From assembly GCF_029267515.1 (NCBI RefSeq), contig NZ_JAJUIS010000009.1, forward strand, positions 1 to 41,746: a stretch of DNA of 41,746 nt, in the 5' to 3' direction. The notes under the pieces were generated by a model. The model did not search any database, was not told where the DNA came from, and worked only from the letters and a program-made list of their open reading frames with translations. Shown here in pieces: positions 1-41,746 of the stretch (the stretch's first letter is position 1; the number at the start of each line of letters is the position of its first letter). This DNA comes from Seleniivibrio woodruffii (GTDB lineage Bacteria; Chrysiogenota; Deferribacteres; Deferribacterales; Geovibrionaceae). Position numbers and translations under genes: made by a program.

Positions 1-11
1 AAAAAAGTTTC

Positions 12-40
12 TTGACATTTATTTGGCGTTCATGTAATTT
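12..40 (+). promoter_or_regulatory. Candidate sigma-70 promoter of tRNA-Leu
   Basis: A perfect -35 box TTGACA lies at 12-17, with a weak -10 (TAATTT, 35-40) after 17 bases. Transcription would start about 8 bases before the mature tRNA. The -10 match is modest, so the exact -10 is uncertain. Confidence 0.55.
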
Positions 41-54
41 CTGTTTCTCGCAAG

Positions 55-140
55 GCCGAGGTGGTGGAACTGGTAGACACGCAGGACTAAGGATCCTGTG
101 GGCGTCAAAGCCTGTGGGGGTTCGAGTCCCCCTCTCGGCA
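55..140 (+). tRNA. tRNA-Leu, anticodon AAG
   Basis: An 86-base class II tRNA. The 7-bp acceptor stem pairs GCCGAGG (55-61) with TCTCGGC (133-139), followed by discriminator A140. The anticodon stem is 82-86/94-98 with loop CTAAGGA (87-93), which places AAG at 89-91. A long variable arm, typical of leucine tRNAs, follows, and the T arm is GGGGG-TTCGAGT-CCCCC. The CCA end is not encoded and must be added by nucleotidyltransferase. A34 is rare in bacterial tRNAs other than tRNA-Arg(ACG); it could be deaminated to inosine. Identity as Leu is clear; the anticodon follows directly from the seven-base loop. Confidence 0.95.
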
Positions 141-149
141 TACGAAAGA

Positions 150-179
150 AGGGTGTACCCATAAGGTACACCTTTTTTT
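150..179 (+). terminator. Rho-independent terminator of tRNA-Leu
   Basis: Stem GGTGTACC (152-159) pairs with GGTACACC (165-172) around a five-base loop and is followed by seven T residues (173-179). Confidence 0.9.
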
Positions 180-253
180 GTGTTCATGGTGACTAAAACT
201 GCTGCGTATTGCGTAAACATCCTCACTCTGCTATCTTTCATTCAGAGGTGGCT

Positions 254-1585
254 ATGCTGAAAGTTCTTGTGGTAGACGATGAAGCCGGAATCAGAAAAAT
301 GCTCTCCTTGTGTCTTGAATCCAGAGGACACACCGTAAAAGGCGTTTCAAATATAAAAGATGCACTGGCAGAGGCGGACAGGCAGATATATGACACTGCC
401 TTCATAGACCTGCGGCTTGGAACGGACAACGGAATGGAGCTCGTCCCCGCATTTCTGAAAACATGCCCATGGATGAAGATAGTTGTAATAACAGCATATG
501 CAACAGTGGACACTGCCGTTCAGGCAATGCGTCTGGGTGCGGCGGATTACCTTCCGAAACCGTTTACACCTGAACAGGTGGACATCGTCACCGAAAGAAT
601 ATCATCTGTCCGAAGGATGGAGGACGATATTTCCCGTCTGAAGGACGATCTGGCAAAACTGCGTCCTGAAACGTCATTTTCAACTAACAATCCCGCCATG
701 AAACTGGTTCTCGACACCGCAAAACAGGTTGCCCCAACGGACGCAACAATACTCATAAGGGGAGAAAACGGTACTGGTAAGACCATTCTGGCAAAAGCCA
801 TCCACTCGTGGAGCAAACGTTCGGGAAAGCCCATAGCCGTTGTGTCCTGCCCTTCCCTTTCCGCAGAACTGCTTGAAAGCGAGCTTTTCGGGCACATTAA
901 AGGAGCTTTCACAGGAGCCGTGCGCGACAACGCCGGACGGATAGCATCGTGCGAGGGCGGTACTCTTTTTCTGGACGAAATAGGCGAACTTCCACTGTCT
1001 ATACAGCCGAAACTTCTGCGTTTCATACAGGACAGGGAATATGAACGTGTCGGCGACCAGAAGACCAAACATGCGGATGTCCGCATAATCTCAGCGACAA
1101 ATGCCAATCTTGAGGAGGCTGTAAAACAGGGGCTGTTCCGCGAAGATCTTTATTACCGTCTGAACGTTATACAGCTCGACATGCCCTCCCTTGCAGAACG
1201 CACAGAGGACATAATTCCACTTGCTCTGGACATCCTGCGGTTTTTCGGTGCGCAGAACCATCGTATATTTAAAGGCTTTTCTCCGGAAGCGGAAAAGCTG
1301 CTGAAATCGTGCAAATGGCGCGGTAATCTGCGCGAAATGCGCAACGTCATAGAGCGTGCGGCAATAATGTGCCGGACAGAAACCGTCGGAGCGGAATATT
1401 TCCCTTTTCATGAACGGAAACAGAATCACGATATAACCATAGGTGATAAAGTTTCTCTGAACACAGTGGAAGAAAAACACATAAGAGGCGTGATATCTGC
1501 CTGCACCTCTTTGCAGGAGGCAGCGGACGTCCTTGGAATTGATCAGGCGACGCTCTGGCGCAAAAGGAAACAGTACGGCATCTGA
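254..1585 (+). CDS. Sigma-54-dependent NtrC-family response regulator, likely activator of kdp
   Basis: A 443-residue bacterial enhancer-binding protein with three domains. The receiver (about 1-120) has the acidic pair near residue 8 and phospho-acceptor D52. The AAA+ sigma-54 interaction domain has Walker A GENGTGKT at about 170-177, an intact GAFTGA loop at about 217-222, and Walker B GGTLFLDE. The C-terminal Fis-type helix-turn-helix covers roughly the last 25 residues. I start at 254 because AGAGGTGG lies just upstream and the encoded MLKVLVVDDE is the usual receiver beginning; an in-frame ATG at 209 has no ribosome site. The next gene is a KinB-like kinase followed by kdpFABC, and a sigma-54 promoter separates the two genes. 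The natural inference is that this regulator activates the downstream potassium operon, in place of the usual OmpR-type KdpE. Family assignment is firm; the target is inferred. Confidence 0.93.
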   Translation: MLKVLVVDDEAGIRKMLSLCLESRGHTVKGVSNIKDALAEADRQIYDTAFIDLRLGTDNGMELVPAFLKTCPWMKIVVITAYATVDTAVQAMRLGAADYLPKPFTPEQVDIVTERISSVRRMEDDISRLKDDLAKLRPETSFSTNNPAMKLVLDTAKQVAPTDATILIRGENGTGKTILAKAIHSWSKRSGKPIAVVSCPSLSAELLESELFGHIKGAFTGAVRDNAGRIASCEGGTLFLDEIGELPLSIQPKLLRFIQDREYERVGDQKTKHADVRIISATNANLEEAVKQGLFREDLYYRLNVIQLDMPSLAERTEDIIPLALDILRFFGAQNHRIFKGFSPEAEKLLKSCKWRGNLREMRNVIERAAIMCRTETVGAEYFPFHERKQNHDITIGDKVSLNTVEEKHIRGVISACTSLQEAADVLGIDQATLWRKRKQYGI

Positions 1586-1590
1586 AAACC

Positions 1591-1603
1591 TTGCAATCTG
1601 CAA
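1591..1603. promoter_or_regulatory. Candidate enhancer site 1 (TTGCA-N3-TGCAA)
   Basis: A perfect inverted repeat TTGCA-ATC-TGCAA lies just after the regulator stop codon. It is centred at 1597, about 109 bp upstream of the predicted sigma-54 start, a normal distance for an enhancer-binding protein. Confidence 0.55.
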
Positions 1604-1623
1604 CCCGTCCACAACCCCAAACA

Positions 1624-1636
1624 TTGCATAATGCAA
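1624..1636. promoter_or_regulatory. Candidate enhancer site 2 (TTGCA-N3-TGCAA)
   Basis: The second copy, TTGCA-TAA-TGCAA (one base longer on each side, ATTGCA/TGCAAT), is centred at 1630. That is 33 bp from site 1, about three helical turns, so two dimers would sit on the same DNA face. Confidence 0.6.
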
Positions 1637-1679
1637 TACATCAACCCTTATAATCGTTAATTATCAATAATATATACTC

Positions 1680-1695
1680 TGGCATCCATTATGCT
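1680..1695 (+). promoter_or_regulatory. Sigma-54 promoter of the kinase-kdp operon
   Basis: TGGCAT-N6-TGCT places GG (1681-1682) and GC (1693-1694) exactly ten bases apart, the -24/-12 spacing of sigma-54 promoters. Transcription should start near 1706, just before the ribosome site GGAGG of the kinase gene. Confidence 0.7.
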
Positions 1696-1717
1696 TTATA
1701 CATAAGCGGAGGATGCC

Positions 1718-3538
1718 ATGATTGGAATCAGACAAAAACTGATGCTCGGTTTCGGCGGGCTTTTGGTTATCATTCTTTTGTCGGGTATTTTCACGCTTTT
1801 CAACGTGGGAAGGCTCGGCGGTGCTGTGGATACTATTCTTAAAGAGAACTACCGCAGTGTGACTGCGAGCCAGCAGATGAAGGAGTCTCTGGAAAGGATA
1901 GACAGCGGGCTGCTTTTCATACTGACAGGAAACGCAGAGGAAGGGCACAGGCTCATCAATGAGAACATTGACAAATTCCGCGATGCTTTGCGGATAGAGG
2001 AGAGCAACATTACATTACCCGGTGAAAAAGCCGCGGCGGACAGGATAGCTGTATTGTTTTCGGAATACTCCTCCAGTCTCGGAAGTATGACGGAAAACAC
2101 CGTGTCGCCTGATACGAAGCGGGAGATGTACCACAAAAAACTCTATCCGCTATTTTATGAGATAAAAAGCAACGCTCAGAAGATTCTTGACATGAATCAG
2201 GCTCATATGGTTCAGGCGGGCAGAACGGCATCCGAGCTTTCGGAAACTGTCTTCAACCGGACAATAGCCGCGATTGCGGCGTCGTTCATAATCGCCGCCC
2301 TATTCTCAATGCTCACCCACAAATGGATACTGCGCCCCATCAGACGGCTGATAGAGTCTACCGGACACATAAAAGAGGGAAATCTCAACCTTGTACTGGA
2401 AGTCGGCTCAAAAGACGAGATAGGTCAGCTTTCAGAGTCGTTCAATGAGATGGCACATGCGCTGCGTGCGGTGAAAAAGCTGGATATGGCAAAGGTCGCC
2501 ACAGCGGAACGTTCAGCCGACGACATGCTGAAGGTGCTGCCGGAAGCCATAGTTGTTATCAACACCAACGGCACAATAAAATCCGCCAGCGAAACCGCAG
2601 AGAAAAATTTCGGTTTCAGACCCGGCGAAGATATCGGGAACCTCGGACTGGACTGGGCGGATAAGCTGTTCGAGCAGTGCCTGATAGAGCACAAGCAGCA
2701 GACTCATGACGGATATATTCAGCATTTCATAGACGGATCTGAATATTTCTTTCAGCCAACTATAATACCCATCCCTCTCGGCAGAGCGGACAAAAAAATG
2801 ACGTCCGCCGCACTGATACTGAAAGATGTGACACAGGTGAACGAGCAGATGGAGTTGAAAAAAAGCGTTGCAGCAACAGTGTCCCATCAGCTTAAAACGC
2901 CGCTGACATCGGTCAGGATGGCGGTTCATCTTCTGCTTGAGGAGCGCGTCGGCAGTCTCAACGAAAAACAGACCGAGCTTCTGCTCGAAGCGCGCGACGG
3001 CAGCGACAGACTTTCATCGATAATTGACAGTCTGATAGCCATAGACGCGGCGGAAGGGAAGAAAAACACCGCAGCAGTCTATTCCGCCGGACTTCTGATG
3101 GCGGATGCAAAAGATGCCTATGAAGCGGACGCTATGGACAGGGGTCTGCGGCTGATCTGCAAAGAGTCGCACGATCTGCCGGAAGTTCTGGCGGACAGAG
3201 AAGCCATAGCGCACGTTTTTTCAAACCTTATAAACAACGCGTTCCGTTTCACGACGGCAGGCGGTGAAATAACGATTGATGCGGCGCATGACGGCGACTA
3301 CGTCTGTTTCTCTGTGACCGATACAGGCAAAGGCATTGCGCAGGAACATATTGAACATATTTTCGACCGTTTTTACAGAGTGCCCGGACAGGAGGGCAGC
3401 AGCGGAACAGGACTTGGGCTTGCCATCGTAAGGGAGATAGTGCAGTCCCACGGCGGTCAGGTTTCCGTGGTCAGCCGCGAAGGTTCCGGCTCTCAGTTCA
3501 GATTCACAATTCCGGTATATAAGGAGGAAAGCAAATGA
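1718..3538 (+). CDS. KinB-like membrane histidine kinase (HAMP-PAS-HisKA-HATPase)
   Basis: 606 residues. A transmembrane segment at about 8-28 and another at about 182-200 enclose a periplasmic helical sensor domain. A HAMP linker (about 201-255) and a PAS domain (about 265-370) follow. The dimerisation/phospho-acceptor helix contains VSHQLKTPL with H390. The ATPase domain shows the N box (N504, N507), DTGKG (535-539) and GTGLGL (563-568). GGAGG lies five bases before the ATG at 1718. The gene sits between a sigma-54 response regulator and kdpF, and its stop overlaps the kdpF start (ATGA), so it is co-transcribed with the pump. The architecture resembles KinB, the partner of AlgB-type regulators. 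It very likely supplies the kinase activity that the short KdpD of this operon lacks; the stimulus is not visible in the sequence. Confidence 0.9.
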   Translation: MIGIRQKLMLGFGGLLVIILLSGIFTLFNVGRLGGAVDTILKENYRSVTASQQMKESLERIDSGLLFILTGNAEEGHRLINENIDKFRDALRIEESNITLPGEKAAADRIAVLFSEYSSSLGSMTENTVSPDTKREMYHKKLYPLFYEIKSNAQKILDMNQAHMVQAGRTASELSETVFNRTIAAIAASFIIAALFSMLTHKWILRPIRRLIESTGHIKEGNLNLVLEVGSKDEIGQLSESFNEMAHALRAVKKLDMAKVATAERSADDMLKVLPEAIVVINTNGTIKSASETAEKNFGFRPGEDIGNLGLDWADKLFEQCLIEHKQQTHDGYIQHFIDGSEYFFQPTIIPIPLGRADKKMTSAALILKDVTQVNEQMELKKSVAATVSHQLKTPLTSVRMAVHLLLEERVGSLNEKQTELLLEARDGSDRLSSIIDSLIAIDAAEGKKNTAAVYSAGLLMADAKDAYEADAMDRGLRLICKESHDLPEVLADREAIAHVFSNLINNAFRFTTAGGEITIDAAHDGDYVCFSVTDTGKGIAQEHIEHIFDRFYRVPGQEGSSGTGLGLAIVREIVQSHGGQVSVVSREGSGSQFRFTIPVYKEESK

Positions 3539-3615
3539 TCTGGCTTGCTTCAATTTTTGTCATAGGTTGCGGTGCATATCTGGTTTATGCCCTGCTATTC
3601 CCTGAAAAACTGTAA
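3535..3615 (+). CDS. kdpF: KdpF, small membrane subunit of the potassium pump
   Basis: A 26-residue single-span peptide that begins MIWLASIF and ends LLFPEKL. This is the usual KdpF pattern: a hydrophobic helix with a Y-L-V-Y-A-L-L core and a short charged tail. It overlaps the kinase stop codon by an ATGA junction, has AAGGAGG at 3521-3527, and ends 11 bases before kdpA. KdpF stabilises the KdpABC complex in the inner membrane. The gene is short enough to be missed by automatic calling. Confidence 0.9.
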   Translation: MIWLASIFVIGCGAYLVYALLFPEKL

Positions 3616-3626
3616 GGAGATTTAAG

Positions 3627-5225
3627 ATGGTATTCGTAACGTTAATAATAGGTATATCTGCGGTTCTGTCGTGGTTTCTCGGCAGATACATGACATATAT
3701 AATGGACAGCAGTGAGCAAGGCACATGGCAAAGCTATCTTAAACAGTTTGCCGTCTTCAATGTCATCATGTTTGCCGTCAGTTTCGCCGTACTTGCCTTC
3801 CAGCAGTATCTCCCTCTAAATCCCGACGGCAAAGGCGCTCTGACGGCAGACCTTATATTCAACACCGCCGCTTCGTTCACCACCAACACCAACCTTCAGC
3901 ACTATTCAGGCGAAGTGTCCATGAGCTATTTTTCACAGCTTTTCGCTCTGATGTGGCTGCAGTTCGTGTCGGCTGCGACAGGCATTGCGGTTCTCACCGC
4001 CATAGCAAGAGGATTGGGCGGCAAAGGATTCGGCAATTTCTATAAGGATATGATGCGTGCAACGTTCTATATCCTTCTGCCGGTTTCGTTCGTGGTGGCC
4101 GTACTGCTGATATTCACAGGCGTACCAATGACATTCGGCGGAACAGTTGAGGCGCATACAATTGAAGGTGCGTTACAGAACATCGCAAGGGGTCCTGCGG
4201 CAGCTTTCATAGCCATAAAACAGCTCGGTTCCAACGGCGGCGGATTCTTCGGACCGAACTCCGCCCATCCCTTTGAAAACCCTAATTTCTGGTCAAACGC
4301 TGTGGAGACCATGAGCATAATCATAATCCCCATGTCCTGTGTATGGATGTTCGGAAGACTTACCGGAAAGATGCGCCATGCTGCTGTCATCTTCGGCGTG
4401 ATGCTTCTGCTTCTGGTGATGAAACTGTCCTTCGCTGCATACTTTGAATCTGCACCCGCTGGAGCACTTGCAGGGCTTGACGTTCAGACGTCTTCCAACC
4501 TTGAGGGCAAGGAGCTCAGATTCGGAACATCCGCCGCGCCTCTCTGGGCTGTGGTGACAACATCCACCAGCAACGGTTCCGTGAATAACATGCACGACAG
4601 CCTTAACCCGCTGACGGGACTTGTTCCGCTGACAGGCATGTGGCTTAACGAAACCTTCGGCGGCGTGGGTGTAGGAATGATAAATATGCTTATATACATC
4701 CTGACGGGTGTTTTCATCTGCGGGATGATGGTGGGCAGAACGCCTGAATATCTGGGACGCAAGGTTGAAACGCAGGAGATGAAGCTGGTGCTTCTCGCTC
4801 TTCTGGTGCATCCGCTCTGCATACTCGGCGGAACGGCACTGTTCACAATCATGCCGTGGGGTGCAGAGACGGTTCACAATACCGGAGCGCACGGATTCAC
4901 TGAGATACTTTACGAGTTCACATCCTCATCCGCAAACAACGGTTCCGGTTTCGAGGGACTTGGCGATAACACTCCGGCATGGAACATAGCAACGGGTATC
5001 GTAATGCTCGTATCCCGCTACGTTCCAATTGTTCTGCCGCTTATGGCTGCGGGTTCTCTCGCCGCCAAAAGGATATCGCCTGACACCAGCGGCACACTGC
5101 ACACTGATACCGTGCTTTTCGGCGCTGTGATACTCGGAAGCATAATCTTCATAGGTGCGCTGCTTTTCATGCCCGTAGCTGTTCTCGGTCCCGTATCGGA
5201 ATATATGGCAGGAGCTTTAAAATGA
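3627..5225 (+). CDS. kdpA: Potassium-transporting ATPase subunit A
   Basis: 532 residues; the potassium-selective channel-like subunit of the KdpFABC pump, with about ten membrane helices. Four pore-loop repeats are recognisable, including TTNTNLQHY near residue 90, GSNGGGFFGPNSAHPFENP near 200, TSTSNGSVNNM near 310 and SSSANNGSGFEGL near 435. AGGAG lies before ATG 3627. The stop codon overlaps the kdpB start (ATGA at 5222-5225), indicating translational coupling. The length is a little shorter than the usual 550-560 residues, and no key segment appears to be missing. Confidence 0.97.
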   Translation: MVFVTLIIGISAVLSWFLGRYMTYIMDSSEQGTWQSYLKQFAVFNVIMFAVSFAVLAFQQYLPLNPDGKGALTADLIFNTAASFTTNTNLQHYSGEVSMSYFSQLFALMWLQFVSAATGIAVLTAIARGLGGKGFGNFYKDMMRATFYILLPVSFVVAVLLIFTGVPMTFGGTVEAHTIEGALQNIARGPAAAFIAIKQLGSNGGGFFGPNSAHPFENPNFWSNAVETMSIIIIPMSCVWMFGRLTGKMRHAAVIFGVMLLLLVMKLSFAAYFESAPAGALAGLDVQTSSNLEGKELRFGTSAAPLWAVVTTSTSNGSVNNMHDSLNPLTGLVPLTGMWLNETFGGVGVGMINMLIYILTGVFICGMMVGRTPEYLGRKVETQEMKLVLLALLVHPLCILGGTALFTIMPWGAETVHNTGAHGFTEILYEFTSSSANNGSGFEGLGDNTPAWNIATGIVMLVSRYVPIVLPLMAAGSLAAKRISPDTSGTLHTDTVLFGAVILGSIIFIGALLFMPVAVLGPVSEYMAGALK

Positions 5226-7252
5226 CGAAAACAGAAAGACGCGAGGCACGTTCCTCCGCAATATTCAATAAACAGGCGGTGACATATGCCGCCGCTCAGT
5301 CCTTTAGGATGCTGTCGCCGAGAGTGATGATAAAGAATCCGGTGATGTTTGTGACAGAGATGGGCGCTGTACTATCCACAATATCACTTTTTGCAGTATC
5401 TGCGGATGCTTATGCAGTCTCCGTTACGCTTATTCTCTGGCTCACAGTGGTGTTTGCCAACTTTGCGGAAGCACTTGCAGAGGCAAAAGGCAAGGCGGGT
5501 GCAGACAGTCTGAAACAGGTACGCAGGGACACCGTCTGCACAAGACTGACAGACGGCGGATCAGAAAAGGTCGGTTCGTCTGAGCTTAAAGTCGGCGACA
5601 GGGTGCTCGTCTGTGCGGGTGACATCATCCCATGCGACGGAGAGGTGGACAAAGGTATAGCGTCCGTTGACGAATCAGCCATAACCGGTGAATCTGCCCC
5701 CGTTATCCGCGAATCCGGCGGAGACAGATCAGGCGTTACTGCGGGTACGAAGGTGCTGACAGGCGACATAGAGGTGATTGTCACTGCCGGAGCGGGCGAA
5801 TCTTTTCTGGACAGGATGATAGCGCTTGTTGAGGGTGCTGTGCGGCAGAAAACACCGAACGAGCTTGCGCTTACGGTCACTCTTGCCGGACTTACACTGG
5901 CTTTCCTGCTGGTGACAACCGCCCTTCTGCCAATCGGCAGATACTTCGGTGCAGAGCTTTCAATCCCCACCCTTACAGCTCTTCTGGTGTGTCTGATACC
6001 CACCACCATAAGCGCGCTGCTCCCTGCAATCGGCATAGCCGGAATGAACAGAGCGCTTGCGGCGAATATACTGGCAAAAAGCGGAAAGGCGGTTGAACTG
6101 GCGGGAGATATCGACACCATCCTTCTGGACAAAACAGGCACCATAACAGTGGGCAACAGGCAGGCGGTGCAGTTCGTGCCGGTCAGCGGCGTAACAGAGG
6201 CACAGCTCACGGAAACAGCTATGAAAGCATCGTTCGGGGACATGACACCTGAAGGAAAATCCATTGTCGCCCTTGCGGAACAGCTCTCAGGCAGTACGGC
6301 TGAAACACCTGCAGACGCTGCTGTAATCAGCTTTTCGGCGCACACCAGACTCAGCGGAGTGGACACGAATGGACACAGGCTGCGCAAAGGGGCATACGAC
6401 GCAGTAACCGCCTTTGTTCAGCAGAACGGCGGCAGAATACCCGCCGACCTTAAAGAGATAACCGACAGGATTGCCTCCGCAGGCTGCACGCCAATAGTTG
6501 TTGCTGAAAACGACCGTATTCTCGGTGTAATCTCTCTGTCCGACGTTCTTAAAGCGGGCATACAGTCGAGATTTGCACGTCTCAGGGCAATGGGTCTGCG
6601 GATAATTATGGTGACAGGGGACAACCCTCTGACAGCAAAGTCGATAGCCGGAGAGGCAGGAGTTGACGGGTTTGTTGCCGAGGCTAAACCGGAGGACAAA
6701 CTGAACTATATCAGGAAAGAGCAGAAAGGCGGACGGCTCATCGCCATGATAGGGGATGGAACTAACGATGCCCCCGCTCTTGCACAGGCGGACATCGGAG
6801 TGGCAATGAATTCCGGCACGCAGGCGGCAAAAGAAGCAGGGAATATGGTAGATCTGGATAATAACCCTACAAAGCTAATAGAGGTCATTGAAATAGGCAA
6901 ACAACTCCTTATGACCCGCGGCGCACTTACGACCTTCTCCGTGTCAAATGACGTTGCAAAGTATTTTGCGATAATCCCGGCGATGTTCATTCTTGCCATG
7001 CCCCATCTGGCAGGGCTTAACATAATGAACCTTGCATCTCCGGAAAGTGCGGTTCTGTCCGCTCTGATATTCAATGCTGTGGTGATACCTGCGCTTATTC
7101 CCCTTGCCATAAAAGGTGTGAGATTCAGAGCAATGGGAGCGGATGCACTGTTGAAACGCAACCTGCTGATATACGGTTTCGGAGGGGTGGTTCTGCCCTT
7201 CGCCGGCATAAAGGTCATTGACATGATTCTTTCGGCAACTGGAATGTTTTAG
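5222..7252 (+). CDS. kdpB: Potassium-transporting ATPase subunit B (P-type ATPase)
   Basis: 676 residues; the ATP-hydrolysing subunit of KdpFABC. The phosphorylation motif DKTGT has its aspartate at D303. The actuator motif TGES is at 155-158, and its serine corresponds to the regulatory phosphoserine known in E. coli KdpB. MVTGDNPLTA and GDGTNDAPAL mark the P-domain hinge. Membrane helices lie at about 40-90, 215-280 and the C-terminal 100 residues. It is coupled to kdpA by an ATGA overlap and followed after 9 bases by kdpC. Confidence 0.98.
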   Translation: MTKTERREARSSAIFNKQAVTYAAAQSFRMLSPRVMIKNPVMFVTEMGAVLSTISLFAVSADAYAVSVTLILWLTVVFANFAEALAEAKGKAGADSLKQVRRDTVCTRLTDGGSEKVGSSELKVGDRVLVCAGDIIPCDGEVDKGIASVDESAITGESAPVIRESGGDRSGVTAGTKVLTGDIEVIVTAGAGESFLDRMIALVEGAVRQKTPNELALTVTLAGLTLAFLLVTTALLPIGRYFGAELSIPTLTALLVCLIPTTISALLPAIGIAGMNRALAANILAKSGKAVELAGDIDTILLDKTGTITVGNRQAVQFVPVSGVTEAQLTETAMKASFGDMTPEGKSIVALAEQLSGSTAETPADAAVISFSAHTRLSGVDTNGHRLRKGAYDAVTAFVQQNGGRIPADLKEITDRIASAGCTPIVVAENDRILGVISLSDVLKAGIQSRFARLRAMGLRIIMVTGDNPLTAKSIAGEAGVDGFVAEAKPEDKLNYIRKEQKGGRLIAMIGDGTNDAPALAQADIGVAMNSGTQAAKEAGNMVDLDNNPTKLIEVIEIGKQLLMTRGALTTFSVSNDVAKYFAIIPAMFILAMPHLAGLNIMNLASPESAVLSALIFNAVVIPALIPLAIKGVRFRAMGADALLKRNLLIYGFGGVVLPFAGIKVIDMILSATGMF

Positions 7253-7261
7253 GAGACTGAC

Positions 7262-7783
7262 ATGAAAAGTGATATAATACAGGGTGTTAAAGCTGCATTT
7301 ATAACAATGGCGGTATGCTGTGTGCTCTACACCGGAGCCGTTTACGCTGTCGGCTTTCTGGCAAAGGAGAAGGCGGAAGGATCGCTGATATATAAAGACG
7401 GCAGGGTCGTGGGCAGCAGGCTTATTGCCCAGAATTTTAAAGGTGAACGATATTTTCATCCCAGACCATCCGCAGTGGACTATAACGCCGCCGGAGCCGG
7501 CGGGAGCAATCTTTCACCCTATTCCAAAGAGATAAGGGAAAGAGCTGAGAAAATAATCGCTGAAAACGGCAGCGGGCTGCCCGCAGACATGGTGACGGCT
7601 TCAGGCAGCGGGCTTGACCCGCACATCAGCCTTGATTCCGCAGTATTTCAGGCGGAACGGGTGGCAAAAGCAAGAAATACGGACAAAAACAGAATCATTG
7701 CTGTGATAGATGAACACACGGACAGCTATCTGAAAATTGTAAACGTGCTGGAACTCAACATGGCACTGGACAGGGTGGAATAG
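7262..7783 (+). CDS. kdpC: Potassium-transporting ATPase subunit C
   Basis: 173 residues. One N-terminal membrane helix (about 9-31) is followed by a periplasmic domain containing the family signatures FHPRPSAVDY, SGSGLDPHIS and the A-x-x-QxxRVAxAR region near 125-135. AGGAGA lies before the ATG. KdpC stabilises the KdpA-KdpB contact and supports ATP binding. It sits between kdpB and the short kdpD gene with gaps of 9 and 3 bases. Confidence 0.97.
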   Translation: MKSDIIQGVKAAFITMAVCCVLYTGAVYAVGFLAKEKAEGSLIYKDGRVVGSRLIAQNFKGERYFHPRPSAVDYNAAGAGGSNLSPYSKEIRERAEKIIAENGSGLPADMVTASGSGLDPHISLDSAVFQAERVAKARNTDKNRIIAVIDEHTDSYLKIVNVLELNMALDRVE

Positions 7784-7786
7784 AAC

Positions 7787-8923
7787 ATGAACGGCGAACG
7801 TGCGGACAGCTTTCTGCGGATGATAAAACAGGCTCAGAGAGGCAGGCTGAAGATATATCTAGGCTATGCCGCTGGGGTCGGCAAGACATATAAGATGCTT
7901 CAGGAGGCGCACAAACTCAAAAGCGAGGGCATCGACGTAGTGGTGGGCTATGCGGAAACACACGGACGGAAGGAAACGGAGGCTCTTCTTGAAGGGCTTG
8001 AAACCGTTCCGCAGATAAGCATGAGCTACAGGGGTATTGACATTTATGAAATGGACACGGCGGGGATAATGACCCGCCGTCCAGAGGCGGTCATTGTTGA
8101 CGAGCTTGCGCATACCAACATCCCCGGCAGCAGACACGCGAAACGCTGGCAGGATGTGGAGGAACTGCGGACGGCAGGGATACACGTTATATCGGCGCTG
8201 AACGTTCAGCACATAGAAAGCCTTTACGACACCATAGAGAAGCTGACCGGAGTGAAGGTGAAGGAACGCATACCTGACAAGGTCGTTGCAGATGCAGACC
8301 AGATAGTAAACGTTGACGTGACCGCAGAGGATCTGCGCCAGAGACTTTCCGAGGGCAAGGTATACATCGCCGAAAAGATCGAGGCTGCTCTGGAAAACTT
8401 CTTTCGGGTCAACAACCTTGAGCACCTGCGTGAACTGACCCTTAGGGAGCTTGCGGCGCACATAGATTTCAGACAGAGGGCAGCGGAAAAAGATGAAATG
8501 ACCGCCAACCCAGATCAGGTAATGGTTTGTCTGAGCTCCAAAGGACCAAACAGCGGGATGCTGCTGAGGTACGCTTCGAGACTGGCGGGAAAGCTGAACC
8601 GCAACTGGTACGCTCTTTATGTGGAAACCTCCAAAGAGAAACCGGAAAAGATAGATGCCCGCACCCAGCGTCTTCTGGGTGATACGCTTGAACTGGCACA
8701 GGAGCTTGGAGCAACCGTATACACATACAGAAGCGACGATATTGTCGGAACCATACTGAAGTTTGCGGAAGAACACCGTGTCGGACATATTGTCATTGGC
8801 TCTCCCGGAAAAAAACTGCCGTACTGGAAACGTGTACTTGGCGACGTGGGGCTTGCGGAAAAACTTATAAACGCCAGCCAAGGGGAGAATATCGTGGTTT
8901 TGAACACACAGAGAAATTTATAA
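7787..8923 (+). CDS. kdpD: Short KdpD: sensor and USP domains only, no kinase
   Basis: 378 residues. The N-terminal KdpD domain carries the Walker-type loop GYAAGVGKTYKML at about 26-38 and the conserved DELAHTN and SALNVQHIESL segments. A universal-stress-protein-like domain occupies about 245-378. It ends there: the four membrane helices, GAF and histidine kinase domains of full-length KdpD (about 900 residues in E. coli) are absent, and no downstream frame restores them. Such stand-alone KdpD N-domains occur next to kdp genes in other bacteria. The domain may sense nucleotide or potassium status and act on the separate kinase encoded at 1718-3538; that partnership is inferred. Confidence 0.92.
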   Translation: MNGERADSFLRMIKQAQRGRLKIYLGYAAGVGKTYKMLQEAHKLKSEGIDVVVGYAETHGRKETEALLEGLETVPQISMSYRGIDIYEMDTAGIMTRRPEAVIVDELAHTNIPGSRHAKRWQDVEELRTAGIHVISALNVQHIESLYDTIEKLTGVKVKERIPDKVVADADQIVNVDVTAEDLRQRLSEGKVYIAEKIEAALENFFRVNNLEHLRELTLRELAAHIDFRQRAAEKDEMTANPDQVMVCLSSKGPNSGMLLRYASRLAGKLNRNWYALYVETSKEKPEKIDARTQRLLGDTLELAQELGATVYTYRSDDIVGTILKFAEEHRVGHIVIGSPGKKLPYWKRVLGDVGLAEKLINASQGENIVVLNTQRNL

Positions 8924-9188
8924 CGCAAACTGTGCCTCAAATTACCTATTTTACAGACGAAATTAAAGTTTTTTATCTGCATTCAGTTGCATATATGACA
9001 ATAAAAAGGGCTTCATCCCGCTTATAAATAATTCGTTTATTATTGCAATAATGTCTGCTACCCTGATCTTAGTTCAATGCCTAACAGGCAGCCCCCTCCC
9101 ACACAATGGCTGCACCGGTTCTACATACCGTTATTCCCGCTTCACCCATACTTCACCGGTTTGCGTTTAAAATTAATCAATATTTTAC
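8924..9188. other. Intergenic region between the kdp and oxide-reductase loci
   Basis: No convincing ORF and no clear terminator. It contains a perfect 14-base palindrome ATTATTGCAATAAT at 9039-9052 that could be a regulator site. The decamer TTATTATTGC within it (9037-9046) recurs before the response regulator at 13334-13343 and before hipB. Confidence 0.4.
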
Positions 9189-9216
9189 TTGATACGTTCC
9201 GGCATATGCTTATATT
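9189..9216 (+). promoter_or_regulatory. Candidate promoter for the kinase-reductase operon
   Basis: TTGATA (9189-9194), 16 bases, then TATATT (9211-9216). Start of transcription would be near 9223, about 20 bases before the chosen ATG. Confidence 0.45.
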
Positions 9217-9241
9217 AAGCAGGGGGAATTTTAGTTTTACC

Positions 9242-10609
9242 ATGAATATAATAAGCAAATCACTACGTTTCAGGATTGTTCTTGTGTTCTGCGGGTTCAG
9301 CATACTTCTGGGCACCGCAATATTCGCAAGCATCCTTATTTCCACCAAATATACTGAACAATACGCCCTTAAAAAAAGACTTCAGTTGGAAACAGAGAGA
9401 TATATAGAATCAATAACCCGTTCTCCTGTTTCCCCCGTTGCTTTCGGTTCGGAAATACCCGTGCCCGACTCACCTTATATGACCAGCTATCTAGGTGAAG
9501 ATCTTATGCCTGAATGGGCAGCAAAGCAGCTTTTACATCTTAAAGCCGGAAACTACGAAAAACAGAACGACAAACAGAACTACTATATAGCAATAAGAGA
9601 TCTGCCGGACGGTCAGCGGTTTTATCTGCTTTTCAACGTCACCACACTGCTGAACGACCACAGCACCATGAACATCATAAGGGAATATCTGATGATAACC
9701 CTTCTGCCAACTTTTATAATAGGGTTGCTGCTCGGCGTGATAACAGCATACAAGGCAGTTTCTCCTGTTGTGAGGCTCACAAAGATAGTTAAGACCAAGG
9801 ACGAAACCGGAGTGCTGCCGAAAGATATGGCAAAAAAATTTGAAGACGACGAGGTAGGCTTCCTTGCAACAACCCTTGAACATGCCATACGCGAGATGCA
9901 GGCTGCTATAGACAGGGAAAAGGCTTTCGCAAGGGACGCAAGCCACGAATTGCGTACACCGCTGACTGTTATGCAGGGAGCCATAAAGATACTATCCGAT
10001 GATATACGAGACGATGATTTCAAAAAGCAGAATCTCCTTGCACGCCTGAAACGCGCCGCGATGAATATGGAACATCTGATAAACTCGTTTCTCTGGCTTT
10101 CCAGACAGGAACGTAAAGATACCTACGGAACAAGCAGGGTAGCCGAGGTTGTCAGGGAATGTATAGATAACAACAGCTACCTCATGCGCAGCAAGACAAT
10201 CTCCGTTTCGGTGGAGGAATATGAGTCCGTTACGCTTCCAGTTGCTCCGGAGATATTGACTATTATATTAGGCAACCTTATCCGCAACGCCATGACATAC
10301 ACCCAGCACGGAGAAATAGTAGTATCCATATACGGTCCATGTATATCCGTCAGGGATTCCGGCCCTGGGATACCGCGGCATGTCCTTGACAATATAAATG
10401 TTGTGGGCGGCGTTTCAAAGGCGGACGGGTTCGGGTTCGGGCTTTCCATAGTGCACAGGATGTGCTCGCAGCTCGGATGGAGACTGAATATCCAGTCTGA
10501 AGAAGGCAAAGGAAGCACAATTATATTATGTTGTGACAAAAACGGAACGGATAAAATTAAATGCCCCGGCATATGCAGACCGGCGGCGGTTGACGGGGGA
10601 ATTATATGA
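9242..10609 (+). CDS. Membrane histidine kinase of the S/N-oxide reductase locus
   Basis: 455 residues from ATG 9242. An upstream in-frame ATG at 9077 would add 55 residues without a signal-like character, so the start MNIISKSLRF followed directly by the first membrane helix (about 10-35) is preferred, although the purine-rich ribosome site is 14 bases away. A periplasmic segment and a second membrane helix (about 148-170) precede a HAMP-like linker. The phospho-acceptor motif is ASHELRTPL with H235. ATPase motifs are NLIRNAMTYT, DSGPGIP and GFGFGLSIV. Its stop overlaps the start of the molybdoenzyme gene (ATGA at 10606-10609), tying sensor and enzyme translation together. The OmpR-type regulator at 13371 is the probable partner. 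Confidence 0.88.
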   Translation: MNIISKSLRFRIVLVFCGFSILLGTAIFASILISTKYTEQYALKKRLQLETERYIESITRSPVSPVAFGSEIPVPDSPYMTSYLGEDLMPEWAAKQLLHLKAGNYEKQNDKQNYYIAIRDLPDGQRFYLLFNVTTLLNDHSTMNIIREYLMITLLPTFIIGLLLGVITAYKAVSPVVRLTKIVKTKDETGVLPKDMAKKFEDDEVGFLATTLEHAIREMQAAIDREKAFARDASHELRTPLTVMQGAIKILSDDIRDDDFKKQNLLARLKRAAMNMEHLINSFLWLSRQERKDTYGTSRVAEVVRECIDNNSYLMRSKTISVSVEEYESVTLPVAPEILTIILGNLIRNAMTYTQHGEIVVSIYGPCISVRDSGPGIPRHVLDNINVVGGVSKADGFGFGLSIVHRMCSQLGWRLNIQSEEGKGSTIILCCDKNGTDKIKCPGICRPAAVDGGII

Positions 10610-12981
10610 ATATCGACCGCAGAGAATTTCTGCGCATGGCGGGCGCTGTAGCCGCAATGATAGCCTGCAATCCGGAGGCGCTTGCCGCCGGAGACAGAGT
10701 GATAACCCATGCAACACACATGGGACCCCTGAAAGCACATATAAAAAACGGGAAAATCGTGCGTATCGAAGCTATGGATATAGATCTGGATCCTGTAGAT
10801 CTGCTCTTCGCACAAAAGGACGCAATATATGCCAGAAACAGGGTGCAATACCCCTGCGTTCGTAAAAGTTATCTGGACGGCAGCGACAGAAGACATCTAC
10901 GAGGCGCGGAAGAGTTTGTGCGGGTTGACTGGCAGACGGCGCTTGACCTTGTAGCAGAGGCGCTGGCAAATACAAAAAGCGAATACGGAAACGAATCGAT
11001 ATTCAAAACTACATATGCCAGATGGGCTCACCCCGGACGGATACATCAGGCGTCTTCGCTTCAGGGAAGGATGCTTGGGCTCTTCGGCGGATTCACAGAT
11101 ATTGTCGGCGACTATTCCGCAGGCGCGGCGACACAGATACTCCCGCACGTCATGGGCGACATAGAAGTCTACAGCCAGCAGACATCCCACGAGGTTGTTC
11201 TGGACAAGACCCAGCTCATCATCATGTGGGGAGCGGATCCTTTCAAGACAAACAAGGTTGACTATCACGTGCCAATACACACAGGCAGCGAATGGTTCCG
11301 TAAGATGAAGAAAAAAGGAATCAAGTTCGTAACTATAGACCCCACGAAAAACAGCTCAATCGAAGCTATAGGAAGCGAGTGGGTACCGATAAAAGCAGCC
11401 AGCGACGTACCGATGATACTCGCCATGTGTTATACTCTGTACAAAGAGAACCTGTACAACAGGAATTTCATAAACAAGTATACGGTAGGGTTCGACGTAT
11501 TTCTGAAATATCTCCGCGGCGAAAAGGACGGCACGGTCAAAGACGCAAAATGGGCGGAGAAGATATGCGGGGTACCCGCCCAGAAGATAAAAGAACTGGC
11601 GCGGATGGCGGTTAAACACAGAACGCTGGTAACAGGAAGCTGGGCACCGCAAAGAGTTCAGTACGGAGAACAGTTCCACTGGAGCCTCGTTGCTCTCGCC
11701 TGCATGATAGGTCAGATAGGACTTGCTGGCGGCGGAATATACTTTAACATCCACTACTGCAGTGCGGGCACTCCGTACACGGGAGCGGGGATACCTCTTA
11801 TGCTGTCCCAGGGACGCAACCCTGTGAACATACTTATTCCGGCGTCGCGTATGTGTGAAATGCTGCTGAATCCCGGCAAGACTATCGATTACAACGGGAA
11901 AAAACTGACATATCCAAACATAAAGCTCATCTATTCCGCAGGGGTCACACCCATAGGGCACCAGCCGAACGTTAACAAGCTCATCGAAGGCTTCCGTAAG
12001 GTTGACACGGTAATAACTCATGAACCATGGTGGACGCCCACCGCCAGATACTCCGATATAGTTCTGCCGGCAACAACAAGTTTCGAGCGTAACGATATCA
12101 CCTTCGGCTCATCATACGGAGTGGAGTATGCTTTTGCCATGAAACAGCTTATAACACCGATGTTTGAAGCTCGGAACGATTACGACATTTTTCTGGAACT
12201 TTCAAAACGGTTCGGATTCGAGCGCGCCTTCACCGGTGGCAAGTCTGTGAACGAATGGATAAAATGGAGCTATTCAAAAATGCGTACCAACGTCAGCTTT
12301 GAAGAATTCTGGAAAAAAGGGTACGTCCATTTCAACGCACCGAAATCAAGCAAAGAATATGTTCGCCATGCGGATTTCCGCAAAGATCCGGTGGCAAATT
12401 TTCTCCGTACGCCGTCTGGCAGGATAGAGCTTTTCTCTGAAAAAGTCGCCTCTTTCGGGTATAACGACTGCCCCGGTCATCCTGCATGGATAGAACCGCA
12501 GGAGGGACCCGCGTCGTACATGGCAAAACGCTACCCTTTCCAGCTTATAACGCCGCACCCGACGCACAGGCTCCATTCCCAGCTCGACAACACCCAGCTT
12601 GCGGCTTCGCACAAGGTTGCCGGACGCGAGCCGGTCTACATAAACAAATTTGATGCGCGCCGTCTCGGTCTGAAACACGGAGACACCGTTGAAATATATA
12701 ACTCCCGCGGAACCATACTTGCCGGAGTGTTCACTACGGACCGGATAACCAGAGGAGTGCTTGCTGTTGAAGAGGGTGCATGGTATGCAGCGGAAAACCC
12801 CACAAAAAACAATTCCCGATGTGTCTCAGGACAGGTGAACGTACTCACCTCCGACCGCCCCACATCCAGACTTGCACAGGCGATATCAGCCAACACCTGC
12901 CTTGTGGCGATACGCAAGGTCAGCGGAAAGCTGCCGCCTAACACAGCATATGACAGCCCGCCTGTCAGGGAGAGACTGTAA
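10606..12981 (+). CDS. TorA/DorA/BisC-type molybdopterin S- or N-oxide reductase
   Basis: 791 residues. A twin-arginine signal (RREFL at about 5-9, cleavage near AAA-GD) sends the folded enzyme to the periplasm. There is no N-terminal four-cysteine iron-sulfur motif, as expected for the TorA/DorA/BisC branch. The Mo-coordinating serine is in VGDYSAGAATQILP (S171), which closely matches GDYSTGAAQ of TorA and DorA. A tyrosine in TTYARW (Y137) may correspond to the DMSO-reductase active-site tyrosine. Other family segments are VVGxxEVYxQQTS-like, SDIVLPATTSFERND and the C-terminal EGAWY. The substrate could be TMAO, DMSO or another sulfoxide; sequence alone does not decide. The enzyme is encoded right after a histidine kinase and right before a small cytochrome c, its likely electron donor. 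No TorC-type multiheme quinol oxidase is present. Confidence 0.9.
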   Translation: MNIDRREFLRMAGAVAAMIACNPEALAAGDRVITHATHMGPLKAHIKNGKIVRIEAMDIDLDPVDLLFAQKDAIYARNRVQYPCVRKSYLDGSDRRHLRGAEEFVRVDWQTALDLVAEALANTKSEYGNESIFKTTYARWAHPGRIHQASSLQGRMLGLFGGFTDIVGDYSAGAATQILPHVMGDIEVYSQQTSHEVVLDKTQLIIMWGADPFKTNKVDYHVPIHTGSEWFRKMKKKGIKFVTIDPTKNSSIEAIGSEWVPIKAASDVPMILAMCYTLYKENLYNRNFINKYTVGFDVFLKYLRGEKDGTVKDAKWAEKICGVPAQKIKELARMAVKHRTLVTGSWAPQRVQYGEQFHWSLVALACMIGQIGLAGGGIYFNIHYCSAGTPYTGAGIPLMLSQGRNPVNILIPASRMCEMLLNPGKTIDYNGKKLTYPNIKLIYSAGVTPIGHQPNVNKLIEGFRKVDTVITHEPWWTPTARYSDIVLPATTSFERNDITFGSSYGVEYAFAMKQLITPMFEARNDYDIFLELSKRFGFERAFTGGKSVNEWIKWSYSKMRTNVSFEEFWKKGYVHFNAPKSSKEYVRHADFRKDPVANFLRTPSGRIELFSEKVASFGYNDCPGHPAWIEPQEGPASYMAKRYPFQLITPHPTHRLHSQLDNTQLAASHKVAGREPVYINKFDARRLGLKHGDTVEIYNSRGTILAGVFTTDRITRGVLAVEEGAWYAAENPTKNNSRCVSGQVNVLTSDRPTSRLAQAISANTCLVAIRKVSGKLPPNTAYDSPPVRERL

Positions 12982-12983
12982 TA

Positions 12984-13262
12984 ATACGGATTCTGATAAT
13001 AACTGCGCTTTGCCTCACGGCATTTTATGCAGCGATAACTTTTAATACGCAGGCGGCTGATAAAAAACAGCCGGAAACGGATTCAGGCGAAATATATTAC
13101 GAACGGTGCGGCACATGCCACAGAGCATACGAGCCTGACATGTATACCGCAGCCCAATGGAAGAATATCGTTAAGTCAATGAAGATACATTCCGGCGTCA
13201 CCCCGCAGGAGGAAGCGCAGATAATGCGTTATCTGACCCGTTCGGCAAAAAGTACGGAATGA
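12984..13262 (+). CDS. Small monoheme cytochrome c with a probable AUA start
   Basis: An open frame of 92 codons translates as a signal sequence (RILIITALCLTAFYA, cleaved after about residue 24) and a short mature protein with one heme site CGTCH (42-46), followed by a W-x-x-I-V-x-x-M and I-M-R-Y-L pattern seen in small cytochromes linked to molybdoenzymes. No ATG, GTG or TTG lies in frame between the upstream TGA (12951) and the signal sequence. The best start is ATA at 12984, with GGGAGAG (12968-12974) nine bases before and the TorA-like stop codon (12979-12981) just before it, so translational coupling is likely. ATT 12990 or CTG 12993 are alternatives. It is the probable electron carrier to the upstream reductase. 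The reading frame is clear; the start codon is unusual. Confidence 0.8.
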   Translation: MRILIITALCLTAFYAAITFNTQAADKKQPETDSGEIYYERCGTCHRAYEPDMYTAAQWKNIVKSMKIHSGVTPQEEAQIMRYLTRSAKSTE

Positions 13263-13316
13263 AAGGCGAAGACTTATAGCTATAAAAGACGATATATAAT
13301 TACGCACTTCACCATG

Positions 13317-13325
13317 ATTTGACCA
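13317..13325 (+). promoter_or_regulatory. ATTTGACCA motif before the response regulator
   Basis: The nonamer ATTTGACCA recurs exactly at 14169-14177 before the porin operon. It contains a -35-like TTGACC, but no good -10 follows here at 16-18 bases, so it may be a regulator site. Confidence 0.3.
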
Positions 13326-13370
13326 TATTTTCGTTATTATTGCGTAGAAACGCAAATGGAGCGCCATAAA

Positions 13371-14075
13371 ATGAAATTCCTGCTTGTTGAAGACGATCTG
13401 GACATAGCGGAAAACATTATTGAGTTTATGGAAGGGCACGGGTTTGACATGGACTACGCCATGTCGGGCGAGCTTGCGCTTGAGCTTCTCAAGGACAATA
13501 TGTACGACGCGGTTATCCTTGACATAAACCTTCACGGCATAAACGGATTCGAGGTCTGTTCAAGGATACGGCGGATCATGAGGCTCAAGATTCCAGTACT
13601 GATGCTCACCGCAAGGATACTGATCGACGACAAAATAAACGGATTTGAATGCGGTGCCGACGACTACCTTACAAAGCCTTTCGACCTTGAAGAGCTGCTC
13701 ATACGTCTGAAAGCGCTCTCAAGACGATTCCGCCAGTGCGTCACAAACGTGTTTACCGTTTCAAACCTCAGCCTTGATCCGGAAAAAGGCACAGTGGAAA
13801 GAGCGGGCGATTCCATCACCCTGCCCCATGTCTGTTTCCGCATACTGCTCAGACTGATGGAGAAATCGCCAGGTATTGTCTCAAAAGAGGAGTTGGAATA
13901 TGACATATGGAAGGATCAACCCCCTGTAAGCAACTCACTCAAGTCACATTTCTATATACTGCGGCAGTTGGTGGACAAACCTTATGAAAAACAGCTGCTC
14001 CACAGCATAAGGGGACGCGGCTATAAAATTGACGATAATCACATAGAAACGCAGTGCGACAGCGATCAAATATAG
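13371..14075 (+). CDS. OmpR/PhoB-family response regulator
   Basis: 234 residues. The receiver domain begins MKFLLVEDDLD with phospho-acceptor D51, the conserved TAR and KPF signatures, and a C-terminal winged-helix domain ending in the RGRGYKI motif. ATG 13371 is chosen because GGAG lies eight bases upstream and the encoded start matches the family; ATG 13356 lacks a ribosome site. It lies after the kinase, reductase and cytochrome genes and just before the porin/DmsAB operon, so it probably acts with the kinase at 9242 and may control both reductase operons. The operator motif ATTTGACCA found before this gene and before the porin gene fits that idea but does not prove it. Confidence 0.9.
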   Translation: MKFLLVEDDLDIAENIIEFMEGHGFDMDYAMSGELALELLKDNMYDAVILDINLHGINGFEVCSRIRRIMRLKIPVLMLTARILIDDKINGFECGADDYLTKPFDLEELLIRLKALSRRFRQCVTNVFTVSNLSLDPEKGTVERAGDSITLPHVCFRILLRLMEKSPGIVSKEELEYDIWKDQPPVSNSLKSHFYILRQLVDKPYEKQLLHSIRGRGYKIDDNHIETQCDSDQI

Positions 14076-14168
14076 ATTTTATCAATACATCTGAAAATAT
14101 GCTTAAACAGCGTTATTCTTTTGAAATATAACGTATTTTTCTTCAATATTTCTTTTCAATTTCTAAAC

Positions 14169-14199
14169 ATTTGACCAATGCTTCACTTCTCTATTGATA
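14169..14199 (+). promoter_or_regulatory. Candidate promoter/regulator site of the porin-DmsAB operon
   Basis: ATTTGACCA (14169-14177) includes -35 TTGACC (14171-14176); TTGATA follows at 14194-14199 after 17 bases, or GATAAT after 19. The 174-base gap between the regulator and the porin gene is AT-rich and holds no ORF. Confidence 0.4.
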
Positions 14200-14249
14200 A
14201 TTTCAATTAAGGATAAGTTCTTCTTGTTCTATTAAAGGAGGAAGCAACG

Positions 14250-15677
14250 ATGAGAAAAATACTTTCATGTATTTTTATGCTGGCTCTGGGTGCCGGCAGC
14301 GTTTTTGCCTCCGGACTTGATGATGCGGACTATACGACTCCCGAAAGCTGGCAGGTGCACACCACGCCGCAGGGGATAACCAAGACCGCAAACGGACACA
14401 AGTTCGGCGACGGCACTCTGAACGTTTCTCTCACATCGCGGTACAAACTGCTGGACAATGATTATCAGTCTGACCAGAACTTTTATCAGTATCTGAAAGC
14501 GGACGTTACAAGTGTTTCAGTGGGACAGGGTACCATGTCCGGCGTTTTATTCATGCGTGCCGGAAAAGACATTGACGGCGACGGCGGATACAAGCAGTCC
14601 GGACGCTACTATTTCAGAGACGACATACTTGATGCAGAGGACAGCGGTTGGGCGGTCAGAATGTATCAGGGCTTTCTGAAATTCTCAGGTGTCGTTAAAA
14701 ACACCAACGTAACCATCGGAAACCAGTATGTGACACACATCGACACCATCCATATGAACGGTATCGACGGCGACGTGACACTTCTGAACGACAGACTTAC
14801 TGTGTATGCCTTCGGCGGGCAGCCGGACACCTTCTATCTGGACGACAGCGACTCCAAAGCTGCGGGAACCGGCTTTGTTGCAAAGCTGACTGACAGACTT
14901 AAACTCTCTTCCGGCTACACCTATGTGGATATGGAAGACGAGAGTTCGGATATCTATAAACTGCGGGCGGACTATAACTACGCAAAAGGCAGAGTATCCG
15001 GCGAATACGGCAACACAGACGGAAACAGTTTCTACACCGTTGACGGTGTGTACAGAAACAGCCCAACAAAAACGACGCTCTCAATCTCTTTCCAGCAGCT
15101 TCTGGACGAGATAGGCAAGGGCGAAGGAACCTACATCACAAACCCAATAACCTATTCGCTCTCACCATACGGAAAATACACCAAAGTGAAGGCTAAGGTT
15201 TATCAGGGACTTGGAAAACATATGGCTGCGGGCTTAGGAGCAGAGGTTAAAAACAGAACCGGAGAGGACACTCTCGACAACAGAAGCTATGTCAAATATT
15301 CCGGCAATCTTGACTTTATAGGGCTTTTCACACCCGACACCTTCCTTTCGCTCACAGCGGACTACTGGAACATTGCAGAGAGCATCGACACAGAGGAAAA
15401 CTCACAGGTTGTCTTCGGCGGCGAGCTTACACAGGTTCTTTCAGACAAAACCAACCTCTGGCTCGGTTCAAGATTTAACAGGTTCGAATATGATCTCGAC
15501 AACGGAACGGAAAAGAACTGGGTTCGCGAGGTATATCTCGGCGGCGAGCACAAATTCAATGAAAGAGCGGCTCTCTCTCTTGATATGAGCTACGAGAACA
15601 GCGAAATACTCAAAGACCTGAACACCGACCTTGAACAGAACTACAGCGTAGAGCTGTGGGTCAGTCTTGCAATATAA
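14250..15677 (+). CDS. Outer-membrane beta-barrel protein of a porin-cytochrome reductase operon
   Basis: 475 residues with an 20-residue Sec signal (MRKILSCIFMLALGAGSVFA). The mature part is a chain of alternating polar/hydrophobic stretches with aromatic girdle residues, rich in Y, G, D and N and lacking long hydrophobic helices, as in outer-membrane barrels. No heme or iron-sulfur motif is seen. A strong ribosome site AAAGGAGG precedes the ATG. A multiheme cytochrome follows ten bases after the stop, then dmsA and dmsB. By analogy with the Shewanella dmsEFAB operon, which pairs a multiheme cytochrome with an MtrB-type barrel, it may form a conduit or a substrate pore; it is clearly shorter than MtrB and lacks its N-terminal CxxC. 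The specific family was not recognised. Confidence 0.75.
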   Translation: MRKILSCIFMLALGAGSVFASGLDDADYTTPESWQVHTTPQGITKTANGHKFGDGTLNVSLTSRYKLLDNDYQSDQNFYQYLKADVTSVSVGQGTMSGVLFMRAGKDIDGDGGYKQSGRYYFRDDILDAEDSGWAVRMYQGFLKFSGVVKNTNVTIGNQYVTHIDTIHMNGIDGDVTLLNDRLTVYAFGGQPDTFYLDDSDSKAAGTGFVAKLTDRLKLSSGYTYVDMEDESSDIYKLRADYNYAKGRVSGEYGNTDGNSFYTVDGVYRNSPTKTTLSISFQQLLDEIGKGEGTYITNPITYSLSPYGKYTKVKAKVYQGLGKHMAAGLGAEVKNRTGEDTLDNRSYVKYSGNLDFIGLFTPDTFLSLTADYWNIAESIDTEENSQVVFGGELTQVLSDKTNLWLGSRFNRFEYDLDNGTEKNWVREVYLGGEHKFNERAALSLDMSYENSEILKDLNTDLEQNYSVELWVSLAI

Positions 15678-15687
15678 GGCGGATACC

Positions 15688-16155
15688 ATGAAATATGTAA
15701 TATCTATAATGTTCTGCCTGATATGTATGACAGTTTTCGCATATCAGACATCAAAACCGGAAACACACGACAACATGTGGATGAAACAGCACGGCGCGGA
15801 AAGCAAAGCAGACCCCGCATCATGTCTGGACTGCCACGAAAACCGTACGTCCTGCATAAAATGCCACAACGACACAGCGCCAAGAGACCATAACGCGTCT
15901 TTTAAACGCAAAACCCACGGTCTGAAAGCACAGTGGGACAGAGACAAATGTCTGGCATGTCACACTGAGGCGAGCTGCTTCGCATGTCACCAGAACTCCG
16001 CTCCGATATCACACAGGGGCGACTGGGGCGGCACAACAAGCACAAACGACAAAAACCTGCATTGCAGAAGCGGCTGCCATTATCCGGTGCAGGAAACAAC
16101 ATGCGGAACGTGCCACATGACATCGCACGGACCCAGAGAACTGTTCGGTAACTAA
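15688..16155 (+). CDS. Periplasmic six-heme cytochrome c
   Basis: 155 residues from ATG 15688 (AAGGCGG upstream). A longer in-frame start at 15667 would overlap the porin end and blunt the signal peptide. The signal peptide covers about residues 1-19. Heme sites occur as three pairs: CLDCH (46-50) with CIKCH (56-60), CLACH (88-92) with CFACH (97-101), and CRSGCH (126-131) with CGTCH (139-143). The fifth has three residues between the cysteines instead of two. Additional histidines (for example H64-H68 region, H109) could be distal ligands. Its place between the barrel protein and DmsA suggests it carries electrons to the reductase in the periplasm. Confidence 0.85.
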   Translation: MKYVISIMFCLICMTVFAYQTSKPETHDNMWMKQHGAESKADPASCLDCHENRTSCIKCHNDTAPRDHNASFKRKTHGLKAQWDRDKCLACHTEASCFACHQNSAPISHRGDWGGTTSTNDKNLHCRSGCHYPVQETTCGTCHMTSHGPRELFGN

Positions 16156-16166
16156 GGGAGGCAAAC

Positions 16167-18869
16167 ATGTCAGTAATGGACAAACAACGTATTGATAAGG
16201 CAATGGACATCTCCAGAAGAACATTTGTTAAATGGAGCGCACTGCTCGGAGCAGCCGCAACTGTTGGCTGCGGTTCCATGGGCGGTTCGGACAAAATAGA
16301 CGACGACTACGACAGCTCGGATACTGTTATCGAACCTAAAAATTTCGACTACGACAAGGCGGTATGGTCTGCGTGCAACGTTAACTGCGGAAGCAACTGT
16401 CCGCTCAAACTCTACGTTAAAGACGGCGTGGTTGTCCGCGTCAGCTCCGACAACGAATCAGACGATACATACGGCGCATACGGCGCAAGCTATCAGATGC
16501 GCTCCTGCGTGCGCGGACGCTCCGTCCGCCAGCGTATCTATAACGCGGACAGGCTTAAATACCCCATGAAGAGAGTATCCGGCAGCCCCAGAGGTGCGGG
16601 AAAATTCGAGCGAATCTCATGGGATCAGGCTATCAGCGAAATAGCCGCCAAGATGCAGTCCGTTAAATCAAACTATGGTCCCGGCTCATTCTATATCCAG
16701 TACGCGACAGGTACAATATGCGGCAAAATGTCATGCTCATGGCCGCCCGCATCAACACCTATGGCAAGACTGCACAACCTCTGGGGAGGATGGCTTGACC
16801 ATTATTCGGACTATTCCACCTCACAGATAACAGCAGAACTCTGCCTTCTGGAAGGAACAAGCTGGAGCAACAACACCATCACCGACGCAGTGAACAGCAA
16901 CCTTGTGGTTATGTGGGGAAACAACCCCGCGAACACCAGAATGGGTTCCGCGAAACACTTTACATATCACCTGCTCAAGGCGAAAGAGGCAAACCCCGAC
17001 CTTAAATTCATCGTGGTTGACCCCTATTACACAGACACGGCTATTGCACTTGAAGCTGACTGGATTGCGATCCGCCCCGGAACAGACTCAGCTCTGGTTG
17101 CCGGCATGGCGAACTATCTTCTCAGCGAAGGGCTTATTGACGAATCATGGATAGACGCGCGCAGCATCGGCTGGAGCGAAACTTCACTCGCAGGCGTGGT
17201 CGAGGTTACGGCAGGTGCCGAGAGCTACTATGAACCCGCATATGACAAAGCATGGGGTAATACTGACTCAACAGAGCCTGCAATACCCGCTAACAGCTCA
17301 TATAAATCTTACATCCTCGGTCTCGGAACAGACGGCGTGGTAAAAACACCCGCATGGGCGTCCGCCATAACAGGTATCCCCGAAGAGACTATTAAATCCT
17401 TCGCAAAACAGCTCGTTAACCAGTCACCCGCGATGGTTATTCAGGGCTGGGGTCTCCAGAGACATTCACTCGGCGGAGCAAACTCCAGAGCAGTTGGTCT
17501 GATAACCATCCTCACCAAAAACATCGGTATCGTCGGCGGCGGTTCAGCGGCAAGAGAAGCGGCAGCGTCTGTCTCCATCAGCATGGACGGCTGGTCCAGC
17601 ACCTTCCCCGCAAACCCCGTAAGCTACACCATCTCCAACTTTGCATGGCCGCAGGCTATCAAAGACAACACCGTTATGACCGGAAGAAACTGGGGCGTTC
17701 GCGGACTCGCAACACAGGATACGGCACTTCCCCTGCCCATCAAGTTCATATGGAACTACGCAGGCAACTGTATGCTGAACCAGCACGCGGACGTTAACAG
17801 CACTATGACGATGTATAAAGACGAAAACCTCCTTGAGTGCATCGTTACCATCGACAACTATTTCACTCCGTCAGCAATGATATCCGACTACATCCTGCCC
17901 GACTGTACGAACTTCGAACAGAACGACATGTCCACCAACGAGGGCGGAAACACATGCGACATCAAGTTCCAGAACAAAGCTGTAGAGCCCATGTTCGAGT
18001 GCAAGACCATTTATGAGATGATGTCGCTGATTTCAGAAAAAATAGGCATCAAAGCCGCATACACTCAGGGCAAAACTCAGGACGAATGGCTTGAATACCT
18101 GTTCAACCAGTCACTTACAAACTACGGCGATCAGGGAGTGTTCACATCCGCTCTCGGTCAGGACACATATGCAAAATGCTATGCGAAAGGTCTGATAAAA
18201 CACGTCAGCACAACAGCCGTGCCTTCTGTGGCATTCAAAGACTTCGTCGCAAGCCCGACCACAAAAAGAGTGTCAACTCCGTCCGGCAAGTTTGAGATAT
18301 TCTCAAAACGTCTCTACAACCTCAAACACCAGTGGCAGTTCCCCGCAGTATACAACGACGGCATGGACAAAATAACCCCTCTGCCCGAATACTACGCGGC
18401 ATGGAGCGGCTATGAAGACCCCGCAAGAACAACCTATCCGTTTCAGGTTGTAGGATTCCACTATAAACAGAGAACCCACTCAACCTATTACAACTGCGAA
18501 TGGAACAGGGAAGCCAGTATGCAGACGGCATGGATAAACACTCAGGACGCACAGACCCTCGGCATCGCCCACGGCGACACAGTTGAAATATACAACGCCA
18601 ACGGCAAGGTGCGCATCAAAGCTAAAGTGACTTCCAGAGTTATGCCCGGAGTAATCGGTCTGCCTCAGGGCGCATGGTATAACCCCGGCGGCAAATGGTA
18701 CAGCAGCGATATCGTGCACTCAGGCACTCTCTCAACATCTGAAATAGGCAACACCGACGTTGTGGACTACGGCGGGTGCATGAACGTCCTCACCAGCCTC
18801 CGTCCCGGACCCGTGTCAAAAGGCAACTGTCAGCACAGCGTTCTCGCTGCCGTTAAGAAAGTAGGCTAA
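16167..18869 (+). CDS. dmsA: DmsA-like molybdopterin oxidoreductase, catalytic subunit
   Basis: 900 residues, longer than E. coli DmsA (about 814). Twin-arginine signal SRRTFVKW at about 16-23. The N-terminal [4Fe-4S] motif is C70-x3-C74-x3-C78-x35-C114. The Mo ligand serine lies in HYSDYSTSQI (S217), the DmsA/YnfE signature. The end of the signal reads ATVGC with C35, compatible with a lipobox, so the enzyme may be a lipoprotein. GGGAGG precedes the ATG at 16167. DmsB follows after ten bases. Likely substrates are DMSO, TMAO or an oxyanion such as selenate handled by YnfE-type enzymes; the sequence does not decide. It receives electrons through DmsB, and the neighbouring cytochrome probably replaces the absent DmsC. 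Confidence 0.9.
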   Translation: MSVMDKQRIDKAMDISRRTFVKWSALLGAAATVGCGSMGGSDKIDDDYDSSDTVIEPKNFDYDKAVWSACNVNCGSNCPLKLYVKDGVVVRVSSDNESDDTYGAYGASYQMRSCVRGRSVRQRIYNADRLKYPMKRVSGSPRGAGKFERISWDQAISEIAAKMQSVKSNYGPGSFYIQYATGTICGKMSCSWPPASTPMARLHNLWGGWLDHYSDYSTSQITAELCLLEGTSWSNNTITDAVNSNLVVMWGNNPANTRMGSAKHFTYHLLKAKEANPDLKFIVVDPYYTDTAIALEADWIAIRPGTDSALVAGMANYLLSEGLIDESWIDARSIGWSETSLAGVVEVTAGAESYYEPAYDKAWGNTDSTEPAIPANSSYKSYILGLGTDGVVKTPAWASAITGIPEETIKSFAKQLVNQSPAMVIQGWGLQRHSLGGANSRAVGLITILTKNIGIVGGGSAAREAAASVSISMDGWSSTFPANPVSYTISNFAWPQAIKDNTVMTGRNWGVRGLATQDTALPLPIKFIWNYAGNCMLNQHADVNSTMTMYKDENLLECIVTIDNYFTPSAMISDYILPDCTNFEQNDMSTNEGGNTCDIKFQNKAVEPMFECKTIYEMMSLISEKIGIKAAYTQGKTQDEWLEYLFNQSLTNYGDQGVFTSALGQDTYAKCYAKGLIKHVSTTAVPSVAFKDFVASPTTKRVSTPSGKFEIFSKRLYNLKHQWQFPAVYNDGMDKITPLPEYYAAWSGYEDPARTTYPFQVVGFHYKQRTHSTYYNCEWNREASMQTAWINTQDAQTLGIAHGDTVEIYNANGKVRIKAKVTSRVMPGVIGLPQGAWYNPGGKWYSSDIVHSGTLSTSEIGNTDVVDYGGCMNVLTSLRPGPVSKGNCQHSVLAAVKKVG

Positions 18870-18879
18870 GGAGGATAAG

Positions 18880-19494
18880 ATGAGCAAACAGTACGGATTC
18901 TATATAGACACAAAACACTGTACAGGCTGCAAAGCGTGCTTTGTCGCATGTAAGGACAGGCAAAACCTGAACTCCGGCGAAAAATTCAGAAAAGTATACG
19001 AATTTTCAGGCGGCACATGGAGCGACACGGACGATAACGCTTTCAGCAAAAACGTGTTCGCCTTCTACGTCTCCATGTCGTGCAACCAGTGCGACAACCC
19101 CGCTTGCCTCAACGTCTGCCCGGCAGGCGCTTATACAAAGAGAGAGGCGGACGGCATCGTCGTTTACGACGCTTCAAAATGTATATCATGCTTCGGCTGC
19201 CAGAATGTATGCCCATACACAGCCCCCGTTTACGACTATCAGGCGCAGCACATGAAAAAATGTATCATGTGCTCTGATGAAAAGAACTCAAACGGTATCC
19301 CCGACCCCGCATGTGTGAAGGCTTGCCCCTCAAGGGCGCTGGACTTCGGCGAAATCGAGGAACTGAAAGCGAAATACGGTGCCGCGAACACCGTTGCCTC
19401 CTTCCCGGCGACAACAAACCCCAACGCAGTCTTTAAGCTCCATAAAGACGCGTCTTCCGGTTCCGTTGTCATGAACAAGGAAGAAGTATTCTGA
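18880..19494 (+). CDS. dmsB: DmsB-like four-cluster iron-sulfur subunit
   Basis: 204 residues, the same length as E. coli DmsB. Sixteen cysteines in four groups bind four [4Fe-4S] clusters: C14/17/20/24, C68/71/76/80, C101/104/107/111 and C128/131/145/149. There is no signal peptide, so it is presumably exported by hitch-hiking on the Tat signal of DmsA. AAGGAGG lies before the ATG, ten bases after dmsA. It relays electrons to the molybdenum subunit. No dmsC follows; instead a hairpin and a chaperone gene come next. Confidence 0.95.
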   Translation: MSKQYGFYIDTKHCTGCKACFVACKDRQNLNSGEKFRKVYEFSGGTWSDTDDNAFSKNVFAFYVSMSCNQCDNPACLNVCPAGAYTKREADGIVVYDASKCISCFGCQNVCPYTAPVYDYQAQHMKKCIMCSDEKNSNGIPDPACVKACPSRALDFGEIEELKAKYGAANTVASFPATTNPNAVFKLHKDASSGSVVMNKEEVF

Positions 19495-19504
19495 TAAGTT
19501 TTCA

Positions 19505-19529
19505 GGCAGGGGTCTTTTGCACCCCTGCC
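19505..19529 (+). other. Strong intercistronic hairpin between dmsB and the chaperone gene
   Basis: GGCAGGGGT (19505-19513) pairs perfectly with ACCCCTGCC (19521-19529) around a seven-base loop. No T run follows, so it more likely protects or processes the dmsAB mRNA, or partly attenuates the chaperone gene. Confidence 0.7.
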
Positions 19530-19554
19530 CCCTATTCACCTAAAGGATTAAACT

Positions 19555-20205
19555 ATGAACACAACAGAGAACAGAGTGTTTGCAGACAGCGAAAAATACC
19601 TTGAAGCAATGGCAGCATTCAGCTTTTTCAACAAAGTGCTGCTGGATGCACCCGAAAGGGAATATATAGAAGCAGTCAAAGAGAGTGCTGCTCTTTTTGA
19701 CGAATGGTGCTTTCAGAAAAGCACTGAATCACTCGCCGGGCTGGCGATGCTGAAAAATTATCTTAAAAATTATAAAGATGAAGATTTCGGAGAGCTTACG
19801 GACAATTTCAATAAACTTTTTATAGGTCCCGGACACCTCTTCGCTCCGCCATGGGAATCCGTCTACAAAGAGCAGGACCACACCATATTCGGCGAGGCGA
19901 CCCTTCAGGTCCGTGCCAGATACAGAAAATTCGGACTGGAAATAAACAACCTGAACAAGGAACCGGACGACCACATAGCTTTCGAATGTGCGTACCTTAA
20001 CTACCTTTGCGCCGCCGCAGCGGCATCGGAGGATACAGCGGAAAAAGAAGAGATAATCTCTTTTCTCACAGCACACCCCGCAACTTGGGTGGATGAGTTT
20101 ACAGATAAGATGACAGAAAATTCAGCAACGGATTTTTATAGAGGAATAGCAAGTATGCTGAGAGGCGCCGTTAAAGAGGCGCTTTCCGGTTTATCCTGTA
20201 GGTGA
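19555..20205 (+). CDS. TorD/DmsD-family molybdoenzyme chaperone
   Basis: 216 residues, all-helical, without signal peptide or metal motifs. The segment LFIGPGHLFAPPWESVYKEQD (about 88-108) is the TorD/DmsD signature, and IAFECAYLNYLC near 145 is the second conserved helix. AAAGGA precedes the ATG. These cytoplasmic proteins bind the twin-arginine signal of their partner and hold it until the molybdenum cofactor is inserted. As the only such gene in the window it may serve both the DmsA-like and TorA-like enzymes, although its position at the end of the dms operon points first to DmsA. Confidence 0.9.
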   Translation: MNTTENRVFADSEKYLEAMAAFSFFNKVLLDAPEREYIEAVKESAALFDEWCFQKSTESLAGLAMLKNYLKNYKDEDFGELTDNFNKLFIGPGHLFAPPWESVYKEQDHTIFGEATLQVRARYRKFGLEINNLNKEPDDHIAFECAYLNYLCAAAAASEDTAEKEEIISFLTAHPATWVDEFTDKMTENSATDFYRGIASMLRGAVKEALSGLSCR

Positions 20206-20211
20206 AGGATA

Positions 20212-20239
20212 AGGGGCGGCGAAAAAAAACGCCGCCCTT
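20212..20239 (+). terminator. GC-rich hairpin after the chaperone gene
   Basis: GGGCGGCG (20214-20221) pairs with CGCCGCCC (20230-20237) around a loop of eight A residues. An A run follows instead of T residues, so it is not a canonical intrinsic terminator, but it lies seven bases after the last gene of the operon. Confidence 0.5.
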
Positions 20240-20325
20240 AAAAAAAACAGAAAAACTCTTACCTTCGCTTTACCAAGCAAATGCTAAAAACAAAATGTTC
20301 CATACGTGCGAGCCAGCATCAATAT

Positions 20326-20380
20326 TGTCAGCGGCGCCGCCAAGGGGCACGCCTTTAGGGGGGAAACGGTGCCGCTGACA
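20326..20380. repeat. Long inverted repeat enclosing a GC-rich structured segment
   Basis: TGTCAGCGGC (20326-20335) and GCCGCTGACA (20371-20380) are perfect inverted copies around 35 bases that can fold further (AAGG/CCTT and CCGCC/GG-CGG pairs). It lies between the dms operon and the mscL stop codon. It could end mscL transcripts or be part of a small RNA. Confidence 0.55.
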
Positions 20381-20384
20381 TCTT

Positions 20385-20786
20385 CTATCTGTTTTTCAGA
20401 ATATCCCTTATCTCGGTGAGTATCTCCTCTTCCCTGCTGGGGGCGGGAGGTGCAGCAGCAACCTCTTCCTCTTTCTTTTTCATGCTGTTCATAGCCTTTA
20501 CAAGCATAAACACAGCAAAAGCCATTATAACGAAATCCAGCACAGCCTGAATAAACATACCGTAATTAAGCGTTACAGCAGCTTGTTCGCCAACCGCCTC
20601 TTTAAGAGTTACTGACAACTGAGAAAAGCTGACATTCCCCAGCAGAAGCCCGATGGGCGGCATGAGTACGTCCGCTACAAAGCTGGACACTATCTTTCCG
20701 AACGCGCCGCCGATGATTATACCGACCGCCATATCCACTACGTTGCCGCGCATGGCAAATTTTTTAAATTCCTGCATGATGGACAT
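20385..20786 (-). CDS. mscL: Large-conductance mechanosensitive channel
   Basis: 133 residues. N-terminal amphipathic helix ([19 protein letters not shown]), first membrane helix with the glycine-rich [19 protein letters not shown], a periplasmic loop, second membrane helix at about 72-95 and a charged C-terminal helix. It forms a homopentameric inner-membrane pore that opens under osmotic downshock. AGGAG lies upstream of the start on the minus strand. Single-gene unit; the inverted repeat at 20326-20380 lies just past its stop. Confidence 0.97.
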
Positions 20787-20870
20787 AGTTCAACTCCTAT
20801 ATGATATATTATCTTATTGTATCATATAGAAAAGTATCTGATCAAACACCAAAACTGATGATGATTGTGC

Positions 20871-21119
20871 CTAATCACACCCGCAGGAAGGGCTGAGGCT
20901 TCCGTCACAGCATAACGCACGACCGCCGGAACATCCGCATACTCCGCCGTGATGCGAGCAGCATCCGCGCCTGAAATCCTCATCTTTGATATTCTGGGAT
21001 AAGATTGTCTTTGTCTGATAATTAAACGCGTAGAGCGGTTTTTCACACACCGCCTTGCGCTCCTGTGCATAAGCTGAAAAAGCAAGCAGGATCATCAGTA
21101 GAAATATGATTGTACGCAT
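20871..21119 (-). CDS. Small secreted cysteine-rich protein with CCSHHGGV motif
   Basis: 82 residues from the ATG at 21119, which has ACGGAG upstream; a longer in-frame start at 21152 adds 11 residues without a ribosome site. A clear signal peptide (MRTIIFLLMILLAFSAYA) is followed by a short linker and a compact C-terminal half containing GCCSHHGGVCGC and ending in a second set of cysteines (CC, CGC). Short exported proteins with a CCSHHGGV motif occur in many Gram-negative bacteria, but I know of no assigned function. The paired Cys and His residues could bind a metal or form disulfides. It appears to be a single-gene unit divergent from the AlaX gene. Confidence 0.75.
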   Translation of the reverse strand: MRTIIFLLMILLAFSAYAQERKAVCEKPLYAFNYQTKTILSQNIKDEDFRRGCCSHHGGVCGCSGGRALCCDGSLSPSCGCD

Positions 21120-21253
21120 AAAAACTCCGTAAGTAATATTTGAGAATATCACGCAAAGGATTTTTAATATACATATCGAAAATTAATTTTTATCTAACTC
21201 TATTGGATGAAATCAAATTGAATAAAACAGGAAAGTCTGCTATAAAACCCCGC

Positions 21254-21898
21254 ATGGCAGTTGAGAAACTATTCTGGAAAGACCCCTACCTTACACACTG
21301 CACAGCAAAAGTGATGTCTGTTGAGAACGATATGATAACGCTCAGCCATACCGTTGCGTATGCTTTCGAGGGCGGGCAGCAGTCCGACATCGGCACTATA
21401 GGCGGATTTGAGATATTACAGGCAAGGCGGGACGGTTTTGAGATTTTTTACACTATTCCCGAAAACCACACCCTTTGTCTCGGCGACAGCGTAGAAATAT
21501 GTATAGACTGGGAAAAGCGGTACCGCGTTATGAAGCTGCATTTTGCGGCGGAGCTTGTGCTTGAGCTGGTTTATCAGAACTACGGACACCCGGAAAAGAT
21601 AGGCGCAAATATAACGTATGATAAGGCGCGGGTGGATTTTGCGTGGGAAGGAAATATCTCTTCAACCTTCAACTTTCTCGATGCAAAACTCGCGGAGATG
21701 ATCGCCTCCGACTATAAAATAATCTGCGATTTCGACGATGTTGAAAACGAACACCGTTTCTGGCAAATAGAAGGATTCGCACAGGTTCCCTGTGGGGGCA
21801 CACACATCAAAAGCACAAAGGAGATAGGCGGGCTGACACTTAAACGCGTCAACCCCGGCAAAGGCAAAGAGCGGATCGAAATATATCTCGCGGATTAA
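21254..21898 (+). CDS. AlaX-type alanyl-tRNA editing protein
   Basis: 214 residues from ATG 21254, chosen because the family begins at this point (MAVEKLFWKDPYL); no good ribosome site is seen, and TTG 21218 is possible. The N-terminal part resembles the AlaRS-like beta-barrel with the GGQQSDIGTIGG segment, and the C-terminal half carries CGGTHIKSTKEIG, the CxxxH half of the AlaX/AlaRS editing zinc site. The first half-site reads LHFAAE, HxxxE, where AlaRS has HxxxH. Free-standing AlaX proteins hydrolyse mischarged Ser- or Gly-tRNA(Ala). The 3' end overlaps the convergent lipoprotein gene by four bases. Confidence 0.82.
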   Translation: MAVEKLFWKDPYLTHCTAKVMSVENDMITLSHTVAYAFEGGQQSDIGTIGGFEILQARRDGFEIFYTIPENHTLCLGDSVEICIDWEKRYRVMKLHFAAELVLELVYQNYGHPEKIGANITYDKARVDFAWEGNISSTFNFLDAKLAEMIASDYKIICDFDDVENEHRFWQIEGFAQVPCGGTHIKSTKEIGGLTLKRVNPGKGKERIEIYLAD

Positions 21899-22236
21899 TT
21901 ACCTTTGGGCGCCGTCTCTTTCTCTTTGGGCGCGCTGTTCATCATTTTTTTCATGTTATCCATAAGACCGACCACGACCTGTTTATAATCTTTGAACATT
22001 TCGACAAGTGTGTCGTAACTCTCGCCAAGCTGTTTGGACTGTCTCTGTGAACGCTCAAGGTTTTCCTTTACCTCGCTCAGCTCTTTTTCCAGCTTCGCTA
22101 TGCGCTCGGAATCACTTTTCTGCTGAAGCTGAAGGGCGTCAATTCTCGCCTCATCTGCGGGCGCAACAGCGGCTGTCTGTCCGGCACAGCCCATGACAAA
22201 AGCAGAAATTATCATTACTGCAATATATTTTTTCAT
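21895..22236 (-). CDS. Small outer-envelope lipoprotein with coiled coil
   Basis: 113 residues. The lipobox VMGC places the lipidated cysteine at C17. A heptad-rich helix at about 30-80 (LQLQQKSDSERIAKLEKELSEV and on) predicts a coiled coil, followed by a charged tail ending APKGN. It resembles Lpp- or YbgF-like periplasmic coiled-coil lipoproteins in general form only; no specific family was recognised. AGATAAAT-type weak ribosome site. It has its own transcription unit, convergent with the AlaX gene. Confidence 0.75.
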   Translation of the reverse strand: MKKYIAVMIISAFVMGCAGQTAAVAPADEARIDALQLQQKSDSERIAKLEKELSEVKENLERSQRQSKQLGESYDTLVEMFKDYKQVVVGLMDNMKKMMNSAPKEKETAPKGN

Positions 22237-22318
22237 ATATTTATCTCCGTATATAGTTTAAGGTAATCTATCACTGCAAAAAATGTATATCAAGCGCAAG
22301 TTTGAATATGTTTAGTGG

Positions 22319-22347
22319 TTGACATCAGCATATCTTTCTGATAGTCT
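22319..22347 (+). promoter_or_regulatory. rpsT promoter
   Basis: Perfect -35 TTGACA (22319-22324), 17 bases, then TAGTCT (22342-22347). The start of transcription would be near 22354, giving a leader of about 28 bases. Confidence 0.6.
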
Positions 22348-22381
22348 TATCCGCTCATAAGAATAAATAGAGGTGAATGAC

Positions 22382-22651
22382 GTGGCTCATACAATTTCTG
22401 CACTGAAAAGAATCCGTCAGAGCGAAAAAAGAAATCTTAGAAACAAGTCATACAAGTCTAAAATGAAAACTATGGTTAAAAAGTTTGCCGCTGCCGCACA
22501 AACAGGCGACGCACAAACTGCTGAAGCAGCTTTCAAATCTGCTACAGCCACTATAGCTTCTATCGGATCTAAAGGCGTTATCCACAAAAATCAGGTGGCT
22601 CGCCGTCAGTCCAGACTTGCTAAGAAGCTCAACGCTCTTAAAACTGCTTAA
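22382..22651 (+). CDS. rpsT: 30S ribosomal protein S20
   Basis: 89 residues, starting at GTG 22382 so that the protein begins MAHTISALKRIRQ, the usual S20 beginning; AGAGGTGA lies five to nine bases upstream. An in-frame GTG at 22373 would overlap the ribosome site. Lysine/arginine-rich helical protein with the S20 signature KRIRQSEKRNLRNKSYKS and C-terminal GVIHKNQVARRQSRLAKK. It binds 16S rRNA early in 30S assembly. Monocistronic with its own promoter and terminator. Confidence 0.97.
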   Translation: MAHTISALKRIRQSEKRNLRNKSYKSKMKTMVKKFAAAAQTGDAQTAEAAFKSATATIASIGSKGVIHKNQVARRQSRLAKKLNALKTA

Positions 22652-22674
22652 TTGACTGTATTAAATCAGTTTGC

Positions 22675-22708
22675 AAAGCCGGAGATATCTTATAACTCCG
22701 GCTTTTTT
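22675..22708 (+). terminator. rpsT rho-independent terminator
   Basis: AAAGCCGGAG (22675-22684) pairs with CTCCGGCTTT (22696-22705), followed by a T run to 22708. Confidence 0.95.
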
Positions 22709-22719
22709 GCGTTGTATCC

Positions 22720-23610
22720 ATGAAAATTGCCGCTGTTAAAACAGGCGCCGTCGGCGACCTGATTCAGATTACACCAGCGCTTGCAGCTCTTAGAAAGAAA
22801 TACCTTCAAAGCGAAATAACCCTTGTATGCGGCGCGGAATACGCCCATGTACTTAAAAACCATCCTGCGGTCACAGATATCCTTACATTCAACTCCAGAA
22901 AACTTTACAGCCGGCTCATGCCGTTTGAAGCGCTGAATGTGCTGAGATTGCTGCGGAATTTCGACAGCGTCTATATATTCCATACTGACGCTAAATGGCA
23001 TCTTATCGGCAGACTGACAGGTGCGAAATGTTCTGTCAAGGCTACGGGAACGCCGCGCTGTCTATGGCATCTGAAAACCGTGAACGCGGGTCTTAATTTC
23101 GGATATTCATATCATCCGGAACCGCTGACCGTTAAACTTCCGGCAAAGCCGTATATAGCGCTTGCAGCGGGCGGCGGCAGAAATTTCCGCAGATATACCC
23201 CACAGAAGATATGGGACAAACAGGCGGAACTCGCTTTAAAGATTGTTCAGGAAACGGATTACTGCGTGGCGCTTCTTGGAACGGAGGAGGACAGATTCAG
23301 AACAGACCACCCGAAAATATTCGATTACACGGGCAGAACAACCCTTTCGGACTGCTTTCACATAATAGCAGGCGCAGTGCGCTACATCGGCTGCGACAGC
23401 GGACTGACACACCTTGCAGCCTGCACGGACACACCTGTTACCTCCATATTCGGCGCAACAAACCCGAAAGAATGTGCACCGCCAAATATCAGTAACATAA
23501 TCATGTCAAAACGCCCTTGCGCACCATGCGAAAAAGACGGCACCCACGCCTGTCCCGAAAACATGTGTATGCAGGCAATCGACGTTGACGAGGTTTTCAG
23601 TTCTATTTAA
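22720..23610 (+). CDS. Glycosyltransferase family 9 (heptosyltransferase-like)
   Basis: 296 residues. The N-terminus MKIAAVKTGAVGDLIQITPALAAL is the GT9 signature (phosphate-binding GD-L-x-x-T/P-A), and the C-terminal half has YIGCDSGLTHLAACTDTPVTSIFG, the acceptor/ADP-heptose site. The last part carries C-x2-C-x7-C-x4-C (CAPC, ACPENMC), common in the family. GT9 enzymes add heptose or related sugars to lipopolysaccharide core on the cytoplasmic side of the inner membrane. The ATG lies only 11 bases after the rpsT terminator T run and has no Shine-Dalgarno site, so its expression route is unclear. It overlaps the convergent rhodanese gene by eight bases. Confidence 0.88.
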   Translation: MKIAAVKTGAVGDLIQITPALAALRKKYLQSEITLVCGAEYAHVLKNHPAVTDILTFNSRKLYSRLMPFEALNVLRLLRNFDSVYIFHTDAKWHLIGRLTGAKCSVKATGTPRCLWHLKTVNAGLNFGYSYHPEPLTVKLPAKPYIALAAGGGRNFRRYTPQKIWDKQAELALKIVQETDYCVALLGTEEDRFRTDHPKIFDYTGRTTLSDCFHIIAGAVRYIGCDSGLTHLAACTDTPVTSIFGATNPKECAPPNISNIIMSKRPCAPCEKDGTHACPENMCMQAIDVDEVFSSI

Positions 23611-24040
23611 CCTCAATATGGTCTTTGTGGTACACAACGTTAGTGCGTATCCAGTATACGTTACCTCCGCTATACCCACAGCCACCGTTAGCTGCCGAAT
23701 CAGTAAGATTCTGATAAGATTCCTGAGCACGGGGTCCGGGGCATATGAGAACCACGATTTTATCCTTAGGTATCATTGATATGGCTTTTTCACAGCCTCC
23801 ATCCTCATAAAACATATCCGGATCAAGATACCCTATGGTATCTGTGTGCTGCTTGTTATAGAAATCCATGGGTCTGGCATCGAAAAACGCAACGTTATCA
23901 ACATGTCCGTTTTTCAGAATGTCCATCACCCAATTTTTTGATACAGAACCCTCTTTTTCACCCTTTTCCACTTTTTGTACTGTGTCCGCATAAACTGCGA
24001 ATGACAAAAGAAACAGAAGTGAGATTAATAACTTTTTCAT
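23603..24040 (-). CDS. Exported rhodanese-like domain protein
   Basis: 145 residues with a Sec signal (MKKLLISLLFLLSFAVYA). The mature part matches a single rhodanese fold: VAFFDARPMDFYNKQHTDTIGYLDPDMF followed by IVVLICPGPRAQESY with the probable catalytic cysteine at about residue 101. Rhodanese domains transfer sulfane sulfur; in the periplasm the role could be sulfur or redox related. Extra cysteines (GGC, NGGCGYSGG) surround the active site. An upstream TATAAT-like box lies at about 24070-24075 on the minus strand. The 3' end overlaps the GT9 gene. Confidence 0.8.
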   Translation of the reverse strand: MKKLLISLLFLLSFAVYADTVQKVEKGEKEGSVSKNWVMDILKNGHVDNVAFFDARPMDFYNKQHTDTIGYLDPDMFYEDGGCEKAISMIPKDKIVVLICPGPRAQESYQNLTDSAANGGCGYSGGNVYWIRTNVVYHKDHIEVK

Positions 24041-24112
24041 AGCACTGCTCGTTATAAGTATTTTGATTATAGTATAATTGGTCCAAGCGGTTGAAATTGC
24101 AATTGCAGTTTT

Positions 24113-25102
24113 TTAATCAAGCGGAGTTCGCATAGGCATTAAACTCTTCGTGTGCTTATAATCATCCAGATTTTTTTCGTCACCGAATATTATATAGAGC
24201 CGCTCTGGAAACATATTCCTGTAAAAACTTATGCTCTCATAAATTGTTTCAGCGCTACCGGATTTACGTCCGGAAGTAAGCTGGATGTCTCTGTTGTAAC
24301 GCGGGTCGATGAAGCCGGCATCAGAAAAATTTCTGCCGAAAACTTCAAATCCGTTCTTTTTCATTTTCAGAAACCCGTGCCTCTGCACAGAAACTTTTAT
24401 GCTTATATCCATGTGGAAATCATCCGCCAGCTTCCATTCTTTCAGAGGCCAGAGTTCATATGTCACATATTTAAAATGATCAGCGTACTTTCCTTTTCCG
24501 CCCCATTTTTCTTCATATGAATACGGCTGGATATAATCCACCCTGACAGTGTTAACGCCGCTCTCAATCTGTGCCTCAAAGTCGATTTTATAAAGTTTCC
24601 ATGGCTCAGTTTTCTCTGAAAAGAACATATTTGCATTTCGAATGTAATTATCTTTGATCGTACACAGTACAAAGCCTTTCCAGCCTGAGACATTTTTTAA
24701 TGTCGGTGTTTCACGGCATAATTGAGGGTCTGGCAGTTTTGACTCGTCGAAATTTGCACCGAAAAACTCGGCAGAAAATTCCTTAAATTCAAAAACAGTC
24801 TGAGGTGAGACAATAGCCTTATTTGAGTTTATTACTGCGGTGATGTTCTGGACAGCAGGTCCTATGAATGTCATAACAAGATGCTGGGGCTTTTCAGAGC
24901 GAATTTTATATTCTGCACTGACATAGCAATATGTATTCATGCACATAAAATCGAGCTTTTCCGACATCACTGTGAGGTCAGAACCGGCAGGCAGCAGAGC
25001 TGACGAAGGCGCTTGCTCATACCGTACAGGCAGGCGCATATTTGCTTCTGAACAGACAAATGTCATCATAAAAAAGAAAACAGTTAATAGTCTAATAAAC
25101 AT
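24113..25102 (-). CDS. Secreted protein of unknown function
   Basis: 329 residues from the ATG at 25102; a longer in-frame start at 25156 would bury the signal peptide MFIRLLTVFFFMMTFVCSEA. After the signal the protein looks like a soluble beta-rich periplasmic or surface domain with a CMNTYC cysteine pair near residue 55-60 and further cysteines near 130 and 148 that could form disulfides. No membrane helix follows. No family was recognised. It stands alone just outside the toxin-antitoxin island, and its codon use looks somewhat more AT-rich than that of the respiratory operons. Confidence 0.65.
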   Translation of the reverse strand: MFIRLLTVFFFMMTFVCSEANMRLPVRYEQAPSSALLPAGSDLTVMSEKLDFMCMNTYCYVSAEYKIRSEKPQHLVMTFIGPAVQNITAVINSNKAIVSPQTVFEFKEFSAEFFGANFDESKLPDPQLCRETPTLKNVSGWKGFVLCTIKDNYIRNANMFFSEKTEPWKLYKIDFEAQIESGVNTVRVDYIQPYSYEEKWGGKGKYADHFKYVTYELWPLKEWKLADDFHMDISIKVSVQRHGFLKMKKNGFEVFGRNFSDAGFIDPRYNRDIQLTSGRKSGSAETIYESISFYRNMFPERLYIIFGDEKNLDDYKHTKSLMPMRTPLD

Positions 25103-25187
25103 AGTACCGCCGGAACATTTTAGATTAATAATAACACCGGGGGATGAGGGTATCAAATGAAATGGGTGGTCAGGTTGGAAATCAACA

Positions 25188-25242
25188 TGTAGATTTCTAA
25201 TTAAGTTGGTAACTGGAACTTACAGTTCCGACCAATTAATTA
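25188..25242 (+). repeat. Island end repeat A with hairpin
   Basis: The 29-base segment 25188-25216 starts TGTAG and holds the core AGATTTCTAATTAAGTT (25191-25207). It is 25/29 identical to copy C at 27664, and the 17-base core is perfectly inverted in copy D at 27844-27860. Bases 25198-25242 also form a long imperfect hairpin (TAATTAA-TTGGT and GGAACT arms with loop TAC). Confidence 0.75.
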
Positions 25243-25250
25243 TACTGAAA

Positions 25251-25276
25251 TTTTTCTAATAAGTTGGAAACTAAAC
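25251..25276 (+). repeat. Island repeat B (partial copy)
   Basis: TTTTTCTAATAAGTTGG-AAACT resembles repeat A with a two-base deletion in TAATTAAG. Spacing from A is about 60 bases, as for tandem transposase-binding sites at a transposon end. Confidence 0.5.
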
Positions 25277-25286
25277 TAGCCGCTTT

Positions 25287-25556
25287 TTATCTTTTAAGTT
25301 CTTTATAAAAGTTTTCATGGCTACCAATTGAGAGAAGGACAATATTAGAATCATCAAACTGATATGTGACTAAAAATAACTGCTTAGTAATCTTGCATTT
25401 ATAGACAAATATTGATGCCAAATCACCTTTCTTTTGTTCACCGACATAAGGGTCTGCATAAATAGCCTTTATAGCCTCATCAAGTTCTGACAGCTGGTTC
25501 TTATACAGCTTCTTCTTGTTCCTCAAGAAAGTAGGTGTTTGAAGCAATTTACGCAT
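25287..25556 (-). CDS. RelE/ParE-superfamily toxin
   Basis: 89 residues, basic, with the RelE/YafQ-like pattern: N-terminal FLRNKKKLYKN, central YVGEQKKGDLASIFVYKCKITKQLFLVTYQF and C-terminal LLSIGSHENFYKELKR. Members cleave mRNA at the ribosome or poison gyrase; the ending SHENFYKEL is typical of the RelE/YafQ side. Its ATG overlaps the stop codon of the upstream antitoxin (TAATG junction at 25554-25558), the standard layout of a type II pair. Located inside the repeat-bracketed island. Confidence 0.85.
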   Translation of the reverse strand: MRKLLQTPTFLRNKKKLYKNQLSELDEAIKAIYADPYVGEQKKGDLASIFVYKCKITKQLFLVTYQFDDSNIVLLSIGSHENFYKELKR

Positions 25557-25783
25557 TACGCTCCTTCTCCAAACGTATACTCCTCAAGTTCACCTTGCTT
25601 TGCCTGTTCGAGTGCAACAAGCAGATCCTTTATCATGCTGAAATTCAAATCGGGATTTTCTTCTGCAATTTTTCCGATTTTTGCCCAGTACTCTATCTGA
25701 CCACCGACAGAACGGTTCTCCACCTTCGATAAAATCTTAGCAGAATCAACTATTTCATCAGAAATTCTTATTGCGTGTGCCAT
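25556..25783 (-). CDS. ParD-like antitoxin
   Basis: 75 residues: N-terminal MAHAIRISDEIVDSAKILSKVENRSVGGQIEYWAKIGKIAEENP gives a ribbon-helix-helix-type DNA-binding domain of the ParD-like family; the acidic tail (EQAKQGELEEYTFGEGA) would wrap the toxin. GAGGTGAGCA precedes the start. The gene is transcribed from a promoter at 25801-25829 that has a palindrome between its two boxes, consistent with autorepression by the antitoxin or the complex. Confidence 0.85.
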   Translation of the reverse strand: MAHAIRISDEIVDSAKILSKVENRSVGGQIEYWAKIGKIAEENPDLNFSMIKDLLVALEQAKQGELEEYTFGEGA

Positions 25784-25800
25784 TGCTCACCTCTAAATAC

Positions 25801-25829
25801 ATAATATTGCATATCGCAATGAAATGCAA
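25801..25829 (-). promoter_or_regulatory. Antitoxin-toxin promoter with operator in the spacer
   Basis: On the minus strand TTGCAT (25829-25824), 17 bases, TATTAT (25806-25801). The palindrome ATTGC-ATATC-GCAAT (25806-25820) fills the spacer. Confidence 0.65.
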
Positions 25830-25964
25830 CGCTATTATCATTGCATAATCTTCTGAAAGGTTTTGGCGTTTTTTCATTGATATCTCATTAATAAATCTGA
25901 GCCGATTACAATAACACCCTAAGCACAGAACAATAGTACCCAATATAAAACAAATTATTTTGCT

Positions 25965-25981
25965 TATTATTGCCAATAATA
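25965..25981. promoter_or_regulatory. Palindrome upstream of hipBA, candidate HipB operator
   Basis: TATTATTG-C-CAATAATA, perfect 8-base arms with a one-base centre, 27 bp upstream of the hipB -35 box. It differs from the E. coli HipB operator (TATCC-N8-GGATA). Confidence 0.5.
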
Positions 25982-26007
25982 GAGCTTATTACGCATTTTA
26001 TTTCATA

Positions 26008-26036
26008 TTGACACACACAACAGCACCATTTATATT
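26008..26036 (+). promoter_or_regulatory. hipBA promoter, predicted leaderless
   Basis: TTGACA (26008-26013), 17 bases, TATATT (26031-26036). Six bases then separate the -10 box from the hipB ATG (26043), so the +1 should fall on the start codon. No Shine-Dalgarno sequence is present. Confidence 0.7.
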
Positions 26037-26042
26037 ACCTTC

Positions 26043-26378
26043 ATGAACTACTATAACCTAACCGACAAAGCCATTGTAAATGAAATTGGAGAACGGCTCA
26101 AAACGGCTCGAATCAACAGAAATATGTCTCAGGACACACTTGCCGAAAAGTCTGGCATATCGTTGCGCACACTCCAAAATATAGAATCCGGCAACACATC
26201 ATCCAAGATAAGTAATATTATAGCCATAATGAGAACACTTGAGATGCTTGACCAGCTAGACAACTTTATCCCAACGCAGCTTGTAAGCCCCATAGCACTG
26301 GCCGAGATGAAAGGCAAACAGAGACAGAGAGCATCAAAACAGAAAAAAACAAAAAAACAGGATGAATCGGAATGGTAA
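26043..26378 (+). CDS. HipB-like antitoxin, XRE-type repressor
   Basis: 111 residues. A helix-turn-helix of the XRE type lies at about 15-70 (IGERLKTARINRNMSQDTLAEKSGISLRTLQNIESGNTSS), followed by a basic tail rich in K, R and Q. It should neutralise HipA and repress the operon through the palindrome at 25965-25981. The end overlaps the hipA start by seven bases (ATGGTAA), giving translational coupling. The only plausible start, ATG 26043, has no ribosome site and lies at the predicted transcription start. Confidence 0.88.
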   Translation: MNYYNLTDKAIVNEIGERLKTARINRNMSQDTLAEKSGISLRTLQNIESGNTSSKISNIIAIMRTLEMLDQLDNFIPTQLVSPIALAEMKGKQRQRASKQKKTKKQDESEW

Positions 26379-27649
26379 ACGTTGCCACAGTTCATTTATG
26401 GAACAAAAGAATAGGTGCCGTGTCATGGGATGCAGACAGACAGGTTGCACTGTTTCAATATTATCCTGACTTTGCGAACAATAACATTCTCGAGCCATCC
26501 CCTATTACAATGCCCGCAAAAGGAGCACAGAACACAATATACCAATTTCCGGCATTACCCAAAGACACATTTCAAGGGCTGCCTGGGATGCTTGCAGACT
26601 CTTTGCCTGACAAGTTCGGAAACACAATTCTTGATGAATGGCTAAGCAGAACCGGCAGAACAAAAGCCGACATGAACCCAGTAGAAAAACTCTGCTATAT
26701 AGGCAACAGAGGCATGGGTGCTCTGGAGTATTCCCCTGCACTGCACAAACGCACCACCTCTGCAAAAATAGATATCGAGGAGATGACAGCTCTTGTCGCC
26801 GATATCCTCTCCAGACGGGAGCAGCTTAAAACTTCCGCTGATTCAGCAGAGATGATGAAAGATATTCTTACAGTGGGAACTTCCGCAGGTGGCGCAAGAG
26901 CCAAAGCTGTAATAGCCATCAACGACAGAACCGGAGAAATCATATCAGGACAGGTTGCTATTCCCGAAGGTTTTACCCATACACTGCTTAAATTTGATGG
27001 TGTTGACCAATCTATCAACCCGCAAGGATTCGGTCGTATAGAATATGCGTATTATAAAATGGCTCAGGACTGCGGTATCACTATGTCAGAGTGCCGTCTG
27101 CTTGAGATAGGTAATCATGCACATTTCATGACAAAGCGATTCGACAGACAAGGCAACAAAAAACTGCACATGCAGTCGTTATGCGGAATTGCCCACTTCG
27201 ACTTCAATAACCCCGCCATCTACTCATATGAGGATGCTTTTCAGGTAATGAGAAGTCTGCGTCTGCCATATGGCGATGCGGAGCAGATGTTCAGGAGAAT
27301 GGTCTTTAATGTACTGACATTCAACAGAGACGACCACACGAAAAACATAGCCTTCCTGATGAACGAACAGGGGAAGTGGTCTTTAGCTCCGGCATTCGAC
27401 ATGACATTCAGCTATAAGCCCGACAGCATATGGGTCAGCAGGCATCAAATGTCTGTAAACGGCAAACGAGACAACATCACAGAAGCCGACATACTCGCAA
27501 TCGCAAATACGATGAATATCAAAAAGCCTAAGGTTATTTTTGAACAAATACAAAGCGTAGCCATGAACTGGCTGGATTATGCAAAAGACTCAGGAGTCTC
27601 AGAGCCTGCAGCACATGGAATCTTCAAAATTATTAAATCCAAGGATTAA
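26372..27649 (+). CDS. hipA: HipA-family Ser/Thr kinase toxin
   Basis: 425 residues. The N-terminal barrel segment contains LPGMLADSLPDKFGN (about 70-84). The loop GTSAGGARAK at 169-178 corresponds to the nucleotide-binding/autophosphorylated region. The catalytic segment FNRDDHTKNIAFL has N318 to N325 (N-x-D-D-H-x-K-N), and APAFDMTFSY (about 340) is the metal-binding D-x-T/S motif. HipA kinases phosphorylate aminoacyl-tRNA synthetases such as GltX and induce dormancy. All key residues appear intact, so the toxin is likely functional. Its base composition is closer to neighbouring genes than the flanking AT-rich intergenic DNA. Confidence 0.93.
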   Translation: MVNVATVHLWNKRIGAVSWDADRQVALFQYYPDFANNNILEPSPITMPAKGAQNTIYQFPALPKDTFQGLPGMLADSLPDKFGNTILDEWLSRTGRTKADMNPVEKLCYIGNRGMGALEYSPALHKRTTSAKIDIEEMTALVADILSRREQLKTSADSAEMMKDILTVGTSAGGARAKAVIAINDRTGEIISGQVAIPEGFTHTLLKFDGVDQSINPQGFGRIEYAYYKMAQDCGITMSECRLLEIGNHAHFMTKRFDRQGNKKLHMQSLCGIAHFDFNNPAIYSYEDAFQVMRSLRLPYGDAEQMFRRMVFNVLTFNRDDHTKNIAFLMNEQGKWSLAPAFDMTFSYKPDSIWVSRHQMSVNGKRDNITEADILAIANTMNIKKPKVIFEQIQSVAMNWLDYAKDSGVSEPAAHGIFKIIKSKD

Positions 27650-27663
27650 AGAACAACCGCAAT

Positions 27664-27692
27664 TGTAGCATTCTAATTAAGTTGGATACTGG
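27664..27692 (+). repeat. Island end repeat C (direct copy of A)
   Basis: 29 bases starting TGTAG with core TTCTAATTAAGTTGG, same orientation as repeat A and differing at four positions. It lies 14 bases after hipA. With inverted copy D it also delimits a 202-base segment without any ORF. Confidence 0.7.
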
Positions 27693-27835
27693 CTACTACT
27701 CATACAAAACACAAATCAAGCTAATTATGCAAACCGCATAACGCATATTGCATAATTTAAATTTTGTCGTCTTTCATTTTTAATTTAAAGATATAAAATT
27801 GTGCAGGCAACTACAAGTGGTAAACTTTGAAGATT
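27693..27835. other. AT-rich non-coding segment between repeats C and D
   Basis: No ORF. It contains inverted repeat AATTATGC (27723-27730)/GCATAATT (27750-27757) and a pair AGTGGTAAACTT (27816-27827) and AGTGGCAAACTT (27836-27847) spaced 20 bases apart, the latter running into repeat D. With C and D it looks like a short non-autonomous mobile element. Confidence 0.45.
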
Positions 27836-27865
27836 AGTGGCAAACTTAATTAGAAATCTCCAACA
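27836..27865 (-). repeat. Island end repeat D (inverted)
   Basis: Read on the minus strand it starts TGTTGG and contains the same 17-base core AGATTTCTAATTAAGTT (27860-27844) as repeat A, giving perfect 17-base inverted repeats about 2.67 kb apart around both toxin-antitoxin operons. Confidence 0.75.
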
Positions 27866-27963
27866 CCTCTAAAATAAGGACGGGGGTGCATCATCACACC
27901 CCCAGGACAGTATTTCGTGAACTAGTCACGCTTTCGACGCCGTGTTTAAAGGACTTGGCGAGG

Positions 27964-28365
27964 TCAAACGACAGTGAATCTCCAGAGGAGCTGTCTGATA
28001 CGCTCGCAAAACCGCCTGTCATAGCCGTTTAAAGACATACTGTTCAGTCGGTTCAGTCTGTATCTGATGTAATCTTTGAAGCAGCATTTGTTCTCTGCAA
28101 GGAACCTCTGCTTCTGGTCGGCAAACATTCCCGAAGCCGCCATCATAGGGAGCGTAACTATCTGGAAATAAATATAATCCATCTCCCTGTTCGAAACCGA
28201 GTCATCACTTGCCAGATCAACCAGCATATCCATAGCTTTTTCGGGAAGCGCTTCAGGGAAATCATATACCCTGTCTAACAGTCTCTCTTCGGGCGATGCG
28301 ACCTGAATGTCGAAACCTATTTCAGCCTCGAAACCGCCTATCCCTGTTGATGCAAGTTGAGCCAT
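27964..28365 (-). CDS. Unrecognised protein
   Basis: 133 residues from the ATG at 28365, which has GGGGG eight bases upstream (an ATG two codons earlier is possible). It has no signal peptide or membrane helix. The first 40 residues are glycine- and hydrophobic-rich (QLASTGIGGFEAEIGFDIQVASPEERLLDR); the rest is helical and ends in a basic stretch with DYIRYRLNRLN and RRFCERIRQLLWRF. No family or motif was recognised. Not part of an evident operon. A hairpin (GGGGGTG 27882-27888 / CACCCCC 27897-27903) lies past its stop, without a T run. Confidence 0.55.
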   Translation of the reverse strand: MAQLASTGIGGFEAEIGFDIQVASPEERLLDRVYDFPEALPEKAMDMLVDLASDDSVSNREMDYIYFQIVTLPMMAASGMFADQKQRFLAENKCCFKDYIRYRLNRLNSMSLNGYDRRFCERIRQLLWRFTVV

Positions 28366-28503
28366 TTTCATGCCCCCGATTTTTGTTACGCATACTACAT
28401 ATCAAATGGCGTGCCAAAAAAACTGATTAAAAAACGTGCAAAAAATGGAGAAAATTACCTACTTCCGTCATAATAAGGAAAAAACTGCCGGAAAATTTTT
28501 CTT

Positions 28504-28532
28504 TTGACATTTGTGAACCGTTGGGGTTATAA
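28504..28532 (+). promoter_or_regulatory. metE promoter upstream of the riboswitch
   Basis: Perfect TTGACA (28504-28509), 17 bases, then TTATAA (28527-28532). Transcription would begin near 28539, just before the aptamer. Confidence 0.7.
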
Positions 28533-28538
28533 ACTTTA

Positions 28539-28712
28539 ACACACACAGAACGGGAAACGGAAGACGGTGAAAATCCGTCGCGGACGCGCCGCTGTAACCG
28601 GCATTTTTCCTGTTTTGCCCACTGATTTTTCGGGAAGGGCAAAACGATACAGGAGCCGGAAGCCAGAAGACGACCCGGAACTGTAAGGAGCCGGACTGTC
28701 TCGCGTTACAGA
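28539..28712 (+). ncRNA. Cobalamin (B12) riboswitch aptamer
   Basis: Conserved elements appear in order: GGGAA at 28552-28556, GGTGAAAATCC at 28566-28576, the B12-box region GCCGCTGTAA at 28588-28597 and GAAGCCAGAAGAC at 28659-28671. Several pairing segments are GC-rich. Located in the leader of metE, the cobalamin-independent methionine synthase, which many bacteria shut off when B12 is available. Confidence 0.93.
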
Positions 28713-28775
28713 CAGAAGCGCAGAAAACTTCATGCTGTTTTCTTTCGCTCTTCATATGCGGCACAATTTGTCCTG

Positions 28776-28801
28776 CTCTTTTTCAAAATATTTTGAAAGG
28801 A
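28776..28801 (+). promoter_or_regulatory. Shine-Dalgarno-sequestering hairpin of the metE leader
   Basis: The perfect palindrome TTTCAAAATATTTTGAAA (28781-28798) can be extended by T-G pairs into the GGAG ribosome site at 28799-28802. This is a plausible translational expression platform for the riboswitch, since no terminator-like hairpin with T run is seen. Confidence 0.5.
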
Positions 28802-28810
28802 GCGTTTCAA

Positions 28811-31030
28811 ATGCAAACACACATCCTTGGTTTCCCCTCTATAGGTTCCCGCAGGGAACTTAAATTCGCCCTTGAAAATTTCTGGGCAGGCAAAGCGACA
28901 CTATCAGACCTTGAAAAAACCGCAGAGAATCTGAAACTGGAATCATTCCGCACCCAGAGCGACGCAGGGCTTTCCTATGTCACAGCAGGTGATTTCTCCC
29001 TGTACGACAGGATGCTGGACACAATGTTCATGCTTGGACTTGTGCCCCGCAGATACACATTCGGAGATATGACAAAAGCAGAAATGTATTTCGCCATGGC
29101 GCGCGGCGACGCACTGCGCAATCTAGCGGCTCTGCCTATGAAAAAATGGTTCAACACAAATTATCATTATATAGTTCCCGAACCTGACATCACTTTCCGT
29201 CAGGAGCCTGACTTTTCAAAACTCACTTCAGATGTATCTCTCGCTGTTGAACACGGATACGCACCCAAAGCGGTTCTCATAGGTCCCGCAACATTCCTTG
29301 CACTGTCAAACCCGGTTTGGATAAAGAACCGCTGGGAGCTTATGGATGAACTTGCCGAAATATACTGCGCCGCCATCAAACAGCTACCCGCGGAGTGCAA
29401 ATTCATACAGATCGACGAGCCGATACTCTGCACGGAGCTTGAAAAGGAAGCGTGGCTGTCGTTCATTCCAACCCACAGAAAGATAAAGGATGCAGCATCG
29501 GACAGAAAGCTGATGCTGACAACATACTTCGGCGACCCCCTCTTAAACATGACGCCGATATATGAATCCGGGTATGATGTTATCCATCTGGATATAACGT
29601 GCATCAGGCATGATATGAAGGATATCATCAGCGAGCTGCCCGCTCATATGTCGGTGTCCGCCGGAGTTGTCAACGGTCGTAATATCTGGAAAACAGACAC
29701 AGGCAGGGCAAAGGGTTTGCTGGATATGCTGGAAAGAAGGCTGGGCGGAGAAAGGGTTATGTGTGCATCATCCTGTTCACTTCTGCACTGCCCTGTTGAT
29801 ATAAGAAACGAGAACAGACTCGAAGGCACGCTGAAAAACAGCATGGCTTTCGCCGTGCAGAAATGCCGCGAAACCGCAGCTCTGCCGTCACATATGGCGG
29901 GCGCATCCGGCACTGCCGTGCAATACACAGCCGCAAAGACTGAGATAGCAACGGACAGAAGCCCTTATTCCGTCCGCCGTAAAATTCAGGAGGAAACCCT
30001 ATGTCTGCCGCCCCTGCCCACAACAACCATAGGCTCTTTCCCGCAAACGCAGCATATCAGAAGTCTGCGCAGCCGCTTCAAAAGCGGCGAAATTTCTGGT
30101 GAAACATATGAAAGCGGAATAAAAAAAGAGATATACGACAACATTCAGCGCCAGATAAAGCTGGGACTGGACGTTCTTGTCCACGGCGAACCGGAACGAA
30201 ATGACATGGCAGAATATTTCGGTGAAAATCTGGAAGGTTTCTGTTTCCTTGAAAACGGCTGGGTACAGAGTTACGGAAGCAGATGCGTGAAGCCTCCCGT
30301 GATACACGGCGATGTCAGACGTGTCAAACCAATAACGCTGAAATGGATAAAATACGCTGCATCCCTCACTGAGAAACCTGTGAAGGCTATATTGACAGGA
30401 CCCGTAACCATAGCGAAATGGAGCTTCATGCGTGAAGACATCCCGCAGGAGGCTGTCTGGGAGCAGATAGCGCTGGCGCTGCGCGGAGAGGCGCTTGAGC
30501 TTGAGCAGGCGGGCATACCGATAATACAGATAGATGAACCCGCTTTTGTGGAGGCGATGCCTCTGGGCATAGAGATGCACGAACACTATTTCAATGATGC
30601 AGTGCGGTGTTTCAGACTGGTGACATCGGTGCTGAAAGACAGTACGCAGGTGCACACCCACATGTGTTACAGCGAGTTTGACAGGATAATGCCGCACATA
30701 AAAAGGCTGGATGCGGACGTTATAAGCATCGAGGCGGGCAGAAGCGAAATGGGTGTTCTTGAAAGTTTCAGGCGCAGCGGCTATAAAAGCGGCATAGGCG
30801 CCGGACTGTACGACATCCACAGCAGCCGCATTCCCACTGCAACAGAGCTTTCCGGCAAAATAGACAGAATATTGAAATATATTCCGGCGGAACAGGTCTG
30901 GATCAATCCTGACTGCGGACTGAAAACAAGGGGCTGGGGAGAAACGCTGTCCGCACTACAGAACATGGTGACAGCAGCAGTGCTCATGCGGGGACGGTTA
31001 AAGAAAAAGAATGAAAAAGCAATAGGATAG
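28811..31030 (+). CDS. metE: Cobalamin-independent methionine synthase
   Basis: 739 residues (E. coli 753). ATG 28811 follows AAAGGAGCG and gives the family start MQTHILGFPSIGSRRELKFALE. It has the two-barrel MetE architecture: N-terminal homocysteine/folate domain, then a second barrel from TTTIGSFPQTQHIRSLR (near residue 410). Zinc-binding segments are HTHMCYSEF (roughly residues 625-633) and NPDCGLKTRGW near the end. It transfers a methyl group from methyltetrahydrofolate polyglutamate to homocysteine in the cytoplasm. It is monocistronic, with a B12 riboswitch in front and a strong terminator behind, so the cell probably also has the B12-dependent enzyme. Confidence 0.97.
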   Translation: MQTHILGFPSIGSRRELKFALENFWAGKATLSDLEKTAENLKLESFRTQSDAGLSYVTAGDFSLYDRMLDTMFMLGLVPRRYTFGDMTKAEMYFAMARGDALRNLAALPMKKWFNTNYHYIVPEPDITFRQEPDFSKLTSDVSLAVEHGYAPKAVLIGPATFLALSNPVWIKNRWELMDELAEIYCAAIKQLPAECKFIQIDEPILCTELEKEAWLSFIPTHRKIKDAASDRKLMLTTYFGDPLLNMTPIYESGYDVIHLDITCIRHDMKDIISELPAHMSVSAGVVNGRNIWKTDTGRAKGLLDMLERRLGGERVMCASSCSLLHCPVDIRNENRLEGTLKNSMAFAVQKCRETAALPSHMAGASGTAVQYTAAKTEIATDRSPYSVRRKIQEETLCLPPLPTTTIGSFPQTQHIRSLRSRFKSGEISGETYESGIKKEIYDNIQRQIKLGLDVLVHGEPERNDMAEYFGENLEGFCFLENGWVQSYGSRCVKPPVIHGDVRRVKPITLKWIKYAASLTEKPVKAILTGPVTIAKWSFMREDIPQEAVWEQIALALRGEALELEQAGIPIIQIDEPAFVEAMPLGIEMHEHYFNDAVRCFRLVTSVLKDSTQVHTHMCYSEFDRIMPHIKRLDADVISIEAGRSEMGVLESFRRSGYKSGIGAGLYDIHSSRIPTATELSGKIDRILKYIPAEQVWINPDCGLKTRGWGETLSALQNMVTAAVLMRGRLKKKNEKAIG

Positions 31031-31032
31031 TT

Positions 31033-31060
31033 AAAGCCGCTGGGAACAGCGGCTTTTTTT
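31033..31060. terminator. Terminator after metE
   Basis: AAAGCCGCTG (31033-31042) pairs with CAGCGGCTTT (31047-31056) around GGAA, followed by T residues to 31060. The A run on the other side lets it also end the convergent gene, whose stop lies at 31059-31061. Confidence 0.95.
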
Positions 31061-31517
31061 ATAATCTGCCTGTTATGCCGCCGCCCATATCGGCAACGTG
31101 GAAGCCGCGCTGTTCGAGCTGCGCCATATATATCATATTTATGAACAGAAATCCGCTCCTGTTCACCATATCCATAAAGAAGCCGTTCACGCGTCTGTGT
31201 TCGAAACAGTCAAACATATCCAGTTGACTGTGGCTGCATCCGCATATCCTGTTAAGCGCCTGAACAAGACCGGATTTATATTTAGCATTGGGTTTAATAT
31301 ACGTTTCGAAAGCATCAGCAAGATGCTCAAAGCAGGCTTTCTGGGTTTCGTTCAGTTCGCCGCTGCTGTTTCTAAGCACACGGATAGATTCCGCAAGCAG
31401 GAGGCATTTCTGCTTGATCCTTCTGTTTTCAAGGAGTACCCCGCAAACAAACCACGCGCCGAAAATAAACAGCGTGGCACCGATACCCGCAATGGTATAG
31501 CCGAAACTGAACTGCAT
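31059..31517 (-). CDS. Membrane-anchored protein of unknown function
   Basis: 152 residues. One N-terminal membrane helix (about 7-28: YTIAGIGATLFIFGAWFVCGVL) is followed by a helical cytoplasmic region with cysteines in pairs (RICGCSH, MFDCFEH). No family was recognised. Its start codon overlaps the stop of the upstream small gene (TGATG), so the two form a unit of translation. Its stop lies in the T run of the shared metE terminator. Confidence 0.6.
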   Translation of the reverse strand: MQFSFGYTIAGIGATLFIFGAWFVCGVLLENRRIKQKCLLLAESIRVLRNSSGELNETQKACFEHLADAFETYIKPNAKYKSGLVQALNRICGCSHSQLDMFDCFEHRRVNGFFMDMVNRSGFLFINMIYMAQLEQRGFHVADMGGGITGRL

Positions 31518-31711
31518 CAGAATTTTTCCCTGCCGCTGAATGAAAGCGATTTTTTCATAACCTCTTCCATCCCCTTAACGACCTTTTTCAGTCTGCCCAC
31601 CTGTTCGTCAGCCTGAACACCGTGGCGTTCGCAGCTTCTTATGACAAGATGCAGTTCCCTTATGCGTTCCTGAAAATCCGTAAAGTTTTCTGTGCCTTCT
31701 TTCGCCGCCAT
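31517..31711 (-). CDS. Small helical protein
   Basis: 64 residues, highly charged and helical, with a likely coiled-coil stretch (FQERIRELHLVIRSCERHG and VGRLKKVVKGMEEVMKKS). CGGAGCGG precedes its ATG, and its stop overlaps the start of the membrane-anchored protein by one base. The pair probably works together. No family was recognised. Confidence 0.6.
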   Translation of the reverse strand: MAAKEGTENFTDFQERIRELHLVIRSCERHGVQADEQVGRLKKVVKGMEEVMKKSLSFSGREKF

Positions 31712-31772
31712 GTGACCGCTCCGTTTTTCTGATAGATATTAATTCGGAAACAGGCGGCAATTCTTTATAAGA

Positions 31773-32069
31773 CTATTTCAGCTTATTCATCACAGAATCA
31801 ACTTTTGTGTTAAGTCCCAGCGGTTTATTTTTTCTGTAATCAATTTTCACGGAAACGGATATTCTGTCGCACTCAGCCTGCGCTTCCACAGCTTTGTTAA
31901 CAACGGCAAGAACCTCGTCCAGCTTCTCTCCTTCAATAATGGTTCCCATGGGAGTCAGCTGCCAGTTAAGCCCGCTGTCTTTGATAACCTGAACAGACTT
32001 CGCAACGTATTTTGAAACGCTTTCGCCCCCGCCAAGGGGTGTGATTGAAACGAACGCCATAGCACTCAT
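31773..32069 (-). CDS. MTH1187/YkoF-type thiamine-binding-like protein
   Basis: 98 residues matching the MTH1187 family: MSAMAFVSITPLGGGESVSKYVAKSVQVIKDSGLNWQLTPMGTIIEGEKLDEVLAVVNKA, with the conserved SGLxxxLxPMGTxIEG segment. A strong ribosome site (AAGGAGAG) precedes the ATG. These small ferredoxin-like-fold proteins assemble as oligomers and some bind thiamine or its pyrimidine. No thiamine gene is adjacent, so the role here is open. Confidence 0.85.
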   Translation of the reverse strand: MSAMAFVSITPLGGGESVSKYVAKSVQVIKDSGLNWQLTPMGTIIEGEKLDEVLAVVNKAVEAQAECDRISVSVKIDYRKNKPLGLNTKVDSVMNKLK

Positions 32070-32139
32070 TGTGTCTCTCCTTATTGACTGTTTTGTAACT
32101 TAGTATAAGATGGCATGACTGAAACTCAAGGAAATTGCA

Positions 32140-33030
32140 ATGGCTGAAAGAAAAAACGTAACGGTAAATTTTTACAGACTGGAATCCGCAGTGGACACCT
32201 TTTATCAGGATATGGATTTCAAGCTGGAGGCACTGTCTGCGGGAGGCATGGACTTCGGTTTTTTCGACGGAAAAAGCTGCGAACTTATGTTCAAGATATT
32301 TGAACCGATAACTCTGTCCGACCGTAAACTATACATCGTAAGTCTTATTAAAGAGAAGATATTCCTGCCCGTGTGGTTCAACCGCGAAGGAATGGTTCAG
32401 GAAGCGCCAACAGAGGGCGGTTGTCTGGGTGATGTCAGTTATGCTCTGATAGACCCTGAAAAGCAGGCATTGCTGACGCTTTCGGGCGGGTTCGGTCCTT
32501 CTGCATCGGCATTTTCAGACTTCGCGCGCTGGCTCACAGGCGATGCAGCATCCGGCGCAAGCCCCATCTTCATAGGCAACGCCTATAATCAGGTGACCGA
32601 CTGGGAGATATTCCGGAAGGTAAATCTCTCCATAGAGGCTCCTGCTGCGGATTTTGTCGGGAACGTTCTGGACAGTGAAATCGGAGATAATTTTAAAATG
32701 CTCGAAACCCTTTCAGGGCTGAAAATAGATATATCCGTATCCATGGGGCACGGCAAGGGCAGTCTCCACAAAGACGCGGTGAAAAACTTCATAAACACCA
32801 TAATGTCAGAAAACTATGCAGGAAAGCTGAAGATAATGGGCAAAAGTTTCGAGGAACAGCAGACCGCTGAACTCGACCTTTACAACGCGCGGCTAAAGCA
32901 TAAGACTGAAATCGTCATAGCCGGCACCCATATTGCACCGGATGAGGCTAAAGCCACACTTTATGAAGCATATCAGCTTCATCTGGACGACATAGACGCC
33001 GCATATAAAGGTCTTTCCGAAGAGGAATAA
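32140..33030 (+). CDS. Unrecognised cytoplasmic protein
   Basis: 296 residues; no signal peptide, membrane helix or nucleotide-binding motif. The first 130 residues look like a mixed alpha/beta domain starting KNVTVNFYRLESAVDTFYQDMDFKL, and the C-terminal half contains SVSMGHGKGSLHKDAVKNFINTIM followed by a helical tail ending GLSEEE. It could belong to a domain of unknown function common in scattered bacteria and phages, but I cannot name it with confidence. The last 52 bases overlap the convergent glycosyltransferase gene, which is unusual. ATG 32140 follows a weak AAGGAAAT site. Confidence 0.6.
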   Translation: MAERKNVTVNFYRLESAVDTFYQDMDFKLEALSAGGMDFGFFDGKSCELMFKIFEPITLSDRKLYIVSLIKEKIFLPVWFNREGMVQEAPTEGGCLGDVSYALIDPEKQALLTLSGGFGPSASAFSDFARWLTGDAASGASPIFIGNAYNQVTDWEIFRKVNLSIEAPAADFVGNVLDSEIGDNFKMLETLSGLKIDISVSMGHGKGSLHKDAVKNFINTIMSENYAGKLKIMGKSFEEQQTAELDLYNARLKHKTEIVIAGTHIAPDEAKATLYEAYQLHLDDIDAAYKGLSEEE

Positions 33031-34355
33031 TACCCGATTACATCCATGAACGCCTGCGAAACCCTGCGGGCGTTCTCTTTTTCTATCGCCTGCGGATATA
33101 TCTCCGCCGAATCCACACATCCTTCGTATGAATTAGCAGTGATATCAGCCAGAAACTCCGCCAGTGCATGTCTGTCAGGTTTAGCGTTCATCGCATGTTC
33201 AAGAGCACTGCCGATGCTCTCTGCGCCTGTGCACCTGAAAACAGTGGGCAGCACACTGAAAAACATATCGGAAAACACCACTGAACCCACTCCGGCAAAA
33301 GCCGCCTCATAAGCGGCGGAACCTGAAACGGAAATAACCGCCCGTGCGCCTGCGATAAGCTCTGCTCCATCGGCATATGGGGAAACGCAGACCACGTTGG
33401 GCAGTTTTCCGATCTCACGGAAAAAACCGTAACGGCGCTTTCCCAAGCCCGCAGGATGCTCGCGGACTGCCAGCGACACGCCATGAGGCAGAGACTTTAC
33501 TACATTCCGCACAAGTTCGAGCTGGTTTTGGCAAAAACCGCCCAGAACGTCCAGAGATGCCTCCGGCGATACATGCAACGGCATGTAAACATAATCACCC
33601 GATAAAACTCTCTGCATACGGGAGAAACCGGACAGACGCATATTTAAATCACATGCGATGCGTTCTCTCACCAGTCCGAAAACGTTCTGTTCGGTTTCGT
33701 CCTTCGCCGTACCGCATATTAATCTGCTCAAGTGTATGAAAAAACTTTTGAAATGGCGTTTTGAGATCAGTTCAGGCTGCGCGGGAGCGTGTTCGGCCCT
33801 GAATTTTGCCGGAAGCGGCAGTACCTGTTCAGAACGGTTCATACGGATAAGTCTGTCCTGAAATATTCCGCTGAAAAAGCCGAACCTGCCGTTCGGGATA
33901 CGCACACTGTGTGGCACGATAAACTCCGCACCTGCGCTGGAACACGCGGCGCAGACAGCAAGCTCATAAGCCCACGTAGCCTCAGAAAAAACGATATCTA
34001 TCTCATTGTCCGCTATAAACTTTGAAGCGCTTTTAAAAACTCCGCCAAGATACCCGTAAGCAGCTTCCCCTCTTTTGCACAAAAGTCTGTCGCTCATGAT
34101 CATGTACGATGCTGTGACTCTGCTGTGCGCCTCCAGAAGTGCCAACGCTTCTTGGTCATAAGATTTGTCAGCGTCCGCGATGTCAAGAATATGACTACAG
34201 TCAAACCCCATATCCGTCAGATATTTAATGCGGTGTTTCGCACCGGGCATTATGAAATAGACCCCCACGCCCTGTTTCACAAGATTTTGCGCAATATGCG
34301 CAAACGTGACAGAACGAGAGTGGCTGCCGGTGAAAGCAACACGGAAAGAAGTCAT
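32979..34355 (-). CDS. Capsule-polysaccharide-type glycosyltransferase
   Basis: 458 residues without membrane helices. The C-terminal part has the segment LAVREHPAGLGKRRYGFFREIGKLPNVVCVSPYADGAELIAGARAVISVSGSAAYEAAFAGVGSVVFSD, which is typical of the KpsC/KpsS and related capsule export/synthesis enzymes (a GT-B nucleotide-sugar-binding region with xSG-x-xxxEA). It probably transfers a sugar or sugar phosphate onto a surface polysaccharide. No ribosome site is obvious before ATG 34355. The only other glycan gene in the window is the GT9 enzyme, far away. It overlaps the convergent gene by 52 bases. Confidence 0.75.
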   Translation of the reverse strand: MTSFRVAFTGSHSRSVTFAHIAQNLVKQGVGVYFIMPGAKHRIKYLTDMGFDCSHILDIADADKSYDQEALALLEAHSRVTASYMIMSDRLLCKRGEAAYGYLGGVFKSASKFIADNEIDIVFSEATWAYELAVCAACSSAGAEFIVPHSVRIPNGRFGFFSGIFQDRLIRMNRSEQVLPLPAKFRAEHAPAQPELISKRHFKSFFIHLSRLICGTAKDETEQNVFGLVRERIACDLNMRLSGFSRMQRVLSGDYVYMPLHVSPEASLDVLGGFCQNQLELVRNVVKSLPHGVSLAVREHPAGLGKRRYGFFREIGKLPNVVCVSPYADGAELIAGARAVISVSGSAAYEAAFAGVGSVVFSDMFFSVLPTVFRCTGAESIGSALEHAMNAKPDRHALAEFLADITANSYEGCVDSAEIYPQAIEKENARRVSQAFMDVIGYYSSSERPLYAASMSSR

Positions 34356-34382
34356 TAAGCATTTTTAGTAAATGAAGAAAGC

Positions 34383-34772
34383 TCAGATCCCCATGTTGGA
34401 CTTAACTATGTCTGCGATGTTCTCTGTAACCGCCATCAGTTCTGAATCGTCCTCTTCCGGAACAGCGCATACGAAAATGCTGAATCCAAGATTATTATTG
34501 AGGTACATCTTTATATCTGAAAGGTTCGGTCCTGTTCCGGTTTCGTCGCCATACGAAGGAACAATCAAAACATCACAGCCGCTGTATTTGTCAAGCTGAG
34601 TAACATTTTTAACGGATTTCTGCAAAATTCCTGAGACAAAAGTAAGTTTGCCGTTTTCGGTGAACATTACCCTTGTTCTTTTGGTTTGCCCCAGTTTGTT
34701 CTTTATCTGCGCCATTGCTTTGAGTGCTGCTGCTGTTGAAGGCACAGACATAACTACGGCAAGCTTCTTCAT
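34383..34772 (-). CDS. Unrecognised small alpha/beta protein
   Basis: 129 residues from ATG 34772, seven bases after GAGGAG; a GTG one codon earlier is less likely. Pattern of beta strands and helices (KLAVVMSVPSTAAALKAMAQIKNKLG, CDVLIVPSYGDETGTGPNLSDIKMYL, FSIFVCAVPEEDD) suggests a small Rossmann or flavodoxin-like fold, but no binding motif is clear. It is 70 bases downstream of the DUF294/CBS signalling gene on the same strand and may be co-transcribed with it. Confidence 0.6.
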   Translation of the reverse strand: MKKLAVVMSVPSTAAALKAMAQIKNKLGQTKRTRVMFTENGKLTFVSGILQKSVKNVTQLDKYSGCDVLIVPSYGDETGTGPNLSDIKMYLNNNLGFSIFVCAVPEEDDSELMAVTENIADIVKSNMGI

Positions 34773-34842
34773 CACTGTCTCCTCTATTTTCGGGAGACTT
34801 TACCCCCGAAACCCGTGTTAATATATCCACTATTCGTGTGCA

Positions 34843-36732
34843 TCACGGGTGCCCCTTAAAATAACGAAGCCCGATGTTCAAAAGTTTCTGGATGTGCCCC
34901 AGAGCCTTTTTCAGCCTCTCCCTGTTATACAGAGAGAGTTCATCGGGATTTATATATTTATTTACATGAACGCCCGCAGCCGCTTTCTCCACCTGACTTT
35001 TCAGAATGATGTCCACAACGGTCTCATACGCTTCCAGAGTGTGCAGATAAAGCTCTTCGCTGATGACGTTCATACGCCGCAGAGTCTTCATTCTTTCCAC
35101 TGTGTTCAGATCATTCAAGCCGTGCTTGAGTGTGAAAGCTCTAATCACATCAACTATAAACGCAGACGCAGAGGATTTCAAGTTTATTTCTCCCTTATGC
35201 TTCCCGTCCTTTTCCCCTATGAATTTTCCGAACATTGAAATGGGTATCCTGAGGCTGCTGTCACGCTCCAGCATCTGGATAAGAAAGATAGGACTGTTGT
35301 TCATATTCTGATTGATGTGGTTGCGCAGTTCCCATACCAGCTTCTCGTCTCCGGCAAAGCCGTCGAAGTCAAAAATGATGGATGACCACATTATCCCCAG
35401 CGAACCGGGATTTGAAACCCAGCGGGATATTTTCTGTTTCCAGTCGGATATGCGAAGCGACATCTCAGGGTTTGTAACCATGACGTTTCCGCGGCACTTT
35501 TCATAACCGACGTATTCCAGCGCATCGGAATATTTTGCACCGAATTTGATAAACATGGCGATCTCTTCATCCGTTACGGAATCGTCAAAGATAAATCCGT
35601 TGTCCTGATCAGGATCGAGCGCCATCTCCCTGCGCCCGCCGGAACCCATAATCATCAGAGTATGTCGGACCTTGGTAAGATCAAACCCGGTCTCTCTGAA
35701 ATATTCCTCGCCGCATATGCGGTATATCTTGCGCTGAATGTTAAGATGCACGGAAGAAAGAACCGGCAGAATATCATAACTGACCCGCGAGTTCTCCATA
35801 AGGGATGCCGCAACGGAATACATATCTGAATATGCCTTTTTCAGTTCATCCAGAGTGTCCAGCTTGTCAACATATGTAACGAATACGTTTATGTTATGAA
35901 ACAGCATCTTTGAAATGTCGTTGTTGGAAAGGATACCGACAGGTCTGTTTCCGCTTATGACAACAACATAGTCCGCCTGAGAATGCTGCATCTGCGCCAG
36001 CGCCTCCACAAGGGGATATTCGACAGGAAGCGCAACCGGAGAGCGTTCCATATATTTTCCGGCGGTAATGTCCGTCGGGTTCTTCTGCATATCGGGAATG
36101 AACCGCTGGACAACGTGTTTAGACGTTAGAAGCCCCTGAAGAGTACCGTCCCCGCCCACAACTACAATTGCTCCGACGTTTGCCTCAGCCATGAGCTTTG
36201 AGGCATCCAGAACTGAATCTTCAATGTTAACACTGAGTACGGGAGAAGACATATAACTTCCCAGCGGCTTATAAGTTGTGGACGCCACAGACCAGCTCGC
36301 CCTGCCCTCCAGCTCTGCGTTACGCTCTGAAACAAGGCTGTGGAAAGCTGTGCGGAACTCCGGCACGTCCTCCATAAGTTTATAAACATAAAGCTCCGGC
36401 ATAAAGAGCATCAGACAAGCCATATCTGCGTATGCCGTCACCCTGTAAGTAGATTTGCCCACGAAGGTTGATATTCCGATAACTCCTCCGCTGTCAACAA
36501 TGACTTCACGACTCCCACCGTCAGTAAGCCGAACCCTGCCGTTCAGAATAATATAAAGCCCTTTATGATATGACTCTCCCTTTTTAAAGAGTGCTTCCGA
36601 AGCATCCGCCGTAACAGACTCACATTTCATAATTGCATTTTTGAGCATCTCTCTGGGCACAGATGAAAATAATGGCAATTTCTCCGCTGTATCAACTATT
36701 TCCTCAATGGATGAAATTTCCGAATACTGCAT
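34843..36732 (-). CDS. cNMP-binding/CBS/DUF294 signalling protein
   Basis: 629 residues from ATG 36732, which follows GGGGGAG directly; an ATG ten codons upstream (36762) has no ribosome site. Domains in order: cyclic-nucleotide-binding domain (about 15-130), two CBS motifs (about 155-280), a DUF294 nucleotidyltransferase domain with GSGGRREM at about 363-370 and an acidic D-x-D-x-D behind it (D373, D375, D377), and the DUF294 C-terminal domain (about 460-620). This architecture resembles GlnD-like transferases fused to ligand sensors. Such genes are often found near DUF485/ActP acetate permeases, as here, where it is divergent from that operon; a role in controlling acetate uptake is possible. 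Confidence 0.85.
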   Translation of the reverse strand: MQYSEISSIEEIVDTAEKLPLFSSVPREMLKNAIMKCESVTADASEALFKKGESYHKGLYIILNGRVRLTDGGSREVIVDSGGVIGISTFVGKSTYRVTAYADMACLMLFMPELYVYKLMEDVPEFRTAFHSLVSERNAELEGRASWSVASTTYKPLGSYMSSPVLSVNIEDSVLDASKLMAEANVGAIVVVGGDGTLQGLLTSKHVVQRFIPDMQKNPTDITAGKYMERSPVALPVEYPLVEALAQMQHSQADYVVVISGNRPVGILSNNDISKMLFHNINVFVTYVDKLDTLDELKKAYSDMYSVAASLMENSRVSYDILPVLSSVHLNIQRKIYRICGEEYFRETGFDLTKVRHTLMIMGSGGRREMALDPDQDNGFIFDDSVTDEEIAMFIKFGAKYSDALEYVGYEKCRGNVMVTNPEMSLRISDWKQKISRWVSNPGSLGIMWSSIIFDFDGFAGDEKLVWELRNHINQNMNNSPIFLIQMLERDSSLRIPISMFGKFIGEKDGKHKGEINLKSSASAFIVDVIRAFTLKHGLNDLNTVERMKTLRRMNVISEELYLHTLEAYETVVDIILKSQVEKAAAGVHVNKYINPDELSLYNRERLKKALGHIQKLLNIGLRYFKGHP

Positions 36733-36782
36733 ATCTCCCCCGAAAGGACTTATGTTAAACATATCAATATCTGCATGTGTTG

Positions 36783-36788
36783 ATTATA
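36783..36788 (-). promoter_or_regulatory. Candidate -10 box of the DUF294 gene
   Basis: TATAAT on the minus strand (36788-36783), about 45 bases before the chosen start. The -35 region at 17 bases is not well matched. Confidence 0.4.
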
Positions 36789-37134
36789 CATCATTTCAAT
36801 AAGAAGTAAAATAAATATTGTCTCACAAATATCAAACACCGTAATATTATGGTTCGTCATTTATTGATATTTATAAGCCACGATTAACCCTTTGCTGAAA
36901 AACAAGGATTTTTTATGATCCTGAATACTGTATACAATCCTGAACCGTGCCCCACAGCCGAATAGAGCCGCTTAATACCTGTTTTAAAATATAACAGCAC
37001 AAACATGCGCGTTTTTAAAATTTATACTTTATCATGAATAAATTACACATATATGTATCAAAATTATCCATTAAGATAATTTCCACATACGAAACCGTTT
37101 AAAAAATTATTTTAATTTAAGCTCATTTTTATTG
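36789..37134. other. Long AT-rich divergent regulatory region
   Basis: No ORF of note. It contains the perfect inverted repeat AAATTATC (37061-37068)/GATAATTT (37075-37082) with a six-base centre, about 53 bp upstream of the actP -35 box, and the palindrome ACATATATGT near 37047-37056. These are candidate regulator sites. The region serves the DUF294 gene to the left and the acetate carrier to the right. Confidence 0.5.
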
Positions 37135-37163
37135 TTGATTATAATTAAAAAGTGTTTTATATT
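37135..37163 (+). promoter_or_regulatory. DUF485-actP operon promoter
   Basis: TTGATT (37135-37140), exactly 17 bases, TATATT (37158-37163). Transcription would begin near 37170, at the edge of the inverted repeat 37169-37202. Confidence 0.6.
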
Positions 37164-37168
37164 CGTGC

Positions 37169-37202
37169 CATGGTTAATTGGGTAAAAAACAAGTTAACCA
37201 TG
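37169..37202. repeat. Inverted repeat at the actP transcription start
   Basis: CATGGTTAA (37169-37177) and TTAACCATG (37194-37202) are perfect inverted copies separated by 16 bases. Because it begins at the predicted +1, it is either an operator or a 5' mRNA hairpin. Confidence 0.6.
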
Positions 37203-37249
37203 TTTTCTATCACTTAACACCTTTGCAGATTTTTATCAGGAGGAGCAAA

Positions 37250-37543
37250 ATGACTGCTAGAGACTTTACGAACTCTGAAAAGTTCAAAGACTTAGTCAGA
37301 ACACGCTGGACGTTCAGCTTCATCATGCTGGCGATTCTGTTCGTGATCTACTACGGCTACATTTACATTGTAGCAGAACACAAAGAGATCGCAGCCATCA
37401 TGGTAGGCAAAAACGTGACACTCGGGATCGTACTCTGTACAGCCGTAATCGTTGGCTCATGGATACTCACACTTATATATGTCGTGTGGGCAAACAACGT
37501 TTATGACAAAAAAGTTGAGTCTTTGAAAAAAGACCTTCAGTAA
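37250..37543 (+). CDS. DUF485 membrane protein (YjcH-like)
   Basis: 97 residues from ATG 37250, seven bases after AGGAGGAG; the longer frame from 37178 has no ribosome site. Two membrane helices (about 22-42 and 58-80) with a short periplasmic loop. This is the YjcH/DUF485 family, nearly always encoded directly before the acetate symporter ActP, as here with a gap of 18 bases. It may assist the carrier or adjust its activity. Confidence 0.92.
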   Translation: MTARDFTNSEKFKDLVRTRWTFSFIMLAILFVIYYGYIYIVAEHKEIAAIMVGKNVTLGIVLCTAVIVGSWILTLIYVVWANNVYDKKVESLKKDLQ

Positions 37544-37561
37544 CGGAACAAGGAGAAAACT

Positions 37562-39103
37562 ATGCAATCAACACTCGGTCAACCTAACGGCACCGCCATT
37601 CTTTTCTTTGTTCTGGTGGTTATTCTGACTCTTATCATAACCTACTTTGCGGCAAAGAAAACAAAGACTACAAGTGAGTTTTATGCTGCCGGACGCAGCG
37701 TTACAGGTTTCCAGAACGGTTTGGCTCTTGCAGGCGACTATATGTCTGCGGCGTCTTTCCTCGGTATTTCCGGTATGGTGGCACTCAGCGGCTACGACGG
37801 CGCCATATATGCGGTGGGCTGGCTGGTCGGATGGCCCGCGCTTATGTTCCTCATCGCAGAGCCTCTGCGTAACCTTGGTAAATACACCTTTGCTGACGTT
37901 GTGGCATCCAGACTTAAATCAGGTCCCATCCGTATAGCATCCGCTGTCGGCGGTCTGCTCGTTGTTCTTTGCTACACCATCGCGCAGATGGTGGGTTCAG
38001 GCAAACTTATCCAGCTTATGTTCGGTATGCCCTATGAAATGGCAGAGATCATAGTTGGTGTGGTTATGCTTCTTTACGTTCTTTTCGGCGGTATGCTTGC
38101 AACAACATGGGTACAGATCATCAAAGCCGTACTTCTTGTTTTCGGTGTAACCGTTCTTACAGTGCTTGCTCTTGCGAAATTTGATTTCAGCATCAGCAAC
38201 CTTTATACAGAAGTTGTTACAATGTACCCCGCGGACAATATGCTTAACCCCGGCGGTCTTGTAAAAAGTCCTCTGGACACACTTTCACTCGGTCTCGCTC
38301 TGATGTTCGGTCTGCTTGGTCTGCCGCACATCCTTATGAGATTCTTCACCGTGCCGGACGCTAAAGAAGCCAGAAAATCTGTTGCATACGCAACAACTTT
38401 CATAGGCTACTTCTATCTGGTTATCCCGATCGTGGGTTTTGCGGCTGCAGTTCTCATCGGTAAAGAGCCCATAAAAGCTATTGACGCAGGCGGAAACATG
38501 GCTGCTCCCGCTCTGGCTGAACTTCTCGGCGGAACACCCTTCCTCGGCTTCATAGCAGCGGTTGCATTCGCCACTATCCTCGCGGTTGTTGCCGGTCTGA
38601 CACTGGCTGCATCCTCAGCAATGAGCCACGACATCTATGTAAGCGTATTCAAAAAAGGTCACGCGACAGAGGAAGAGCAGGTTAAAGTTGCGAGAATGTC
38701 AGTTGTTATCTTCGGTATAGTTGCAGTTGCACTCGGTATCCTTTTCAAAGGACAGAACGTTGCGTTCCTTGTGGGTCTTGCATTCGCAATAGCGGCAAGC
38801 GCCAACTTCCCCGCTCTGTTCCTTTCCATCATATGGAAAAAAATGACAACTCAGGGTGCTGTCTGGTCAATACTTTCCGGCGGTCTGTGCGCAACAGTGC
38901 TCATCATCCTCAGCCCCACTGTTTGGGTGAACATACTCGGAAACGAAACCGCTATCTTCCCCATGAAGAACCCCGCAGTGTTCTCTATGCCGCTGGCGTT
39001 CATAGTGGCGATACTTGTTTCACTCATGTCTCCCGAACCTGAAGCTCAGGAGAAATTTGAAGACGACAAGATCAGGACTTATCTTGGTATAGGCGCGGAA
39101 TAA
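37562..39103 (+). CDS. actP: Cation/acetate symporter (SSS family)
   Basis: 513 residues with about 13 membrane helices. The signatures of the sodium:solute symporter family are present, such as TSEFYAAGRSVTGFQNGLALAGDYMSAASFLGISG (near 38-72) and the LLGLPHILMRFFTVPDAKEARKS segment near 250. The adjacent DUF485 gene supports acetate/short-chain carboxylate as substrate. AAGGAG precedes the ATG. A terminator follows after 28 bases. Confidence 0.95.
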   Translation: MQSTLGQPNGTAILFFVLVVILTLIITYFAAKKTKTTSEFYAAGRSVTGFQNGLALAGDYMSAASFLGISGMVALSGYDGAIYAVGWLVGWPALMFLIAEPLRNLGKYTFADVVASRLKSGPIRIASAVGGLLVVLCYTIAQMVGSGKLIQLMFGMPYEMAEIIVGVVMLLYVLFGGMLATTWVQIIKAVLLVFGVTVLTVLALAKFDFSISNLYTEVVTMYPADNMLNPGGLVKSPLDTLSLGLALMFGLLGLPHILMRFFTVPDAKEARKSVAYATTFIGYFYLVIPIVGFAAAVLIGKEPIKAIDAGGNMAAPALAELLGGTPFLGFIAAVAFATILAVVAGLTLAASSAMSHDIYVSVFKKGHATEEEQVKVARMSVVIFGIVAVALGILFKGQNVAFLVGLAFAIAASANFPALFLSIIWKKMTTQGAVWSILSGGLCATVLIILSPTVWVNILGNETAIFPMKNPAVFSMPLAFIVAILVSLMSPEPEAQEKFEDDKIRTYLGIGAE

Positions 39104-39130
39104 CACAATACTTCGACACTACAACAGTAA

Positions 39131-39158
39131 AAAAAGGCAGCCTTCCGGCTGCCTTTTT
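39131..39158. terminator. Bidirectional terminator between actP and bioC
   Basis: GGCAGCC (39136-39142) pairs with GGCTGCC (39147-39153) around TTCC, with A residues before and T residues after, so it can act in both directions. Confidence 0.95.
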
Positions 39159-39898
39159 CATTTCTCTCCGCTTATGTATAATATCCTGTATGTGACCGGA
39201 ATTTTTCCATTTTCACCGAAAAGCTCCGGATAGAGTTCAAGAAATTTTTTATAGGACGTCTTTGATGTGACCTTATCCTTACCGCTGAAAGTCGCACCTG
39301 TCCCCTTCTGCTTTTTAAGAAAGCCGGAAACGCTTTCGAAATTCAGAACGTATTCCCGTACCTCTTTATTAACGGAAACGCCGCAGCCTTCAAATATACG
39401 CGCAAAATCATCCTCTTTCGGCAGGGCATACACAGAACCGAAACCCGTCATCTGGTTGAGTATAGACATTTCAACGAAAGTTCCCTCAACAAATACCGAA
39501 AATGCGAACTTTCCGCCTTTTTTAAGGTGTTTCAGCATTGCAGGAATGCTTTTCTCAGGCTGCTGGAACCATTGAATGGCGGAAGAACCGGTTATAAGAG
39601 CAAATTCACCGCCGACGGGCAGATATTCGCCGTCGCCGCAGATGAAAATATTATCAGGAAACTGCCGTGCCGCCTTTGCCAAAAGAGCATCAGCAATATC
39701 AACACACACTGCCGAACCGCATTTTTCATTCAGCAGTTTCGTAAATATACCCGTTCCCGTTCCAATCTCAAGTATCCTGTCCTGTGTGCCATCCGGCAGG
39801 AGTTCTGCTAGATGTTCTGCAACAATGCGCTGAATATCGCAAGATGAATCATAGGATTCCGAAGACGAGCAGAAGGCGTGTTTTATGTGTATCTTCAT
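39158..39898 (-). CDS. bioC: Malonyl-ACP O-methyltransferase
   Basis: 246 residues from the ATG at 39898, whose first bases overlap the stop of the upstream esterase gene (ATGA). The SAM-binding motif ILEIGTGTGIF is at about 42-52. The methylase core is followed by the BioC-typical VEGTFVEMSIL and the C-terminal KKFLELYPELF segment. BioC methylates malonyl-ACP so that fatty-acid enzymes can build pimeloyl-ACP methyl ester. Third gene of bioF-esterase-bioC; a shared terminator lies behind. Confidence 0.93.
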   Translation of the reverse strand: MKIHIKHAFCSSSESYDSSCDIQRIVAEHLAELLPDGTQDRILEIGTGTGIFTKLLNEKCGSAVCVDIADALLAKAARQFPDNIFICGDGEYLPVGGEFALITGSSAIQWFQQPEKSIPAMLKHLKKGGKFAFSVFVEGTFVEMSILNQMTGFGSVYALPKEDDFARIFEGCGVSVNKEVREYVLNFESVSGFLKKQKGTGATFSGKDKVTSKTSYKKFLELYPELFGENGKIPVTYRILYISGEK

Positions 39899-40458
39899 AT
39901 CAGGTATTCCGAAATTATCTCCGGCGGAACGAAATGACCGCAATCCGCCCGCACAAAGTAGGCAGAAAACCTTTCAGACACAGCCACACCGGAGGAAACG
40001 TTCACAACACCATCCTGCGCACCGTGGATAACAGTCAAAGGCGGCATTGTTTCCCGTATGCCTTCTCCGGTTTCCAGAAGGTACTCAAGCCCTTTTTCAA
40101 GCACGGAATAATCCCTTATCTGCGGGAGCACAATTCCGGGACAGCCGCAGGCGGCAAGAAAATCTTTTATCACCGTTTCCGGTGCAGTGCGGAATTTCTT
40201 TATCATAAGTTTCAGAACACGTTCCGGCGTGTAATCGGTAAATCGGATGAACGGAGACACCAGAACTACGTTCTCAAAATCCAGTCTTCCGGCTTTCAGT
40301 GCGAGATTCGCGCCCGTTGACCAGCAGACAAGGTTTCTGCCTGACAGTTTTTCAATATCAATATCATCGTAAAACGGCACAAGGAACTCAAACTTATCCG
40401 CAAAGCCGCCGAACAATGCAGGAAACCCGCACCAGCCCGACAGAAAAATATCTTTCAT
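39895..40458 (-). CDS. BioG/BioH-type pimeloyl-ACP methyl ester esterase
   Basis: 187 residues, small alpha/beta hydrolase. Nucleophile S47 lies in CWSTGA (G-x-S-x-G variant: W-S-T-G), with the likely acid D149 in HGAQDG and base H175 in DCGHF. The compact size and the start MKDIFLSGWCGFP are closer to BioG than to E. coli BioH. It would free pimeloyl-ACP from its methyl ester after chain extension. It overlaps bioF upstream by four bases and bioC downstream by four bases, so the three are translationally coupled. Confidence 0.85.
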   Translation of the reverse strand: MKDIFLSGWCGFPALFGGFADKFEFLVPFYDDIDIEKLSGRNLVCWSTGANLALKAGRLDFENVVLVSPFIRFTDYTPERVLKLMIKKFRTAPETVIKDFLAACGCPGIVLPQIRDYSVLEKGLEYLLETGEGIRETMPPLTVIHGAQDGVVNVSSGVAVSERFSAYFVRADCGHFVPPEIISEYLI

Positions 40459-41612
40459 ATACCGCTCGCTTTCAGCGCCCTGAACGCGTCCAGTATCCTT
40501 TCCGTTTCATCCGTCACGTCAAGCCGCATGGTGAGCCTCAGACGTGCAGTGTTCACAGGAACAGTGGGCGGTCGTATGGCGCCTGCGTATATGCCCTTTT
40601 CCATGAGAAACTCTTTCGCCAGCATAACCCTCTCATTTGCGCCGAGGATAACGGGAATTATCTGAGTTACACTCAGACCCGTGTCAAATCCCATGGAACG
40701 CAGAGCGCCGCGGATACTGTCTGAGAAATCGAGCAGTCTGTAACCTATATCGTGGTTATCCTGAACGTAGTTCAGCGCCGCAAGGTTTGCTGCGATAACG
40801 GCGGGCGGAAGCGATGTTGAATAGATAAACGAGCGTCCTCTGTTGCGCAGATAATCTATAATATCCGCATCGCCGGCAACATATGCCCCGAACGAGCCGA
40901 AAGCCTTGCTGTAAGTGCCCATATGAACGTCTATTGAGGTTTCAAGCCCAGACTCATGGGCATAGCCGCTTCCACGCCCGAACACGCCGGAAGCGTGAGC
41001 CTCGTCGATAACCGTAAGCGCTCCGTACTGTTTCGCCAGAGCAACGATATCCCTCAGGCGGCAAACGTCGCCGTCCATACTGAACACCGTGTCGGTAGCT
41101 ATTATTTTATCTTTGATATCCTTATGTTTTTCCAGAAGTGCGGCGAGATCGGATACGTCGTTATGCTTATACCGGACGTGCTTTGCACCGCTGAGGATTA
41201 TTCCGTCTATGATGCTGGCGTGGTTCAGCTTATCGGAGAAAACGGCAGTGTTCCTGTCTGCAAATGCTGAGAATATGGAAAGATTAGCCGCATACCCGCT
41301 GTTGAAAACAAGAGCTTTCTCCGTCTGCTTAAACAGTGCGGTTTTATGCTCCAGTTCGTCGTAAATGCTGTAGTTGCCCGTCACTATGCGGGATGCGCCG
41401 CTGGTGGTACCCAGCTTCATAACCGCCTCTGCTGACGCCGAGCGTATCGCCTCCACCTCGGAAAGTCCCAGATAATTGTTTGAAGCAAGGTTAAGATATT
41501 TTATGCCGTTGATGTTCACAAACTTGCCCGCACCCTCGCTCATTTCCGGCATGGTGCGGAAAAGATGCTGTTCGTGCAGTTCGTTCAGTTTTTTCTTGAT
41601 TTTATCTCTCAT
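40455..41612 (-). CDS. bioF: 8-amino-7-oxononanoate synthase
   Basis: 385 residues; a PLP enzyme of the alpha-oxoamine synthase family. PLP-lysine is K236 in GTYSKAFGSFGAY; VIDEAHASG (D203, H206) binds the cofactor; NYLGLS near residue 46 and TGSASRIVTGN-like TSGASRIVTGN near 70 are conserved. It condenses pimeloyl-ACP with alanine. No Shine-Dalgarno site precedes the ATG, and the predicted transcription start falls on the start codon. First gene of the operon, divergent from bioA. Confidence 0.97.
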   Translation of the reverse strand: MRDKIKKKLNELHEQHLFRTMPEMSEGAGKFVNINGIKYLNLASNNYLGLSEVEAIRSASAEAVMKLGTTSGASRIVTGNYSIYDELEHKTALFKQTEKALVFNSGYAANLSIFSAFADRNTAVFSDKLNHASIIDGIILSGAKHVRYKHNDVSDLAALLEKHKDIKDKIIATDTVFSMDGDVCRLRDIVALAKQYGALTVIDEAHASGVFGRGSGYAHESGLETSIDVHMGTYSKAFGSFGAYVAGDADIIDYLRNRGRSFIYSTSLPPAVIAANLAALNYVQDNHDIGYRLLDFSDSIRGALRSMGFDTGLSVTQIIPVILGANERVMLAKEFLMEKGIYAGAIRPPTVPVNTARLRLTMRLDVTDETERILDAFRALKASGI

Positions 41613-41618
41613 GGGGAA

Positions 41619-41646
41619 ATAATATCAAAGGCACAGACCCTGTCAA
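41619..41646 (-). promoter_or_regulatory. bioF promoter, predicted leaderless
   Basis: On the minus strand TTGACA (41646-41641), 16 bases, TATTAT (41624-41619), then six bases to the ATG (41612). +1 is expected on the A of the start codon. Confidence 0.65.
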
Positions 41647-41662
41647 TGAATAAGGAAGAATC

Positions 41663-41746
41663 ATGAAAGTTAACACGCCCATTTGGCACCCCTGCACCCA
41701 GATGAAAGACCATGAAACCTACCCCATAATCAAAATCGAACGGGGC
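41663..41746 (+). CDS. bioA: Adenosylmethionine-8-amino-7-oxononanoate aminotransferase, N-terminal fragment
   Basis: 28 codons up to the window edge. The translation MKVNTPIWHPCTQMKDHE contains the BioA N-terminal signature W-H-P-C/F-T-Q-M. AAGGAAGA lies just before the ATG. The PLP enzyme transfers an amino group from S-adenosylmethionine to the BioF product. It is divergent from bioF with only 50 bases between the starts. The rest of the gene lies outside the window. Confidence 0.88.
   Translation, partial: MKVNTPIWHPCTQMKDHETYPIIKIERG

Follow-up and report, generated by a model that had tools for sequence, protein, structure and literature searches.

How is a DMSO reductase-type enzyme supplied with electrons if its genes lie without a membrane anchor beside those of an outer-membrane barrel and a small multiheme cytochrome? 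This question is raised by an operon of Seleniivibrio woodruffii located on a stretch of 41,746 nucleotides (contig NZ_JAJUIS010000009.1, positions 1 to 41,746), which we refer to as the window. The five genes had been described as tightly packed, and this holds, all five open reading frames lying on one strand. The operon and the genes preceding it are as follows:

9077 to 10609, + strand: histidine kinase; four-base overlap with the torA-like gene; start codon uncertain
10606 to 12981, + strand: TorA/BisC-family reductase without TorC; bisC_fam 957.8 bits, below its cut-off
13356 to 14075, + strand: OmpR-type response regulator, directly upstream of the operon; homologues beside conduit operons
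14250 to 15677, + strand: outer-membrane beta-barrel; 475 aa, signal peptide, 22 predicted strands, no plug domain
15688 to 16155, + strand: small multiheme c-type cytochrome; 155 aa from ATG, five CXXCH, one CX3CH
16167 to 18869, + strand: DmsA-type molybdenum catalytic subunit; Tat signal, lipobox-like TVGC, TIGR02166 above cut-off
18880 to 19494, + strand: DmsB-type 4x[4Fe-4S] subunit without signal peptide; TIGR02951 213.2 bits
19555 to 20205, + strand: TorD/DmsD-type chaperone; PF02613 E 5.5e-31

The catalytic subunit passes TIGR02166 (892 bits, cut-off 778) while DmsB stays 0.9 bit short of the cut-off of TIGR02951 (214.1); both are related to the E. coli subunits with 42% (DmsA) and 49% (DmsB) identity. 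For the cytochrome, ATG 15688 is the likely start, the listed TTG 15667 overlapping the barrel gene. The protein had been predicted to carry six hemes, of which five are accounted for by CXXCH motifs; a sixth would be present only if the CX3CH site (CRSGCH) binds heme. In several sister proteins this site reads CXXCH, and its His is missing from one group of relatives.

The response regulator is the probable regulator of the operon, and a neighbourhood comparison shows its homologues adjoining conduit operons at loci L033-L036 and L038. The kinase is likewise conserved beside conduit operons, and kinase and TorA-like reductase are co-conserved: both occur with a response regulator near conduit operons at L035, L038 and L067, and kinase and TorA are found at L080. 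These relatives encode 3' of torA a protein of 172-178 aa that is absent in the window, the L038 copy having one CXXCH. Further upstream, behind kdpABC, KdpD (7787-8923) is a sensor domain alone (378 aa) with no kinase domain in the open reading frame.

Linkage and kinship of the barrel-cytochrome pair

By joining a cytochrome search of 118 genomes with a barrel-profile search of 60, we found the cytochrome gene directly 3' of the barrel gene, on the same strand and at a distance of -4 to 81 bp, for all 50 full-length barrels, which come from 24 genomes; five cytochromes in the joined list were without a full-length barrel match. The outcome that would have spoken against the original prediction, i.e. 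the barrel being a general porin occurring independently of the cytochrome, did not occur, and a free-standing porin is ruled out by this linkage and by the window barrel having no Pfam match. Neighbourhoods of 17-20 kb usually contain the pair together with a Tat-type molybdenum reductase and a DmsB-like protein, often also with a chaperone. The reductase genes come first in family f6, and at two f6 loci diheme proteins replace the reductase, one of them showing a weak MtrC/MtrF-domain match. In the gene-order check proposed earlier, the order barrel-cytochrome-reductase recurs across the bacterial order and therefore far beyond chance. Matches in named genomes comprise three loci, the close ones belonging to Seleniivibrio sp. 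S2C1195 and UBA6793, and no plasmid relatives of the system were found.

The neighbourhoods hold several further elements. An orphan conduit (L038:7033-8942) consists of a barrel-cytochrome pair without reductase, followed by a radical-SAM-sized protein and a chaperone. Many conduit-reductase operons have nearby a radical-SAM protein that adjoins a chaperone of the TorD type (L041:3667-4974, L034:968-2233); these two, which were the ones scanned, gave weak HxsC/viperin-type matches, and proteins of like size are encoded at L035, L038, L042-L044, L050 and L069. At L044:12840-13307, directly 3' of a different reductase and its DmsB, lies the N-terminal part (155 aa, signal and Cys included) of a DmsA of the window type with about 54% identity, possibly a remnant of reductase replacement.

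By the tests run, the barrel is not of the MtrB type and the cytochrome not of the decaheme MtrA/DmsE type; the original prediction had noted a barrel shorter than MtrB and a cytochrome that is no decaheme MtrA. TIGR03509 (MtrB/PioB family) is absent from the window genome and its order, and hhalign of the barrel against an MtrB returned 0.6%, ruling out MtrB kinship; the cytochrome, with its 5-6 heme sites, does not match TIGR03508 (DmsE-family decaheme) at E 0.1. The window barrel has no Pfam or NCBIfam match, its homologues showing stray weak Pfam matches only, and profile searches against PDB sequences gave nothing useful. The barrel does match, with 95.8% over 316 columns, one encoded in a multiheme cluster of the window genome, and the cytochrome adjoining that cluster barrel matches the window cytochrome family (98%). 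This cluster (L058:3-9395, contig C14) encodes 24-, 8-, 7-, 7- and 8-heme proteins besides the related barrel of 414 aa. A homologous barrel in another phylum adjoins a 13-heme cytochrome, of which residues 175-299, the C-terminal half, align with the window cytochrome (99.7%, 35% identity), suggesting the latter to be a minimal form of a 13-heme conduit-type cytochrome. The structure model of the barrel shows 22 strands and no plug (pLDDT 74); its best Foldseek matches are 18-strand OprD-type channels at TM 0.4-0.5 in a search that retrieves many barrels and is undiscriminating. The AlphaFold model of the cytochrome, built without hemes, reaches just pLDDT 51 and is of no use.

Export signals and probable electron entry

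Wherever the N-terminus of a linked reductase is readable, it shows a Tat RR followed 18-19 residues on by a lipobox-like Cys (18 in the window DmsA), the residue after the Cys (position +2) being Gly, Ser, Thr or Glu and in no case Asp. Such a Cys is missing from four of five TorA controls, the exception being the window TorA (10606-12981). In contrast to its four homologues, this protein contains MIAC, with the Cys close to where a lipobox would be expected, and could be a lipoprotein, unless it is simply cleaved at ALA-A. At the position of the presumed DmsA Mo ligand, nearly all linked reductases have Ser, pointing to chemistry of the S/N-oxide type, and one has Cys; the E. coli segment guiding this alignment agrees with the K-12 record.

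The absence of a DmsC anchor, predicted from the window, extends to the genome: PF04976 was found neither in the window genome nor in 11 relatives in a profile search with a positive E. coli control, which rules out a dmsC homologue elsewhere in the genome. Elsewhere, the window genome encodes NrfD proteins and a multiheme protein of the NapC/NirT type. Since GspD and a NapC/NirT-type protein are present in all 12 genomes tested and NrfD is missing from two conduit-rich ones, a NapC-type dehydrogenase would be the best common electron entry. Genome G002, which has no conduit, also possesses GspD and a NapC-type protein, so that the two permit the model rather than demand it.

Shared conduits and poly-G tracts in relatives

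Where a relative has several conduits in one genome, these show 97-100% DNA identity whereas their reductases share just 23-55% of their protein sequence. The four tandem operons of G007, on a single contig, have barrels of 97-99% and cytochromes of 98-100% DNA identity, and their reductase genes are 99-100% identical over the first 53 codons and 55-64% over the remainder. In four dispersed operons on the single contig of G023, barrels and cytochromes are 97-99.8% identical and the genes for reductase, DmsB and chaperone 38-65%, and in G008 a conduit of 97-99% identity accompanies a reductase that is unrelated (23% identity in protein). The homogenised tract starts in most pairs at most about 30 bp from the barrel start and ends near reductase codon 55, near the reductase start or at most ~80 bp past the cytochrome stop. 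Quick trees, with long-branch warnings, group the conduits by genome (4 label changes, the minimum) and let the catalytic subunits pair across species as orthologues (17 changes, equal to the shuffled mean). As the conduits are near-identical repeats, draft assemblies break at them: two reductase contigs of this genome begin with the same cytochrome end, one contig ends in a barrel start behind genes for response regulator, histidine kinase and TorA, and at least seven of eleven partial barrel matches in G016 lie at contig ends. Judged from these sequences, the conduit appears to be a general module whose near-identical copies in relatives serve many different reductases.

Recent copying of a barrel-cytochrome(-signal) cassette beside resident reductases, instead of repeated conversion, would account for the sharp tract bounds and for some copies being tandem. 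We regard it as the less probable course of events, although a serious one, because a given reductase lineage is linked to conduits in more than one genome, so that the conduits probably predate the species split, and because the grouping of conduits by genome is seen independently in several genomes. Gene conversion and cassette copying are both recombination, and both yield the modular reading.

In family f6, which probably represents the Mucispirillaceae, 25 reductase genes of six genomes carry a run of G8-G10 right after the lipobox-like export signal, the lengths being read from mostly draft or metagenomic assemblies. In five of these genes signal and reductase body share one frame; in the other 20 the body is shifted exactly at the run but stays open as far as the flank was read (at least 491 aa). 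All four homogenised operons of G023 carry the run, one of them in frame. Selenocysteine was considered for the headless f6 reductase reading frames and is ruled out, the frameshift at the G tract being the cause. For two pairs of orthologues with both members out of frame, dN/dS is 0.13-0.14, and for a third, with one member out of frame and one in, 0.26, all without internal stops, indicating that these genes are kept by selection and are not decaying. No poly-G tract is present in the window operon or the other f1 loci examined. Overlapping counts of G8 matches, most tracts of which lie outside reductase loci, amount to 75-142 per genome in G023, G037, G042, G036 and G016 compared to 5-29 in f1 genomes. 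G9/C9 runs also occur inside the barrel gene of diheme-type conduits (L047:7467, L046:10270), which may themselves be phase-variable.

Poly-G slippage resulting in phase variation of the f6 reductases looks like the best explanation, and poly-G tracts of this pattern are usual for surface molecules. Assembly errors or dead genes could produce the same frameshifts, as homopolymers in mostly draft or metagenomic genomes are open to miscalls; we judge this unlikely, because 25 genes of six genomes share the run at one and the same junction, the shifted bodies remain long and open with low dN/dS even where both orthologues are out of frame, and G023 holds 104 G8 matches (about 50 tracts) where by our own estimate base composition predicts 1-2.

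Probable location of the reductase, known systems and implications

The original prediction of a new porin-cytochrome reductase system recalling that of Shewanella is supported by the barrel-cytochrome linkage, the absence of DmsC and parts unlike MtrB and DmsE. We consider it likely that the operon encodes a conduit across the outer membrane from which DmsAB, as a lipoprotein at the cell surface, receives its electrons, a system similar in function to DmsEFAB and built from a different conduit. According to this model, menaquinol would be oxidised by a NapC/ImcH-like multiheme quinol dehydrogenase encoded elsewhere and replacing DmsC; electrons would pass via a periplasmic cytochrome to the cytochrome held in the barrel and from there through DmsB to the Mo site of DmsA, which would reduce an S- or N-oxide or a related oxo-compound outside the cell. 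The model draws on the invariable linkage of the pair, the match of the cytochrome to half of a conduit-type 13-heme protein beside a homologous barrel, the kinship of both proteins with an adjacent pair in the genome's own multiheme cluster, and the plugless 22-strand barrel model. Support also comes from the Tat-Cys signal of the linked reductases and its absence from most TorA controls, the dihemes standing in for the reductase at two loci, conduit sequences being independent of the reductase served, the presence of GspD and a NapC-type protein in all genomes tested, and the poly-G tract at the export signal of relatives. Against it stand the short cytochrome with one CX3CH site and a poor structure model, the Foldseek preference for OprD-type channels, and the Cys near the lipobox position of the window TorA.

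The alternative is a periplasmic DmsAB. The small cytochrome, of a size suited to a soluble shuttle, would bring electrons from the quinol dehydrogenase to DmsB, and a bulky S- or N-oxide would enter through the barrel, for which Foldseek prefers substrate channels of the OprD type; molybdenum reductases with periplasmic cytochrome donors are common. Such an arrangement is unlikely in our view, since a channel for substrates would be expected to diverge along with the enzyme it supplies, yet barrels of 97-99% DNA identity accompany enzymes differing by up to 77% in protein sequence, and since barrel homologues adjoin 13-heme conduit-type cytochromes and the reductases bear a lipobox-like signal.

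Placing the operon as a surface conduit allows comparison with known systems. DmsEFAB of Shewanella oneidensis, an extracellular DMSO/iodate reductase present in several copies per genome in some Shewanella (PMC9048795, PMC9732548), likewise combines a barrel, a multiheme cytochrome, DmsA and DmsB without DmsC. It uses a decaheme DmsE and an MtrB-type DmsF, whereas the cytochrome of the window has 5-6 heme sites and the tests run show no relation of its barrel to MtrB. Homologues of DmsA and DmsB are shared, and the presence of GspD and of the lipobox-like signal would permit export of the reductase to the outer face by type II secretion; the window operon is in our reading one that works like DmsEFAB yet is not a member, its barrel and cytochrome failing the tests. 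The Geobacter Ext and OmcBC conduits (PMC6148476) consist of a periplasmic multiheme cytochrome, a barrel of 18-21 strands and a redox lipoprotein. By gene content the operon is a conduit of this kind, with a multiheme cytochrome with signal peptide, the barrel, and, as the putative lipoprotein, a reductase with Tat signal and lipobox-like Cys; the outer component in Geobacter is a multiheme cytochrome and here mostly a molybdenum enzyme. The omcBC duplication has identical oma/omb genes (PMC6148476), a precedent for homogenised conduits. E. coli DmsABC differs in having DmsC and no lipobox, barrel or cytochrome, DmsC being absent from the window genome. Phase-variable surface genes of Campylobacter (PMC8355987) likewise contain an intragenic G homopolymer shifting the frame; these are surface genes, while in the relatives described here, and not in the window, putative respiratory reductases are affected.

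G023, with four conduit-linked reductases, is probably Mucispirillum schaedleri, which would connect the system to the gut. PMC5285517 reports for this member of the same order an uncharacterised DMSO-reductase-like system raised in inflamed mice, a possible counterpart of these loci. The system is not described in the parts available of papers on Deferribacter, Mucispirillum and termite-symbiont genomes, and we found no paper on homogenised conduits with apparently phase-variable reductases.

Extracellular respiration by the DMSO reductase family is, as far as we found, characterised in Shewanella and near relatives, with a conduit of the MtrAB type. The existence in another phylum of a further conduit, apparently of unrelated origin and with a cytochrome of half the usual size, would show to what small dimensions a trans-outer-membrane wire can be reduced, and identical conduits beside unrelated reductases make conduit-enzyme compatibility testable by gene swaps. 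The surprising part is the combination of homogenised conduits with apparently phase-variable reductases in relatives. We tentatively propose, with slightly less than even confidence, that gut members of the order combine a standard conduit, homogenised by recombination throughout the genome, with varied reductases, each randomly switched by a poly-G tract behind its export signal, as a contingency repertoire for surface respiration. If the tracts really switch, phase variation, familiar from surface antigens, extends to respiration itself and may have a bearing on the inflamed gut, and if the proposal is true, gut populations would always hold cells ready for different external electron acceptors.
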